From: Inmirania thermothiophila | Lineage (GTDB): Bacteria > Pseudomonadota > Gammaproteobacteria > DSM-100275 | Reading direction: 5' to 3' | DNA: 64,000 bases | Assembly: GCF_003751635.1 (NCBI RefSeq) | Contig: NZ_RJVI01000002.1 | Location: 731,986-795,985 of the forward strand | Part shown: positions 1 through 64,000 of the stretch, piece by piece | Layout of the letters: each line of letters begins with the position of its first letter | Numbering within the stretch: the first letter of the stretch is position 1 | The notes under the pieces: generated by a model | What the model was told of the DNA's origin: nothing | The model's input: the letters and a program-made list of their open reading frames with translations, nothing else | The model's database searches: none | Position numbers and translations under genes: made by a program

Positions 1-625
1 GCCCCTCCCGCACCGCGGCGTAGTTGGTGGAGACCCCGGCGGGGACCCAGAGCAGCTCCTCGTAGCGCCCGTCGGCGTGGAGGTGGGTGGAGAGGATGCC
101 CGGCGCGCTGTCGGCCACGAGCACCACCGCGCCGGCGCCGTCGCCGAAGAGGACGCAGGTGCTGCGGTCGTGCCAATCGAGGATGCGCGAGAAGGTCTCG
201 GCGCCCACCACCAGCGCGTTGCGGGCGCTGCCCGTGCGCACGAACTTCTCCGCCACCGCGAGGGCGTAGACGAAGCCCGTGCACACCGCCTGCACGTCGA
301 AGGCGGGACAGCCGGCGGCGCCGAGGCGGCGCTGCAGCTGGCAGGCGGTGCTCGGGAAGACGCGGTCCGGCGTCGTCGTCGCCAGCACGATGAGATCGAG
401 CCCGCGCGGATCCAGCGCCGCCGCCTCCAGGGCGCGGCGCGCGGCCTGCTCGGCGAGATCCGCGGTGGTCTCCCCGTCGGCGGCGATGTGGCGCTTGCGG
501 ATGCCTGTGCGGGTGCGGATCCACTCGTCCGAGGTGTCCACCATCCGCTCGAGGTCAGCGTTGGTGAGCACCTTCTCGGGCAGATAGCCGCCGGTGCCGG
601 CGATGCGCGCGTAGGTCCCGCTCAA
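1..625 (-). CDS. fabH: 3-oxoacyl-ACP synthase III (FabH), C-terminus off window
   Basis: FabH condenses acetyl-CoA with malonyl-ACP to start fatty acid synthesis in the cytoplasm. About 208 of the usual ~320 residues are present, and the missing part is the C-terminus beyond the left edge. The reading shows the typical N-terminal half: a GTGGYLPE start region, [10 protein letters not shown] near residues 33-42, and the active-site cysteine in VQAVCTGF (Cys115, equivalent to E. coli Cys112). The catalytic His and Asn lie in the missing part. No ATG fits the conserved N-terminus. A TTG at 625 overlaps the plsX stop codon (TTGA), so TTG is taken as the start and translational coupling to plsX is likely. 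It is the last visible gene of the yceD-rpmF-plsX-fabH operon. Confidence 0.93.
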
Positions 626-1647
626 GACGCCGCCCTCGCCCCCAGCAGCTTCTCGAGCTCGCTGTCGATGCGCTCCGGCACCTGCTTGCGCGCCTCGGCG
701 CGGGCGATGCCGATGGCGTTGGCGAAGGCGAGGGCGTCGGCGCCGCCGTGGCTCTTGATGACGATGCCCTGCAGCCCGAGGAGGCTCGCGCCGTTGTAGC
801 GGCGCGGGTCGATGCGCCGCCCCAGCCGGCGCAGCACGGGCATCGCCACCAGCGCCGCGAGGCGGCCGTAGAGCGAGCCGCCGAAGGTCTCGCGCATGTA
901 GTGGCGGATCATCTTCGCCACCCCCTCGCTGGCCTTGAGCATGACGTTGCCGACGAAGCCGTCGCACACCACCACGTCGGCCGCCCCCAGGTAGATCCCG
1001 TCGCCCTCGACGTAGCCCACGTAGTTGAGGTCGCTGGCGGCGAGCAGCCGCGCCGCCTCCTTGACCTCGTCGATGCCCTTGATCTCCTCCTCGCCGATGT
1101 TGAGCAGCCCCACCCGAGGGCTCGCCTTGCCGTCGATGGCGGCGCACAGCACCGATCCCATGACCGCGAACTGGAAGAGGTGCTCGGCGCTCAGCGCCAC
1201 GTTGGCGCCGAGGTCGAGGACGTAGGTGTGGCCGTCGATGGCGGGGATGGCGGTGCAGATGGCGGGGCGGTCGATGCCGGGCAGGGTCTTGAGCACGAAG
1301 CGGGCGATGGCCATGAGCGCGCCCGTGTTGCCGGCGCTGACGCAGGCCTGGACCGCCCCCTCGCGGACGAGGTTGACGGCCACCCGCATGGAGGAGTCGC
1401 GCTTGCTGCGAAGGGCCTGGGCCGGCGGCTCGTCCATGGCCACCACCTGCGAGGCGTGGCGCAGCTCCACGCGCCCGCGGTGCGCCGCCGGGATCGCCCC
1501 CAGCCCGTCGCGCAGCACCGCCTCGTCGCCGACGAGGACGAGATGGAGGTCCGGATGCTCGGCGAGGGCCCGCGCCGCGGCCGGCAGCACCACGGCCGGG
1601 CCGTGGTCGCCCCCCATGGCGTCGAGGGCGATGACGGTCTCGCTCAC
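622..1647 (-). CDS. plsX: Phosphate acyltransferase PlsX
   Basis: PlsX makes acyl-phosphate from acyl-ACP, the acyl donor used by PlsY at the first step of phospholipid synthesis. It is a peripheral membrane enzyme. The 341-residue protein has the usual family length and starts [17 protein letters not shown], with the conserved DAMGGDHGP motif near the N-terminus and a family-typical [16 protein letters not shown] stretch in the second half. It lies between rpmF (22 bases upstream) and fabH (overlapping start), the standard order in gammaproteobacteria, and is presumably transcribed from the promoter upstream of yceD. Confidence 0.97.
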
Positions 1648-1669
1648 GGGGCCGGGACCGGCGCGGCGG

Positions 1670-1855
1670 TCAGTCCTCGGACGCCTCGCTGCGCACGACG
1701 CGCCGGCCGCGGTAGTAGCCGCCCGGGGTCACGTGGTGGCGCAGGTGGGTCTCGCCGGTGGTGGGATCGGTGGACAGGGCGGGCGCGCGCAGCGCATCGT
1801 GCGCACGGCGCATGCCGCGCTTGGAGGGCGTCTTGCGGTTCTGCTGAACGGCCAT
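1670..1855 (-). CDS. rpmF: 50S ribosomal protein L32
   Basis: L32 is a small protein of the large ribosomal subunit. The 61-residue sequence starts [20 protein letters not shown], the highly conserved L32 N-terminus. It continues with the [15 protein letters not shown] segment typical of proteobacterial L32, which lacks the zinc cysteines found in some phyla. A GAGGAGC ribosome binding site precedes the ATG. The gene lies 12 bases downstream of yceD, its constant neighbour, and is followed by plsX. Confidence 0.98.
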
Positions 1856-1867
1856 CTCGGTTGCTCC

Positions 1868-2380
1868 TCAGCTCGATTCCCCATCTTCGCGCCGCAGGCG
1901 CGCCAGGACCGCGAACGGGTTCGCCCGCCGCGGCGACACCGCCTCCCCCGCGAGCGGGACCGGCGGCTCGCAGACCTCGTGCCGCGCCACCACCGGCAGC
2001 GCCAGGATCAGCTCGTCCTCGACCAGGTCGCCGAGGGCGATGCGCCCGGCGGCGACCAGCGGGTCGTAGCGCTCCGGCAGCGCCGGGGCGGCGGCCTCGT
2101 CGCGCACCAGCGCCAGCGAGACCTCGCTCGCGAGCACCGCCTCGAAGGGCCGCAGGCAGCGCTGGCAGAGCAGCACCACCGTGGCCTCGACCCGCCCGGT
2201 GACGGTGCAGTGCCGCTCGGCGTCGAGGCCGAAGGCGAGATCCACCGACACCGCCTCCGGCAGCGCCTCCACGAGCCCTGCAAGCCGCCCCATGGACGCC
2301 GCCGGCACCCGCCCCACGAGCCGCGCCCGGTCGGCGACGAGCTCGTAGGGATCGATCCAACGCGGAAGCGGCGCCGACAT
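1868..2380 (-). CDS. yceD: YceD/DUF177 family protein
   Basis: This DUF177 family protein is genetically linked to L32 and has been connected to 23S rRNA maturation in other organisms. The 170-residue protein carries the family cysteine pair CQRC in the middle (E. coli YceD also has CQRC) and the conserved C-terminal ending NPFAVLARLRR. An open frame continues upstream to 2500, but alignment with E. coli YceD places the natural start at MSAPLPRW (2380). No Shine-Dalgarno sequence precedes this ATG, and a near-consensus promoter ends only ten bases upstream, so the mRNA may be leaderless. First gene of the rpmF-plsX-fabH operon. Confidence 0.93.
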   Translation of the reverse strand: MSAPLPRWIDPYELVADRARLVGRVPAASMGRLAGLVEALPEAVSVDLAFGLDAERHCTVTGRVEATVVLLCQRCLRPFEAVLASEVSLALVRDEAAAPALPERYDPLVAAGRIALGDLVEDELILALPVVARHEVCEPPVPLAGEAVSPRRANPFAVLARLRREDGESS

Positions 2381-2389
2381 AAGCGGCGA

Positions 2390-2419
2390 ATCATAGGCGC
2401 CCGGGCTCCCGCCTGTCAA
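2390..2419 (-). promoter_or_regulatory. Sigma-70 promoter for yceD-rpmF-plsX-fabH
   Basis: On the minus strand there is a perfect TTGACA (2414-2419), 18 bases of spacing, and TATGAT (2390-2395), one change from the TATAAT consensus. The predicted transcription start falls at about 2383, only a few bases before the yceD ATG at 2380. It is back-to-back with the oadG promoter on the other strand. Confidence 0.8.
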
Positions 2420-2426
2420 AGCACCG

Positions 2427-2456
2427 TTTGCGCCCGCCCCCGAAAGCCGATATGGT
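2427..2456 (+). promoter_or_regulatory. Candidate promoter for oadGAB-pycAB-maf
   Basis: TTTGCG (2427-2432), 18 bases, then TATGGT (2451-2456), about 77 bases before the oadG ATG. The match to the sigma-70 consensus is moderate. No other promoter was noticed in the short gaps between the following genes, so the cluster from oadG to maf may be one transcription unit. Confidence 0.5.
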
Positions 2457-2532
2457 AGCCGCCACATCCGGGAGGACAGCAAATAAACATGCATAATCAA
2501 GGCTCTAACCGATTCGCCGGGGCGGGGGCCGG

Positions 2533-2757
2533 ATGACCCTGGCGGTGCTTCGCGACGGCCTTGCCCTCACGGTCGCGGGCATGGGCACGGTCTTCGCCTT
2601 CCTCGCCCTGCTCGTGGGCGCGGTCAAGGCCATGTCGCGCCTTGCGCTGCGCCTCGCCCCGCCCGCCCCCGCTGCCGCCGACGACCCCCGCGAGGAGGCG
2701 CGGCGCCTTGCCGCGGCCGCCGCCGCGGTGCGCGCCCACCGCGCCCGCCGGCGCTGA
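2533..2757 (+). CDS. oadG: Oxaloacetate decarboxylase Na+ pump, gamma subunit
   Basis: OadG is the small membrane subunit that holds the Na+-pumping oxaloacetate decarboxylase complex together, joining the soluble alpha subunit to membrane subunit beta. The 74-residue protein has one N-terminal membrane segment (roughly residues 8-32, with [14 protein letters not shown]). This is followed by a polar Ala/Arg-rich tail, the normal OadG layout. A purine-rich GGGGCGGGGG stretch precedes the ATG. It is first in the oadG-oadA-oadB order, 16 bases before oadA. Confidence 0.88.
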
Positions 2758-2773
2758 GGTTGCGGAGCGCCCG

Positions 2774-4546
2774 ATGCCCCCCCGCCCCCTCGCCATCACC
2801 GAGCTGGTCCTGCGCGATGCGCACCAGTCGCTCCTCGCCACGCGCATGCGTCTCGAGGACATGCTGCCGGCGGCGGAGCTGCTCGATCGCGCCGGCTACT
2901 GGTCGCTGGAGGTCTGGGGCGGGGCCACCTTCGACGCCTGCATCCGCTTCCTCGGCGAGGATCCGTGGGAGCGGCTGCGCGCGCTGCGCCGGGCGATGCC
3001 CCGCACGCGGCTGCAGATGCTGCTGCGCGGCCAGAACCTGCTCGGCTACCGCCACTACGCCGACGACGTGGTGGAGGCCTTCGTCGAGCGCGCGGCGGAG
3101 AACGGAATCGACGTCTTCCGCATCTTCGACGCCCTCAACGACCTGCGCAACCTCGAGACCGCGGTGCGCGCGACGATCCGCGCCGGCCGCCACGCCCAGG
3201 GCACCATCGCCTACACCGTCAGCCCCGTGCACACCACCGCGATGTGGGTGGATCTCGCCCGCCGGCTCGAGGACATGGGCTGCCACTCCATCTGCATCAA
3301 GGACATGGCCGGCCTGCTCCGGCCCGCGGCGGCGGCCGAGCTGGTGACCCGGATCAAGGCCCACTGCGAGGTGCCCCTCGCCCTGCACTGCCACGCCACC
3401 ACCGGCATGTCCACCGCCACCCTCGTCGCCGCCGCCGAGGCCGGCATCGACCTGGTGGACACCGCCATCTCCTCCATGAGCATGACCTACGGCCACTCCG
3501 CCACCGAGTCGGTGGTGGCCATCCTCGAGGGCGGCGAGCGCGACACCGGCCTCGACCTGCGGCTGCTGGAGGCGATCGCCGCCCACTTCCGCCGCGTGCG
3601 CCGCCGCTACGCCCGCTTCGAGGGCGGGCTGCGCGGCGTCGACTCGCGCATCCTCGTCGCCCAGGTCCCCGGGGGCATGCTCACCAACATGGAGAACCAG
3701 CTCCGCGAGCAGGGCGCCCTCGACCGCCTCGACGAGGTCCTGGAGGAGATCCCGCGGGTGCGCAAGGACCTCGGCTTCCCGCCGCTGGTCACCCCCACCT
3801 CGCAGATCGTCGGCACCCAGGCGGTGCTCAACGTCCTCATGGGCGAGCGCTACCGCACCATCACCCGGGAGGCGGCGGCGCTGCTGCGGGGCGAGTACGG
3901 GGCCACCCCCGCGCCGGTGGACGCGGCCCTGCGGGCACGGGCCCTGCAGGGCGAGGCCCCGGTCACGGGCCGCCCGGCCGACGCGCTGGAGCCGGAGATG
4001 GAACGCCTGACCGAGGCCCTGCGCCGCGAGGCCGCCGCGCGCGGCATCCGGCTCGTCGACCCGGTGGTGGACGACGTCCTGATCTACGCCCTCTTCCCCC
4101 AGGTGGGTCTGCGCTTCCTCGAGAACCGCGGCAACCCCGCGGCCTTCGAGCCGCCGCCCGAGGCGCAGGCGGCGCCGCAGCCGGCGGCCGAGAACCGGCA
4201 GCCGCAGCCCCCCGAGCGCTACCGGGTCACGGTGGAGGGCCGCACCTACGACGTCGTCGTGGCCCCCGGCGGCGAGGCGGCCGCGGTCGCCCGGCGCCCC
4301 GAGGCGTCAGCGCCGACGCCGCCTCCGGACGAGGCCGAGCCCGTCACCGCGCCGCTCGCCGGCCACGTCCTGCGCGTCCTCGTCGCCGAGGGCCGGCAGG
4401 TGGCCGAGGGCGAGCCCCTGGTGGTGCTGGAGGCGATGAAGATGGAGACCGAGGTGCGCGCACGCCGCGCGGGCTCGGTGGCCGCCGTCCGGGTGCGCGA
4501 GGGCGACGCGGTGCAGGTGGGCGACACCCTGCTGCTGCTGGCCTGA
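2774..4546 (+). CDS. oadA: Oxaloacetate decarboxylase alpha subunit, biotinylated
   Basis: The alpha subunit moves the carboxyl group from oxaloacetate to its own biotin, giving pyruvate; OadB then decarboxylates the biotin and pumps Na+ out. The 590-residue protein has an N-terminal carboxyltransferase TIM barrel with LVLRDAHQS (metal-binding Asp15), the KDMAGLL motif with the carbamylated lysine, and the metal-binding LHCHATTG pair. An Ala/Pro-rich linker (about residues 460-510) leads to a biotinyl domain with EAMKMETEV; the biotin Lys556 is 35 residues from the end. [10 protein letters not shown] is the pattern of true decarboxylases, which separates it from the PycB paralogue at 7157-8995. 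The frame is open further upstream, but the ATG at 2774 gives the family N-terminus. Confidence 0.95.
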
Positions 4547-4555
4547 GCGGGAGCC

Positions 4556-5695
4556 ATGGGCGAGGTGCTGCCGGCGAGGCTGTGGGCCACCACCGGGGTC
4601 GCCAACCTCGGTGCCGGCGAGGCGGCGATGATCGCCGTCGGCGCGCTGCTCCTCTACCTCGCCATCGCCCGCCGCTTCGAGCCGCTGCTGCTCATCCCCA
4701 TCGGCTTCGGGGCCATCCTCGCCAACATCCCGGTGGCCGGCCTCGGCGGCCCCGACGGCCTGCTCGGGATGCTGGTCCACGTGGGCATCGACACCGGCGT
4801 CTTCCCCCTGCTGATCTTCATGGGCGTGGGCGCCCTCACCGACTTCGGGCCGCTGATCGCGATGCCGAGCACGCTGCTGCTCGGGGCGGCGGCGCAGTTC
4901 GGCATCTTCCTCACCCTGCTCGGGGCGCTCGCCCTCGACGCCCTGCCCGGCTTCGACTTCTCCCTGCGCGAGGCCGCCGCCATCGGCATCATCGGCGGCG
5001 CCGACGGACCCACCGCCATCTTCCTCGCCTCGCGCCTCGCCCCGGAGCTGCTCGGCGCCATCGCCGTCGCCGCCTACTCCTACATGGCGCTGGTGCCGCT
5101 GATCCAGCCGCCCATCATGCGCGCGCTGACCACCGAGGCCGAGCGCCGCGTGGTGATGGCGCAGCTGCGCCCGGTCTCGCGCCTCGAGCGCATCCTCTTT
5201 CCGCTCACGGTGCTGGCGCTGACGGCGCTGCTGCTGCCGAGCGCGGCGCCGCTCATCGGCATGCTCACCTTCGGCAACCTCCTGCGCGAGGCGGGGGTGG
5301 TGGAGCGGCTGTCGAAGGCGGCCCAGAACGAGATCGTCAACACCGTCACCATCCTGCTCGGGCTCGGCGTAGGCTCCAAGCTCTCGGCGGACCGCTTCCT
5401 GAGCGTGGAGACGGTGGGGATCCTGGCGCTGGGGGCCGCGGCCTTCGCCGTCGGCACCGCCTCCGGCGTCCTCATGGGGAAATTGATGCACCGCGTCACC
5501 CGCGGTAAGGTGAACCCGCTGATCGGCGCCGCCGGGGTCTCCGCGGTGCCGATGGCGGCCCGCGTGGTCAACCGCGTGGGGCTCGAGGCCGACCGCCACA
5601 ACTTCCTCCTGATGCACGCCATGGGGCCCAACGTGGCCGGCGTCATCGGTTCCGCGGTGGCCGCCGGCGTGCTGCTGGCGGTGCTGGAGAGGTGA
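4556..5695 (+). CDS. oadB: Oxaloacetate decarboxylase Na+ pump, beta subunit
   Basis: OadB is the integral membrane subunit that releases CO2 from carboxybiotin and uses the energy to export Na+. The 379-residue protein is strongly hydrophobic throughout. It contains the signature [12 protein letters not shown] near residue 145, which carries the essential aspartate of the pump. It starts 9 bases after oadA with a GGGAG ribosome binding site. It completes a standard oadGAB set, which implies a sodium gradient used or made by this cell; nhaA and nhaD elsewhere in the window fit with that. Confidence 0.95.
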
Positions 5696-5723
5696 GCGGC
5701 GGCCGGGGCTACGGGGGAGAGCA

Positions 5724-7139
5724 ATGAAGAAGATCCTGATCGCCAACCGGGGCGAGGTGGCGGTGCGCATCGTGCGCGCCTGCGCCGAGCTGGGGATCCG
5801 CTCGGCGGCCATCTACACCGACGCCGACCGCCACGCCCTGCACGTGAAGAAGGCGGACGAGGCCTATCACATCGGCCCCGACTCGGTGGCCGCCTACCTC
5901 AACGCCCACCGCATCGCCAACCTCGCGGTGGCCACGGGCTGCGACGCCGTCCACCCCGGCTACGGCTTCCTCTCGGAGAACGCCGAGTTCGCCGAGATCT
6001 GCGCCCGGCGCCGCCTCACCTTCATCGGCCCCTCGCCCGAGGCGATCCGCCGCATGGGGGACAAGACCGAGGCCCGCAAGACGATGCAGGAGGCGGGGGT
6101 GCCGGTGGTGCCGGGCAGCGAGGGCAACGTCGCCGACGTCGACGAGGCCCTCGCGGTGGCCGAGCGCATCGGCTACCCGGTGATGCTCAAGGCCACCTCC
6201 GGCGGGGGCGGACGCGGCATCCGCCGCTGCGACGACGCCGAGGAGCTGCGCCGGCAGTTCCCGCGCGTGGTCTCGGAGGCGAGCAAGGCCTTCGGGCGCG
6301 CCGAGGTGTTCATCGAGAAGTGCATCGTCCGCCCGCGCCACATCGAGGTGCAGGTCCTCGCCGACAAGTACGGCAACGTCGTCCACCTCTTCGAGCGGGA
6401 CTGCTCCATCCAGCGCCGGCACCAGAAGCTGGTGGAGATCGCGCCCTCGCCCCAGATCGACCCGAAGCTGCGCGCGCGTCTGGGGGAGCTTGCGGTGACC
6501 GCGGCCCGCGCCGTCGGCTACGAGAACGCGGGCACCGTCGAGTTCCTCGTGGACGCCGACGGCAACGCCTACTTCATGGAGATGAACACGCGCCTGCAGG
6601 TGGAGCACACCGTCACCGAGCAGGTCACGGGCATCGACATCGTGCAGGAGCAGATCCGCATCGCCGGCGGTGCGCGCCTCGCCTTCCGCCAGGAGGACGT
6701 GCAGATGCGGGGCTATGCGATCCAGTTCCGTATCAACGCCGAGGACCCCAAGAACGACTTCCTGCCGAGCTTCGGCCGCATCACCCGCTACTACGCCCCG
6801 GGCGGCCCCGGCGTGCGCACCGACGCCGCCATCTACACCGGCTACGAGATCCCGCCCTACTACGACTCCATGGTGGCCAAGCTGGTGGTGTGGGCGCTGG
6901 ACTGGAAGGGCGCGGTGGCGCGGGCACGGCGCGCCCTGCGCGACATCGGCGTCTACGGCGTGCGCACCACCATCCCCTACCACCAGCGCATCGTCGAGTG
7001 CGACGACTTTCTCGAGGGGCGCTTCGACACCGCCTTCGTGGAGGAGCACCCCGAGCTCGCCCACTATCCCGAGCGGGTCTCGCCCCGCGATCTCGCGGCC
7101 GCCATCGGCGCCGCCATCGCCGCCCACGCCGGCCTGTGA
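5724..7139 (+). CDS. pycA: Pyruvate carboxylase subunit A (biotin carboxylase)
   Basis: This subunit carboxylates biotin with ATP and bicarbonate. The 471-residue protein is a complete biotin carboxylase: the N-terminal KKILIANRGEVAVRIVRA, an ATP-grasp glycine loop SGGGGRGIRRC near residues 160-170, EMNTRLQVEHTVTE with the catalytic residues, and a C-terminal domain. It could be mistaken for AccC of acetyl-CoA carboxylase. It is assigned to pyruvate carboxylase because the next gene, 17 bases downstream, encodes the carboxyltransferase-biotinyl partner and no accB is present. A GGGGGAGAG ribosome binding site precedes the ATG. Confidence 0.88.
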   Translation: MKKILIANRGEVAVRIVRACAELGIRSAAIYTDADRHALHVKKADEAYHIGPDSVAAYLNAHRIANLAVATGCDAVHPGYGFLSENAEFAEICARRRLTFIGPSPEAIRRMGDKTEARKTMQEAGVPVVPGSEGNVADVDEALAVAERIGYPVMLKATSGGGGRGIRRCDDAEELRRQFPRVVSEASKAFGRAEVFIEKCIVRPRHIEVQVLADKYGNVVHLFERDCSIQRRHQKLVEIAPSPQIDPKLRARLGELAVTAARAVGYENAGTVEFLVDADGNAYFMEMNTRLQVEHTVTEQVTGIDIVQEQIRIAGGARLAFRQEDVQMRGYAIQFRINAEDPKNDFLPSFGRITRYYAPGGPGVRTDAAIYTGYEIPPYYDSMVAKLVVWALDWKGAVARARRALRDIGVYGVRTTIPYHQRIVECDDFLEGRFDTAFVEEHPELAHYPERVSPRDLAAAIGAAIAAHAGL

Positions 7140-7156
7140 CGAGGAGAGACAGCGCC

Positions 7157-8995
7157 ATGCCCAAGGTCAACGTCACCGAGGTGGTCCTGCGCGACGGCCA
7201 CCAGAGCCTCATCGCCACCCGCATGCGCACCGAGGACATGCTCCCCATCTGCGGGGAGCTGGACGCCGCAGGCTACTGGTCGCTGGAGGTCTGGGGCGGC
7301 GCCACCTTCGACGCCTGCCTGCGCTTCCTCAAGGAGGATCCGTGGGAGCGGCTGCGCCGGCTGCGCGAGGCCCTGCCGAAGACGCGGCTGCAGATGCTGC
7401 TGCGGGGGCAGAATCTCCTCGGCTACCGCCACTATTCCGACGACGTCGTCGAGGCCTTCGTTGAGCGCGCCGCGGACAACGGCATCGACGTCTTCCGCAT
7501 CTTCGACGCCCTCAACGACGTGCGCAATCTCGAGACCGCGGTGCGTGCGGTCAAGCGCACGGGCCGCCACGCCCAGGGCGCCATCTGCTACACCATCAGC
7601 CCCGTGCACCGGGTGGAAGACTTCGTCGCCCTCGGCCGCACCCTCGAGGAGATGGGCTGCGACAGCATCGTGGTCAAGGACATGGCCGGGCTGCTCACCC
7701 CGGCGGCGGCGGCCGAGCTCTTCGCCGGCCTCTCCGAGGCCGTCTCGGTGCCCCTCGCCCTCCACACCCACGACTCCGCCGGGGTGGCCGCCCTCTGCCA
7801 GCTCAAGGCGATCGAGAACGGCTGCACCCACATCGACACCGCCATCTCGGCCTTCTCCGGCGGCGCCAGCCACCCCTGCACCGAGAGCATGGTGGTGGCG
7901 CTCGAGGGCACCGAGCACGATACCGGCCTCGACCTCGAGCGGCTGCAGCGCATCGGCTTCTACTTCCGCGAGGTGCGCAGGAAGTACCACCAGTTCGAGA
8001 GCGAGGCCACCGGCATCGACACCCGGGTGCACACCTTCCAGGTGCCGGGGGGGATGATCTCCAACCTCTACCTGCAACTGCGCGAGCAGGGGGCGCTCGC
8101 GCGCATGAACGAGGTCCTGGCCGAGATCCCGCGCGTGCGCGAGGACCTCGGCTTCCCACCGCTGGTCACCCCCACCTCGCAGATCGTCGGCACCCAGGCG
8201 GTGCTCAACGTCCTCACCGGCGAGCGCTACAAGACCATCACCAACGAGGTCAAGCTCTACCTCAAGGGCCACTACGGCCGCCCGCCGGGCCCCGTCAACG
8301 AGGCCGTGCGCCGCCAGGCGATCGGGAGCGAGGAACCCATCGAGGCGCGCCCGGCCGATCTGCTCCGGCCCGAGCTCGAGCGGCTGCGCGAGGAGATCGG
8401 GGCCCTCGCCGGGTGTGCCGAGGACGTGCTCACCTTCGCCATGTTCCCGGACGTCGGCCGCCGCTTCCTCGAGGAGCGCCAGGCCGGCACCCTCACCCCC
8501 GAGCCGCTGGAGCCCCCGGCCGCCCCCGCCGCCGACGCGGGGCCGCAGGCCGCACCGGTGGCGTTCAAGGTCACCATCCACGGCGAGACCTACGAGATCC
8601 GGGTCACCGGCAGCGGCCACCGCGGCCAGGGCAGCCGGCCCTACTACCTGGTGGTGGACGGGGTGCCGGAGGAGGTCCTGGTGGAGACCCTCGAGGAGGT
8701 GCTGCTCGGCGAGGACGGCCGCCCCGTGCCCGGGGCCGCCGCCGGGGCCAGCGGCCGGCCCCGCGCCACCGGTCCCGGCCACGTCACCACCTCCATGCCG
8801 GCCACCGTGGTCGAGGTGCTGGTCAAGGAGGGCGACGAGGTCCAGGCGGGCGACCCGGTGCTCGTCACCGAGGCCATGAAGATGGAGACCGAGGTCCAGG
8901 CGCCGGTGGCCGGCCGCGTCAAGGCCGTCCACGTCGCCAAGGGCGACCGCGTCAACCCGGACGAGGCCCTGATCGAGATCGAGCCCGCCGGATGA
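7157..8995 (+). CDS. pycB: Pyruvate carboxylase subunit B (carboxyltransferase-biotinyl)
   Basis: Subunit B carries biotin and transfers CO2 from it to pyruvate, forming oxaloacetate. The 612-residue protein has the same build as Oad[25 protein letters not shown] metal ligands, a flexible linker, and a biotinyl domain with EAMKMETEV, where Lys575 is the biotin site. The LHTHDSAG and [11 protein letters not shown] stretches differ from the decarboxylase LHCHATTG pattern of the upstream paralogue. With pycA directly upstream this points to carboxylation, not decarboxylation. A second decarboxylase alpha subunit remains possible, since names in this family are often exchanged. Its TGA overlaps the maf start (ATGA). 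Confidence 0.85.
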
Positions 8996-9576
8996 GCCGA
9001 CGCATCGTCCTCGCCTCCACCTCGCCCTACCGGCGCGAGCTGCTCGCGCGCCTCGGCCTGCCCTTCGCCACCGCCGCCCCCGGCGTGGACGAGACGCCGC
9101 GCGCGGGCGAGGCGCCCGCCGCGCTGGTGGCGCGCCTCGCCGAGGCCAAGGCCCGCGCCGTCGCCCCCGCCTTCCCCGACGCCCTCGTCATCGGCTCGGA
9201 CCAAGTGGCGGTCCTCGAGGACGGCACGCTGCTCACCAAGCCCGGCGGTCACGAGCGGGCGCGGGCGCAGCTCGCCGCCGCCTCCGGCCGCACCGTCACC
9301 TTCCTCACCGGGCTCTGCCTGCTGGATGCGGCCACGGGCGCGGCGCAGACGGACGTGGTCCCGTTCCGGGTGCGCTTCCGCACCCTCGACCCGGAGCGCA
9401 TCGAGCGCTACCTCGCGCGGGAGCGCCCCTACGACTGCGCCGGCAGCTTCCGCAGCGAGGGCCTCGGGATCGCCCTCTTCCGGGCCATGGAAGGGGAGGA
9501 CCCCACGGCCCTCGTGGGCCTGCCTCTCATCCGCCTCGTGGACTTCCTCGCCGCGGCCGGCGTCGCGGTGCCCTGA
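8992..9576 (+). CDS. maf: Maf-family nucleotide pyrophosphatase (YceF type)
   Basis: Maf proteins hydrolyse non-canonical or modified nucleoside triphosphates; the YceF subgroup prefers m7GTP. The 194-residue protein has the N-terminal [18 protein letters not shown] signature, the catalytic SDQV motif near residue 65, and [13 protein letters not shown] in the C-terminal half, which is typical of the YceF group. The ATG overlaps the pycB stop, so translation is coupled to an unrelated metabolic gene. In E. coli yceF lies divergent from yceD, and this orientation is kept here with the oad/pyc cluster in between. Confidence 0.92.
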
Positions 9577-9581
9577 GGCCC

Positions 9582-10583
9582 TCAGCCGCGGGGCAGCGCG
9601 GCGCCCGCGAGGATGCGCGCCAGGGCCTCGCCGGCCCCCGCGCCCACCTCGCGCGCGAGCCGCGAGAGGATCCCGTCGTCCGGCGTGACGTCGCGCAGCC
9701 GCTCGGCGCCGGCCACCTCCCGGGCCACCTCGGCGGGGCTCATGAGCCCGTCCACGAGCCCCAGCTCCAGGGCCTCGCGCCCGGTCCAGACCAGCCCCGA
9801 GAAGATGCGCGTGTCGTCCTTGAGGCGCCCGCCCCGCCCCGCCTTCACGGCGGCGATGAAGTCCTCGTGGATCTGCCGGAGCATGCGCTGGACATGGGCC
9901 TGCTCGTCCTTGCGCAGGGGCAGGAAGGGATCCAGCATCCCCTTGTGCTCGCCGGCGGTGAGCAGGCGGCGCTCGATGCCGAGCTTGCGCAGCGCCTCCA
10001 CGAAGCCGAAGCCGTCCATGCGCACGCCGATGGAGCCGACGAGGCTGGCCGGGTCGGCGTAGATGCGCTCGGCCGCCGCGGCCACGTAGTAGGCCCCGGA
10101 GGCGCCGATGTCGGTGATCACGGCATAGAGGTGACGGTCGGGGTGGCGCTCGCGCAGGCGGCGGATCTCGCGGTAGAGCTGCCCCGCCGCCACCGGGCTG
10201 CCCCCGGGGCTGTTGATGCGCAGGATCACCGCCGCCGCATCGTCATCGCGCAGGGCCTGCTCGAGGCCGCGCACCACCGCCTGCAGGTCGGCGCCGCCGT
10301 CCTCGCTGATCACCCCCTCGAGCCGCACCACCGCGGTGTAGGGTCCCCCCGCCACCTCCAGCACGCCCGCCCCGGCCGCCGCCACCAGCAGCGCCGTGAC
10401 CGCCACCACGTAGGCCAGCACCAGGAAGCGGAAGGCGTAGGCCCAGCGCCGCGCCCGCCGCTGCTCGCGCAGCCCCTCCATGAGGAGCCGCTCGAGGGCG
10501 CGCCGCTCCCAGCCGGCACCACCCGCGCTCGTCACCTCCCGCCAGGGGTCCCGCCCCAGGGTCGGCTCCTTGCGCTCGCTCAT
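9582..10583 (-). CDS. sppA: Signal peptide peptidase SppA, short form
   Basis: SppA cleaves leftover signal peptides in the cytoplasmic membrane. The 333-residue protein has one membrane segment (roughly residues 48-72) after a charged cytoplasmic start, then a single ClpP-like protease domain, as in the short bacterial forms. INSPGGSPVAAG, GASGAYYVAAAA (nucleophile serine) and GEHKGMLDPF (general-base lysine) supply the expected Ser-Lys site. Its ATG overlaps the stop of the HAD gene upstream (ATGA), and it converges with maf with only five bases between the stops. Confidence 0.93.
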   Translation of the reverse strand: MSERKEPTLGRDPWREVTSAGGAGWERRALERLLMEGLREQRRARRWAYAFRFLVLAYVVAVTALLVAAAGAGVLEVAGGPYTAVVRLEGVISEDGGADLQAVVRGLEQALRDDDAAAVILRINSPGGSPVAAGQLYREIRRLRERHPDRHLYAVITDIGASGAYYVAAAAERIYADPASLVGSIGVRMDGFGFVEALRKLGIERRLLTAGEHKGMLDPFLPLRKDEQAHVQRMLRQIHEDFIAAVKAGRGGRLKDDTRIFSGLVWTGREALELGLVDGLMSPAEVAREVAGAERLRDVTPDDGILSRLAREVGAGAGEALARILAGAALPRG

Positions 10584-11248
10584 GCCAGCGCCTCCCGCAC
10601 CCGCGCGAGCCACGCCGGGAGCCCGCACACGTCGTCGAGGAGCGCCGCCGGGCGGTGGCGCAGCAGCCGCTCCGGCGGATGGACCCCGCAGCCCACCGCC
10701 ACCGGCAGCACGCGGGCGCGCCGCGCCATCTCCATGTCGTACTCGGTGTCCCCCACCATGAGCGTCTCCTCGGGCGCCGCCCCGATGGTCTCCATCAGCT
10801 CCAGCAGCATCTGCGGGTGGGGCTTGGAGCGGGTCTCGTCGGCGCAGCGCGTGGCGTCGAACAGCCCCGCCGCCCCGGTCTCCGCCAGCGCCTGCTCGAG
10901 CCCGCGCCGGCTCTTGCCGGTGGCCACGGCGACGCGGTATCCCGCCTCCCGCAGCGCCCGCACCGTCTCCAGCGCCCCCGGAAAGGGCGCCTGGGGCGTG
11001 GGGTCGAGCTCCAGGAAGTGGCGGCGGTAGTGCGCCGTGTAGGCCTCGCGGAAGTCTGCGTCGCAGCCGGGGAAGAGCCGCTCCAGGGCCTCGCGCAGGC
11101 CGAGGCCGATGACCTCGCGGGCGCGCTCGCGCGCGAGCGGCGCAAGCCCCATCTCGCGGGCCGCCGCCTGGATGCAGGAGACGATGCGGGCCTCCGAGTC
11201 CATCAGCGTCCCGTCCCAGTCGAAGACGATCAGCCGCATCCGCCTCAT
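10580..11248 (-). CDS. HAD-family phosphatase, phosphoglycolate phosphatase-like
   Basis: A haloacid dehalogenase phosphatase of 222 residues. The nucleophile motif is FDWDGTLMDSEARI at the N-terminus, with a helical cap domain after it. VAVATGKSRRG (motif II), a lysine in RSKPHPQ (motif III) and MVGDTEYDMEMA (motif IV) complete the active site. It resembles Gph, but the true substrate cannot be read from sequence. Neighbours are sppA (overlap downstream) and rluC (overlap upstream, ATGA), matching the Pseudomonas order rluC-HAD-sppA. The ATG at 11248 is chosen because of this overlap; an in-frame ATG at 11239 is the alternative. Confidence 0.9.
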   Translation of the reverse strand: MRRMRLIVFDWDGTLMDSEARIVSCIQAAAREMGLAPLARERAREVIGLGLREALERLFPGCDADFREAYTAHYRRHFLELDPTPQAPFPGALETVRALREAGYRVAVATGKSRRGLEQALAETGAAGLFDATRCADETRSKPHPQMLLELMETIGAAPEETLMVGDTEYDMEMARRARVLPVAVGCGVHPPERLLRHRPAALLDDVCGLPAWLARVREALA

Positions 11249-12198
11249 CCCGCCCGCCCCTGCCGGAGGGCCTCGAGGAAGGCCGCAAGCCGCCCCTCCA
11301 GCGGCGCCTCCACCCGCAGCCGCCGCCCGCCCGCCGGGTGCGCGAGCGCCAGCCAGGCGGCGTGCAGGCACAGCCTCGGCACCCCCAGGGCGCGGTCGCG
11401 GGCGCGCTCGCCGTAGCGCCGATCACCCAGGATCGGGTGCCCCGCCGCCGCGGCGTGGACCCGGATCTGGTGCATGCGCCCGGTGAGCGGGTGGGCCTCG
11501 AGGAGGGTCGCCGCGGGCAGCCGCTCGCGGACGCGGAAGCGGGTCCGCGCCCGCCGCCCCGCCGGATCGGCCACCACCCGATCGCCCTGACGGGCGAGCG
11601 CCTCCCCCACCTCCCGCAGCCCCGCCGGCCAGGTGCCGTGCACCACCAGGAGATAGCCCTTGTCGACGCCGCCCTCGCGCCACGCCCGGTGCAGCGCACG
11701 CAGGACCGCCCGCCCCTTGGCGAGGAGCAGGCAGCCGGAGGTGTCGCGGTCGAGCCGGTGCACCAGCTCCAGCGCCCGTCCCTGCGGATGCACCGAGCGC
11801 AGCGCCTCGATTACGCCGTAGCCGTAGCCGCTGCCGGCGTGCACCGGGACCCCCGCGGGCTTGTCCAGCACCAGCACGGCCTCGTCCTCGTAGAGGATCG
11901 CCTGCGCGATGCGGGCGGCGAGGCCCTCGTCCGGCCGCGGCGCCAGGCGCTCGGCGGCGCGAAGCGGCGGGATCCGCACCCGGTCGCCCGGCTGCAGCCG
12001 GTATCCCGCGCGGGCACGGCCCGCGTTGACCCGCACCTCGCCGGTGCGCAGGATGCGGTAGATGCGGCTGCGGGGCACGCCCCGCAGCTCGCGGATGAGA
12101 AAGTTGTCGATGCGCTGCCCGGCGTGCTCGGCGCCGACCTCGAGCCAGCGCGCGGCCGCCGCCGCGCCCTCCTGCCGCGACGCCATGGCCGCCATCAT
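11245..12198 (-). CDS. rluC: 23S rRNA pseudouridine synthase RluC
   Basis: RluC converts uridines 955, 2504 and 2580 (E. coli numbering) of 23S rRNA to pseudouridine. The 317-residue protein has an N-terminal S4 RNA-binding domain (AGQRIDNFLIRELRGVPRS) and the RluA-type catalytic domain. The catalytic aspartate is in HRLDRDTSGCLLLAKG, and the later LTGRMHQIRVH motif is present. It is transcribed away from rne, the usual partner, with both promoters in the gap. Several N-terminal ATGs are possible (MMAAMASRQ); the first is taken. Confidence 0.95.
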   Translation of the reverse strand: MMAAMASRQEGAAAAARWLEVGAEHAGQRIDNFLIRELRGVPRSRIYRILRTGEVRVNAGRARAGYRLQPGDRVRIPPLRAAERLAPRPDEGLAARIAQAILYEDEAVLVLDKPAGVPVHAGSGYGYGVIEALRSVHPQGRALELVHRLDRDTSGCLLLAKGRAVLRALHRAWREGGVDKGYLLVVHGTWPAGLREVGEALARQGDRVVADPAGRRARTRFRVRERLPAATLLEAHPLTGRMHQIRVHAAAAGHPILGDRRYGERARDRALGVPRLCLHAAWLALAHPAGGRRLRVEAPLEGRLAAFLEALRQGRAG

Positions 12199-12211
12199 AC
12201 CACCGCGCGCG

Positions 12212-12241
12212 TTGCCGGTGCCGGGCCGCGGTTGCTATAGT
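12212..12241 (+). promoter_or_regulatory. rne promoter
   Basis: TTGCCG (12212-12217), 18 bases, then TATAGT (12236-12241) preceded by TG one base before it (TGCTATAGT), an extended -10. The predicted start is near 12248. The same extended -10, TGCTATAGT, occurs before the gene at 33808. Confidence 0.65.
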
Positions 12242-12247
12242 AGCCGG

Positions 12248-12651
12248 GCTTTGAAAGAACGGTTTGCCGCGGCCCTTCCGTGCGGAGGGGCCGCTTGCAC
12301 ATGCAAAGGGCCAACATCGCTCGGCCCTCGGACGTGAGCGATGACGGACTCGCGCCTGGGTCCACGCCGCAGACTGCTTGGACTGGAACGCAGGGTTTCG
12401 GAGCTCGCGGAGGGGCGCCCCCACGGCGCTCGCCGGGAGCGTGACCGGGGACCGGCGGCCGCCTGAGACACCCAGCCGCCGCACGAGAGGAACGCGCAAG
12501 ACGGCCACCCTCCCATACAGCCCACCCATCGTCCAGCCCGCCCGGCCGCCGCGAGGCGGCGGGGGCGGCGAACACGTGATCGTCCCCCTGCGGAAGGCGA
12601 CGCGTGCACGGCAGTGCCTCGGCGCGGCACAAGGCGCCAGAGGGCGTTTTC
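12248..12651 (+). promoter_or_regulatory. Long 5' untranslated leader of rne
   Basis: About 400 bases lie between the predicted rne transcription start and the rne ATG without a convincing gene. E. coli rne has a leader of about 360 bases through which RNase E controls the decay of its own mRNA. The same autoregulatory role is inferred here from length and position only. The leader begins with AGCCGGGCTTTGAAAGAACG and contains many GC-rich self-complementary stretches, but I could not fold it. Confidence 0.5.
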
Positions 12652-15105
12652 ATGAAGCGCATGCTCATCAACGCAACCCAGCCGGAGGAGTTGCGCGTGG
12701 CGCTGGTGGACGGCCAGCGCCTCTATGACCTCGACATCGAGACCCGGGGACACGAGAGCAAGAAGGCCAACGTCTACAAGGGTCGCATCACCCGCATCGA
12801 GCCCAGCCTCGAGGCCGCCTTCGTCGACTACGGCGCCGAGCGCCACGGCTTCCTCCCCCTCAAGGAGATCGCGCGCAGCTATTTCCGCGAGGAGGCCCGC
12901 AACGGCCAGGGCCGCCCCACGATCCAGGAGGCGCTGCGCGAGGGCCAGGAGCTCATCGTCCAGATCGACAAGGAGGAGCGCGGCACCAAGGGCGCGGCCC
13001 TGACCACCTTCGTCAGTCTCGCCGGCCGCTACCTCGTGCTCATGCCCAACAACCCCCGCGCCGGCGGCGTCTCCCGCCGCGTCGAGGGCGAGGACCGCAG
13101 CGAGCTGCGCGAGGCGCTGAGCCAGCTCGAGGTGCCCGCGGGGATGGGCGTCATCGTCCGCACCGCCGGGGTGGGCCGCTCGGTGGAGGAGCTGCAGTGG
13201 GACCTCGACTACCTGCTGCACCTGTGGGACGCCATCCAGCGCGCCGCCGAGGAGCGCCCGGCGCCCTTCCTCATCTACCAGGAGAGCAACGTCATCATCC
13301 GCGCCCTGCGCGACTACCTGCGCGCCGACATCGGCGAGGTCCTCATCGACGACGAGGACGTCTTCCTGCAGGCGCAGGCGTTCGCCCGCCAGGTGATGCC
13401 CCACGTCACCGGCAAGATCAAGTTCTACCGCGACAGCATGCCGCTGTTCAGTCGCTTCCAGATCGAGAGCCAGATCGAGACCGCCTTCCAGCGCGAGGTG
13501 CGGCTGCCCTCCGGCGGCGCCATCATCATCGACCACACCGAGGCCCTGACCACCATCGACGTCAACTCCGCCCGCGCCACCAAGGGGGCGGACATCGAGG
13601 AGACGGCCCTCAACACCAACCTCGAGGCGGCCGACGAGATCGCCCGCCAGCTGCGCATCCGCGACACCGGCGGGCTGATCGTCATCGACTTCATCGACAT
13701 GGGCCCCTCGCGCAACCAGCGCGAGGTGGAGAACCGGCTGCGCGAGGCCCTCAAGCAGGATCGCGCCCGCGTCCAGGTGGGGCGCATCTCCCGTTTCGGG
13801 CTCCTGGAGATGTCGCGCCAGCGCCTGCGCCCCTCCCTCGGCGAATCCACCCACATCGTGTGCCCGCGCTGCAAGGGGCACGGCACCATCCGCAGCGTCC
13901 ACTCCCTCGCCCTCGCCATCCTCCGCCTCGTGGAGGAGGAGGCCATGAAGGAGAACACCGCCCGCGTCGTCGCTCGGCTGCCGGTGGAGGTGGCCTCCTA
14001 CCTCCTCAACGAGAAGCGCGCCGACATCAACACCATCGAGGCGCGGCACAAGGTCCAGGTGATCCTGGTGCCCGACCCCTACATGGAGACGCCGCACTAC
14101 GAGGTGGAACGGCAGCGGCTCGGCGAGGCCCAGGCCGACGCCCAACCGAGCTACGAGCGCATCCGCCGGCCGGAGACCCCGGTCCCGGCGGGTTCCGGCC
14201 CCAAGGGCCCGACGGAGGAGCCGGCGGTGCGTGCCGTGGCGCCGCCGCGGCCCGCGCCCACGAGCGAGCCCTCGCCGAGCGAGGAGGCCCGTCGCGCCGG
14301 CGGCTTCCTGCGCCATCTGCTCCACACCCTGTTCGGTGCACCCCGAGAGGAGGAGAAGGAGCAGGAGCGGGCGCGGCCGGCCGCACGCCCGGCCGCCAAG
14401 GCGGCCCCCGCCCGCACCGAGCTGGGGCCTGGCCCGCGCAACGGGAGCAAGGCGGAGGCCAGCCGCCGCAGCCGCAGCCGCAAGCGGCGCAACGGGGACG
14501 GCGGCGCCGCAGCCCGCGGCGAGGCGCGGGCCCCATCGTCCGGTGCCGGGGACGAGAAGGCCGCAGCCGTGCCACCGCCGGGGAACGGCCGGCCCGCCGC
14601 CGAGGCGCCGCCCGCGCCCAAGCAGCCGGAAGTGAAGCCGTCCGCGCCCGCCCAGGCGGCCCCGGACGCCGAGGCCGCACCCGAGGCCGCGACTGAAGGC
14701 GGCGCCGAAGGCGCCGGTGAGGGGCGCCGCCGTGCACGCCGCCGCGGCGGGCGCCGGCGCTCCCGCCGCCAAGCGGCGCCGGAGGCCGCCCAGGGCGCAG
14801 ACGCCTCGGCGCAGGAGCCGCCGGTGACGGCGGGGGAGCCCGAAGGACGCCCGGCACCCGAGGCGCGGCGGGAGGATGCCGGGGCATCCCCGTCCGCCGC
14901 GCCGGCGGAAGACCGCCCGCCGATGCCCGCGCCCGGCGAGGCAGGACCCGCGGCGGAGCCCGCACGCGACCCGGCCCCGAAGGCCGACGCCGGCCCCGCG
15001 CCCCGCCCCGCGGCACCGGCGCCCGCCGACGCGGCGGCATCCGGCGGCGCCCCGGCGCCACAGGCCGGGGACGGCGACGCGGGCGAGGCGAAGAAGGACG
15101 CCTGA
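12652..15105 (+). CDS. rne: Ribonuclease E
   Basis: RNase E is the main endonuclease for mRNA decay and for rRNA and tRNA processing, and the scaffold of the RNA degradosome. The 817-residue protein starts [20 protein letters not shown]. It shows the S1 domain ([17 protein letters not shown]), the catalytic DNase I-like domain with [13 protein letters not shown] and IVIDFIDM, and the zinc link [10 protein letters not shown]. From about residue 500 the protein is low-complexity and disordered. An arginine cluster ([17 protein letters not shown] near residue 690) probably binds RNA like E. coli AR2. An amphipathic membrane anchor could not be clearly identified. The disordered tail is shorter than in E. 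coli (1061 residues). Confidence 0.97.
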
Positions 15106-15126
15106 TCCCGGGGCGGGCGCCGCGGA

Positions 15127-15160
15127 CCGGCAGGGGCGCCCCCGCGGCCGCCCCTGCCGG
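15127..15160. terminator. Hairpin between convergent rne and tyrosine phosphatase genes
   Basis: A perfect 12-base stem (CCGGCAGGGGCG with its complement, arms 15127-15138 and 15149-15160) with a 10-base loop sits between the two converging stops. There is no U-run on either side, so it is either a weak bidirectional terminator or a 3'-end stabiliser. Confidence 0.5.
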
Positions 15161-15166
15161 CCGGGG

Positions 15167-15664
15167 CTAGCACGGCGCGGCGTGCGCGCGCTCGAGGTGC
15201 GCGAGCAGCCCGCGGCAGGCCGCTTCCACCAGATCCAGCACGTGCTGGAAGCCGCGGCTTCCGCCGTAGTAGGGATCGGGCACCTCCTCCACCCCCGTCT
15301 CCGGGGCGAAGGACATGAGCAGCCGCAGCCGATCCTCGCGACCCGGCGGGCAGATGCGCTCGAGGGCGCGCAGATTGTCCCGGTCCATGGCGAGAACGTG
15401 GTCGAAGCGGTCGAAGTCCGCCACCGTCACCACCCGCGCCCGCAGCCCCGCGAGGTCGATGCCCCGCGCGGCGGCGGCGGCCTGGGCGCGCGGGTCCGGC
15501 GGCTCGCCCACGTGGTAGGCGTGGGTCCCGGCCGAGTCCACCCGCACCCGGCCGGCCAGGGGCGACTCCGCCAGCAGCCGCCGGAAGACGCCCTCCGCCG
15601 TGGGCGAGCGGCAGATGTTGCCCATGCACACGAAGAGGACGCCGATCCCCTGCTCCCCGCTCAT
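15167..15664 (-). CDS. Low-molecular-weight protein-tyrosine phosphatase
   Basis: A 165-residue cytoplasmic phosphatase acting on phosphotyrosine. The P-loop is VCMGNICRSPTAEG near residues 12-25 (C-X5-R-S with nucleophile Cys13), and the general-acid aspartate is in DPYYGG near residue 127. It is the last gene of the exbB-exbD-lpxK-Trm112-kdsB-ptp operon and its ATG overlaps the kdsB stop. In Pseudomonas the same place is held by a ptp gene followed by murB; no murB is seen here. Confidence 0.93.
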   Translation of the reverse strand: MSGEQGIGVLFVCMGNICRSPTAEGVFRRLLAESPLAGRVRVDSAGTHAYHVGEPPDPRAQAAAAARGIDLAGLRARVVTVADFDRFDHVLAMDRDNLRALERICPPGREDRLRLLMSFAPETGVEEVPDPYYGGSRGFQHVLDLVEAACRGLLAHLERAHAAPC

Positions 15665-16458
15665 CCTGAATCCCCCCCGTTTGCGCCGCGCCGGCCGCCC
15701 TCCCGCAGCATCGCCTCCGCCGCGGCGAGATCCGCCTCGGTGTCGATGCCGGGCCCGGGGCGGTGCGCCGTGATCCCCACCGCGATGGCCTCGCCGTGCC
15801 ACAGGACCCGCAGCTGCTCGAGGGCCTCCACCGCCTCCAGCGGCGAAGGCGGCAGCCCCGCGTAGCGGCGGAGGAAGCCCGCGCGGTAGGCGTAGATGCC
15901 GATGTGGCGCAGCCACGCCCCGGCCGGCGGGAGGGCCGGCGGCGCCCCCCCGGCGAAGGCCTCGCGCGCCCACGGCACCGGGGCGCGGCTGAAATAGAGC
16001 GCGCGCCCGGCGGCGTCGCACACCACCTTCACCACGTTGGGGTCGAAGAGCGCCGCAGGGGTCTCGAGGGGCGCCGCCAGGGTCGCCACCGCCGCCCCCG
16101 AGCGGGCGAGCAGCGCCGCGGCCTCGGCGGCGAGCTGCGGCGGCACCAGCGGCTCGTCCCCCTGGAGGTTGACGACGATGCGCCCCTCGTCCCAGCCGAG
16201 GCGCTCCGCCACCTCGGCGATGCGCTCCGTGCCGGAGCGGTGCGCGGGCGAGGTCATGACCGCCTCGGCCCCCGCGGCCCGCGCGCACGCGGCGATGCGC
16301 TCGTCGTCCGTCGCCACCAGGACCTGCGCTGCGCCCGAGGCCAGGGCACGCTCGCACACGTGCGCGATCAGGGGCCGGCCGGCCAGCGGCCGCAGCGGCT
16401 TGCCCGGCAGCCGGCTGGCGCCGTGCCGGGCGGGGATGACGACGACGAAGGCGGTCAC
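15661..16458 (-). CDS. kdsB: CMP-KDO synthetase
   Basis: KdsB activates KDO with CTP to CMP-KDO for lipopolysaccharide inner core synthesis. The 265-residue protein starts with VVVIPARHGASRLPGKPL, the nucleotide-binding signature of this cytidylyltransferase family, and has NLQGDEPLVPP near residue 100 (metal-binding Asp). The start is a GTG at 16458, nine bases after the Trm112-like gene. Its neighbours lpxK and exbBD belong to the same envelope-assembly cluster. Confidence 0.95.
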   Translation of the reverse strand: MTAFVVVIPARHGASRLPGKPLRPLAGRPLIAHVCERALASGAAQVLVATDDERIAACARAAGAEAVMTSPAHRSGTERIAEVAERLGWDEGRIVVNLQGDEPLVPPQLAAEAAALLARSGAAVATLAAPLETPAALFDPNVVKVVCDAAGRALYFSRAPVPWAREAFAGGAPPALPPAGAWLRHIGIYAYRAGFLRRYAGLPPSPLEAVEALEQLRVLWHGEAIAVGITAHRPGPGIDTEADLAAAEAMLREGGRRGANGGDSG

Positions 16459-16467
16459 GCCGGCGCG

Positions 16468-16647
16468 TCAGACCTCCTCGTCCTCGGCCAGCCGCCGCGC
16501 CTCCTCCTCCAGCATCACGGGGATGTCGTCGCGGATCGGATAGGCGAGCCGGTCCGCCTTGCAGACCAGCTCCTGCTCCTTGCGCCGGTAGACGAGGGGA
16601 CCCTTGCACAGCGGGCAGACGAGGATCTCCAGCAGGCGCTTGTCCAT
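16468..16647 (-). CDS. Trm112-like zinc protein (YcaR family)
   Basis: A 59-residue member of the Trm112/YcaR family. It starts [18 protein letters not shown], with CPLC and a third cysteine in [20 protein letters not shown], the standard family layout for a small metal-binding knuckle. Function in bacteria is unclear; eukaryotic Trm112 activates methyltransferases. It is squeezed between lpxK (one base upstream) and kdsB, as in E. coli and Pseudomonas. Confidence 0.93.
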
Positions 16648-16648
16648 C

Positions 16649-17623
16649 TCACTCCCCCTCGAGCAGGGCCAGCAGCCGGGCCCCGAAGGCCTCGTCGACC
16701 ACGGCCCGCACCGGCACGTACCAGAGCCCGGGACGGGCGAAACGCGCGCATTTTACCGCATCCTTCTCCGTCATCAGGACCGGCAGGCCGTCGCCGAAGG
16801 CGAGCTCCTGCGGCCGGAAGCGGTGATGGTCCGGAAACGGATGGGCCGCGACCTCGAGGCCGGCGGCGCGCAGGGCGTCGAAGAAGCGCTCGGGATGGCC
16901 GATGCCGGCCACGGCGTGGACCCGCGGGCCGAGGGATGCGGGCTCGGCGCGCCGCGCCCCGGTGGCGAGCTCCACCACCCCCTCGGGCTCGAGCCGCAGG
17001 CGGTGGGCGCCGGGCCAGCCGCCGCCGTGGGCGACCACGAGGTCCACCTCCCGGAGCCGCCGCGCCGGCTCGCGCAGCGGTCCCGCGGGCAGGCAGCGCC
17101 GGTTGCCGAGCCCGCGCGCCCCGTCGACGACGGCGATCTCGACCCGGCGCGCCAGGCGCTCGTGCTGCAGGCCGTCGTCGGCAACGAGGACGTCGCAGCC
17201 CTCGGCCACCGCCCGTCGCGCCGCCGCCACGCGGTCCGGACCCACCCACACCGGGACCCCCGTGCGCCGCGCGAGCAGCACCGGCTCGTCGCCCACCTCG
17301 TCGGGATCGCTCCCGGGCTCCACCCGCCGAGGCCACCACCGCGACCGCCCGCCATAGCCGCGGGCGACGATCCCGGGCCGCCGGCCCGCCGCCCCGAGGT
17401 GCGCCACGATCCAGGCCACGAGCGGGGTCTTGCCGGTGCCGCCGACGGTGAGGTTGCCCACCACCACCACCGGGGCGCCGGGGTCGTGCCGGGCGAGCAG
17501 GCCGCGGCGGTAGAGTCCGCGCCGCGCCGCCGCGAGGCCGCAGTAGAGGAGACCGAGGGGCGCCAGCAGCAGCGCCAGCGGATGGTGGCGCGGCCCGTAC
17601 CAGGCCCGCTCCAGCGCCATCAC
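16649..17623 (-). CDS. lpxK: Tetraacyldisaccharide 4'-kinase LpxK
   Basis: LpxK phosphorylates the 4' position of the lipid A precursor at the inner membrane. The 324-residue protein has an N-terminal hydrophobic helix (about residues 15-33), the Walker A motif [16 protein letters not shown], and the DDGLQHERL motif that is diagnostic of LpxK. It starts with GTG at 17623 overlapping the exbD stop (GTGATGG), or with the ATG right behind it. In E. coli msbA precedes lpxK; here exbD does, as in Pseudomonas. Confidence 0.95.
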
Positions 17624-18060
17624 CGGGTGCCGGCCTCCGCGCCCTCCTCCGGCTCGCGGGTGGCGAAGGTGATGCGGTAGAGGCCGACCCGGCGCGCGGC
17701 GTCGAGGGCACGGATCACCGCCTCATGGGGGGTGCGCCCGTCGGCGAGGATCACCACGGGCCGTTCCCGCCCGCCCTCGCGCACCGCCTGCTCCAGCGCC
17801 CGCACCAGGGTCGCGAGCCGGGTGTTCGCCAGGGCCTGGCGGTCCACGAAGTAGCGGCCCTGGGCGTCGATGGCCACCTCCAGCTCCTTGGGCGCCTCCT
17901 CGCGCGGCTCGCCGCTCGCCTCCGGGAGCTGGATCTCGAGCTCGGCCTCGCGCTGGAATGTGGTGGAGACCATGAAGAAGATCAGGAGCAGGAAGACGAC
18001 GTCGATCAGGGGCGTGAGGTTGACCGAGGGCTCCTCGGGCTCGCGGGTGCGGAACCTCAT
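17620..18060 (-). CDS. exbD: ExbD/TolR-family biopolymer transporter
   Basis: ExbD/TolR proteins couple the proton motive force to outer membrane transport or envelope stability together with an ExbB/TolQ partner. The 146-residue protein has a short cytoplasmic start (MRFRTREPEEPSVNLTPLID), one membrane helix (about residues 18-38) holding the essential aspartate in PLIDVVFLLLIFFM, and a periplasmic domain. The ATG overlaps the exbB stop. Whether it serves TonB, Tol or another partner cannot be decided, since no tonB, tolA or tolB is in the window. Confidence 0.93.
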   Translation of the reverse strand: MRFRTREPEEPSVNLTPLIDVVFLLLIFFMVSTTFQREAELEIQLPEASGEPREEAPKELEVAIDAQGRYFVDRQALANTRLATLVRALEQAVREGGRERPVVILADGRTPHEAVIRALDAARRVGLYRITFATREPEEGAEAGTR

Positions 18061-18680
18061 CCCTCGCCCTCGCGCTCGCGCTCCCCGTGCATGACCTCGA
18101 TCATGCGCAGGGCCTCCTGCTCCATGCGCACCACGAAGTCGTCCACGCGGCCGCGAAAGTAGCGGTAGAACATCAGGCTCGGGATCGCCACCGAGAGCCC
18201 CGCGGCGGTGGTGATCAGCGCCTGCGAGATCCCGTCGGCGAGCACGCTGGGGTTGCCCACGCCGTGGGTGACGATGGCGTTGAAGACCTGGATCATGCCG
18301 ATGACCGTGCCCAGCAGCCCCAGCAGCGGGGTGATGGCGGCGATGGTGCCGAGGGCGTTGAGGTAGCGCTCCAGCTCGTGCACCACCTGGCGGCCGGTGT
18401 CCTCGATGGCCTCCTTCATGATCTCGCGGTCGTGGTGCATGTTGACCAGGCCCGCGGCGAGGATGCGCCCGAGCATGGAACCGCGGCGCAGCTGGGCGAT
18501 GCGCTCGGCGTCGAGCTGGCCGTTGCGGTGCAGGTGCCAGACCTGGGCGACCAGGTGCCGCGGGATCACGCGCCGCGCCTGCAGCGCCCACAGCCGCTCG
18601 CCGATGATCGCGAGGGCGATCACCGAGCAGGCCAGGATCGGGATCATCAGCCAGCCGCCGGACTGCACCAGCTCGAGCAC
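18057..18680 (-). CDS. exbB: ExbB/TolQ-family proton channel
   Basis: The proton-channel partner of ExbD. The 207-residue protein has three hydrophobic segments (about residues 11-30, 105-130 and 150-175). The longest conserved stretch, LGTIAAITPLLGLLGTVIGM, is the ExbB/TolQ/MotA family signature. The frame stays open further upstream, but the GTG at 18680 has a strong GGGGGGGAG ribosome binding site and gives a family-like N-terminus (VLELVQSGGWLM). It is first of the exbB-exbD-lpxK-kdsB-ptp operon, and nhaA now separates it from comEC. Confidence 0.92.
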   Translation of the reverse strand: MLELVQSGGWLMIPILACSVIALAIIGERLWALQARRVIPRHLVAQVWHLHRNGQLDAERIAQLRRGSMLGRILAAGLVNMHHDREIMKEAIEDTGRQVVHELERYLNALGTIAAITPLLGLLGTVIGMIQVFNAIVTHGVGNPSVLADGISQALITTAAGLSVAIPSLMFYRYFRGRVDDFVVRMEQEALRMIEVMHGEREREGEG

Positions 18681-18744
18681 GACTCCCCCCCTTGGACGGC
18701 GCCCGCCTGCGGCGGGCGGCACCATCATATACGAAGCGGCGGCC

Positions 18745-19923
18745 TCACGACGGCCGCGGCAACGCCCTCCGCAGCAGCAGGTAGCCGGCGGCGCCGGCGA
18801 CGAGCGAGCCGGCGACGACGCCCACGCGGTAGTCGGCGGCGAAGGCCTCGCCCGCGTGCTCGAAGGCGAGCGAGCCGATGAAGAGGCTCATGGTGAAGCC
18901 CATGCCGCACAGAACCCCGATCCCCCAAAGGACCGCCGGCGTCATCGCCCGGGGCAGCCGCACCAGGCCCGCCCGCACCGCCAGCCACACCGTCCCCGCG
19001 ACCCCCAGCGGCTTGCCCAGGACGAGCCCGAGGGCGATGCCGAGATTGACCGGGTGGAGGGCGTGGGCGAGCCCCGCGCCACCGAGGCCGATGCCGGCGT
19101 TGGCGAAGCCGAACAGCGGCAGGATCCCGTAGGCGACCCAGCGGTGCAGGGCATGCTCCACTTCCTTGAGGGGCGAGCTCCCGTCGGCCGCGCGCATGGG
19201 GATGGCGAGCCCCACCGCCACCCCGGCGAGGGTGGCGTGGACGCCGGACTTCAGCACCGACACCCAGAGGAAGACGCCCGTGAGGACGTAGGGGGCGAGG
19301 CGGCGCACCCCCGCGAGGTTGAGCGCCGCCAGCACCACCGCGCCGAGACCGGCGAAGGCGAGCGCCGGGCCGGAGAGGTCGCCGCTGTAGAAGAGGGCGA
19401 TGACCACGATCGCCCCGAGGTCGTCGAAGATCGCCAGGGACAGCAGGAAGATCTTCACCGCCGGGGGCACCCGCGTCCCCAGCAGCGACAGCACGCCGAG
19501 GGCGAAGGCGATGTCGGTGGCGGCGGGGATCGCCCAGCCGTTGAGGGCCACCGGGTCGCCCCAGTTGACCGCGACGTAGACCAGGGCCGGACCCGCCATC
19601 CCGCCGAGGGCGGCCAGCGCCGGCAACACCATGCGCTCGACCCCGCGCAGCTCCCCCTCCAGGGCCTCACGCTTGACCTCGAGCCCCACGAGCACGAAGA
19701 AGACGGCCATGAGGCCGTCGTTGATCCACAGCAGCAGCGGCTTGGCCACCTCGAGGGCGCCGACGCGCACCGCCACCGGCGTCGTGAGAAGGGCCTCGTA
19801 GGCGCCGGCCAGGGGCGAGTTGGCGAGCCCCAGCGCCAGCACCGCGGCGGCAAGCAGCAGCACCGCGCCCCCCGCCTCGGTGCGCAGGAAGTCGGCGAGC
19901 ATCTCCTGGACGCGGCCGCTCAT
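18745..19923 (-). CDS. nhaA: Na+/H+ antiporter NhaA
   Basis: NhaA exchanges two external H+ for one internal Na+ across the cytoplasmic membrane, protecting against alkaline and sodium stress. The 392-residue protein has the family length and about twelve membrane segments. It carries the core ion-binding motif ATDIAFALGVL (Asp-Thr in TM4) and SLAIFDDLGAIVVIA with the two adjacent aspartates of TM5 (E. coli Asp163/Asp164). Its ATG overlaps the comEC stop by four bases, and exbB follows 64 bases later. It is absent from the comEC-exbB junction in Pseudomonas, so it is probably an insertion into this block. Confidence 0.96.
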   Translation of the reverse strand: MSGRVQEMLADFLRTEAGGAVLLLAAAVLALGLANSPLAGAYEALLTTPVAVRVGALEVAKPLLLWINDGLMAVFFVLVGLEVKREALEGELRGVERMVLPALAALGGMAGPALVYVAVNWGDPVALNGWAIPAATDIAFALGVLSLLGTRVPPAVKIFLLSLAIFDDLGAIVVIALFYSGDLSGPALAFAGLGAVVLAALNLAGVRRLAPYVLTGVFLWVSVLKSGVHATLAGVAVGLAIPMRAADGSSPLKEVEHALHRWVAYGILPLFGFANAGIGLGGAGLAHALHPVNLGIALGLVLGKPLGVAGTVWLAVRAGLVRLPRAMTPAVLWGIGVLCGMGFTMSLFIGSLAFEHAGEAFAADYRVGVVAGSLVAGAAGYLLLRRALPRPS

Positions 19924-22247
19924 GGCGGGGCCATGGTGCACCGCAGCGCCCCGTCGCCGCAACCGTCCGCCGGGGCCTCCCGCCACCAGCGCCGGGCCGT
20001 GCGCCGCCACCCCGCCACCGCCACCCCGCGCGCGGCGAGCGTCACGCGCACCGCCCCTTCCCGGTCGGTGCGCCACGACCGCGCCCCGAGGGCGCGGTAG
20101 CGGGCCGCCACCTCGGGGCGCGGGAAGCCGTAGCGGTTGCGGTAGCCCACGGAGAAGACCACGTGGCGGGGACGGACCGCGGCCACGAAGCCTGCGGACG
20201 ACGAGGTGGCGCTGCCGTGGTGGGGGGCAGCGAGGACCTCGGCCCGGAGCGGCGCACCGCCGCCCACCAGCCGCGCCTCGGTGCGCCGCTCGATGTCGCC
20301 GGCAAGGACCAGCGCCGACCCGCCGGCCTCGATGCGCAGCACGCAGGAGGCGTCGTTGCCGGCCCCGGGGCCGGGCGGCCAGAGGTAGCGGAACCGCACC
20401 CCGTCCCAGGTCCAGGTCCCGCCGGCGCGGCACGGTGCACCGCCGACCCGGCCGGGGTCGGCGCTGTCGATGCGGCGCACCGGGATCGCGCCGAGGACGG
20501 AGGCCAGCCCCCCTACGTGGTCCCCGTCCGGGTGGCTGACCACCACCCGGTCCAGCCGCCGCACCCCCCGGGCGCGAAGAAACGGCACGACGGCGGCGCC
20601 CCCGGCATCGAGGGTCGGGCCCAGGCGCGGACCGGTGTCGTAGAGGAGCGTGTGGCGCGCCGTCTCCACCACCACCGCAAGCCCCTGACCGACGTCGAGA
20701 AAGGTCGCCCAGGCCTCGCCGGGTGGCGGGCGCGGCGGCGGGACCGCAAGGGCCAGCAGCGGGGCGAGCCAGAGGGGCCGCCCCGGAAGTCCGCGCGTGA
20801 CGAGCCAGGCCGCAGCGCCGAGCCCCGCGGCGGCCAGCGCCCACGGCGCGGGGCGCGGCAGCCAGAGCATGCCCCCGGCCCCCTCGGCGAGCCACGCGAG
20901 CCCCTCCCACAGTGGAGCCGCCAGCAGGCCGGCGGCGCGGAAGGCGGGGCCGCCGTCGAGGCCCGCAACCTCGAGCCCCACCCCGGCAAGGGCCGCCGGC
21001 ACCACCACGAGCCCGGTCCAGGGCACCGCCACCAGGTTGGCCGCCGGCGCAAGCCACGAGATCCCGCCGAAGACCGCCGCCAGCACCGGGGCGAGACCCA
21101 CGAACAGGGCCGCCTGCGCCCGCAGCATGCGCCGCACCCCGCCGCCGCCGAGGGACGCGGCGAGGACCGCCACCGCGGCGAAGGAGAGCCAGGTGCCGGC
21201 CTCGAGCACCGCGAGGGGATCGGCGCCGAGGACCGCCGCAAGCGCGATCCCGAGCGCCCGCCCGGGCGCGAGGGGGCGGCGCAGGACGCGCGCTCCGAGC
21301 ACCACCGCGAGCATCACCAGGGCCCGCCGCGTGGGCACCGAGAGCCCGGCGACGGCGGCATAGGCGGCGGCAGCGGCAAGCCCCGCCCAGGCCGCCGCCA
21401 CCGGCGCGGGGACCCGCAGCGCGAGCGCGGGCACCCGCCCCCACAGCCGCCCGGCCACGGCCAGCACGAGCCCCGCCACCAGGCCCACGTGCAGGCCCGA
21501 GATGGCCATGAGATGGCCGGTGCCGGTGGCCCGGAGCACGTCCCAGTGGGCGTCGCCGAGGCCCGCGCGCACGCCCGTGGCCAGCGCGGCGACGAGGGCG
21601 GCGCCGTCGGGGTCCGGGACCGCGGCCGCGATGCGCCCGGCGAGCCGGTGCCGCCAGCGCTGCAGCCGCAGCCACGCCCCCCCGCCGCAGCAGTGCGGCG
21701 GCGCCAGCGCGCGGCGGACGTAGCCCACGGCGCCGATGCCGTGCGCGGCGAGCCAGCGCTCGTAGTCGAAGCCGCCGGGGTTGGCGAGCCCTTGGGGACG
21801 CCGGAGCCGGACCGCCAGCGCGAGACGATCGGCCGGCGCCAGGGCGGGCCGCGGCCCGTACCAGGACAGGCGCACCCGGCGCGGGACGGTCACGGAGACG
21901 CCGTCGCGCCGCGCGCCCTCCACCAGGAGCTCGAGGCGGCAGCGCCGGCGGTCGCAGGCGGGGGGCGCCGCGACGAGGCCGGTGACGGCGAGGTCCACGC
22001 CCTCGAGGGCGGGATCCAGCCGCTCCGCGAGGACCTCCCGCGCCGCCACCGCGGCCCACAGGAACCCCGCCGCGGCCAGCGCCGCCGGCCGCAGCCGGGG
22101 CATCCGCCAGGCGATCCAGGCCAGCCCCGGCAGCGCCGCGGCCGCCGCCGCGGGCGGGGGGGCGGGCAGGAGCTGGAGGACGACGATCCCTGCCGCGAAG
22201 GCGGCCGCGGCCGCGAGCATCGGTCCCTTCCCTTGAACCGTCCGCAT
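19920..22247 (-). CDS. comEC: DNA uptake channel protein ComEC/Rec2
   Basis: ComEC forms the inner-membrane channel that takes up single-stranded DNA in natural transformation. The 775-residue protein begins with hydrophobic segments and a soluble OB-like region, then the multi-helix competence domain (including GTGHLMAISGLHVGLVAGL). It ends in a metallo-beta-lactamase domain with SHPDGDHVGGL and PHHGSATSSS. All parts look intact, so transformation is possible if the other com/pil genes are present elsewhere. It is divergent from the DUF2062 gene with only a 40-base gap. Confidence 0.95.
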   Translation of the reverse strand: MRTVQGKGPMLAAAAAFAAGIVVLQLLPAPPPAAAAAALPGLAWIAWRMPRLRPAALAAAGFLWAAVAAREVLAERLDPALEGVDLAVTGLVAAPPACDRRRCRLELLVEGARRDGVSVTVPRRVRLSWYGPRPALAPADRLALAVRLRRPQGLANPGGFDYERWLAAHGIGAVGYVRRALAPPHCCGGGAWLRLQRWRHRLAGRIAAAVPDPDGAALVAALATGVRAGLGDAHWDVLRATGTGHLMAISGLHVGLVAGLVLAVAGRLWGRVPALALRVPAPVAAAWAGLAAAAAYAAVAGLSVPTRRALVMLAVVLGARVLRRPLAPGRALGIALAAVLGADPLAVLEAGTWLSFAAVAVLAASLGGGGVRRMLRAQAALFVGLAPVLAAVFGGISWLAPAANLVAVPWTGLVVVPAALAGVGLEVAGLDGGPAFRAAGLLAAPLWEGLAWLAEGAGGMLWLPRPAPWALAAAGLGAAAWLVTRGLPGRPLWLAPLLALAVPPPRPPPGEAWATFLDVGQGLAVVVETARHTLLYDTGPRLGPTLDAGGAAVVPFLRARGVRRLDRVVVSHPDGDHVGGLASVLGAIPVRRIDSADPGRVGGAPCRAGGTWTWDGVRFRYLWPPGPGAGNDASCVLRIEAGGSALVLAGDIERRTEARLVGGGAPLRAEVLAAPHHGSATSSSAGFVAAVRPRHVVFSVGYRNRYGFPRPEVAARYRALGARSWRTDREGAVRVTLAARGVAVAGWRRTARRWWREAPADGCGDGALRCTMAPP

Positions 22248-22287
22248 CGATAGTATCGAAGCGGCCTGCAGGCGAGAACCCGCACCG

Positions 22288-22803
22288 ATGCCGCGAAAGC
22301 TGCTGCGCCGCTACCTGCCCGCCGACGAGGCGCTGCGGGCGCACCCGCACCTGCGCGTCCTCGGCGCACGCCTGCACGACCCCAACCTCTGGCACCTCAA
22401 CCGCCGCTCGGTGGCGGGCGGCCTCGCGGTGGGCCTCTTCGTGGCCTTCCTGCCCATCGTCGGCCAGATGCCGCTGGCCGCGCTCGTGGCCCTGCTGCTG
22501 CGGGTGAACCTGCCCATCGCCGTGGTCGGCGTGTGGCTGACCAACCCCCTCACCATGGGCCCGATCTTCCTCTTCGCCTACCACGTGGGGGCGGCGATCC
22601 TGGGCACCCACGAGGCGGCGGTCCCCTTCGAGGTCTCGTTCCGGTGGCTCGGCAGCGAGCTCGGCGCCGTCTGGCGCCCACTCCTGCTCGGCTGTCTGAT
22701 CTGCGGCACGGTGAGCTCGGCCGCCGGCTACGCCGGCGCCCGCATCCTCTGGCGCCTGCACGTGTTGCGGGCCTGGCGCGGCCGGCGCCGACCGGTCGGC
22801 TGA
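22288..22803 (+). CDS. DUF2062 membrane protein
   Basis: A 171-residue protein of the DUF2062 family, function unknown. After a basic start (MPRKLLRRYLPADEALRAHP) come three hydrophobic segments with RRSVAGGLAVGLFVAFLPI and the conserved LTNPLTMGPIF, the family hallmarks. Neighbouring comEC and lolCD is its usual place in Pseudomonas-like genomes, which has been read as a link to envelope biogenesis. The 40-base gap to comEC must hold both start signals. Confidence 0.88.
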   Translation: MPRKLLRRYLPADEALRAHPHLRVLGARLHDPNLWHLNRRSVAGGLAVGLFVAFLPIVGQMPLAALVALLLRVNLPIAVVGVWLTNPLTMGPIFLFAYHVGAAILGTHEAAVPFEVSFRWLGSELGAVWRPLLLGCLICGTVSSAAGYAGARILWRLHVLRAWRGRRRPVG

Positions 22804-22913
22804 GCGCCGCCGCCCTTCCCCGCCGGGCCTTCCCGTGGTAGGCTCGCGGCCCCATCGCGCCCGGGCCGCGCGCCCGCAGCACCCGCACCCGACATCCCAG
22901 GGAGCCGCTCCCC

Positions 22914-24221
22914 ATGGAGACCCTCGAACGGCTGTTCCAGATCCGCGCCCGGGGCAGCAGCGTGGGCACCGAGATCCGGGCCGGGGTGACCACCTTCCTC
23001 ACCATGGCCTACATCCTCTTCGTCAACCCCCAGATCCTCTCCGCCACCGGGATGCCGGCGGCGGACGTGGCCGCGGCGACGGCGCTGGCCTCCGCCCTGG
23101 CGACGCTGGTGATGGGGCTCTGGGCCAACTTCCCCTTCGCCCTCGCGCCGGGCATGGGCCTCAACGCCTACTTCACCTTCGGCGTGGTCCAGGGCATGGG
23201 GGTGCCGTGGCCGGTGGCCCTCACCGCGGTCTTCGTCGAGGGCCTGCTCTTCATGCTGCTCGCGGCCTCGGGGGCGCGCGCGCGGGTCATCGACGCCATC
23301 CCGCGCGAGATCAAGATCGCCACCATGACCGGCATCGGGCTCTTCCTCGCCATCATCGGGTTCGAGAACGCGGGCCTCACCGTGGACCACCCGGCGACCC
23401 TGGTCACCCTCGGCGATCTCCACCAGCCGAAGGTGCTCCTCGCCCTCGCCGGGGTCCTCCTCATGGGGGCGCTGCTGGCCCGCGGGGTGCGCGGCGCCGT
23501 CCTCATCGGCATCGTCGTCCTCACCCTCGCGGCCTGGGCGGCCGGGCTCGCGCCGGCGCCGCAGCGCCTCGTCGCCCCGCCGGCGCTGCCGCGCGAGACG
23601 CTGCTCGCCATGGACCTCTCGCAGGTCTTCCGCGCGAGCCTGCTCCCGGTGATCCTGGCCTTCCTCTTCGTCGACTTCTTCGACACCGCGGGCACGCTGC
23701 TCGGGGTCGGGCGCCTGGGCGGCTTCCTCGACCGCGAGGGCCGGCTGCCCGGCGCCGGCCGCGCCTTCTTCGCCGACGCCGCCGGCACCACCGTCGGGGC
23801 GCTCCTCGGCACCAGTACGGTCACCACCTACATCGAGTCGGCGACCGGGGTCGAGGAGGGCGGACGCACGGGCCTGACCGCGGTGGTGGTGGCGCTGCTC
23901 TTCCTCGCCGCCCTCTTCCTGACGCCGCTGTTCACGGCGGTGCCCGCGCTCGCCACCGCCCCGGCGCTGATCGTGGTCGGCGCCCTCATGATGCGCGGCG
24001 CGGCCGAGCTCGACTGGACGCGGATGGAGCAGGCGGTGCCCGCGTTCCTCACCATCGTCGCCATGCCCTTCACCTACTCCATCGCCACCGGCATCACCGC
24101 CGGCGTGGTCTCTTGGGTGGCGGTCCAGCTCCTCGCCGGACGCGCCCGCACGATCCACCCCGTGATGGGGACGCTGGCCGCCGCGCTGGTGCTCTACCAC
24201 GCCCTCGCGGGAGGGGCCTGA
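22914..24221 (+). CDS. NCS2-family purine permease (AzgA type)
   Basis: A nucleobase:cation symporter of the adenine/guanine/hypoxanthine group in the cytoplasmic membrane. The 435-residue protein has some thirteen membrane segments. AzgA signatures are TEIRAGVTTFLTMAYILFVN at the start, LAPGMGLNAYF near residue 80, FVDFFDTAGTLLG, and GTSTVTTYIESATGVEEGGR. Purine import fits with apt directly behind (two-base gap). It is the first gene of a four-gene salvage set (permease, apt, upp, uraA) placed between the DUF2062 gene and lolD. Confidence 0.92.
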   Translation: METLERLFQIRARGSSVGTEIRAGVTTFLTMAYILFVNPQILSATGMPAADVAAATALASALATLVMGLWANFPFALAPGMGLNAYFTFGVVQGMGVPWPVALTAVFVEGLLFMLLAASGARARVIDAIPREIKIATMTGIGLFLAIIGFENAGLTVDHPATLVTLGDLHQPKVLLALAGVLLMGALLARGVRGAVLIGIVVLTLAAWAAGLAPAPQRLVAPPALPRETLLAMDLSQVFRASLLPVILAFLFVDFFDTAGTLLGVGRLGGFLDREGRLPGAGRAFFADAAGTTVGALLGTSTVTTYIESATGVEEGGRTGLTAVVVALLFLAALFLTPLFTAVPALATAPALIVVGALMMRGAAELDWTRMEQAVPAFLTIVAMPFTYSIATGITAGVVSWVAVQLLAGRARTIHPVMGTLAAALVLYHALAGGA

Positions 24222-24223
24222 GG

Positions 24224-24778
24224 ATGGACGGCGGGGATCCGGCGGAGCTTGCGCGGCGCTGCCGCGCCCTCATCCGCGACATCCCGGATTTCCCGAAGCC
24301 CGGCATCGTCTTCCGCGACATCACGCCGCTGCTGGGATCGGGGCCGGTCTTCGGCGAGGTCGTCGACGCCCTCGCCGCGATCTGCCGGCGCGCGGGCTGG
24401 CGGCCGGACGCGGTGGTCTGCCCCGAGGCCCGGGGCTTCCTCTTCGGCGCACCCCTGGCCTACCGCCTCGGCGTCGGCCTGGTGCCGGTGCGCAAGCCCG
24501 ACAAGCTGCCCCACGAGACGCGCCGCATCGAGTACCAGCTCGAGTACGGCAGCGACGCCGTGGAGATCCACGCCGACGCCCTGACGCCGGGCCGCAGCGT
24601 CGTCCTCGTCGACGACCTCATCGCCACCGGCGGCACCCTCGGCGCCTGCGCCACCCTGCTCACCGAGCACGGGGTGGAGGTCCTGGGGGCGCTGTGCCTG
24701 GTGGAGCTCGACGGGCTCGGCGGACGCGGGCGTCTCGCCCCGGTGCCGCTGCACAGCATCGTGCACTACCCGTCCTGA
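24224..24778 (+). CDS. apt: Adenine phosphoribosyltransferase
   Basis: Apt makes AMP from adenine and PRPP. The 184-residue protein shows the family N-terminus IRDIPDFPKPGIVFRDITPL, CPEARGFLFGAPLAYRL, the KPDKLPHE loop, and the PRPP-binding motif VVLVDDLIATGGTLGA near residues 125-140. It follows the purine permease by two bases, so uptake and salvage of adenine are probably coupled. Confidence 0.96.
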   Translation: MDGGDPAELARRCRALIRDIPDFPKPGIVFRDITPLLGSGPVFGEVVDALAAICRRAGWRPDAVVCPEARGFLFGAPLAYRLGVGLVPVRKPDKLPHETRRIEYQLEYGSDAVEIHADALTPGRSVVLVDDLIATGGTLGACATLLTEHGVEVLGALCLVELDGLGGRGRLAPVPLHSIVHYPS

Positions 24779-24799
24779 CCGCACAGGAGCGATCCGACC

Positions 24800-25426
24800 A
24801 TGGCCGTGCACGTCGTCGACCATCCCCTGGTGCGCCACAAGCTGGGCCTGATGCGCGCCGCCGACATCAGCACCAAGAGCTTCCGCGAGCTGGCCTCCGA
24901 GGTGGCCTGCCTGCTCACCTACGAGGCCACCAAGGACATGCCCATGGAGCGCCGCACGGTGCAGGGCTGGGCGGGGCCGGTGGCGGTGGAGCGGATCAAG
25001 GGCAAGAAGGTCACCGTGGTGCCGGTGCTGCGGGCCGGGCTCGGCATGATGCAGGGCGTGCTCGAGCTCATCCCCAGCGCCAAGGTGAGCGTCGTCGGCA
25101 TGTACCGCAACGAGGAGACCCTCGAGCCGGTGCAGTACTACTTCAAGACCGCGCGCCACCTGGAGGACCGCCTCGCCCTGGTGCTCGACCCCATGCTCGC
25201 CACCGGCGGCACCGTGGTGGCCACCATCGACCTCCTCAAGGAGGCCGGATGCCAGACCATCCGCGGGCTGTTCCTGGTCGCCGCCCCGGAGGGGATCGAA
25301 CGCGTCGAGCGCGCCCATCCCGACGTCGACATCTACGTCGCCGCCGTCGACGAGCGCCTCAACGACGCCGGCTACATCCTGCCGGGGCTGGGCGACGCCG
25401 GGGACAAGATCTTCGGCACCAAGTGA
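24800..25426 (+). CDS. upp: Uracil phosphoribosyltransferase
   Basis: Upp makes UMP from uracil and PRPP. The 208-residue protein has the normal family length and starts [17 protein letters not shown]. It contains [19 protein letters not shown], the PRPP loop [13 protein letters not shown], and the C-terminal [10 protein letters not shown] (uracil-binding region). It is 47 bases upstream of uraA, the usual operon order, and 21 bases behind apt. Confidence 0.97.
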
Positions 25427-25473
25427 GCAGCCGCGACGACCGACGACCACGACACGCGCAGGGGAGGTCCGCG

Positions 25474-26724
25474 ATGCCCGCCGAACGCCACGACGATCCC
25501 ACCGCCTACCGCCTGCGCCCGCGCGAGGCCATCGTGGGGGCGCAGATGCTCTTCGTCGCCTTCGGGGCGCTGGTGCTGGTGCCCCTGCTCACCGGCCTCG
25601 ACCCCAACGTGGCGCTCTTCACCGCCGGCGCCGGGACCCTGCTCTTCCAGCTCGTCACCGGCGGCCAGGTGCCGGTCTTCCTCGCCTCCTCCTTCGCCTT
25701 CATCGCCCCCATCCTCCACGGCACCAAGACCTGGGGCATCCCGGCCACGCTGTCGGGTCTCGCCGCCGCGGGCCTGGTCTACGTGCTGCTCTCGGCGCTG
25801 GTGCGCTGGCGCGGGGTGGCAGTGCTGCACCGGCTGCTGCCGCCGGTGGTGACCGGACCCGTGATCATGGTCATCGGCCTGGTGCTGGCGCCGGTGGCGG
25901 TCCACCTGGCCATGGGCCGCAGCGGCGACGGGAGCCAGGTCCTGGTGCCGCAGGGCAAGGCGCTGGCCGTCGCCGCGGTGGCGCTCGCGGTCACTGTGGC
26001 CGTGGCCCTGCGCGGGCGCGGCATGCTGCGCCTGGTGCCGATCCTGTGCGGCGTCGGCGCAGGCTACGTCGCCGCCCTCGCCGCCGGCCTCGTGGACTTC
26101 ACCCCCCTGCGCGAGGCGCCCTGGTTCGCGCTCCCCCGCTTCGTCGCCCCGGAATGGAATTGGCAGGCGGTGCTCTACATCCTCCCCGTGGCCATCGCGC
26201 CCGCCATCGAGCACTTCGGCGACGTCCTCGCCATCGGCTCCATCACCGGCCGCGACTACCTCGCCCGCCCCGGCGTGCACCGCACCCTGCTCGGCGACGG
26301 GCTCGCCACCTCGCTCGCCGCCCTCCTCGGCGGCCCCCCCAACACCACCTATTCGGAGGTCTCGGGGGCGGTGGCCCTGACCCGCGCCTTCAACCCGGCG
26401 ATCATGACCTGGGCGGCGCTCTTCGCCATCCTCTTCTCCTTCGTCGCCAAGATCGGGGCCTTCCTCTCCACCATCCCGACCCCGGTCATGGGCGGGATCC
26501 TGATCCTGCTCTTCGGCGCCATCGCGGTGGTGGGGCTCAACACCCTGGTGCGCTCGGGCGAGGACCTCACCGAGCCGCGCAACCTCGCCATCGTCGCCAT
26601 CATGCTGGTGGCGGGCATCGGGGGACTGAGCCTCGGCGGGGCGGCCTTCTCCGTCTCCGGCATCGGGCTGGCCGGGCTGCTGGGCGTGGTCCTCAACCTG
26701 GTGCTGCCGCGGTCGCGCCCGTGA
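25474..26724 (+). CDS. uraA: Uracil permease (UraA, NCS2)
   Basis: UraA imports uracil with protons. The 416-residue protein has about fourteen membrane segments and the uracil-binding motif [16 protein letters not shown] with its conserved glutamate. [19 protein letters not shown] is another family mark. It starts at an ATG with a GGGGAGG ribosome binding site. Its 3' end runs 32 bases into the 3' end of lolD on the other strand, so the stop codons of two convergent genes overlap. Confidence 0.95.
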
Positions 26725-27400
26725 GTTCGCGCAGGACGCCGTCCACCAGCTCGTGGACCCGGTCCATGCGCGCGGCGAGGCGCGGCTCGTGGGTGACCAC
26801 CACCAGCGCCGTGCCGTAGGCGCGGTTGAGCGCCAGCATCAGCTCGAAGACCTGCTCGGCGTTGCGCCGGTCGAGGTTGCCGGTGGGCTCGTCGGCGAGG
26901 AGGCAGCGCGGCCGGGTGACCAGCGCCCGGGCCACCGCGGTGCGCTGGCGCTCGCCCCCCGAGAGCTCGGCCGGACGGTGGTCCATGCGCGCCGCAAGCC
27001 CCACCTCCTCGAGCAGGCGGGCGGCCTCGCGCCGCGCCCGCCGCGGCGGCTCGCCGCGGATGAGCAGCGGCATGGCGACGTTCTCCAGCGCCGTGAACTC
27101 CGGCAGCAGATGGTGGAACTGGTAGACGAAGCCGAGATGGCGGTTGCGCCAGCGACCGAGCTCCGCCTCGCCGAGGGCGGCGAGCGCCCGCCCGGCCACC
27201 TCCACCGTCCCCGCCGTGGGGCGGTCGAGCCCCCCGAGCAGGTGCAGCAGCGTGCTCTTGCCCGAGCCCGAGGCGCCCACCACCGCGACCCGCTCCCCGG
27301 CGCGCACCGTCAGATCCACCCCGCGCAGGACCTCGGTGCGCAGCGCCCCCTCCACATAGGTGTGGCGCAGGCCGCGGCAGGCGAGCACCGCCTCACTCAT
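26693..27400 (-). CDS. lolD: Lipoprotein-releasing ABC ATPase LolD
   Basis: LolD powers release of outer-membrane lipoproteins from the inner membrane. The 235-residue ATPase has Walker [10 protein letters not shown], the Q-loop, the family-typical [21 protein letters not shown] stretch (residues 90-110), the signature ELSGGERQR, and Walker [12 protein letters not shown]. It overlaps the lolC-type gene by eight bases at its start. Its last 32 bases overlap the end of uraA on the plus strand. Confidence 0.95.
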
Positions 27401-28640
27401 GGCGCAGGGCCTGCGCCGGGCGCACGCGGGCGGCGCGCCAGGCCGGATAGAGCGTGGCCAGGAGGCTGAGCGCGAAGGCCACCCCGCCGATCCGCACCAC
27501 GTCGCCGGCGCGCAGCTCCGAGGGCAGCTCCGAGATGTAGTAGACGTCGGCGGGCAGGAACTGCACGCCCAGGGCCCGCTCCACCGCCGGCACCAGGGTC
27601 TCCACGTTGAGGGCGAGGGCGACCCCGCCGGCGATGCCGAGGGCGGTGCCGACGGCCCCGATGAGCGCCCCCTGGATCACGAACACGGCCAGGATGCTCG
27701 CCGGCGACGCCCCCAGGGTGCGCAGGATGGCGATCTGGCTCGCCTTGTCGGTGACCACCATGACCAGGGTGGAGACGATGTTGAAGGCCGCCACCGCCAC
27801 GATCAGGGTCAGGATCACGAACATCACCCGCTTCTCCGTGCGCACGGCGCGGAAGAAGTTGGCGTGCTCACGCGTCCAGTCGCTGACGAGGTAGGCCCCG
27901 GGCAGGGCACGGGCGATGTCGCGCACCACCCGCGGGGCCTCGAACAGGTCGTGCAGGCGAAGCCGCACGCCGGTCACCGCATCCCCCAGCCGCAGCAGCC
28001 GGCGCGCATCGTCGATGTGGATCAGGGCGAGGCCGCGGTCGTACTCGTACATGCCGACGCCGAAGAGCCCCACCACGGTGAAGCGGCGCAGGCGCGGCAG
28101 GAAGCCGGCCGCGGTCACCTGCACCTGCGGCACCACCACCGTGACCTTGTCCCCCGGCGCCACCCCCAGCGCCGCCGCGAGCTCGCGCCCGAGCACGATC
28201 CCCCACCCCCCCGGGACCAGATCCGCCAGCGTCCCCGCGGCCATGTGCCGCGCCACCTCGGAGACCCGCGGCTCGAGCGCCGGATCGATCCCCCGCACGA
28301 TGGCCCCGGCCACCGCCTGCCCCGAGCTCAGCATCGCCTCCACGCGCACGAAGGGCGCCGCCCCCGCCACCCGTGGGTCCGCCGCGGCATGCTCGAGCAC
28401 CTGCGGCCAGTCCGCGAGCGGCGCCCCGTAGCCGCGGATGGTGGCGTGCGCGGTCATGGCGAGGATGCGCGCGCGCAGCTCGCGCTCGAAGCCGTTCATC
28501 ACCGAGAGCACCGTGATGAGCGCGGTGATGCCCAGCGCGATGCCGGCGATGGAGGTCAGCGAGATGAAGGAGATGAAGCCGTTGCGCCGACGCGAGCGGG
28601 TATAGCGCAGGCCGATCCAGAGCTCGACGGGGCGGAACAT
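27393..28640 (-). CDS. lolC: Lipoprotein-releasing system membrane protein LolC/E
   Basis: The membrane subunit of the Lol ABC transporter. The 415-residue protein has an N-terminal membrane helix ([17 protein letters not shown]), a large periplasmic domain, and three C-terminal FtsX helices (about residues 270-400), the standard LolC/E layout. Only one such gene accompanies lolD here, whereas E. coli has lolC and lolE. Either the partner is elsewhere or this is a homodimeric single-subunit (LolF-like) system. It follows sfsA by 37 bases on the same strand. Confidence 0.93.
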
Positions 28641-28677
28641 GGCGCGTATTAAACCACAGCCGCGGCATCCGCAGGGC

Positions 28678-29382
28678 TCAGGCCGCGCGCACGGGCAGGG
28701 CGGTGACGAGGCGGATCTCGCGCAGGCCCACCTCCGCCCGGTAGGCGACGAGCTCCACCCCGGCCGCGGCGGCCTCGGCCGCCGCCCGCGCGTAGTCGGG
28801 GTCGATGGCGGCCGCCGGCGCCACCGCCTCGGCGTCGGCGCGCTGCACGCAGTAGACGAGCAGCGCCCGCGCCCCCTCGGCGCGGGCGCGGGCGAGCTCG
28901 CGCAGGTGGCGCCGCCCGCGCGCCGTGGGCGCGTCGGGAAAGAGGGCGAGGCGCCCCTCCACGAGGGTGACGTTCTTCACCTCCACCAGGCAGCGCCGGC
29001 CCGCGGCGTCGACGCAGGCGAGATCGGCGCGGCTGCCCTCGCGCCCGTAGCGCACCTGCGCGCGCAGCGCCCGCGCCCCGGCCAGCTCCGCCACCGTCCC
29101 GCGCTCGATCGCCTCGCCCACCAGCGCCTCGGCCCGCCCGGTGTGGATCCCCACCAGCACCCCGCCGGCCGCCTCCACCAGCTCCCAGGTGTGGCGACAG
29201 CGGCGGCGCGGGCCCGCGGCCTCGCTCAGCCAGACGCGGCTGCCCGGATCGCAGCAGCCGGCGAGCGCCCCCGTGTTGGGCGTGTGCGCCGTGACCACGC
29301 CGCCGTCGGCGAGGCGGACGTCGGCGAGGAACCGCTGGTAGCGGCGCAGGAGGCGCCCCTCGATGAGCGGCGGCAGACGCAT
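28678..29382 (-). CDS. sfsA: SfsA family protein
   Basis: SfsA was named for stimulating sugar fermentation in E. coli and has a nuclease-like fold; its biochemical role remains unsettled. The 234-residue protein has the family motifs AHTPNTGALAGCCDPGSRV, RYGREGSRADL and the nuclease-type VEVKNVTLVEG, followed by LFPDAPTARGRRHL. The frame is open further upstream, but the ATG at 29382 gives the family N-terminus (MRLPPLIEGRLLRRYQRF). A terminator for the upstream fccAB operon lies just before it. Confidence 0.93.
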   Translation of the reverse strand: MRLPPLIEGRLLRRYQRFLADVRLADGGVVTAHTPNTGALAGCCDPGSRVWLSEAAGPRRRCRHTWELVEAAGGVLVGIHTGRAEALVGEAIERGTVAELAGARALRAQVRYGREGSRADLACVDAAGRRCLVEVKNVTLVEGRLALFPDAPTARGRRHLRELARARAEGARALLVYCVQRADAEAVAPAAAIDPDYARAAAEAAAAGVELVAYRAEVGLREIRLVTALPVRAA

Positions 29383-29398
29383 GGTCCCACCATGGCGC

Positions 29399-29425
29399 AA
29401 AAAAGAGGGGGCGTCCATGCCCCCT
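29399..29425 (-). terminator. Rho-independent terminator of fccAB
   Basis: On the minus strand AGGGGGC, a six-base loop and GCCCCCT form a 7-base stem, followed by CTTTTTT. It lies 28 bases after the fccB stop and ends the fccA-fccB transcript before sfsA. Confidence 0.85.
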
Positions 29426-29452
29426 GGGAGCGGAGGGGTGATGCTTGCACCC

Positions 29453-30757
29453 TCAGCCGAAGATGTCGCGCGTGATGTTGTTGAACCAGCTATGGGCGTA
29501 GGCCACCTCACGGCGCCGATGCTCCGGGGTGGCGTCCATGGGCGTCAGCCCGCCTGCGCCCTTCACTCCCTCGATCTCGTTCTTCTCGCGGTTGTAGCGG
29601 TAGACCGCGGCCACCGAGATGCCCCAGTCGGGCCCGACGATGGAGTAGCAGGTGTTGACGTAGGACGGCTCCGGAGGGGCCTGGTCGTTGAGCAGGGCGA
29701 CCACGGCGGCGGCGCAGACCTTGGCCTGCGAGTTGGCGGCGTAGCCCGACTTGGGCATCGCCGCCGCCACGCTGGCGTCTCCCAGGATGTGGACCCCGGG
29801 GTGGATGGAGGACTCGAAGGTCTGCTTGTTCACCGGGCACCAGTCGCCATCGGTGAGGCCCGCCGCGTGGGCGATGGCACCGGCCTTCTGCGCTGGGATG
29901 ACGTTGAGGACATCCCCCTTGACGGCGTCGCCGAACTTGGTGACCACCGTGCGCGTGGCCGCGTCCACCCGCTCGATGCCGTAGTCGGTCTTCTCGCCGC
30001 TCACCCAGTCGATCATGCTGTTGTCGGTGCCGTAGCCGTAGAGGGCCTTCCAGCCCTGCATGAAGAGCCCCTGCTTGGAGAACTTGGCCTTGGCATCGAG
30101 AATGATGATCTTGGAGCGCGGCTTGTGCCGCTTGAGGTAGGCGGCGATGAGGCTCGCCCGCTCGTAGGGCCCCGGCGGGCAGCGGAAGGGATTGGGCGGC
30201 GGGCAGATGACCACCGTCCCGCCGTCCGGCATCGCCTCGAGCTGCTTGCGCAGGGTCGCCGTCTGCGGCCCGGCCTTCCAGGCGTGGGGAATGGTCCCGG
30301 CAACCTGCTCGTCGTAGCCCTCGATGGTCTCCCACTTGAAGTCGATCCCGGGGGCGACCACCAAGCGGTCGTAGCCGAGGGTCTTGCCGCCCGCAAGGTG
30401 CACCTTCCGCGCATCCGCGTCGATGGCGGTCACGGTGTCGTGCACCACCTTCACCCCCTTCTTGCGGAGGCCATCGTAGCCGAAGCGGATGCGCTCGAGG
30501 TCGCGGAACCCGCCGAGCACCTCGTTGCTCATGAAGCAGGTGTGGTAGACGCGGTTGCGCTCCACCAGCGTAACCTCGATGGAGGGGTCGAGGCGGCGCA
30601 TATAGTGGGCGACGGTGGCCCCGCCCGGCCCGCCGCCGACGATCACCACCTTCTTCTCCCCCTTGGCGACGGCCGGCGCCGTCACCACGCCGGTGAGGGC
30701 GGCCACGCCGAGGGCCCCCCCGGTCTTCAGGAAGTCGCGTCGCGTGATCTGGCTCAT
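29453..30757 (-). CDS. fccB: Sulfide dehydrogenase flavoprotein subunit (FccB)
   Basis: FccB is the FAD subunit of flavocytochrome c, which oxidises sulfide in the periplasm and passes electrons to its cytochrome partner. The 434-residue protein carries a Tat signal ([13 protein letters not shown]), and the FAD-binding [17 protein letters not shown] starts about residue 38. Redox cysteines are seen in [16 protein letters not shown] and in [11 protein letters not shown], matching the active-site disulfide pair of Allochromatium FccB. The ATG at 30757 has GGGAGGAGGAG directly before it; a GTG at 30772 overlapping the fccA stop is less likely. It is co-transcribed with fccA, 11 bases upstream. 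Confidence 0.95.
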
Positions 30758-30768
30758 CTCCTCCTCCC

Positions 30769-31413
30769 TCACTTCTGGCCGGCGTAGTAGTGGATCAGGG
30801 CCTCGAGGTCCTCATCGCTGAGGTCCTTCATCTTCGCCCGCATCTTCTTGGGCATGGCGCGGTCGCCGCTGCGGAAGTCCGCGATGGCGAACTCCAGATA
30901 GGTCTTCCACTGGCCGGCCAGGATGCCCGCACCGTCGCCGACACGACCGCCCTCCTCGTGGCACTTCTCGCAGTTGTCCTTGTGCAGGCGCTCGCCCTTG
31001 CGCGCAAGCTCCCCGTCCACCTTCTGGCGGTGGCCGACGAACTTCTTCGAGGCGAAGTGATCGGCCATGGCCAGAATCTCCTGGTCGCTGTAGCCCCGCG
31101 CGATGCGCGCCATCACGGTCGAGGTGCGGGGCAGGGTCTCGATGTCGCCGGGATCGACGCCGAGCGCCTTGGCCGCCTGCTCGATCTTCTCCTCATCCCC
31201 TCCGTACTTGTAGGCGAGCATGGCGCTCAGGAAATACGTCTTCGAGATCCCGGCGATGGTGGGGGTGGCCGGACCGTTGCTCACCCCGTCCGTGCCGTGA
31301 CAGCCGGCGCAGGTATCGGCGAGCATTCGCCCGCTAGGGGCCGCGAACGCCCCCGACGCGAGGAGCACGCCCCCGGCGAGGGCGAGCAGCTTCTTTCGGT
31401 CCACGGTCTTCAT
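30769..31413 (-). CDS. fccA: Sulfide dehydrogenase diheme cytochrome c subunit (FccA)
   Basis: The electron-accepting cytochrome subunit of flavocytochrome c. The 214-residue protein has a Sec signal peptide (about residues 1-25, cut after GAFAA) and two c-type heme sites, CAGCH (35-39) and CEKCH (148-152), in two similar domains, as in Allochromatium FccA and the related cytochrome c4 family. Pairing with fccB makes the subunit role much more likely than free cytochrome c4. It has an 80-base leader behind a sigma-54-type promoter and an upstream operator pair. Confidence 0.92.
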
Positions 31414-31494
31414 GGCTCCTCCTCTTCCTGGTTCCTGGTTGTCGTTCGGTCCTTGTGGTCTTGACGACCCTTGGCAACGGGGTCAGCACATCCA

Positions 31495-31510
31495 TGCATG
31501 GTCCGTGCCA
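31495..31510 (-). promoter_or_regulatory. Sigma-54 promoter of fccAB
   Basis: Minus strand: TGGCAC, five bases (ggacc), ATGCA. The -24 element is perfect, the -12 element differs from TTGCA by one base, and the GG-to-GC spacing is exact. The predicted start is about 31,484, some 70 bases before the fccA ATG. Confidence 0.85.
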
Positions 31511-31595
31511 GTACGGCCCTCCACCGCCCCTGCCTCGACCACCCCGCATTCCTCGGGGCAAGCAAGGCGACCCTCGGGTATGACGGGACCATGGC

Positions 31596-31617
31596 TGTCA
31601 TGACAATCGTCGTGACA
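31596..31617. promoter_or_regulatory. Tandem operator (enhancer) upstream of fccAB
   Basis: A perfect palindrome TGTCATGACA (31596-31605) is followed by a weaker copy CGTCGTGACA (31608-31617), centres 12 bases apart. It is about 85-110 bases upstream of the -24/-12 promoter, the usual distance for a sigma-54 activator enhancer. The same palindrome stands before both PAS-AAA+ regulator genes. Confidence 0.7.
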
Positions 31618-31630
31618 TGCGCGCCCTCGG

Positions 31631-32215
31631 TCAGGTCGCGGCTTCTTCCTCCCCGCCCTGTTCATCGGGCTCGTCGCGCTCGGGCAGCCGGTGGACGACG
31701 CCGCGGTGGCAGTGGATGCAGGTCTTGCCCCTCTCCTGCGCCGTCTCATGCTTGCGCCGCGCCTGGCGGTCCTGCTCCCCGAGGTCCATGCCGTCCCACT
31801 GGTGGCAGCTGCGGCAGGTGGCGGAGTCCGTGCGCTCCATGAACCACCAGACCCGCTCCGCCATCTCCAGGCGGTGGGCCCGGAACTTCTCCGGCGTGTC
31901 GATCTTGCCCGTGAGGGTGAACCAGACGTCCTTGGCGGCACGGATCTTGGCCGCCAGCTTCGGCACGAAGGCTTGCGGGACGTGGCAGTCCGGGCACTCG
32001 GCGCGCACCCCCGAAGGGTTGCGGTAGTGGAGCGACTCCTTGTACTCCTCGTACGGCGTGCGCATCTCGTGGCATGAGATGCAGAAGGCCATGCTGTTGG
32101 TGCCTTCGACGAGGGGATAGTAGACCGCGCCGTAGACCGCACCCACCGCAACCAGGGTCAGCACCGACGGCACCACCCAGGGACGGAGTTTCCAGCGGCG
32201 GAAGAAGATGTTCAT
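31631..32215 (-). CDS. NapC/NirT-family tetraheme c-type cytochrome
   Basis: NapC/NirT cytochromes exchange electrons between the quinone pool and periplasmic redox enzymes. The 194-residue protein has an N-terminal membrane anchor (about residues 13-33) and four heme motifs: CISCH (45-49), CPDCH, CRSCH and CIHCH. The ending is acidic. The ATG at 32215 follows a GGAGTCGGGAG stretch. No nitrate or nitrite reductase gene is nearby. Lying between a sigma-54 activator and fccAB, it may link flavocytochrome c to the quinone pool, possibly for quinone reduction; that role is inference from position. It has its own sigma-54-type promoter. Confidence 0.9.
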   Translation of the reverse strand: MNIFFRRWKLRPWVVPSVLTLVAVGAVYGAVYYPLVEGTNSMAFCISCHEMRTPYEEYKESLHYRNPSGVRAECPDCHVPQAFVPKLAAKIRAAKDVWFTLTGKIDTPEKFRAHRLEMAERVWWFMERTDSATCRSCHQWDGMDLGEQDRQARRKHETAQERGKTCIHCHRGVVHRLPERDEPDEQGGEEEAAT

Positions 32216-32257
32216 GGCGACTCCCGACTCCTCCTGACCCAATCGGCCGGAGCCGGA

Positions 32258-32273
32258 AGCAAGATCCGTACCC
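32258..32273 (-). promoter_or_regulatory. Sigma-54 promoter of the NapC-type gene
   Basis: Minus strand: GGGTAC, five bases (ggatc), TTGCT. The -24 GG and -12 GC are at exact spacing and TTGCT is perfect; the -24 box differs from TGGCAC at two positions. The predicted start is about 32,247, some 30 bases before the ATG at 32215. It sits between the activator stop and the cytochrome gene. Confidence 0.75.
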
Positions 32274-32289
32274 GCGGGTGCGGAAGGCC

Positions 32290-33609
<1,320 letters not shown>

Positions 33610-33635
33610 CTTCGCGCTCCCTCTCCATCCCGCCT

Positions 33636-33656
33636 CGTCATGACGATGTCATGACC
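33636..33656. promoter_or_regulatory. Double palindromic operator before the sigma-54 activator gene
   Basis: CGTCATGACG (33636-33645) and TGTCATGACC (33647-33656) lie with centres 11 bases apart, one helical turn. They start 27 bases upstream of the activator ATG at 33609, a position suited to autoregulation. They match the fccAB upstream element. Confidence 0.7.
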
Positions 33657-33775
33657 ATGGGGCTGACACAACATCCATTCCGGGGTAGGGCGCGGTGTCA
33701 CCCGGCATCTGCGCCGTGCCGCGGCCGCCACCGGCAGGCGCCCCCCATGTGTGGCAGCGGCTCGGCGCCCGGTGC

Positions 33776-33781
33776 TATAGT
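33776..33781 (+). promoter_or_regulatory. Extended -10 element before the BamE-like gene and aguAB
   Basis: TGCTATAGT (33774-33782 region; -10 hexamer TATAGT at 33776-33781) is identical to the extended -10 of rne. No good -35 box is seen. It lies 27 bases before the ATG at 33808. Confidence 0.45.
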
Positions 33782-33807
33782 CCCGGTGCGCAGGAGGGAG
33801 GTGCAGG

Positions 33808-34104
33808 ATGAAGGGGTTGCGCACGCAGGCGGCGGTCCTCGCCCTGCTCGCGACGATCGCCGCGGCGCCCGCCAGGGCGGCCACGCTGCTCATCGAGGCC
33901 ATCGCCCAGGAGCCGCCCAACAGCCCCGAGGGGCTGCCGCGACCGACCCGCGGCATGACCATGGACGAGGTCCAGGCCCGCTTCGGCGTGCCGCAGGTGA
34001 AGATGCCGCCGGTGGGCGACCCCCCCATCACGCGCTGGGTCTATCCGCGCTACACGGTCTACTTCGAGGGCCGCTACGTCATCGACACCGTGATCCACCG
34101 CTGA
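33808..34104 (+). CDS. Small periplasmic BamE/SmpA-like protein
   Basis: A 98-residue protein with a Sec signal peptide (about residues 1-24, ending PARAA). The mature part has GMTMDEVQARFGVPQ, then RWVYPRYTVYFEGRYVIDTVIH. This helix followed by beta strands with G-M-x-x-x-E-V and W-x-Y resembles the BamE/SmpA fold, but there is no lipobox, so it is likely soluble in the periplasm. The function is unknown. A very strong AGGAGGGAGG ribosome binding site precedes the ATG. It heads a run of tightly packed genes that continues with aguA three bases later. Confidence 0.75.
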   Translation: MKGLRTQAAVLALLATIAAAPARAATLLIEAIAQEPPNSPEGLPRPTRGMTMDEVQARFGVPQVKMPPVGDPPITRWVYPRYTVYFEGRYVIDTVIHR

Positions 34105-34107
34105 CCG

Positions 34108-35139
34108 GTGCGCCTGCTTCCCGCCGAGTGGGCGCCGCAGGACGGCGTCCTCCTCACCTGGCCCCACGAGGGCACCGACTGGGCCGACGACCTCGGCGCG
34201 GTGGAGACCTGCTACGCCGAGATCGCCGCCGCCGTGGCCGAGCGCGAGCGGGTGGTGGTGGTCTGCCGCGACGAGGCGCACCGGGCCGAGGTGGCCTCGC
34301 GGCTGAGGCACCTGCCGCCGCGGCGGCTGCTGCTCGCGACCGCCCCCAGCGACGACACCTGGGCCCGCGACCACGGGCCGCTGGTGGCGCTGGAGGACGG
34401 CCGCCCCGTGGTGGTGGACTTCCGCTTCGACGGCTGGGGCGGCAAGTACCCCGCGGCGCGCGACGACGCCATCACCGCCCGCCTGCACGAGGCCGGCCTC
34501 TTCGGGGAGGCGCCGCGGGAGCCGGTGCCGCTGGTGCTGGAGGGTGGGGCCGTCGACAGCGACGGCGCCGGCACGCTGCTCGCCGCCGCCCGCTGCGTCC
34601 TCGACCCGCGGCGCAATCCCGGCATCACCCGCGCCGCCATGGAGGAGGCGCTGCACCGCCACCTCGGGGTGCGGCGCATCCTCTGGGTGGAGGCGGGCGC
34701 GCTGGCCGGCGACGACACCGACGGCCACATCGACACCCTCGCCCGCTTCTGCTCCCCCGCCGACATCGCCTACGTCGCCCCGCCCCCTCCGGGGCACCGC
34801 GACCGCGACACCCTGCGCGGGCTCGAGGCGGCGCTGCGCGCCCTGCGCCGCGCCGACGGCAGCCCCTACCGCCTCCACCCGCTGCCGCCCCCGCCGCCGC
34901 TGGAGGAGGACGGGCGCCCGCTGCCGGCAAGTCACGCCAACTTCCTCGTCATCAACGGCGCCGTGCTCCTGCCCACCTACGGCAGCCCGGCCGACGAGAC
35001 GGCGGCCGAGCGCCTGCGCGCCCTCTTTCCGGGGCGCCAGATCGTGGGCATCGACTGCCGCGCCCTGGTGCGCCAGAACGGCAGCCTCCACTGCGTCACC
35101 ATGCAGCTTCCGGCGGGCAGCCTCGCCGGCGCCGGATGA
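34108..35139 (+). CDS. aguA: Agmatine deiminase
   Basis: AguA converts agmatine to N-carbamoylputrescine in putrescine synthesis from arginine. The 343-residue protein shows PAEWAPQDGVLLTWPH at the start and the active-site elements DDTWARDHGP, GGWGGKY-like DGWGGKYPA, DDTDGHIDTLARF, and the catalytic cysteine in QNGSLHCVTMQLP near the C-terminus. The start is GTG at 34108, only three bases after the BamE-like gene. aguB follows 34 bases downstream. Confidence 0.95.
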   Translation: MRLLPAEWAPQDGVLLTWPHEGTDWADDLGAVETCYAEIAAAVAERERVVVVCRDEAHRAEVASRLRHLPPRRLLLATAPSDDTWARDHGPLVALEDGRPVVVDFRFDGWGGKYPAARDDAITARLHEAGLFGEAPREPVPLVLEGGAVDSDGAGTLLAAARCVLDPRRNPGITRAAMEEALHRHLGVRRILWVEAGALAGDDTDGHIDTLARFCSPADIAYVAPPPPGHRDRDTLRGLEAALRALRRADGSPYRLHPLPPPPPLEEDGRPLPASHANFLVINGAVLLPTYGSPADETAAERLRALFPGRQIVGIDCRALVRQNGSLHCVTMQLPAGSLAGAG

Positions 35140-35173
35140 TGCGATAATGCCGCCTCCCCAGAGGCGAGGACCC

Positions 35174-36070
35174 ATGAGCCAGGACACGCTCCCCATCGCG
35201 CTGGTGCAGCAGCGCTGCGACGGCGCCCCCGAGGCGAACCTCGCGCGCAGCCTCGACGGCATCGCCGAGGCGGCGCGCGCCGGCGCCGCCCTGGTGGTGC
35301 TGCCGGAGCTGCACCGCACGCCCTACTTCTGCCAGCGCGAGGACGTGGCCGCCTTCGATCTCGCCGAGCCGGTGCCCGGCCCCACCACGGAGCGGCTCGC
35401 CGAGGCCGCCCGCACCCACGGCGTGGTGGTGGTCGCCTCGGTCTTCGAGCGCCGCGCGCCGGGGCTGTGCCACAACACCGCCGTGGTCCTCGATCGCGAC
35501 GGCCGCATCGCGGGGCGCTACCGCAAGATGCACATCCCGGACGACCCGGGCTACCATGAGAAGTTCTACTTCACCCCCGGCGACCTCGGCTTCCGTCCCG
35601 TGGACACGGCGGTGGGCCGCCTCGGCGTGCTGGTGTGCTGGGACCAGTGGTACCCGGAGGCGGCGCGGCTGATGGCCCTCGCCGGCGCCGAGCTCCTCCT
35701 CTACCCCACCGCCATCGGCTTCGACCCCGCCGAGCCCGCCGACGAGCAGGCGCGCCAGCTCGAGGCCTGGCGCACCGTGCAGCGCGGCCACGCGGTGGCC
35801 AACGGCCTGCCCCTCGCCGCCTGCAACCGCACCGGCTTCGAGCCCGCCCCCGACGGCGCGGGCGGGATCCGCTTCTGGGGCGCCAGCTTCGTCTGCGGCC
35901 CGCAGGGGGAGTGGCTCGCCAGCGCCGGCGAGGAGGAGACGGTGCTCCTCGCCGAGATCGACCGCGGCCGCACCGAGGCCGTGCGCCGCATCTGGCCCTT
36001 CCTGCGCGACCGCCGCATCGACGCCTACGCCGGGCTGGCCCGGCGCTACCTGGACGAGCCGCAGCCATGA
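35174..36070 (+). CDS. aguB: N-carbamoylputrescine amidase
   Basis: AguB hydrolyses N-carbamoylputrescine to putrescine, CO2 and ammonia. The 298-residue nitrilase-family protein has the Glu-Lys-Cys triad: glutamate in VVLPELHRTPYF, lysine in RYRKMHIPDDPGYHEKFYF and cysteine in VLVCWDQWYPEAARLM. The long YHEKFYFTPGD loop is typical of AguB. It completes the agmatine route with aguA. A possible extended -10 (TGCGATAAT, hexamer 35143-35148) in the gap could give it an extra promoter. Its TGA overlaps the DAHP synthase ATG. Confidence 0.95.
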   Translation: MSQDTLPIALVQQRCDGAPEANLARSLDGIAEAARAGAALVVLPELHRTPYFCQREDVAAFDLAEPVPGPTTERLAEAARTHGVVVVASVFERRAPGLCHNTAVVLDRDGRIAGRYRKMHIPDDPGYHEKFYFTPGDLGFRPVDTAVGRLGVLVCWDQWYPEAARLMALAGAELLLYPTAIGFDPAEPADEQARQLEAWRTVQRGHAVANGLPLAACNRTGFEPAPDGAGGIRFWGASFVCGPQGEWLASAGEEETVLLAEIDRGRTEAVRRIWPFLRDRRIDAYAGLARRYLDEPQP

Positions 36071-37203
36071 TCCTGATCCTCGAGCCCAACACCGACCACG
36101 CGGGGCCGGCGTTCCGCGCGCTCATGGAGCACCTGGCGGCGCTGCCCGGCATCGAGGCGCGGGTCCACGACGTGGTCGGCGCCCAGCAGGTCCTGACCGA
36201 GATCTACCTCATCGGCGACACCCACGCGCTGGACGCCGAGGAGATGGCCAGCCTGCCCTGTGTGGAGCGCGTCATCCGCGTCTCCGAGGCCTACCGCATC
36301 CTCGGCCGCCACCGCGACGCCGCGCGCATCCACGGCTTCGAGTACAACGGCGTGCGCTTCGACCAGGACGGGCTGCAGGTCTTCCCGGGCCTGTGCGCCG
36401 TGGACACGCGCGAGCACGTGGAGCAGATGATGCGGGCCCTCGCCGAGCACGGCGTGGTCTGCACCCGCATGGGGGCGTACAAGCCGCGCACCAGCCCCTA
36501 CGCCTTCCAGGGCCACGGCAAGGCCTGCCTGCCCTGGGTCTTCGAGCTCGCCGGCAAGTACGGCATCCGCGTCGTCGCCATGGAGGTGACCCACGAGAGC
36601 CAGGTGGACGAGATCCGCGAGGCCCTGCGCCGCGCCGGCGAGCCCACCGGGGTCATGCTCCAGATCGGCACCCGCAACACGCAGAACTTCGAGCTGCTCA
36701 AGATCGTCGGCCGCCAGAACGACTTCCCGGTGCTGCTCAAGCGCGGCTTCGGCATCACCCTGGAGGAGTCCCTCAACGCCGCCGAGTACCTCGCCAGCGA
36801 GGGCAACCACCGCATCGTCTTCTGCCTGCGCGGGGTCAAGACCCACCTCGGCGACCCCCACCGCAACCTCGTCGACTTCGCCCACGTGCCGGTGGTCAAG
36901 CGCCTGACGCGCATGCCGGTCTGCATCGACCCCTCCCACTCCGTGGGCGGCCGCCAGGCCTCGCCCGACGGGCTGCTCGACATCTTCCACGCCACCGCCC
37001 AGGGGGTGATCGCGGGCGCCAACATGATCCTGGTGGACTTCCACCCCGACCCCGCCAAGGCCCTCGTGGACGGCCCGCAGGCCCTGCGCCTCGACGAGCT
37101 CGGCCACTTCCTCGACGACGTCGCCATCGTCCGCGAGGCCTACGAGGCCCGGCGCCGCCGCGCCGGTGAGGCCGGCACGCCCGCGGTGGCCGGGCAGGGC
37201 TGA
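36067..37203 (+). CDS. DAHP synthase, class I beta-like with N-terminal regulatory domain
   Basis: DAHP synthase condenses PEP and erythrose 4-phosphate, the first step of the shikimate pathway. The 378-residue protein has an N-terminal extension of about 80 residues (a ferredoxin/ACT-like region seen in the Thermotoga-type enzyme) and then the barrel. In the barrel are CTRMGAYKPRTSPYAFQG with the catalytic lysine, LKRGFG, and CIDPSHSVGGR with the metal-binding histidine. ATGA overlap with aguB makes it part of the polyamine operon, which is unusual. It may be a specialised isoenzyme, or there may be no functional link. Confidence 0.85.
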   Translation: MILILEPNTDHAGPAFRALMEHLAALPGIEARVHDVVGAQQVLTEIYLIGDTHALDAEEMASLPCVERVIRVSEAYRILGRHRDAARIHGFEYNGVRFDQDGLQVFPGLCAVDTREHVEQMMRALAEHGVVCTRMGAYKPRTSPYAFQGHGKACLPWVFELAGKYGIRVVAMEVTHESQVDEIREALRRAGEPTGVMLQIGTRNTQNFELLKIVGRQNDFPVLLKRGFGITLEESLNAAEYLASEGNHRIVFCLRGVKTHLGDPHRNLVDFAHVPVVKRLTRMPVCIDPSHSVGGRQASPDGLLDIFHATAQGVIAGANMILVDFHPDPAKALVDGPQALRLDELGHFLDDVAIVREAYEARRRRAGEAGTPAVAGQG

Positions 37204-37213
37204 GGGGGCGGCC

Positions 37214-37894
37214 TTGCCGCGGGCGCTGGAGCGGGCCTGCATCGACGCCTTCCCGCAGCTTGCGGCGGTGGAGCCGCGCTCGCGCGACGTGCTCCTCGCC
37301 GCGGCCCGGCGCGTGCGCCTGCCGGCCGGCACCGTGGTCTTCCGCGAGGGCGAGGGCTGCCGTAGCTACCTGCTGGTGCTCGACGGCACGGTGCGCGTGC
37401 AGAAGGTCTCGGAGAGCGGGCGCGAGATCGTCCTCTACCGCGTCGAGCGGGGCGAGGGCTGCGTCCTCACCACCACCTGCCTGCTCGCGAGCTCCCGCTA
37501 CCCCGCCGAGGGCGTGGCCGAGACCGAGGTGGACGCGGTGGCGGTGCCGGTGCACGAGTTCCACCGCGTGCTCGCCGAGTCCGCGCGCTTCCGCGAGCTG
37601 GTCTTCGCGGTCTACGCCCGGCGCGTCACCGAGCTCATCCTCCTCGTGGAGGAGGTGGCCTTCGGGCGCATGGACCGCCGCCTCGCCCACCGCCTCCTGG
37701 AGCTGGCCGCGGGCGGGGCCCGCATCGAGGCCACCCACCAGGCGCTCGCCGCCGAGCTCGGCACCGCCCGCGAGGTGGTCAGCCGCCTGCTCAAGGAGTT
37801 CGAGCGCCACGGCTGGGTGGCCCTCGGCCGCGGCTGGGTGGAGGTGCGGGACCCCGAGGCCCTGCGGCGCGCGGCCGCGGGCGGGCTTGTGTGA
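37214..37894 (+). CDS. Crp/Fnr-family transcriptional regulator
   Basis: A 226-residue regulator with an N-terminal cyclic-nucleotide-type sensor fold (VVFREGEGCRSYLLVLDGTVRVQ, residues about 38-60), a long dimer helix and a C-terminal winged helix with LAAELGTAREVVSRLLKEFE. The four cysteines expected for an oxygen-sensing Fnr cluster are not present at the N-terminus, and a cAMP-binding pocket is not convincing, so the signal is unknown. No ATG fits; a TTG at 37214 with GAGGGGG before it gives a sensible N-terminus (LPRALERACIDAFPQ). The DUF2892 gene downstream is a likely target. Confidence 0.87.
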   Translation: MPRALERACIDAFPQLAAVEPRSRDVLLAAARRVRLPAGTVVFREGEGCRSYLLVLDGTVRVQKVSESGREIVLYRVERGEGCVLTTTCLLASSRYPAEGVAETEVDAVAVPVHEFHRVLAESARFRELVFAVYARRVTELILLVEEVAFGRMDRRLAHRLLELAAGGARIEATHQALAAELGTAREVVSRLLKEFERHGWVALGRGWVEVRDPEALRRAAAGGLV

Positions 37895-37978
37895 CTTTGT
37901 TACTGCGCAGACCTTGAAGAGCTGCTGAACTGTCCGCAGCTTGCACCCACCGATGGACAACGCCAGAGGAGGCCTGCC

Positions 37979-38173
37979 ATGAGCAAGAACGTCGGCACCA
38001 TCGACAAGGTCATCCGCATCGTCCTCGGCCTGGTCCTGATCGGGCTCGCGCTGTTCGGCCCCAAGACGCCCTGGGGCTGGATCGGCGTCATCCCGCTGGT
38101 GACCGGCCTGATCGGCTTCTGCCCGCTCTACAGCCTGCTCGGCATCAAGACCACCGGCGAGGCCAAGGCCTGA
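37979..38173 (+). CDS. DUF2892 inner-membrane protein (YgaP-like)
   Basis: A 64-residue protein with two membrane helices (about residues 12-28 and 33-55), starting MSKNVGTIDKVIRIVLGL, with CPLYSLLGIKT at its end. This is the DUF2892 family, also found fused to rhodanese in YgaP. Such proteins often accompany Crp/Fnr regulators in sulfur-related or redox loci. A GAGGAGG ribosome binding site precedes the ATG. The gap behind the Crp/Fnr gene holds a half-matching Crp-type site, TGTGA followed by TTACTG (37890-37905). A strong terminator follows. Confidence 0.88.
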   Translation: MSKNVGTIDKVIRIVLGLVLIGLALFGPKTPWGWIGVIPLVTGLIGFCPLYSLLGIKTTGEAKA

Positions 38174-38196
38174 ACCGGACCCCGGGCCGGGGCAGG

Positions 38197-38225
38197 AAGG
38201 CCCGCCGCGCGGCGGGCCTTTCTTC
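38197..38225. terminator. Rho-independent terminator between convergent genes
   Basis: A 10-base perfect stem AAGGCCCGCC/GGCGGGCCTT with loop GCGC (38197-38220) followed by TCTTC. It can serve both the DUF2892 gene and the minus-strand regulator whose stop is at 38246, because the arms start with AA and end with TT. Confidence 0.85.
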
Positions 38226-38245
38226 GTCGGCGGCGTCGGCCGCCC

Positions 38246-39508
38246 TCAGCCTGCACCCTCGCGCAGACGGCGCAGGTAGCGGTAGAGGGTGCGCTCGCTG
38301 ACGCCGAGGTAGGCGGCGGCGCGGCCGCGGTGCCCGCCGGCGCGCGCAAGGGCGGCGAGCACCGCCTCGCGGCCCACGGTCCCGCCCGCGGGGCGGCCGC
38401 GGCGGCGCAGCGGCTGCACCGCCTGCGGCTCGGCGGGAAAGACCACGTGCCGGGGCCGCAGCGGCCCGTCGCCGGCGAGCACCACCGCGCGCTCGACGAT
38501 GTGGCGCAGCTCGCGCACGTTGCCGGGGTAGTGGTACGACATGAGCCGCTCGAGCACCTCCGGCGCCAGCGGCAGGTGGCGGCCGCCCCCGTCCATGGCG
38601 GCGACGAAGTGCTCGGCCAGCGCCGGGACGTCGTCGATGTGTTCCCGGAGGGCCGGCATCTCCACCGGGAAGGCGCCGAGGCGGTAGTAGAGGTCGGCGC
38701 GCAGACGGCCGCGCTCGACGCAGGCGACGAGGTCGCGCCGCGTCGCCGCCACCACCCGCACATCCGCCCGCCCCCCCTCCAGGGCGCGCAGGAGCCGCGC
38801 CTGCGCGCCCGGGGGCAGTTCCGCCACCTCGTCGATGAAGAGGGTCCCGCCGCGCGCCGCCTCCAGCAGCCCGCCGCGGCCCGGCGCCGGATCGCCGGCG
38901 AGCGCCTCCTCGATCCCGGCCGGGCCGAGGGCGGCGCAGTCGGCCACCACGAAGGGGCCGTCGGCGCGGCGGGAGTGATGGTGGAGGTAGCGCGCGGCCT
39001 GCTCCTTGCCGGTCCCGCCCTCGCCCGAGAGCAGCACCGCGGCCTCGCTGCGCGCCGCCCGCTGCAGCAGCGCCAGCACCCGCAGCATGGACGGCGAGCG
39101 CCCGACCAGCAGCTCGCCCGCCACCGCCCGCTCGCTCAGCGGCCGGATGCGCTCGCCGAAGAAGCGCACGCAGCCGCCGTCGAGGATCGGCATGACCTCG
39201 AGCTCCACCCGGTCGGCCCGCCCGTCGGCGTCGTAGTGGACGTGCAGCGCCTGGGCCGGGCCGCGGCTCGCCAGCGCCATCTCCAGCGGACAGACCTCGC
39301 CGTGGCGGCTGCAGGGCACCGGCGAGCGGTGCGAGACCTCGTGGCAGCGCCGCCCCTCCACCTCGCCCCGGCGCAGGCCGTAGCGGCGCCGGTAGGCGCG
39401 GTTCGCGGCGACGATGCGGTAGTCGCGGTCGATGACCACGAAGGGCTCCGGCAGCAGGTCGATGACCTGCTGGCAGGTGGGGCGGTCGAGGTGCTCCGGA
39501 GCCCCCAT
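38246..39508 (-). CDS. PAS-AAA+-Fis regulator lacking GAFTGA, paralogue of the fcc activator
   Basis: A 420-residue paralogue of the regulator at 32290-33609. The PAS domain keeps every Cys/His of the sensor (RRCHEVSH...VPCSRHGEVCPL: Cys55, His56, His60, Cys66, Cys73, plus Cys12). Walker A is GEGGTGKE and Walker [12 protein letters not shown]. The stretch that carries [12 protein letters not shown] in the paralogue is replaced by a short AGDPAPGRGG, and the insertion before VRVVAAT is also shortened, so both loops that contact sigma-54 are gone. The Fis helix [19 protein letters not shown] is nearly identical. It probably binds the same sites without activating sigma-54, like TyrR-type regulators. 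Start: ATG 39508 with GGGGGAGGAG before it. Confidence 0.9.
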   Translation of the reverse strand: MGAPEHLDRPTCQQVIDLLPEPFVVIDRDYRIVAANRAYRRRYGLRRGEVEGRRCHEVSHRSPVPCSRHGEVCPLEMALASRGPAQALHVHYDADGRADRVELEVMPILDGGCVRFFGERIRPLSERAVAGELLVGRSPSMLRVLALLQRAARSEAAVLLSGEGGTGKEQAARYLHHHSRRADGPFVVADCAALGPAGIEEALAGDPAPGRGGLLEAARGGTLFIDEVAELPPGAQARLLRALEGGRADVRVVAATRRDLVACVERGRLRADLYYRLGAFPVEMPALREHIDDVPALAEHFVAAMDGGGRHLPLAPEVLERLMSYHYPGNVRELRHIVERAVVLAGDGPLRPRHVVFPAEPQAVQPLRRRGRPAGGTVGREAVLAALARAGGHRGRAAAYLGVSERTLYRYLRRLREGAG

Positions 39509-39542
39509 GGCGGCTCCTCCCCCGCGGGGCATCCCCCCATGC

Positions 39543-39552
39543 TGTCATGAGG
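39543..39552. promoter_or_regulatory. Half-degenerate operator copy before the second regulator
   Basis: TGTCATGAGG matches TGTCATGACA at eight of ten positions and lies 35 bases upstream of the regulator ATG at 39508. This is about the place the double operator holds before the first regulator. It suggests cross- or autoregulation. Confidence 0.5.
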
Positions 39553-39563
39553 GCACCCGCCGA

Positions 39564-42230
39564 TCAACGCCCGAGGCGCCGCCACGCCGCCTTGTCGAGC
39601 TCCGCCGCCGCCGCCACCGCCAGACCGAGAGCGGCGGCGAGTCCCCATGCCCCAGGGCCGAGCGCCGCGGTGCCGAAGAGCGCCTGCAGCGGCGGGGCGT
39701 GGGTGAAGAGGAGCTGCAGCGCGAGCACCGCCGCCACCGCCCGCGCCACCCAGGGATTGGCCCGCAGGGGCGGGCCCCGCCAGAGCGGGGCCAGCACCCG
39801 CCGGGTGGTGAAGAGGTAGGCCGCCTCCGCGAGCACCAGGGTGTTGGCGGCGGCCGTGCGCGCCGCCGCCTCGCCGCGGGGCGCGACGAGCTCGTAGGCG
39901 AGGTAGACCGCGCCCGCCCCCAGCACCGAGACCAGGGCCACGCGCCAGGCGAGCAGCGGCGAGAGCAGCCCCGCGCGCGGCGGGCGCGGCGGGCGCGCCA
40001 TCACGTCGGGCTCCGGCGCCTCGAAGGCCAGCGCCAGCGCCAGGGTGACGGCGGTGACCATGTTGATCCAGAGGATCTGCAGCGGGGTCACCGGCAGCGG
40101 CAGCCCGGTCACCATCCCGATCCACACCGCGAGCGCCTCGGCACCGTTGGTGGGGAGCACGAAGAGGAGCGCCTTGCGGACGTTGTCGTCCACCACCCGC
40201 CCCTCCTCCACCGCCGCCACGATGGTGGCGAAGTGATCATCGGCGAGCACCACCTCGGCGGCCTCCCGCGCCGCCTCGGTGCCGCCGCGGCCCATGGCCA
40301 CGCCCACGTGGGCGCGCCGGAGCGCCGGGGCGTCGTTGACTCCGTCGCCGGTCATGGCTACCACCGCCCCCAGCCCGTCCAGGGCCTCCACCAGCCGCAA
40401 CTTCTGCTCGGGGCTGGTGCGGGCGAAGACGTCGCAGCCGGCGGCCGCCTCCCGCCAGCCGCGCTCGTCCAGCGTCGCGAGCTCCCCGCCCGTGCGCACC
40501 GGCTCGGGCCGGGCGATGCCCACCGCGCGCGCCACCGCGGCGGCGGTGCCCGGATGGTCGCCGGTGACCAGCTTGACCGCGATCCCCGCCCGCCGCGCCT
40601 GCGCCACCGCGGGCGCCGCCTCCGGCCGCGGCGGGTCCATGATCCCCACGAGCCCGAGCAGGGTCAGGCCGTCCCCGGCCAGCGCCTCGAGGGGCCCGCC
40701 GGCGCCGTCCTCCACCCGCCGCTCCGCCACCGCCAGCACGCGCCGCCCCGCCCGCGCCATGGCCTCGGCCCGCGCGCGCCACGCCGCCGCCTCGAGGGGG
40801 GCCTCGCCCCGGGCGGTACGCACCCGCGCACAGCGGGCGAGCACCGCCTCCGGCGCCCCCTTGAGGCAGAGCAGGCGCCGCCCCGCGGCCTCGCGGTGGA
40901 GGCTTGCGGTGAAGCGGCGGGCGGGATCGAAGGGCAGCGCCGCGATGCGCGGCGCCGAGACCGCCAGCGCCGCGGGGTCCAGACCGAGCTTGCGCGCGAG
41001 CACGTGCAGCGCCGCATCCACCGGGTCCCCCGCCGCGCGCCAGCCGTCGGGGCCGGGCTCCACGTGCGCGTCGGCGGCAAGCGCGCAGGCCCCCGCCAGG
41101 GCCGTGAGGGCGGCGTCCGCCGGCGGCACCACCGCGCCCCGCGGCTCGTAGCCCGCGCCGGCGACGCGGTGGACCCCGCTCGCCGTCACCACCTCCACCA
41201 CCGTCATCTCGCCCCGGGTCAGGGTGCCGGTCTTGTCGGTGCAGATCACAGTCACCGCGCCGAGGGTCTCCACCGCGGGCAGGCGGCGGATGACGGCGTT
41301 GCGGCGGGCCATGCGCTGCACCCCCACCGCGAGGGTGATGGTGACGATGGCGGGCAGGCCCTCGGGGATCGCCGCCACCGCGAGGGCCACCGAGGCCAGG
41401 AACATGTGCGCGGCGTCGGCGCCGTGCCAGAGCACGCCGGCGGCAAAGCCCGCCGCCGCAAGCAGCAGGGTCAGGGCCGTGACCCAGCGCGCGAGCCGCG
41501 CCAGGCGCGCAAGAAGCGGACTGGCGAGGGGCGGGCGCTGCGCCACCATGCCGCTGATGCGCCCGATCTCGGTCCCGGGCCCGGTGGCCACCACCACCCC
41601 CCGGCCCTGCCCGCGCCGGACCATCGTCCCCGCCCAGGCCATGGAGCGGCGCTCGGCGAGCGGACTCTGCGGCGCCACCGCGGCGACGGCCTTCTCCACC
41701 GGGACGGACTCGCCCGTGAGCGCGGCCTCGTCCACCGCCAGCGCGTGCGCCTCCAGCAGCCGCAGGTCCGCGGGCACCCGATCCCCGGCGGCGAGCACCA
41801 CCACGTCCCCCGGCACCAGCCCAGCGGCGTCCACCTCGGCGAGCCGGCCGTCGCGGACCACCGTCGCCCGCGGCGCCAGCACGCGCCGGATCGCCTCCAT
41901 GGCGTCCTCCGCCCGCCCCTCCTGGATGAAGCCGATGAGGGCGTTGACGAGCACGACACCGAGGATGACCCCGGCGTCGAGCCACAGGCCCAGCGCGGCG
42001 GTCACCGCCGCGGCGGCGAGGAGGACGTGGATGTAGACGCTCTCGAACTGGCGCAGGAAGCGGCGCAGCGGCCCGTCCCGCGGCGGCGGCGGGAGGCGGT
42101 TGGGCCCGTGGCGGGCAAGCCGCGCCGCCGCCTCCGCGGCGCCGAGGCCGTCCGGGCCGCTGGCGAGGCGCGCCAGCACCTCCGCCGCGGCGAGCGCATG
42201 CCACTGCGGCGCGGCCCCCTCCCTCGGCAT
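39564..42230 (-). CDS. P-type cation-transporting ATPase (P2 type)
   Basis: An 888-residue P-type ATPase of the P2 (Ca2+/Na+/K+-type) group in the cytoplasmic membrane. In order: N-terminal cation ATPase domain (WHALAAAEVLARL), membrane pair M1-M2, actuator loop with LTGESVPVEK, M3-M4 with AAIPEGLPAIVTI, phosphorylation site CTDKTGTLTRGEM, KGAPE nucleotide region, MTGDGVNDAPALRRA, and M5-M10. PEGLP in M4 fits Ca2+ pumps, but M6 reads LWINMVTAVTLALAL without the acidic residue usual for SERCA/PMR1 pumps, so the ion is uncertain (Ca2+, Na+ or Mn2+). The ATG at 42230 is preferred over an upstream start at 42266. Confidence 0.88.
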   Translation of the reverse strand: MPREGAAPQWHALAAAEVLARLASGPDGLGAAEAAARLARHGPNRLPPPPRDGPLRRFLRQFESVYIHVLLAAAAVTAALGLWLDAGVILGVVLVNALIGFIQEGRAEDAMEAIRRVLAPRATVVRDGRLAEVDAAGLVPGDVVVLAAGDRVPADLRLLEAHALAVDEAALTGESVPVEKAVAAVAPQSPLAERRSMAWAGTMVRRGQGRGVVVATGPGTEIGRISGMVAQRPPLASPLLARLARLARWVTALTLLLAAAGFAAGVLWHGADAAHMFLASVALAVAAIPEGLPAIVTITLAVGVQRMARRNAVIRRLPAVETLGAVTVICTDKTGTLTRGEMTVVEVVTASGVHRVAGAGYEPRGAVVPPADAALTALAGACALAADAHVEPGPDGWRAAGDPVDAALHVLARKLGLDPAALAVSAPRIAALPFDPARRFTASLHREAAGRRLLCLKGAPEAVLARCARVRTARGEAPLEAAAWRARAEAMARAGRRVLAVAERRVEDGAGGPLEALAGDGLTLLGLVGIMDPPRPEAAPAVAQARRAGIAVKLVTGDHPGTAAAVARAVGIARPEPVRTGGELATLDERGWREAAAGCDVFARTSPEQKLRLVEALDGLGAVVAMTGDGVNDAPALRRAHVGVAMGRGGTEAAREAAEVVLADDHFATIVAAVEEGRVVDDNVRKALLFVLPTNGAEALAVWIGMVTGLPLPVTPLQILWINMVTAVTLALALAFEAPEPDVMARPPRPPRAGLLSPLLAWRVALVSVLGAGAVYLAYELVAPRGEAAARTAAANTLVLAEAAYLFTTRRVLAPLWRGPPLRANPWVARAVAAVLALQLLFTHAPPLQALFGTAALGPGAWGLAAALGLAVAAAAELDKAAWRRLGR

Positions 42231-42346
42231 GCCCGCAGGGTAGCAGCGCGCCCCCGCCGGGGGCAACGGTTGCGGGGCGCGGGCGCGGGCCGGAAAATAG
42301 CCCGCCGGCCAGAGGCACCCCCTTGAGAAGAAGAAGGAGCATCCGC

Positions 42347-43792
42347 GTGCACCGACTCCACCCCCTGCTCGCCGTCGCCGCGCCCGTCCTCCTCGCCGCC
42401 TTCGCCGTCCCGGCCCTCGCCGCCGGCCCCGCCGAGGACCTCACGCGCCACCCCATCGGCTACGTGGCGCTCGCCATCTTCGTCCTCGCCTACCTGCTGG
42501 TGATGGCGGAGGAGTTAACGCATCTGCGCAAGTCCAAGCCCGTGATCCTCGCCGCGGGCATCATCTGGGGGATGATCGCCGTCTACGCCGGACGCCACGG
42601 CGACCCGGTCCAGGCCGAGGAGGCGCTGCGCGGCAACCTCCTCGAATACGCCGAGCTGATGCTCTTCCTCCTCGTGGCCATGACCTACATCAACGCCATG
42701 GAGGAGCGGCGGGTCTTCGACGCCCTGCGCGCCTGGCTCATCCGCAAGGGCTTCGGCTACCGCAAGCTCTTCTGGATCACGGGGTGGCTCGCCTTCTTCA
42801 TCTCGCCGGTGGCGGACAACCTGACCACGGCGCTGCTCATGTGCGCGGTGGTGCTGGCGGTCGGCAAGGACAACGCCCGCTTCGTGGCGCTCTCCTGCAT
42901 CAACATCGTCGTCGCCGCCAACGCCGGCGGCGCCTTCAGCCCCTTCGGCGACATCACCACCCTGATGGTCTGGCAGAAGGGGATGGTGCCCTTCCACGAG
43001 TTCTTCGCCCTCTTCATCCCCTCGGTGGTCAACTTCGCCGTCCCCGCGGCGGCGATGCACTTCGCCGTGCCCGACCTCAAGCCCGCGCCGAGCAGCGAGG
43101 TGGTGCAGATGAAGCGGGGGGCGAAGCGCATCGTCGCCCTGTTCCTGCTCACCATCGTCACCGCCGTCTCCTACCACAACTTCCTCCACCTGCCGCCCGT
43201 GATCGGGATGATGACGGGCCTGTCCTACCTCATGTTCTTCGGCTTCTACCTCAAGGTCACCCGCGGCCGCGAGCGGGGACGCAGCAGGCGCATGGAGGCG
43301 GGCACGGACGAGGAGGATCTCGGCGAGCCGGTCGCCTTCGAGGTCTTCGAGAACGTCTCCCGCGCCGAGTGGGACACCCTGCTCTTCTTCTACGGCGTGG
43401 TGCTGTGCGTGGGCGGCCTCGGCTACCTCGGCTACCTGGAGGTGGTCTCGCGGGTCATGTACACGGGCTGGGGTCCCACCTTCGCCAACACCATGGTGGG
43501 CATCCTCTCCGCGGTGGCGGGCAACATCCCCATCATGTTCGCGGTAGTCACCATGAACCCGGACATGTCCCACGGCCAGTGGCTGCTGGTGACGCTCACC
43601 GCCGGGGTCGGCGGCAGCCTCCTCTCCATCGGCTCCGCCGCCGGCGTGGCGCTCATGGGGCTTGCGCGCGGGCGCTACACCTTCTTCAGCCACCTGCGGT
43701 GGACGCCGGTGATCGCCGCCGGCTACGCCGCCAGCATCCTCGTCCACATGTGGCTGAACGCCCCGCTGTTCCAGCGCGCCGCGGGCGGCTGA
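42347..43792 (+). CDS. nhaD: Na+/H+ antiporter NhaD
   Basis: NhaD exchanges Na+ or Li+ for H+, mainly in marine, halophilic and alkaliphilic bacteria. The 481-residue protein starts with a cleavable-looking hydrophobic leader (ending PALAAGP) and has some twelve membrane segments. NhaD signatures are ISPVADNLTTALLMCAV, NAGGAFSPFGDITTLMVW and GNIPIMFAV. The GTG at 42347 follows AAGGAG at good spacing; a TTG further upstream is unlikely. A weak candidate promoter (TTGCGG at 42270, AAAATA at 42294) lies in the gap to the divergent ATPase. Together with nhaA and oadGAB it points to a sodium-rich habitat. Confidence 0.95.
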   Translation: MHRLHPLLAVAAPVLLAAFAVPALAAGPAEDLTRHPIGYVALAIFVLAYLLVMAEELTHLRKSKPVILAAGIIWGMIAVYAGRHGDPVQAEEALRGNLLEYAELMLFLLVAMTYINAMEERRVFDALRAWLIRKGFGYRKLFWITGWLAFFISPVADNLTTALLMCAVVLAVGKDNARFVALSCINIVVAANAGGAFSPFGDITTLMVWQKGMVPFHEFFALFIPSVVNFAVPAAAMHFAVPDLKPAPSSEVVQMKRGAKRIVALFLLTIVTAVSYHNFLHLPPVIGMMTGLSYLMFFGFYLKVTRGRERGRSRRMEAGTDEEDLGEPVAFEVFENVSRAEWDTLLFFYGVVLCVGGLGYLGYLEVVSRVMYTGWGPTFANTMVGILSAVAGNIPIMFAVVTMNPDMSHGQWLLVTLTAGVGGSLLSIGSAAGVALMGLARGRYTFFSHLRWTPVIAAGYAASILVHMWLNAPLFQRAAGG

Positions 43793-43808
43793 CGGGGCCG
43801 CGGCGGGC

Positions 43809-44528
43809 TCAGTCGGCCGCGGCCTCGAGCTCGCGCCAGAGGCAGCGGCCCGCCTCGCGCTCGATGGCGTCGAGGCGGGCCTCGTGGGCGGCGAGCTCCT
43901 CGGGCGTCGGCGCGAGCACGGGAAGCGGCGGGCGCCGGGCGGGCAGGCGGCGGATGCCGCCGGCCGTGCCGGCCCCGGCCCCCTCCTCCCCCTCGAGGGA
44001 GAGCCGCGCCTGGCCGCCGGTCATGGCCAGATAGACCTCGGCCAGCAGCCGCGCGTCCAGCAGCGCCCCGTGCAGCTCGCGCTGGGAGGCGTCCACCCCG
44101 TAGCGCCGGCACAGCGCATCGAGGCTGTTGCGCTGCCCCGGGTGGAGGCGCCGGGCGAGCTCGAGGGTGTCGGTGATGCGGCAGATGCGGCCGATATCGG
44201 CGGGCTCGTGCCCGGCGAGGCGCAGCTCGTGGTTGAGGAAGCCGACGTCGAAGGGGGCGTTGTGGATCAGGAGCTCGGCGCCGGCGAGGAACTCCAGCAG
44301 CGCCTCGAGCACCTCCGCGAAGCGCGGCTTGTCGGCCAGGTCCGCGAGCGTGATCCCGTGCACCTCCACCGCGCCCTCGTCGATCTCGCGGTCCGGGCGC
44401 AGATAGGTGTGGAACTCGCGCCCCGTGATGCGTCGGTCGACGATCTCGACGCAGCCGATCTCGATGATCCGGTGCCCCTGGGCGGGGTCCAGACCCGTGG
44501 TCTCGGTATCCAGCACCACCTGCCGCAT
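43809..44528 (-). CDS. dnaQ: DNA polymerase III epsilon subunit
   Basis: The proofreading 3'-5' exonuclease of the replicative polymerase. The 239-residue protein has ExoI LDTETTGLDP, ExoII HNAPFDVGFLNHEL and ExoIII HGALLDARLLAEVYL, all catalytic acids in place. The C-terminal tail beyond residue 180 is Ala/Arg-rich and would bind the alpha subunit. Its ATG overlaps the rnhA stop by one base (TGATG). In E. coli dnaQ and rnhA are neighbours but divergent; here they form one operon. Confidence 0.96.
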   Translation of the reverse strand: MRQVVLDTETTGLDPAQGHRIIEIGCVEIVDRRITGREFHTYLRPDREIDEGAVEVHGITLADLADKPRFAEVLEALLEFLAGAELLIHNAPFDVGFLNHELRLAGHEPADIGRICRITDTLELARRLHPGQRNSLDALCRRYGVDASQRELHGALLDARLLAEVYLAMTGGQARLSLEGEEGAGAGTAGGIRRLPARRPPLPVLAPTPEELAAHEARLDAIEREAGRCLWRELEAAAD

Positions 44529-44998
44529 CAGCCCTCCTCCCCGGCCGCCGGCGGCCGCCCGAGCATCTCGTCGATGGCCCGCCGCGCCAGCGCGTCCGCG
44601 CGCTCGTTCCCGGCATGCCCGCTGTGGCCGCGCACCCAGCGCCACTCCACCCGGTGGCGCGCGAGCAGCTCGTCCAGCCGCCGCCACAGGTCCTGGTTCT
44701 TGACCGGCTGGCGCGAGGCGGTACGCCAGCCCCGCGCCTTCCAGCGCGGCAGCCACTCCGTGACCCCGCGCTGCAGGTACTCCGAGTCTGTGATGAGCAC
44801 CACCGCCGAGGGCCGCTTGAGCGCCTCCAGGGCGCGGATCGCCGCCGTCAGCTCCATGCGGTTGTTGGTGGTCTGCGCCTCGGCCCCGCTGAGCTCGCGC
44901 TCGTGGCCGCGCCAGCGCAGCAGCGCCCCCCAGCCACCCGGCCCGGGATTGCCGCGGCAGGCCCCGTCGGTGAAGATCTCCACCACGTCCGTCGTCAC
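44528..44998 (-). CDS. rnhA: Ribonuclease HI
   Basis: RNase HI degrades RNA in RNA-DNA hybrids. The 156-residue protein has the four catalytic acids: Asp in [18 protein letters not shown], Glu in [14 protein letters not shown], Asp in [13 protein letters not shown] and Asp in [12 protein letters not shown]. The start is a GTG at 44998 overlapping the methyltransferase stop (GTGA). Gene order methyltransferase-rnhA-dnaQ next to mltD is a conserved gammaproteobacterial locus. Confidence 0.96.
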
Positions 44999-45744
44999 CG
45001 CATCCCCCGCGCCGTGGGCTTGATGAGCCCCGGCACCGTCACCGCGCGCCGCCGCCAGCGCGGGCGCACCGGCGTCAGCGTCAGGACCCGCTTGCGCCCC
45101 ACCAGCAGGTAGGCCCCGGCGGGCGGGCGCAGCCGCGCCATCGGCCGCTCCAGCCAGCGCAGCCGCAGCAGCAGCCCCTCGGCCGGCAGCGGCGGGCGCC
45201 GCAGCAGCCGCCGCTCGGCGACCACGTCGAAGCCCAGCAGCGCCAGCCAGTCCCGCACCCGCACCGGCGAGAGCAGCCGCTCGCCCCAGGGCCCGCCGCG
45301 GCGCCTGCCCGCGAGCCAGGCCGCCCCCCACGGGCTCCACGGGTGGAAGCCCAGCACCACCACGTGCCCCTCCGGGATCAGCACCCGCTCCACCTCCCGC
45401 AGGACCTGGTGCGGCGCCGCGGCGAACTCCAGGGTGTGGGCGAGGACCACCGCATCGACGCTGTCCGAGGCCAGGGGCAGGGCCTCGGGCCGCGCCCACA
45501 GCCCCGCCTCGCCGCCCCAGCCCGGCTCGCCGGCGACGATGCGGTGGCGGATGCGGCTCGCCGCCAGCAGATCCGCCCCGGGGCAGAGGGGGCCGAGGAG
45601 CACGATGTGATAGCCGAAGAGGCCCGGCAGCACCTCCTCCAGCGCCGCCCCCGCCGCCGCCTGCCAGACCCGCCCCTGGGGACTGCGGCACCAGGCGCGC
45701 AGCCTGCGGAGACGCGATCGCCGATCTGCGCCCGACCTCGACAC
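44995..45744 (-). CDS. SAM-dependent methyltransferase (YafS-like)
   Basis: A class I SAM-dependent methyltransferase of about 249 residues, similar in layout to E. coli YafS, whose substrate is unknown. Seen are [32 protein letters not shown] (motif after the SAM-binding strand) and [20 protein letters not shown]. The C-terminal tail is strongly basic. The N-terminal glycine-rich SAM motif is degenerate, as in YafS. Start uncertain: GTG 45744 is chosen; another GTG at 45780 lies inside a possible promoter (GTGAAG, 17 bases, TATCCT). Divergent from mltD. Confidence 0.82.
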
Positions 45745-45818
45745 CGGCGCAAGGATACCCGCTCGCGGCGCCGCCTTCACCCGGGGGTGGTGGTGCGCCC
45801 GGGGCGCGGCGGATCCGG

Positions 45819-45847
45819 TTGACCCCCCGCCGGGGGCTCCCTACCAT
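45819..45847 (+). promoter_or_regulatory. mltD promoter
   Basis: TTGACC (45819-45824), 17 bases, TACCAT (45842-45847): good -35 and spacing, moderate -10. It is about 65 bases before the mltD start. Confidence 0.55.
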
Positions 45848-45912
45848 GGGCGTGCCGCCGCGGGGGGCGGCGGCGACCGCGCCGGGCGGAAACGAAAAAG
45901 GGGGGATCTCGC

Positions 45913-47547
45913 TTGCGCCGGCTGTCGGGCCTCGCCTTCATCGCCGCCGCGCTCGCGGGCTGCGCCGGGCTCGAGGCCCGGCGCGACCCGGCGCCGACGG
46001 CCCCGCCCGTGGTCCTGCCCGCCGGCCCACCGAGCCTGGTGGTGGCACCGCAGCACCCGGCGGTGCTGGCCGGGCCGCCCGAGCCCGCCGCCGCGGTCTG
46101 CGACGACGGCAGCCACGCCCCCGCCGCCGCCCGCGTGCAGTGGGACCTCTGGGCGCGGCTGCGCGGCGGCCTCGCCCTGCCGCGGCTGGCGCACCCGCGC
46201 GTGCAGGCCGAGCTGCGCTGGTTCGGCGACCATCCCGACTACCTCGAGCGCGTCGCCGAGCGCGCGCGCCCCTACCTGCGCCTGATCCTCGAGGCCGTGG
46301 AGGCGCGGGGCATGCCCTCCGAGATCGCGCTGCTCCCGGTGGTGGAGAGCGGCTTCCAGCCCTTCGCCTACTCGCCGGGACGCGCCGCGGGGCTGTGGCA
46401 GTTCATCCCGGCCACGGGACGGCGCTTCGGCCTGCGCCAGGACTGGTGGTACGACGGCCGCCGTGACGTGCTCGAGGCCACCCGCGCGGCGCTCGACTAC
46501 CTAGAGCGGCTGCACGAGACCTTCGACGGCGACTGGCTGCTGGCGCTTGCGGCCTACAACGCCGGGGCCGGCACGGTGCAGCGGGCGGTGCGCGCCAACC
46601 ACCGCCGCGGCCGCCCGGTGGACTTCTTCTCCCTCGACCTGCCGCCCGAGACCGCGGCCTACGTGCCGCGGCTCCTCGCCGTGGCCGAGGCGGTGGCCCG
46701 GCCCGATGCCTTCGGCCTGCGCCTGCCCGAGATCCCGGACGAGCCGGTGCTGGAGGTGGTGGAGCTCGACGGCCAGATCGATCTCGCCCTGGCGGCGGAG
46801 CTCGCCGGCATCGACATCGAGACCCTCTACCGCCTCAACCCCGCCTACAACCGCTGGGCCACACCCCCGGAGGGGCCGCACCGGCTGCTGCTGCCGCGCG
46901 AGGCGGCGCCGAGGCTGCGCCAGGCCCTCGCCGAGCTGCCCCCCGAGCGGCGCGTGCGCTGGGTCCGCCACCGCATCCGCGGCGGCGAGAGCCTCCTCAC
47001 CATCGCCCGCCGCTACCGTACCACCGTGGAGGTCCTGCGCCGGACCAACGGGATCCGCGGCAACCTCATCCGCGCCGGCGACCACCTGCTGGTGCCGGTG
47101 GCGAGCCGCGCCCCCGAGGCCTACGTCCTCAGCGCCGAGGCGCGCCGCCGCCGCACCCTCGCCCGCGAAGAGCCCGGACGACGGGTCGTGCACACCGTGC
47201 GCCGCGGCGAGAGCCTCTGGGGGATCGCCCGCCGCTACGGGGTCTCCGTGGCGCGGCTTGCGCGCTGGAACGGCATCGCCCCCGCCGACCCCATCCGTCC
47301 CGGCGACCACCTCGTGCTGTGGCTGCCGCAGGCCGCGCCCACCCCCGCTCGCGCGGCCCCGCCGGCCCGGGTGCAGAAGGTGCGCTACACCGTGCGCCGC
47401 GGCGACAGCCTCGCCGCCATCTCCAGCCGCTTCCGCGTCCGCGTCGACGAGGTCGTGGAGTGGAACGGCATCGACCCCGACCGCTACCTGCAGCCGGGCC
47501 AGGAGCTGATCCTGTACGTGGACGTCACCGAGCAGTCGAGCTCATGA
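45913..47547 (+). CDS. mltD: Membrane-bound lytic murein transglycosylase D
   Basis: MltD cleaves peptidoglycan glycan strands and is anchored in the outer membrane. The 544-residue lipoprotein has a signal peptide with lipobox LAGC (Cys17) and an SLT domain (about residues 115-260) with the catalytic glutamate in [13 protein letters not shown] and the [17 protein letters not shown] and [11 protein letters not shown] motifs. Three LysM repeats follow (about residues 350-395, 417-463 and 485-535), each with a G-E/D-S-L core. The start is a TTG at 45913 behind GGGGGGA. Its TGA overlaps the next gene (ATGA). Confidence 0.94.
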
Positions 47548-48254
47548 GGCGCCGCCCGCGACCCGGCATCCTGCTCGCGGCCGCCCTCCTCGCCCCACTC
47601 GCGGCGGCCGAGCCGCCGTCCGGCCCGCGCCTGGAGCTTGCCGCCACCGCCGCCGTGGAGGCCGTGCCGGACCGCGTCGTCCTCCGTCTCGAGGCCGCGG
47701 CCGAGGGCGCACGGCGGGAGGACGCGGTGGCCGCGGCCGAGGATGCGGGCCGGGCCCTGCGGCGCGCCCTCGCCGGCCTGGGCGAGACCCGCCGCGCGGT
47801 GCGGCTCGACCGCGTGGGGCTGTCGGCGCACCCGCTCGGCGATCCGCGCGCCGCACCGCCCGCGCGCTGGCGGGCGACGCTGGCCCTGCGGCTGGAGGCC
47901 CCGCCGGAGCTCCTGCCGCGCCTCGAGGCCCTTCTCGCCCGGCCCGCGGGGGCGGTCGCGGTCACCGGCCAGGAGGCCGCCCTCGGCCCGCAGGCGCGCC
48001 GCGCCGCCGAGGACGCGGCGGCGCGCGAGGCGGTGCGGGTGCTGCAGCGGCGGGCGGCGGCGGTGGCGTGCGCCCTCGGCGGCTACGCCGCCGCCCCGGC
48101 GCGGGTGCGCATCGCCACCGGCGGCCCCGCGGGGCCGGGCCCGCTGCGGGCGCTGGCCGCGGAGGGGCCGGTCCTCGCCGCCGAGTCGCCGGTCGAGGTC
48201 ACGGTCCGGGCCGAGGGCGAGTTCGTCCTCGCCCCGGGCGGCGACTGCCCGTGA
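47544..48254 (+). CDS. SIMPL (DUF541) domain periplasmic protein
   Basis: A 236-residue protein with a Sec signal peptide (about residues 1-22) followed by a DUF541/SIMPL-type region: LELAATAAVEAVPDRVVLRL at the start, a long Ala-rich helix, and a C-terminal strand SPVEVTVRAEGEFVL. Family members are periplasmic or outer-membrane proteins of unclear role, linked to oxidative stress in E. coli (YggE). The ATG overlaps the mltD stop, so the two are co-translated. Confidence 0.8.
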   Translation: MRRRPRPGILLAAALLAPLAAAEPPSGPRLELAATAAVEAVPDRVVLRLEAAAEGARREDAVAAAEDAGRALRRALAGLGETRRAVRLDRVGLSAHPLGDPRAAPPARWRATLALRLEAPPELLPRLEALLARPAGAVAVTGQEAALGPQARRAAEDAAAREAVRVLQRRAAAVACALGGYAAAPARVRIATGGPAGPGPLRALAAEGPVLAAESPVEVTVRAEGEFVLAPGGDCP

Positions 48255-48258
48255 GCGC

Positions 48259-49482
48259 TCAGCGACGCGGGGCGGAGAGGTAGCAGGCGCGCGCCGCCTC
48301 CACCGCGGCCTCGGCGGAGACGTCGCGCCCGAGCTCGGCGAGGACCTGCCCCAGCGCGCGCAGGCAGGCGAGGACGTTGTCCTCGCGGGCGCCGTAGCCC
48401 ATGAGCCCGATGCGCCAGATGCGCCCGGCCAGCTCGCCGAGCCCGGCGCCGATCTCGATGCCGTGCTCGCGCAGCATGCGCGTGCGCACCTCGGCGTCGT
48501 CCACCCCCTCGGGGATGCGCACGGCGTTGAGCTGCGGCAGCCGCTCCGCCTCCGGCACCACGAAGGCAAGCCCCAGGGCCTCGAGGCCCGCCTTGAGGGC
48601 CTCGTGGTGGAGGCGGTGGCGCGCCCAGGCGCGCTCGAGCCCCTCCTCGTGCAGCAGGCGCAGCGCCTCGTGGAGGGCGTAGACGGCGTTGACCGGGGCG
48701 GTGTGGTGATAGGTGCGCCGCCCCTCGCCGGCCCAGTAGTCGGCCACGAGGCCCACGTCCATGAACCAGCTCTGCACCGGCGTGCGCCGCCCGCGCACGC
48801 GCTCGAGGGCGCGCTCGCCGAAGGTCACGGGCGACAACCCCGGGACGCAGGAGAGGCACTTCTGGGTCCCGCTGTAGACCGCATCCAGCCCCCAGGCGTC
48901 CACCTCCACCGGCGTGCCGCCGAGGGAGGTGACAGTGTCGGCGACCACCAGGCAGTCGTGGCGGTGCGCCACCTCCGCGAGCGCCTGCGCATCGGACTGC
49001 GCCCCGGTGGAGGTCTCCGCGTGGACGAAGGCCACCAGCGAGGCCCGCGGGTTGCGGGCGAGCGCCGCCTCCAGCGCCTCCGGGTCCACCGCCCGCCCCC
49101 ACGGCGCGTCCACCGTCACCACCTCGGCGCCGCAGCGCCGCGCGATCTGCTCCATGCGCTGGCCGAAGACGCCGTTGCGGCACACCACCACCGTGTCGCC
49201 CGGCTCGATCAGGTTCACGAGGCAGGTCTCCATACCCACCGAGCCGGGCCCCGAGACCGGGAAGGTGAGGATGTTGCCGGTGCGGAAGGTGCGGCGCAGC
49301 AGGCCCTTGACCTCCTCCATCAGGGCCACGAAGTCCGGGTCCAGGTGGCCGATGGTGGGGGCCGCCACGGCCTGCAGCACCCGCGGGTGCACGTCGCTGG
49401 GGCCGGGCCCCATGAGGATGCGCCGCGGCGGGCGGAAGGCCTGCACCGCCGATGCCTGCGTCTGCGCGGATGTCGCCACCAT
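48259..49482 (-). CDS. Alanine/serine-glyoxylate aminotransferase, PLP-dependent
   Basis: A class V aminotransferase of 407 residues that transfers an amino group to glyoxylate, as in photorespiration or serine-pathway metabolism. MGPGPSDVHPRVLQAVAAPT at the start, TFPVSGPGSVGMETCLVNL, VADTVTSLGGTPVEVD and the PLP lysine in YSGTQKCLSCVPGL all fit the AGXT/SGAT family. The exact amino donor cannot be fixed from sequence. In an autotroph it would recycle glyoxylate from phosphoglycolate. Convergent with the SIMPL gene, stops four bases apart. Confidence 0.92.
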   Translation of the reverse strand: MVATSAQTQASAVQAFRPPRRILMGPGPSDVHPRVLQAVAAPTIGHLDPDFVALMEEVKGLLRRTFRTGNILTFPVSGPGSVGMETCLVNLIEPGDTVVVCRNGVFGQRMEQIARRCGAEVVTVDAPWGRAVDPEALEAALARNPRASLVAFVHAETSTGAQSDAQALAEVAHRHDCLVVADTVTSLGGTPVEVDAWGLDAVYSGTQKCLSCVPGLSPVTFGERALERVRGRRTPVQSWFMDVGLVADYWAGEGRRTYHHTAPVNAVYALHEALRLLHEEGLERAWARHRLHHEALKAGLEALGLAFVVPEAERLPQLNAVRIPEGVDDAEVRTRMLREHGIEIGAGLGELAGRIWRIGLMGYGAREDNVLACLRALGQVLAELGRDVSAEAAVEAARACYLSAPRR

Positions 49483-49590
49483 GCCCCTCCCTCTGCTTCT
49501 CCGGACGGAAACGTCAATGTTCCATGCCGTGGGTCAACGGATCAAGGCCGCGGCCTGTCTATACTCGCGCAAGGATCACGGATCGAGCCC

Positions 49591-50406
49591 ATGGCCCGCC
49601 TGCAGCCCGGATACAACGCCACCCTGCTGGCCCGCCGCGACATCACGCCGCGCCTCGCCATCTTCGAGGTGGCCCCGGACGATCCGCAGATCCGCTTCGT
49701 CCCCGGCCAGTACACGGTGCTGGGCCTGCGCCGGGACGCGCCGCGCATCCCCGAGGCGGTGCCCGAGGCGCCGGACGGCGACCCCGCCCAGCTCATCCGC
49801 CGGCCCTATTCCATCTGCTCGGCGGCGCATGAGCCGGAGCGGCTGGAGTTCTACGTCTCGCTGCTCGCCAGCGGCCAGCTCACGCCGCGGCTCTGGGCCC
49901 TGCGCCCGGGCGACCGCCTGTACGTGGGGCCGCAGGGGCGGGGGATGCTGACCCTCGAGCAGGTGCCGGAGACCGCCGACGTGCTCCTGGTGGCCACCGG
50001 CACCGGCCTCGGCCCCTACGTCAGCATGCTGCGCAGCCACGCCGAGCGCTTCCCCGCCCGCCGCATCGGCGTCATCCACGGCGCCCGCCACGCATGGGAC
50101 CTCGGCTACCGCGCCGAGCTGGAGACCTACGCCCGGCGCTTCCCCAACCTCCGCTACCTGCCCCTGGTCTCGCGCCCGGAGGAGGACCCGCACTGGGCCG
50201 GCCCCACCGGGCGCGTGCAGCAGTGGCTGGAGGCGGCCGACTTCGAGGCGCGCCTGGGCTTCCCCCTCGACCCGGAGCGCACCCACGTCTTCCTCTGCGG
50301 CAACCCGGACATGGTCCAGGACTGCCTCGAGCGGCTCGCCGCCCGCGGCTTCCGCGAGGCCACCCACCGGCGGGAAGGGAACCTGCATGCGGAGAAGTAC
50401 TGGTAG
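49591..50406 (+). CDS. fpr: Ferredoxin--NADP+ reductase
   Basis: Fpr exchanges electrons between NADPH and ferredoxin or flavodoxin. The 271-residue FAD enzyme has the FAD-binding RRPYSICSAAHEP, the NADP-binding VLLVATGTGLGPYVSMLR, FLCGNPDMVQDCLERL, and the C-terminal aromatic ending NLHAEKYW that stacks on FAD in the bacterial subclass. It has a TATACT -10 box at 49560-49565 without a clear -35, so an activator may be required. The GGDEF-EAL gene follows 30 bases later. Confidence 0.95.
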   Translation: MARLQPGYNATLLARRDITPRLAIFEVAPDDPQIRFVPGQYTVLGLRRDAPRIPEAVPEAPDGDPAQLIRRPYSICSAAHEPERLEFYVSLLASGQLTPRLWALRPGDRLYVGPQGRGMLTLEQVPETADVLLVATGTGLGPYVSMLRSHAERFPARRIGVIHGARHAWDLGYRAELETYARRFPNLRYLPLVSRPEEDPHWAGPTGRVQQWLEAADFEARLGFPLDPERTHVFLCGNPDMVQDCLERLAARGFREATHRREGNLHAEKYW

Positions 50407-50436
50407 CCCGCGGCTGCGGCGGCGGAGAGCGGGGAC

Positions 50437-52740
50437 GTGCGGGGCGGGGCGGTGAGGCCGCCGGGGCGCCCCCGCCGACCCGGCGGCCTCCTGCGGGCCC
50501 TCGGGCTTGCCGCCCTGCTCCTGCCGCCTGCGGCGCCGCTGGCCGCCCCCTGGGACGCGCGCCCGGTGCGGGTGGCCATCGACGGCGACTTCCCCCCCTA
50601 CAGCTTCGTCGACGAGGCCGGGCGCCCGCGCGGCTACGCGGTGGACTACTTCCGGCCGCTCGCCCGCCGCAGCGGCCTGCGCTTCACCCTCGTGCCCTAC
50701 CGCAACTGGGACGGCCTCTACCGCGCGGCGCTGGCGCGGGAGGTGGACGTGGTGGCGACCATGGTCGACCGCCCCGAGCGGCGCGCCCACTTCCTCTTCA
50801 CGCGGCCCTACATCTTCAAGGCCCTGGTCGTGGTGGTGCGCAGGGACGACCGCGCCATCCGCCACCTCGAGGATCTCGGCGGACGGCGCGTCGCCCTCGT
50901 GCGGGGCTACAACGCAAGCCGCCTCCTGCTGGAGCAGAGCCCCGACCTCGTCCCCCTCTACGTCCCCCGCCTCAGCGATGCCGTGCGGGCGGTGGCCACC
51001 GGGGCGGCCGAGGCCACGGTGGGGTTTCGCGCCGCCATCGCCTGGTACCGCGCGCGCGACCGCCTGGGCGACCTGCGCGTCGCCGCCTACCTGGACCCCA
51101 ACGCCAGCAACGAGAGCATCGCCGTGCGCGCCGACTGGCCGGGCCTCGTGGACCACATCCAGCGCGCCATGGACACCATCTCCGTGGAGGAGGAGATCGA
51201 ACTGCGCCGCCACTGGCTGACCCTCGAGCCCTTCGGCCTCACGTGGTCCGGCCTGCGCCGCCTAGCCGCCACCGTCGCCGCCGTGCTCGCGGTGCTGCTC
51301 CTGTGGACCGCCCACGCCGCCCACCAGAACCGCGCGCTGCGCCGGGAGCGGGCGCGCCTGGCCGCGGCGGTGGGCGAGCTGGAACGCCTGCGGGCGGGGC
51401 TCGAGCGCGAGGTCGCCGAGCGCACCCGCCGGCTCGAGCACCTCTCCACCCACGACGAGCTCACCGGCCTCGGCAACCGCCGCCACCTGCAGCGCATCCT
51501 CACCGAGGCCCTGGCGCGGGCGCGCGAGGGCGGGGGCGGCTTCGCCCTGCTCTACCTGGATCTCGACCGCTTCAAGTACATCAACGACACCCTCGGCCAC
51601 GGGGTCGGCGACACCCTTCTGCGCCAGGTGGGCGAGCGCCTGCGCGCGGCGGTCCCCGCCGAGCAGGTGGCCCGCTTCGGGGGCGACGAGTTCACCGCCG
51701 TGCTCCCGGGCGCCGGCGCCGCCGAGGCCGTCGCCGCCGCCGAGCGCATCCTCCGCGCCCTGGCCGAACCCTTCGAGGCCGAGGGCTACGGGCGGCTCGC
51801 CCTGCGCGGGAGCATCGGCATCGCCCTCCATCCGGTCCACGGCGAGGACGCCGAGGTGCTGCTGCAGCGCGCCGATGCCGCCATGTACGAGGCCAAGCGG
51901 GCCCACCGCGGCTACGCCCTGTCCGACGAGCGCATCGTCGGCGAGACGAGCCGCACCGCGACCCTCGAGCAGATGCTCCTCGGCGCCGTGCGCGAGCTCG
52001 AGGCCGGACGCAGCCCGTTCCTGCTCCACTACCAGCCCGTGATCCACCTCGCCCCCGGACGGCTTCCGTCCTACGAGGCGCTCCTGCGCTGGCCCGCCGC
52101 CGCCGAGCTCGGCGCCGGCCCGGGGGAGTTCATCCCCCTCGCCGAGGAGACCGGCCTCATCGGCCCCATCGGCCGCTGGGTGATAGAGCAGGCGGTGGGC
52201 CAGGGCGCGGCGTGGCGACGCGCAGGCTTCCCCTTCGAGCGCATCGGCATCAACCTCTCCGCGGTGCAGCTCGCCGACGCCGAGCTCGAGCACCGCCTCG
52301 CCGAGACCCTCGCCCGCCACGGCTGCGAGGCCCGATGCATCACCCTCGAGGTGACCGAGACCGCCCTCGTCCACCACCCCGAGGAGACCGCCGAGCGCAT
52401 CCGCACGCTCGGCGCCCGCGGCTATCGCATCGCCATCGACGACTTCGGCACCGGCTACTCCTCCCTGGTCCAGCTCCGCACCCTGCCGGCCCAGGTGATC
52501 AAGATCGACCGGGCCTTCATCGCCAACCTGCCCGCGAGCGAGGTGGACGCCGCCATCGTCCGCGCCACCGTGCAGGTCGCCCACACCCTGGGCGCGGAGG
52601 TGGTGGCGGAGGGGGTCGAGACCGAGGCCCAGTACGCGTTCCTGCGCGAGGCCGGCTGCGACGCGGTGCAGGGCTGGTACACGGGGCGCCCCCAGCCGCC
52701 CGAGGCCTGGCAGGCGAGCCCCGCGGTCGCACGGGGCTGA
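50437..52740 (+). CDS. Periplasmic-sensor diguanylate cyclase/phosphodiesterase
   Basis: A 767-residue membrane protein of cyclic-di-GMP signalling. A signal peptide and an extracellular solute-binding family 3 domain (about residues 42-260, starting VRVAIDGDFPPYSFVD) are followed by one membrane helix (about 275-295) and a coiled-coil linker. A GGDEF domain (RFGGDEFTAVL, no inhibitory RxxD site) and an EAL domain (YEALLRW, EVTETALV, DDFGTGYSSL, KIDRAFI) complete it. Both catalytic motifs are intact, so either activity could operate. The periplasmic domain probably senses a small solute such as an amino acid. A GTG start at 50437 is used; a GTG at 50452 is possible. The island boundary follows 26 bases later. 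Confidence 0.92.
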   Translation: MRGGAVRPPGRPRRPGGLLRALGLAALLLPPAAPLAAPWDARPVRVAIDGDFPPYSFVDEAGRPRGYAVDYFRPLARRSGLRFTLVPYRNWDGLYRAALAREVDVVATMVDRPERRAHFLFTRPYIFKALVVVVRRDDRAIRHLEDLGGRRVALVRGYNASRLLLEQSPDLVPLYVPRLSDAVRAVATGAAEATVGFRAAIAWYRARDRLGDLRVAAYLDPNASNESIAVRADWPGLVDHIQRAMDTISVEEEIELRRHWLTLEPFGLTWSGLRRLAATVAAVLAVLLLWTAHAAHQNRALRRERARLAAAVGELERLRAGLEREVAERTRRLEHLSTHDELTGLGNRRHLQRILTEALARAREGGGGFALLYLDLDRFKYINDTLGHGVGDTLLRQVGERLRAAVPAEQVARFGGDEFTAVLPGAGAAEAVAAAERILRALAEPFEAEGYGRLALRGSIGIALHPVHGEDAEVLLQRADAAMYEAKRAHRGYALSDERIVGETSRTATLEQMLLGAVRELEAGRSPFLLHYQPVIHLAPGRLPSYEALLRWPAAAELGAGPGEFIPLAEETGLIGPIGRWVIEQAVGQGAAWRRAGFPFERIGINLSAVQLADAELEHRLAETLARHGCEARCITLEVTETALVHHPEETAERIRTLGARGYRIAIDDFGTGYSSLVQLRTLPAQVIKIDRAFIANLPASEVDAAIVRATVQVAHTLGAEVVAEGVETEAQYAFLREAGCDAVQGWYTGRPQPPEAWQASPAVARG

Positions 52741-52766
52741 CCCGCGCGGGGTCCAGCGAGAGGCGG

Positions 52767-52779
52767 TGGCGGAGAGGGA
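52767..52779 (+). repeat. Left direct repeat of the island (attL-like)
   Basis: TGGCGGAGAGGGA, identical to the 3' end of the tRNA-Ser gene at 57102-57114 in the same orientation. Flanking bases differ on both sides, so identity is limited to 13 bases. Confidence 0.5.
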
Positions 52780-52935
52780 CATCCGTCCCCTGTCCCGGCA
52801 GAGGCCCGTCGCATTCCGCCCCTCCACCCCTCTGACGGCACGGCCGGCCGGCACCTGCCGTCCGCCGCGGCCAACCTCCGCTTCGCCTCGCCGGCTGTGG
52901 TTTCCCGCCAGGATGTTTCCGGGCAGGCCCCGGGG

Positions 52936-53168
52936 GGCTATTGGGGTGCGATATCCGATGCGGCCTTGTGGCCGGTGCCAACTGGAGTGGTCCAGCCAGC
53001 TCGGCAGACGGGCGGCAGACCCTCGGGGGCTTTCCTAGACATGGGCGGCGGCCCGCCGTGATGCGGCGGCCCCGGCGGCGGAAGCGCCGGAGCTTTTTGA
53101 TGTCGAGGTGCCGGAGCTGGCCGGGGTGGTCGCAGACGTAACGCCTCGGGGGCGGTGTGGGTGAGAGA
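52936..53168 (-). pseudogene. IS481-type transposase remnant with internal deletion
   Basis: Minus-strand translation reads LSHLSPTPPPRRYVCDHPGQ followed by LRHLDIKKLRRF, the conserved entry to the integrase core of IS481-family transposases. It begins right after a TGA, so the real N-terminus is gone. In another frame a little further on, SWLDHSSWHRPQGRIGYRTP resembles the transposase C-terminus (pattern HYNWHRPHxxLG). The DDE core between the two is missing. The remnant is non-functional. Confidence 0.65.
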
Positions 53169-53430
53169 TGGCTGAGTCATGATTTTCCCTTTGCAATTGC
53201 CGCATGAATGGCGATGCGGTGCGCCCAACGCTCAGCATCAGCGGCGGCGCGAAGCGCCGTCAGCTTCAGCGGCTTGTCATGCGGCGCATCTCTCACGTCA
53301 GTGATCTTCCACGACTCCGTTGAATTGCGGCCACAGGGATCGTGGAGGTCCAAGGCACCGGTTCTCCACCGCCCAAGGTGCCGCAGCCCAGGCCGGGCTC
53401 TCCCCACGGCACTGCCCTCCGGCGACGAGC
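53169..53430. other. Stretch with a possible minus-strand gene fragment
   Basis: On the minus strand an open frame ending at 53177 reads KPLKLTALRAAADAERWAHR and IAIHAAIAKGKS, which looks protein-like. It could be the end of a broken gene. No start with a ribosome binding site is seen and I recognise no family. Confidence 0.25.
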
Positions 53431-54165
53431 CTAGGCGCGCTCCCTGCAGATGACGCTGGACGTCCAGGTATAGTCCGCGCGGGCCGTGTACATCCATTCC
53501 AGGTAGAAGAAGGACGCGACCAGCGAAAGGGCCGTGTCCACCGCAGTGATCGCAAAGGCGACCGGGCCGAGGGTTTTTGTTGTACACGCCGGGTTCGGAC
53601 ACTGGAATGCGTTCCGCTCGAGGCCGGCATCCGTCCTCGCTCGGACCGGCACAAGGCCGCGAGCCGCGGCTGCCGCCGCCGCGCGGGTGGTGTAATAGGC
53701 CGAGTGGGCCGATCCGCTCCCCGCGATACGTGTCGTGGTGGGACATGGGGGCGGGGCGGGACGCTCGCCGAAGATCACATTGATGACGTCAGACAGGTCG
53801 AAGAAGGCCAGGGAAACGGAGTTCGTCAGGACCGCCTTCCCGCCCTCCACCAGGTACGTCATGCCAAGGTGGCGGCTCCCCAGGTAGAGGGGCTTCCCGA
53901 CCGCGCGTGTGACCTCCCACACGTTGTATAGGGCGGAGACCGGCTTCGGAAGCTGCGATGCGGCCCGGTCCCGCAGATCCTCCCAGGTGGCAGCAGGAAT
54001 GACCCGCGCCAGCCGCTGCTGGGGATCGTCGGCGGGCACGATCACATACTCGTGCGTCGTTTCACCTTCGTAACACAGGGCTTCCCGTGCCGCAGGCAGG
54101 ACTTCGCCAATGGGCTCCGTACCGGCCGTGACGTCGATCGCGAAGTCGTCTGCTTTGCTTGACAT
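53431..54165 (-). CDS. Hypothetical protein, unrecognised
   Basis: A 244-residue protein I cannot assign. The frame continues upstream to 54279, but an AAAGGAG ribosome binding site nine bases before the ATG at 54165 supports MSSKADDFAIDVTAGTEPIG as start. The first 150 residues look globular (ARVIPAATWEDLRDRAASQL, SRHLGMTYLVEGGKAVLTN). Then come a Pro/Cys-rich link, an Ala run, FQCPNPACTTKTLG with two cysteines, a hydrophobic stretch AITAVDTALSLVASFFYLEW and a final SSVICRERA. Cysteines at both ends of the C-terminal part could bind metal. Codon use is less GC-biased than in core genes, in keeping with the island. Confidence 0.6.
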   Translation of the reverse strand: MSSKADDFAIDVTAGTEPIGEVLPAAREALCYEGETTHEYVIVPADDPQQRLARVIPAATWEDLRDRAASQLPKPVSALYNVWEVTRAVGKPLYLGSRHLGMTYLVEGGKAVLTNSVSLAFFDLSDVINVIFGERPAPPPCPTTTRIAGSGSAHSAYYTTRAAAAAAARGLVPVRARTDAGLERNAFQCPNPACTTKTLGPVAFAITAVDTALSLVASFFYLEWMYTARADYTWTSSVICRERA

Positions 54166-54553
54166 AGCTTGCATCTCCTTTCTCTCGATCCATTCGAGAG
54201 GGTGTTTACCGTCCCGGCCAACATCCCAAGGGCGCATAACGGCTTCGCCATCAGCGGCGGCGGAGGCGGTCCGCCGCATGCCGTTCCAGATCGCGCGCGC
54301 ATCGTCCTACTCCGCGCCCTGAGGGAAGAAGCACGTCTCCCCGGAAGTGCTTCTTGAACTCGTCGAGCGTTGCCTTTTGTTTTGCGCCTGGAGACGGTCT
54401 GTACCCACGTGCTGGACCGCGGCGGCCAGCGGGTGCGGAGCCTACTGGACGCGGGGTGATCGGCTGAACGGCGTCTTAGGGTTACGCGCCGTTACGGAGA
54501 TTTCTTTCTCTGAAGATAGCACTGATTCCCGTTCGCGCAAGGCCGCACCCCGG
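54166..54553. other. Stretch without a recognisable gene; one hairpin
   Basis: No convincing gene. It contains a perfect 9-base inverted repeat AAGAAGCAC/GTGCTTCTT (54326-54355, 12-base loop). The part from 54480 to 54553 is comparatively AT-rich (GAGATTTCTTTCTCTGAAG). The hypothetical gene start signals lie at the left end. Confidence 0.3.
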
Positions 54554-54581
54554 TGTCAAGCGACACCCGGAATCGACCCGG
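54554..54581 (+). repeat. IS21 terminal inverted repeat, istB side
   Basis: Begins TGTCAAGCGACACCCGG and ends CGACCCGG; pairs with the opposite end at 55108-55135 with 21 of 28 positions identical. Confidence 0.7.
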
Positions 54582-54815
54582 CGGAGACGCGGAGAAATGC
54601 CCCCCATGGTGTGGACTCGGGTGTCAGCCCAATCGGTGCGCGGTGCCGGCTGCGGCGCGCAGGCCGAGGCCGGGCTCAGCAGCCCCGCGCGGCGCCGCTC
54701 GCGCAGGCGGTGGCGCCCGCCGCGGATCGTGATCACATGGCTGTGATGCAGCAGACGGTCCAGGATCGCCTTGGCCACCGCCAGCCCGCCGGCATCCACA
54801 TGGCCCCCACCCCGC

Positions 54816-54867
54816 CCGCCCTTGGTTGGCGCCCGACACGGCCGCCCTTGGTTGGCGCCCGACACGG
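54816..54867. repeat. Two tandem 26-base repeats at the IS21 deletion junction
   Basis: Two identical 26-base units, 54816-54841 and 54842-54867, each containing TTGGTTGGCGCCCGACACGG. They lie between the istA and istB pieces, where the internal deletion happened. Confidence 0.85.
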
Positions 54868-55107
54868 CCGCCAGCCCCCCCTGGCGCAGACGGCGACGCA
54901 CCGCGTTGCGGCCATCCATCCCCAGGACCCAGGCGATGTGCCGGCTGCCCCAGCCCAGCTCGTGCAGCCGCGAAGCTGCCGCAACCTTCTCGGGCTGCTT
55001 CATCGGCTCCCTCCCCGGCATCGACTCCAGGGGCCGGAACCTACCCGACTCATGCTCTTTCATCGCTCCCCCCTTGCTACGCAGGGGGGCAATTCCTGCT
55101 GTCGCTA

Positions 55108-55135
55108 CCGGGTCAGTTTTACGTGTCGCCTGACA
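55108..55135 (-). repeat. IS21 terminal inverted repeat, istA side
   Basis: Read on the minus strand it begins TGTCAGGCGACACGT and ends TGACCCGG, matching the other end at 54554-54581. Confidence 0.7.
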
Positions 55136-55557
55136 CGCCCAACGGCGCCTCTTCCGCCTTGGCATCTCCCTACCGAAAAGTCGTCCTCGGACGCGTCTCT
55201 CCAAGGCGGGACCGCCGACGAGGCAGCCCAGACGCGGCCTGTGGGCGCCTCCCGCCGACCGCGATGCCTACGCACCGGTGGGTACCGGGGCCATCCGCGT
55301 CCGGGCATGACCGGATTCCTGAAATGACGCCGGCACGCTGCCGAGACCGTCCCCGGCTGTGGCCCCACACCCGAACCGAAACGCCCCGACCCGGCGCCCT
55401 TGGCCCCCGTGCCGCCGACTTGCACTGACCGGACACCCCCGCCATCGGGGCGCGCGCAGGATCCGGCGGCCCTCGATCTGTCCGATTTTTTTACACTTCG
55501 GGGCGACGCCGCCCGGTCCGCAGGAAAAACCTGAAGGCAATCAGCTGGCTACCTTTT
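55136..55557. other. Stretch without a recognisable gene
   Basis: About 420 bases between the IS21 remnant and the PEP-CTERM promoter. Open frames here show no family features. A run of seven T (55486-55492) is present without a clear hairpin directly before it. Any activator site for the sigma-54-type promoter at 55558 should be in the right part, but I could not identify one. Confidence 0.3.
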
Positions 55558-55573
55558 TGGCATGCATTGTGCG
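55558..55573 (+). promoter_or_regulatory. Sigma-54-type promoter of the PEP-CTERM gene
   Basis: TGGCAT, five bases (gcatt), GTGCG. The -24 GG and -12 GC are at exact spacing; three positions differ from TGGCAC-N5-TTGCA. The predicted start is about 55,585, some 75 bases before the start codon. PEP-CTERM genes in other bacteria are often under sigma-54 control through PrsR-type activators. Confidence 0.6.
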
Positions 55574-55657
55574 TTTGGTATGCCCAAGCCCCTGTGCGGG
55601 TGGATTGCGCAATGAATCGCTCTCTTGCGATGAGCGCGTGACGCTGCGGAGGATGGC

Positions 55658-56593
55658 ATGATGAGAAGAGTACTCGTTCTGCTTGCGACAGGTTCGTTTT
55701 TCGCCCCTTACGCCCAGGCGAACGTGATTTCCTTGTTCGAAACCCGCTTCGATACCGATTTCGCCTATGCCGGCGTCGGCGGACTCCGCGGAACCGGCTC
55801 CGGGACCATCCAGCTAACCGGTGTAAGCGGCACGGTGCAGCAAGCCTATCTTTACTGGCATGGCCCGACAGACTCGAACGACCCTGCGCACAATGCAAGT
55901 CTTCTCCTGAACGGGGCCCCGGTGGTCGGAAGCAATATCGGCTTCTCCGATGACAATTTCTGGAGCAGGAGCAACAGTCAGGCGTACCGCGCAGATGTCA
56001 CCGGCTTGGTCGCAGGCAATGGAAACTATTCCATTTCCGGCCTGATCCCGAACGATTCCAACGGGGCGTCGCTGGTCGTTTTTTTTGATGACGGCGACAA
56101 CACCAACAACGTCGACATCGTGACTTTCGACGGAAACGACGCCAACTTCGCCAACAGCTTCGACCCCCTCGGATGGAACATCTCCCTGAGCGGCATCAAC
56201 TATACCTCCGGCAGCGCTTCACTGGTGCTCGGCGTTTCCGACGGGCAGTCTTTTACGGACGGAAGCTTTCTTCTCAACGGAACGACGCTCCTCAGTGGCA
56301 ACGTATTCGAGGGCACATCGGTTCCACAGACGCCGGGTTCTAGCGTGACCAACGGGGGGCTGTGGGATATCCTTGCCGTAGACATCACCGCATTCATGAC
56401 ACCCGGGCCGGTCACCCTCACACTGACGCATCAAGGGGTTCTCGACGCATTGAGCGCGATTCATGTTTCGGTGGTCCTTCCTGCCGGCTCAGCGCCGGAT
56501 CAGCCGGGGCCGCTCCCCGAGCCCGCCACCCTGGCCCTGTTCGGCCTGGGTCTGGCCGGACTCGGTTTCGGGCGCCGCCGGATGCATGTATAA
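55658..56593 (+). CDS. PEP-CTERM sorting-domain secreted protein
   Basis: A 311-residue secreted protein. A signal peptide (about residues 1-21, ending PYAQA) is followed by a beta-rich, Asn/Ser/Gly-rich domain (QQAYLYWHGPTDSNDP; SLVVFFDDGDNTNNVDIVTF). The C-terminus is a PEP-CTERM tail: LPEPATLALFGLGLAGLGFG then RRRMHV, i.e. Pro-Glu-Pro, a hydrophobic helix and a basic end. Such tails are recognised by exosortase and tied to exopolysaccharide and biofilm formation. No exosortase gene is in the window. GC content and codon use are visibly lower than in core genes, suggesting transfer. GGAGG precedes tandem ATGs at 55658 and 55661. Confidence 0.9.
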   Translation: MMRRVLVLLATGSFFAPYAQANVISLFETRFDTDFAYAGVGGLRGTGSGTIQLTGVSGTVQQAYLYWHGPTDSNDPAHNASLLLNGAPVVGSNIGFSDDNFWSRSNSQAYRADVTGLVAGNGNYSISGLIPNDSNGASLVVFFDDGDNTNNVDIVTFDGNDANFANSFDPLGWNISLSGINYTSGSASLVLGVSDGQSFTDGSFLLNGTTLLSGNVFEGTSVPQTPGSSVTNGGLWDILAVDITAFMTPGPVTLTLTHQGVLDALSAIHVSVVLPAGSAPDQPGPLPEPATLALFGLGLAGLGFGRRRMHV

Positions 56594-56609
56594 CCTGCTG
56601 TAGGACGAC

Positions 56610-56640
56610 AGCGCCCGCCCTCCGGCGGGCGCTTTTTTTT
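56610..56640 (+). terminator. Rho-independent terminator of the PEP-CTERM gene
   Basis: AGCGCCCGCC, loop CTCC, GGCGGGCGCT: a perfect 10-base stem followed by eight T. It lies 16 bases behind the stop codon. Confidence 0.93.
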
Positions 56641-57190
<550 letters not shown>

Positions 57191-57283
57191 GGGGACGGGC
57201 GCCGCCGCGGGCGGCGCCGCAAGGCCGGCAAAGGTTAAACCACGGGGCCTGAGCGCGCAAACCGCCCGCGCGGGCCCGTCCCG

Positions 57284-58165
57284 TCAGGGCGCCCGCCCCC
57301 GCTTCAGGGGGGCCTGGGGGTCGCGCGACCACTGCAGCATGGAGCCGTCGTAGAGCCGCACGCGGGTGAAGCCGAGACGGCGCAGGACGAAGTAGGCCTG
57401 GCTCGCGCGGTGGCCGCTGCGGCAGTAGGTGACGATGGGCGTGTCCTTGTCGCGGATGCCGAGTGCGGCGAGGCTCGCCTCCAGGGTCGCCGGATCCTCG
57501 AGGACGAAGCCCGCATCCCAGCGCACCGTGGTGTCCCACGGCCAGAACCTCGCCCCCGGGATGTGGCCGCTGCGCGGCTGGCGCGGATCGCCCACGTACT
57601 CGGCCTCGCTGCGCACGTCGAGCAGCACCGCCCCGCCCTCGTCCACGAGCCGCCGCACCGCCTCGTGGGCGATCTCGTTGTCGCGTCCGCCGCCCTCGGC
57701 GCGGTAGACGGCGGGCCGCGGCGCGGGCACCTCCTGGGTCACCGGCCGCCCGTCGAGGATCCAGCGCACGAGCCCGCCGTCCAGAACCGAGACCTTCGGG
57801 TGCCCGATCCGCTCGAGCTCCCAGAACAGCCGCCCGGCGTTGAGGGCGCCGATGTCGTCGTAGACCACCACGTGGCTTTCGCGGCGGATGCCGAGCTGGC
57901 CGAGGAGGGCGAAGATCCGCGCGTCGGGCACCCGCAGGACGACGCCGTCCCGGCCGCGCTGGACGAGGGCGCCGAAGGGCAGATGCACGGCGCCGGGGAT
58001 GTGGAAGCGGCGGTACTGGGTCTCGTCGCCGCTCATGTCCACGATCACCACGTCGGGATCGCCGAGACGGGCCTGCAGCCAGGCCCCGTCCACCAGCGGC
58101 GGCGCCGCCCGCGCCGCACCGGCGAGGACCAGGGCCGCCAGGGTCAGGAAGAGACGTCGCAGCAT
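57284..58165 (-). CDS. Two-domain sulfurtransferase (rhodanese/TST), periplasmic
   Basis: A thiosulfate or 3-mercaptopyruvate sulfurtransferase of 293 residues. A Sec signal peptide (about residues 1-21, ending ARAA) sends it to the periplasm. Two rhodanese domains follow: an inactive N-terminal one (VIVDMSGDETQYRRFHIPGA) and a catalytic one with RSGHIPGARFWPW and the active loop YCRSGHRAS (Cys248). CRSGHR fits rhodanese-type loops better than the CGSG-type loops of mercaptopyruvate enzymes, but the substrate is not certain. A periplasmic sulfurtransferase matches the sulfide-oxidising physiology. GGAGGA precedes the ATG. Confidence 0.9.
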   Translation of the reverse strand: MLRRLFLTLAALVLAGAARAAPPLVDGAWLQARLGDPDVVIVDMSGDETQYRRFHIPGAVHLPFGALVQRGRDGVVLRVPDARIFALLGQLGIRRESHVVVYDDIGALNAGRLFWELERIGHPKVSVLDGGLVRWILDGRPVTQEVPAPRPAVYRAEGGGRDNEIAHEAVRRLVDEGGAVLLDVRSEAEYVGDPRQPRSGHIPGARFWPWDTTVRWDAGFVLEDPATLEASLAALGIRDKDTPIVTYCRSGHRASQAYFVLRRLGFTRVRLYDGSMLQWSRDPQAPLKRGRAP

Positions 58166-58275
58166 CGAGGAATCCTCCGTGAAGCCGCCGTGGTGCCCGG
58201 GCCGAGCATAGCACGGCGCTCCCGCCGCGCCCCCGCGACCCGCTACCATGCAGGGGGCAAGACGAGGGAGGCCGC

Positions 58276-59028
58276 GTGAGACCCGACCGCCTGCTGTCCG
58301 CCATCGCGCTCGCCGCCGCGCTCGCCGCCCCCGCCGCCGGCGCGGCCTGTACCGACCCGCCGGCACCGCGGGTGCAGTGGATCGGCTGCGCCCGCGACGG
58401 GGCCGACCTGCGCGGCGCCGACCTGCGCGGCGCGGTGCTCACCCGCACGCGGCTCGCCGGCGCCGACCTCGCGGGGGCACGTCTGGACGGGGCGGACCTG
58501 CAGGATGCCGACCTCGCCGGTGCACAGCTTGCAGGCGCGCGCCTCAGCGGCGCCCGCCTCGTGGGCGCACGCCTCGACGGGGCCGATCTCACCGAGGCGC
58601 GCCTGGACGGGGCACGGCTCGAGCGCGCGAGCGCCCGCGGCGCCGTCCTGCGCGGCGCGGACCTCCGCCGGGCGGCCGCCTACGGCGCCGACTTCACCGG
58701 CGCCGACCTCGCGGGGGCACGCCTCGCCGAGGCCCGGCTCGAGGAGGCGCTCCTCGACCGCGCGGTCCTCGACGGCGCCGATCTGGAGCGGGCGGTGCTG
58801 CGGGGGGCGTCGCTCGAGGCGGCGTCCCTGCGGGGGGCGCGGCTGACGCGGGCGGTGCTCGCCGGCGCGGTGCTGAGCGAGGCCGACCTCTCCCAGGCGA
58901 GCGCCGAACGCGCCGACTTCGCCGACGCCGATCTCGGCGGCGCCCGCCTCGACGGCGCCCGCCTGGGCCTGGCCACCTGGAGCGACCGCAGCCGCTGCGC
59001 CGCCGGGTCCGTGGGCCGCTGCCGCTGA
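58276..59028 (+). CDS. Secreted pentapeptide-repeat protein
   Basis: A 250-residue protein with a signal peptide (about residues 1-23, ending AAGAA), a short segment with two cysteines (ACTDPPAPRVQWIGCARDG) and then about 35-40 consecutive pentapeptides of the A(D/R)LxGA type. These should form a right-handed quadrilateral beta helix over nearly the whole chain. The C-terminus has two more cysteines (SRCAAGSVGRCR). Export to the periplasm with cysteine caps at both ends is noteworthy; function unknown. Start: GTG at 58276 behind GAGGGAGG. Confidence 0.9.
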   Translation: MRPDRLLSAIALAAALAAPAAGAACTDPPAPRVQWIGCARDGADLRGADLRGAVLTRTRLAGADLAGARLDGADLQDADLAGAQLAGARLSGARLVGARLDGADLTEARLDGARLERASARGAVLRGADLRRAAAYGADFTGADLAGARLAEARLEEALLDRAVLDGADLERAVLRGASLEAASLRGARLTRAVLAGAVLSEADLSQASAERADFADADLGGARLDGARLGLATWSDRSRCAAGSVGRCR

Positions 59029-59035
59029 GGGCGCC

Positions 59036-59245
59036 TCAGTCGTCCGCGAGCTGCGGCGAGACCGGGTAGCGACCGCCGCAGACCGGGCAGTGCCAGCGCT
59101 GCACCGCCCCCATGCGGCTCACCGCGAGCTCGGTCTGCAGCCGCACCCGCCGCCCCGTCTCCTCGTAGCAGCGCGGGCAGAACGCCGCGCCCTCGGGCTC
59201 GCCGGCACCCTCGCCGCGGTAGACCGTGCCGTCGTAGCGGAGCAT
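59036..59245 (-). CDS. Small double-CxxC zinc-finger protein
   Basis: A 69-residue protein, MLRYDGTVYRGEGAGEPEGA followed by FCPRCYEETGRRVRL and later WHCPVCGGRYPVS. Two CPxC pairs about 35 residues apart form a likely zinc ribbon. No family name is recognised. The ATG at 59245 has GGGAGGTGGGG before it. Convergent with the pentapeptide gene, seven bases between the stops. Confidence 0.75.
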   Translation of the reverse strand: MLRYDGTVYRGEGAGEPEGAAFCPRCYEETGRRVRLQTELAVSRMGAVQRWHCPVCGGRYPVSPQLADD

Positions 59246-59315
59246 GGCCCCACCTCCCTGTGCACGCCTCCATGAATGGTAGCGCCGAACGCCCCTGTCC
59301 GCCTTCAGCGTGCCG

Positions 59316-60809
<1,494 letters not shown>

Positions 60810-60904
60810 CGCCTCCCCCCTCGGCCGCCCGCAGCGCACCAGCTTCCCACAGGGCCGCCCGGCCCGTCCACGCCCCCGCCCGCGGCATCCCCCGCGGGGG
60901 GCGG

Positions 60905-61312
60905 CTAGCCCGCGCCGCCGTCGACGAGCTCGAGCAGGACGCCGTTCATCGCCGAGGGGTGGACGAAGGTGTAGCGGCCGCCGCGGAAGGGTCGCAGCCC
61001 GCCCACGAGGGGCAGCCCCAGCCCCTCCAGCCGGTCCCGCTCCGCCGCCGCATCGTCCACCGCGAGCGCGAGCAGCAGCACCCCCTCACCGTGGCGCTCG
61101 ATGAAGCGCGCCACCGGCCCGTCCGGCCGCGTCGAGGCCACGAGCTCGAGGCCGACGCGGTCGAGGTCGTAGCGGTAGACCCGGATCGCCTCCGCCGCCA
61201 CCTCGTAGACCTCGTCCGGCGCCTCCCGCCCGAGAAGCCGCTGCCACCCGCGCGCCGCGGCGTCGAGGTCGCGCACCGCGATGCAGACGTGATCGAAGCC
61301 GCGGATCGTCAT
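60905..61312 (-). CDS. VOC-family protein, methylmalonyl-CoA epimerase/glyoxalase-like
   Basis: A 135-residue vicinal-oxygen-chelate protein. MTIRGFDHVCIAVRDLDAAA starts the first beta-alpha-beta unit, with His8 as a likely metal ligand; VGLELVAS gives a second-strand acid, and TFVHPSAMNGVLLELVDGG ends with His and Glu positions typical of methylmalonyl-CoA epimerase-like members. No mutase or propionate genes are nearby, so the substrate is open. Start at an ATG with GGGGGG upstream. Confidence 0.82.
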   Translation of the reverse strand: MTIRGFDHVCIAVRDLDAAARGWQRLLGREAPDEVYEVAAEAIRVYRYDLDRVGLELVASTRPDGPVARFIERHGEGVLLLALAVDDAAAERDRLEGLGLPLVGGLRPFRGGRYTFVHPSAMNGVLLELVDGGAG

Positions 61313-61404
61313 CCCCCCTCCCCGCCCCTTCGGGGCCTTCGGCCGATGCGCCGGCCATGGTGGCAGGACCGGCGCGGGCCGTCCAGGCGGCCCGGGCGCC
61401 CACA

Positions 61405-61437
61405 CGCGAAGGCCCGGCGCAGGGCCGGGCCTTCGCG
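61405..61437 (-). terminator. Strong hairpin downstream of the DRSGEP protein gene
   Basis: A perfect 14-base inverted repeat CGCGAAGGCCCGGC with five-base loop (arms 61405-61418 and 61424-61437), 32 bases behind the stop at 61470. No T-run follows, so it may act as a 3' stabiliser or a factor-dependent terminator. Confidence 0.6.
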
Positions 61438-61469
61438 GGGCGCCCGCCCGCAGGCGGGCTCCGTTCCGC

Positions 61470-61718
61470 TCAGCTGCGGTCGTCGGCGAAGCCCAGCGCC
61501 GCCGTGCCGATCACGCCCCGCGTCGCCCGCACCGAGGGCTCGCCGCTGCGGTCGTCCGCCGCCACCAGCCCGCCGCCCGGCTGCGACACGCTCGCCACCA
61601 CCGCCGGCTCGCCGCTGCGGTCCTGCCCGTACTCCAGCGTCCCCGCCGTCGCCGTCATCGCCAGCCCCGACAGCAGCACCGCACCCAGCACACCCTTCAC
61701 CATCTCGTGAGTCTTCAT
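61470..61718 (-). CDS. Tiny secreted protein with DRSGEP repeats
   Basis: An 82-residue protein with a signal peptide (about residues 1-25, GAVLLSGLAMTATA) and a short mature part. The mature part holds two copies of D-R-S-G-E-P (GQDRSGEPAVVAS and ADDRSGEPSVRAT) and a final ADDRS, i.e. a repeat spaced by about 25 residues. I know no family with this pattern. GAGGAG precedes the ATG at 61718 at eight bases. It is flanked by a strong hairpin and a 147-base gap, so it is probably a separate transcript. Confidence 0.7.
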   Translation of the reverse strand: MKTHEMVKGVLGAVLLSGLAMTATAGTLEYGQDRSGEPAVVASVSQPGGGLVAADDRSGEPSVRATRGVIGTAALGFADDRS

Positions 61719-61865
61719 CTCGCGTTCTCCTCGCATCTTCGCTTCGCTTGCAGGGCGTGCAATCGCCGCCCCTCGCACCATGAGACCCGGCCGCCGCCCG
61801 GATCCTTACCGGCCCGGTGCGAAAAAGGGGTGCGGGATCCCGGCCGGGCGCCGCGCCCTTGCGCC

Positions 61866-64000
61866 TCAGCCGTCCCAGGCGATGCGGCTTCCGCAACGGC
61901 CCGGGGTGACCCGCAGGCGCAGCGGGATGCGCTCGCGCAGCTCCGGCACGTGGGAGATGACGCCCACCAGCCGCCCGCCCTGCCGCAGCGCCAGGAGCAC
62001 GGCCAGCGCCTGGTCGAGGGCCTCCGGATCGAGGCTGCCGAAGCCCTCGTCCACGAACAGGGCGTCGAGCCGGGTGCCCCCGGTGTAGGCCTGGACCACG
62101 TCGGCGAGCCCCAGCGCCAGGGCCAGGGAGGCCAGGAAGCCCTCCCCGCCGGAAAGGGTGCCCACCGGGCGCGGCTCGCCGGTGTAGGCGTCGTCCACCT
62201 CGAGGTCGAGGCCGCCGGCACGCCGGCGGTCGGCGGCCGCCGCCGCCCGCCGCAGGGCGTAGCGGCCCTGGCTCATGCGCCGCAGCCGCTCGGAGGCGGC
62301 GACGAGGACGTCGTCGAGCAGGCTGCCGAGGACGAAGCGCTCGAAGGTGATGCGCGCCGGGTTCTGCCCCGAGGCCGCCTCGGCGATGCGGCCGGCGGTG
62401 GCATAGCGGGCGTCGAGCTCGGCGATGCGCGCCGCAAGCCGCGCCACGTCCTTGCGCAGGGCGTCGAGCCGACGCACCCGCGCGCGCAGCTCGCCCAGGC
62501 GCTGCTGCACCGCCTCGAGCCGCCCGCGGGCGGCGTCCAGCTCGGCGGCGGCGCCCGCCACGTCCGGCTCGGCCACGCCCTCGGCGCGCGCCGCCGCCGC
62601 GTCGAGACGCGCCCGCGCCGCCGCCACGGCCTTCTCGTAGGCGTCGATCTCCCCGGCGAGCGCCTCCATCGCCGCCGCCTCCATGCGGGCGGCCTCGTAG
62701 TCGCGCAGATCCTCGAAGCCGGCCTCGCGCAGCCGCTCCGCAAGGCGCGCCTCGGCCTCGCGCAGGGCGTCGCCCGCGCGCTCGGCCTCCCGTCGCGCCG
62801 CATCCCGCGCCGCCTCGGCGCGCGCCAGCCGCTCCCCCGCCGCGCGCACGCCCTCCTCGGCCCGGCGCCGGGCCTCCTCCAGGGCCTGCAGCCGCTGCGC
62901 CACCGTCGCCAGCGCCTGCTCCAGGGCCCCCTCCGCCCGCAGCGCCTCGGGCACCTCGGCCTCCGCCTCCTCGACCCGGGCGCGGGCGGCGGCATGCTCC
63001 GCCTCGAGACGCCGCAGCCGCGCCCCCACCTCGGCCAGACGCGCCTCCGCCCGGCGCACGGCCTGCGCCCACCGCTCGCGCGCCTGCTCCAGCGCCGCGA
63101 GGCGGCGCGCATCGGCCTCCGCCGCCTCCGCCTCCGCCCGCACGCGCCGAAGCTCCGCCTCCAGCGCCTCGGCCTCCCCCGCCTGCGCCCCGAGGGTCTC
63201 CTCGTCCTCGCGCACCTGGGCGGCGAGGGCCTCGACCCGGGTCTCGCACGCGGCCACGGCGCGCTCCGCGCTCGAGAGCCGGTCCTCCGCCTCGTCGAGC
63301 CGCACCCGCGCCGCCGCGATCTCGGCCTCCTCCGGCAGCGCCTCCGCCCCGCGGGCCGGGGCCGGATGCTCGGTGCTGCCGCAGACGGGACAGGGCTCGC
63401 CCGGGCGCAGGGTGGCGGCGAGCCGTGCCGCCTCGCCCTGCAGCCTCCGCGCCTCGAGGCGCTCGAGGATCTCCCGCGCCGCCTCCCGCCCCGCCCGCGC
63501 CCCCTCGAGGGCCCGGCGCTCGGCGTCGAGCTTGCGTTCGGCCCGCCGAAGCGCCTGCCGGCGCTCGCCGAGGCGGCGCACGGCGGCGACGAGCGCCTCG
63601 AGCCGCGCCGCCTCCGCCGCCAGGCCCTCGCTGCGCGCGGCCCGAAGCGCCGCCTGGGCATGGGCCTGCTCGGCCTCGGCGAGCGCCTCGCCCGACCGTG
63701 CCCGCTCGGACCGCGCCTCCGCCTCGGCGGCCTCCGCCTCGGCCCGGGCCGACGCCAGCGTCTGCAGCGCCGCGCGCCCCTCGGCGAGGCGGGCAAGGCG
63801 CGGCCGCAGCCCCTCGAGCCGCGCCCGCTCCCGCCGCAGCGCATCCCCCTCGCCCTCCCGGGTCTGCTCGGCGGCGAGGCCGGCCCGCGCCTGCTCGGCC
63901 GCGGCCGCCGCCTCCCCATGGGCGGCCTCGGCGAGGTCGCGCCGACGCTCCGCCTCGCGCGCCGCGCCGCGGGCCTCGGCCCACCGCGCCACCACCGCCT
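61866..64000 (-). CDS. sbcC: SbcC nuclease subunit, N-terminus off window
   Basis: SbcC with SbcD forms the bacterial Mre11/Rad50-type complex that opens DNA hairpins and processes double-strand ends. About 710 C-terminal residues are present; the N-terminal Walker A part lies beyond the right edge. Visible are long Ala/Glu/Arg-rich coiled coils, the zinc hook PGEPCPVCGSTEHP between them, ASGQNPARITFERFVLGSLL, the ABC signature TLSGGEGFLASLALALGLAD and Walker B LDALFVDEGFGSLDPE. The zinc hook and signature exclude SMC. sbcD would be expected just outside the window. Confidence 0.94.
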   Translation of the reverse strand, partial: AVVARWAEARGAAREAERRRDLAEAAHGEAAAAAEQARAGLAAEQTREGEGDALRRERARLEGLRPRLARLAEGRAALQTLASARAEAEAAEAEARSERARSGEALAEAEQAHAQAALRAARSEGLAAEAARLEALVAAVRRLGERRQALRRAERKLDAERRALEGARAGREAAREILERLEARRLQGEAARLAATLRPGEPCPVCGSTEHPAPARGAEALPEEAEIAAARVRLDEAEDRLSSAERAVAACETRVEALAAQVREDEETLGAQAGEAEALEAELRRVRAEAEAAEADARRLAALEQARERWAQAVRRAEARLAEVGARLRRLEAEHAAARARVEEAEAEVPEALRAEGALEQALATVAQRLQALEEARRRAEEGVRAAGERLARAEAARDAARREAERAGDALREAEARLAERLREAGFEDLRDYEAARMEAAAMEALAGEIDAYEKAVAAARARLDAAAARAEGVAEPDVAGAAAELDAARGRLEAVQQRLGELRARVRRLDALRKDVARLAARIAELDARYATAGRIAEAASGQNPARITFERFVLGSLLDDVLVAASERLRRMSQGRYALRRAAAAADRRRAGGLDLEVDDAYTGEPRPVGTLSGGEGFLASLALALGLADVVQAYTGGTRLDALFVDEGFGSLDPEALDQALAVLLALRQGGRLVGVISHVPELRERIPLRLRVTPGRCGSRIAWDG

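Follow-up and report, generated by a model that had tools for sequence, protein, structure and literature searches.

A bEBP paralogue in Inmirania thermothiophila has lost both loops of the sigma-54 activators, L1 with its GAFTGA motif and L2, and its sensor and DNA-binding helix are unchanged. Its sister activator, which adjoins the sulfide dehydrogenase genes fccAB, retains both loops, and the full and disarmed sisters stand 4.6 kb apart in one genome. The paralogue is probably a sensor-controlled, operator-binding antagonist that keeps the repressor half of an activator/autorepressor. Since two activation loops have been lost with sensor and DNA grip intact, its most likely role is that of a built-in brake on the sulfide-oxidation genes.

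Two sister regulators near fccAB

Coordinates refer to the window, the whole stretch of 64,000 nucleotides that was analysed. The two regulators and the fccAB locus comprise the following features.

38246..39508, minus strand: loopless bEBP paralogue (PAS-AAA+-HTH, 420 aa; Pfam and ORF list)
39281..39346, minus strand: Cys/His motif of the PAS sensor (CHEVSHRS...PCS...CPLE), fully conserved (alignment)
39002..39025, minus strand: paralogue Walker A, GEGGTGKE (pairwise alignment)
38825..38842, minus strand: paralogue Walker B, LFIDEV (pairwise alignment)
38681..38701, minus strand: paralogue Arg-finger segment, RADLYYR (pairwise alignment)
38276..38299, minus strand: paralogue recognition helix, SERTLYRY, the same as in the activator (pairwise alignment)
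32290..33609, minus strand: canonical sister activator with GAFTGA and L2 (Pfam, alignment, AF2 model)
31631..32242, minus strand: NapC/NirT-type cytochrome c gene between activator and fccAB
30769..31413, minus strand: fccA, cytochrome c subunit
29453..30772, minus strand: fccB, flavocytochrome c sulfide dehydrogenase flavoprotein

The paralogue has the domain plan PAS-AAA+-Fis HTH (Pfam; the HTH is PF02954) and shares 69% identity with the activator (32290-33609). Its ORF, strand and coordinates had been given correctly in the initial annotation. We prefer the start at 39508, which yields 420 residues and has GGGGGAGGAG before it, to the in-frame ATG at 39532 that opens the longest ORF. Walker A, Walker B, the Arg fingers and the Fis-type HTH, all traits of bEBPs (PF00158), are present, and the L1 loop with GAFTGA and the L2 (pre-sensor I) loop are missing. 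The GNVREL motif is also retained in the pairwise alignment, and at sensor I the Asn or His of relatives is replaced by Arg.

The Cys/His PAS sensor and the SERTLYR helix, which are traits of the fcc-type PAS-bEBP family, are both found in the paralogue, with no departures at 34 conserved columns. The alignment bears out the earlier proposal that the sensor and the Walker motifs are common to the paralogue and the fcc activator. The recognition helix, described then as almost identical, is identical over the whole quoted segment, and DNA binding by the paralogue is predicted from this identity. The invariant Cys and His of the sensor might serve as ligands for a metal or an Fe-S cluster, or as sites of reaction with sulfur species.

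Two transport genes adjoin the loopless regulator, encoding a P-type cation ATPase (39564-42266) and a divergent CitMHS-type (NhaD-like) transporter (42323-43792). The ATPase gene ends 55 bp upstream of the paralogue, which may be transcribed by read-through from it.

Selective loss of both sigma-54 loops

The positions of the two deletions, and of the corresponding loops in the activator, are as follows.

38879..38899, minus strand: place of the L1/GAFTGA deletion, AGDPAPG (alignment and model)
38765..38776, minus strand: place of the L2 (pre-sensor I) deletion, GGRA (alignment and model)
32974..33006, minus strand: activator L1 loop, absent in the paralogue (pairwise alignment)
32821..32853, minus strand: activator L2 loop, absent in the paralogue (pairwise alignment)

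Pairwise alignment with the activator gives a net deletion of 7 residues (21 nt) in L1, where GAFTGA is gone and the short unrelated stretch AGDPAPG that the initial annotation had recognised stands in its place. The second loop, before VRVVAAT, is shortened as had also been noticed, with 11 residues (33 nt) missing. Both gaps are in frame and the gene is otherwise open, which makes a sequencing error unlikely. Both loops are retained in all 33 other family members examined (29 from the class and 4 from one order).

Departures from the family were counted at conserved columns, defined as those conserved in at least 27 of 29 family members from other genomes of the class. The paralogue departs at 11 of 19 such columns in L1, 4 of 4 in L2, 13 of 86 in the rest of the AAA+ domain, 0 of 21 in the PAS domain and 0 of 13 in the HTH; the corresponding counts for the activator are 2/19, 0/4, 7/86, 0/21 and 0/13. 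The departures of the paralogue are concentrated in L1 and L2 (15/23 versus 13/120 elsewhere; Fisher p = 1e-7), and the loss of the loops is therefore selective rather than part of a general decay. We set aside a pseudogene or an assembly error as the main reading, since both deletions preserve the frame and are confined to the two loops, and the conserved sensor and HTH sites are intact.

AlphaFold2 models built from family alignments have a mean pLDDT of 85.7 for the paralogue and 86.2 for the activator. The two AAA+ domains were compared, as had been suggested earlier. In the activator model an extra hairpin (252-254, 261-263) lies at L2 and an L1 extension follows residue 202; both are absent from the paralogue model, in which helix 233-245 runs straight into strand 251-256 and the AAA+ core is kept. 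Foldseek matched the AAA+ part of the paralogue to the solved bEBP domains of ZraR, FlrC, PspF and NtrX, with TM-scores by target of about 0.8 for AAA+ constructs, and the top match is NtrX 5m7n. The L2 loop of PspF acts mainly by positioning L1 (PMC2745333), so that a joint loss of the two loops is functionally coherent. Having no L1/GAFTGA and no L2, the paralogue cannot activate sigma-54 in the known way.

The host genome encodes rpoN and 15 clear Sigma54_activat proteins, of which the strongest 12 carry GAFTGA and L2. Two GAFTGA-less bEBP relatives of different kinds are present, the paralogue and an NtrX (L180:65-1504, G000:C1) that keeps L2. No other loopless family member was found in order, class and phylum samples plus one contig scan, the host's order being represented by a single genome. 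Some relatives have second, more distant copies, and all alignable ones keep GAFTGA or a near variant. Outside the family, a small bEBP relative in a Gammaproteobacteria MAG (M0108; L091:1-1149) resembles the paralogue in lacking L1 and L2 and in having a sensor I Arg (AATRHD), but differs in having no PAS sensor, another HTH and another family membership; it apparently represents an independent loss of both loops. In bEBP relatives from Lentisphaera, Pelagibacteraceae and Lysobacterales MAGs (L078, L082 and L090), L1 is shortened and L2 is intact.

The loopless copy at the ancestral locus

A conserved block of genes lies between the two regulators.

34108..38173, plus strand: syntenic block from the agmatine deiminase to the YgaP-like gene, facing the family regulator in relatives
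36067..37203, plus strand: DAHP synthase in the block
37166..37894, plus strand: crp in the block
37979..38173, plus strand: ygaP-like gene in the block

A maximum-likelihood tree places the two window proteins (P0001 and P0002) in one clade with support 100/100, with a branch length of 0.70 for the loopless protein against 0.31 for its sister. The pair is a lineage-specific duplication. Of 20 relatives inspected, 9 have the family regulator convergent with genes for DAHP synthase or agmatine deiminase or with crp-ygaP. In the window it is the loopless gene that occupies this ancestral position, facing the syntenic block. The activator is divergent from the agmatine deiminase gene, adjoins napC-fccAB and is not in the ancestral position. 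A related locus (L147) has one canonical regulator in the old position, then agmatine deiminase, napC, fccA, fccB and sfsA. Synteny thus identifies the copy at the ancestral locus as the one that lost its loops, although this gene order could also stem from a more complex rearrangement. The initial annotation missed this ancestral position, as it did the operator placement suited to autorepression that is described below.

Operators of the family

The operators in the window and the promoter associated with them are given here.

31596..31617, no strand: tandem operators TGTCATGACA and CGTCGTGACA upstream of fccAB
31496..31510, minus strand: predicted sigma-54 promoter TGGCACGGACCATGC before fccA
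33636..33656, no strand: tandem operators CGTCATGACG and TGTCATGACC (as read on the plus strand), 27-47 bp upstream of the activator start codon
39543..39552, no strand: putative operator of the family in degenerate form, reading CCTCATGACA on the minus strand and ending 35 bp before the paralogue ATG

The earlier designation of TGTCATGACA as the operator is supported by comparative genomics. In 14 of 29 relatives a site with no more than one mismatch lies in the 220 bp preceding the relative's own regulator gene, where shuffled sequences predict 0.14; with up to two mismatches allowed, the count is 20 of 29 (2.3 expected). These sites lie mostly 20-80 bp before the regulator start codon, a placement that would fit autorepression rather than a distant enhancer. 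Many genomes of the class (L095-L123) carry this PAS-bEBP family with TGTCATGACA conserved upstream of the regulator genes, and we found no name or paper for it.

At fccAB the tandem operators lie about 86 bp upstream of the sigma-54 promoter. The spacing recurs in L147, where a similar site, AGTCATGTCA, stands 84 bp upstream of TGGCGCACGGATTGC before fccA and the single regulator is in the old position. The host genome (2.6 Mb) has exactly two loci that match the pattern GTCAYGAC-N(1-25)-GTCAYGAC, one upstream of fccAB and one upstream of the activator gene, and none that match its reversed control. Seven single operator-like sites elsewhere in the genome were inspected, and most are inside genes. 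The number of TGTCATGACA-like sites within the window is not above chance (10 versus 7.7 expected); the evidence for the operator is its position, pairing and presence in relatives, not its count in the window. The degenerate site before the paralogue reads TGTCATGAGG, two mismatches from TGTCATGACA, and in shuffled sequences a match of this quality at this position has a probability of about 0.002. The equivalent operator of the activator gene ends 38 bp from the ATG.

In L101, L102, L103 and P0001 a TTGA-type hexamer begins 15 nt ahead of the operator, which is suggestive. A fixed -35/-10 register around the operator is not general among the genes checked, and a sigma-70 consensus scan of the region gave no match. 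At another locus, the interval between DAHP synthase and the regulator (L146:7330-7500) contains a perfect sigma-54 promoter, TGGCACGCATATTGC; TGACATGTCA lies upstream of this promoter and a hairpin-T-run follows it, so that the interval may encode a sigma-54-controlled small RNA.

A proposed brake on sulfide oxidation and its alternatives

In the simplest history, one dual-role protein was split in two. The ancestral regulator would have been both a sigma-54 activator of fccAB and a repressor of its own gene, acting through an operator that covers the promoter of that gene. Once the gene had been duplicated, both sigma-54 loops would have disappeared from the copy at the old locus, leaving it with the half that binds DNA and represses. 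The paralogue would bind TGTCATGACA-type operators without coupling ATP turnover to sigma-54. It could then occupy the sites upstream of fccAB without activating, or join the ring of the activator and poison it, and it would repress the activator gene. The output of fccAB would track the ratio of the sisters and their sensor states. We favour antagonism because tandem operators occur in the genome solely upstream of fccAB and of the gene for the activator. Several points weigh against it: the paralogue's branch is twice as long as that of its sister, its transcription may depend on read-through from the ATPase gene, the host's order is represented by a single genome, and VnfA1/VnfA3, the best-studied paralogue pair, co-activates.

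The initial annotation had left the choice between a sensor-controlled antagonist and a TyrR-like sigma-70 regulator. Its premises, the loss of the loops with sensor and helix kept and the identity of the operator, hold; of its two interpretations antagonism is preferred, and the other is possible but unlikely. A regulator of sigma-70 promoters like TyrR, or like NtrC of Rhodobacter and Caulobacter, would have its own targets and share the operator incidentally or in part. Loopless bEBPs with such roles are known (PMC3162934; PMC10274813) and single operator-like sites do occur elsewhere in the host genome, but most of these are intragenic and the tandem operators are restricted to fccAB and the activator gene. 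Moreover, no family operator was found between the neighbouring ATPase and CitMHS-type antiporter genes, and no separate sigma-70-type regulon for the paralogue was found in the host genome.

The retained Arg fingers, Walker motifs and AAA+ core would also suit a helper subunit that enters mixed rings with the activator, as paralogous bEBPs are able to do (PMC9542535), and that modulates or supports activation through a second sensor input in the manner of VnfA1/VnfA3 or HrpR/HrpS. We regard this as quite unlikely, given that a protein without L1 and L2 can take no part in sigma-54 engagement and that relatives in other genomes function without a partner copy. Least probable among the readings considered is a functionless, decaying duplicate. 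The longer branch, the degenerate operator and the availability of only one genome of the order speak for it; the absence of departures at the 34 sensor and HTH positions, the two clean in-frame loop losses and a GC3 of 0.967, typical for a coding gene in the host genome, speak against it.

Relation to known regulators

The antagonist proposed here shares its PAS-AAA+-Fis HTH plan, Walker A and B motifs, Arg fingers, lid and recognition helix with sigma-54 activators (PF00158), its own sister included, and differs from them in lacking both L1/GAFTGA and L2. NtrC of Caulobacter and Rhodobacter is a GAFTGA-less bEBP that acts at, or has been assigned to, sigma-70 promoters (PMC10274813). Like the paralogue, NtrC of Rhodobacter capsulatus and Caulobacter has a deleted GAFTGA loop and keeps DNA binding (predicted for the paralogue) and the AAA+ domain; unlike it, these proteins are REC-domain response regulators for which an L1 deletion is described and which are not duplicates of an intact activator nearby. 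TyrR, DhaR, HupR and VpsR are further GAFTGA-less relatives at, or assigned to, sigma-70 promoters, and these and PhhR resemble the paralogue in having no functional GAFTGA but possess other sensor domains (PMC3162934). NtrX, which is also GAFTGA-less in the host itself, differs in its REC domain and its retained L2. The paralogue scores below the cut-offs of the curated models for TyrR (NF008085; 147 bits, cut-off 576), NtrX (NF051870; 197 bits, cut-off 600) and PgtA (NF047793; 89 bits, cut-off 650).

Related bEBPs that act together include VnfA1/VnfA3, HrpR/HrpS and FleQ/FleT. VnfA1 and VnfA3 of Azotobacter are paralogues with common target promoters that form mixed oligomers and co-activate (PMC9542535); in contrast to the pair studied here, neither is described there as stripped of both sigma-54 loops. 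For LuxO and SypG of Vibrio fischeri, which act at a common promoter, competition and the formation of mixed hexamers have been raised as possibilities (PMC10162802). A partial literature search found no report of a loopless sister antagonising, or standing beside, its intact activator. GAFTGA-less bEBPs at sigma-70 promoters are already known, but a sister stripped of both loops beside an intact activator is not among the described cases that we found.

We tentatively suggest that the paralogue may be a natural dominant-negative sigma-54 regulator, in which the ancestral-locus copy was stripped of both loops after duplication and its sensor and DNA-binding parts stayed fully constrained. Activator and antagonist, with one operator and one type of sensor, would together set the expression of the sulfide dehydrogenase. 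bEBPs without GAFTGA have been known singly, re-wired to sigma-70; here the intact and disarmed versions occur together, and the tandem operator is found only at their presumed joint targets. With this pair one can test directly whether a repressor can emerge from within an activator family through excision of the loops, and whether activation and autorepression were already separable functions of the ancestral protein.
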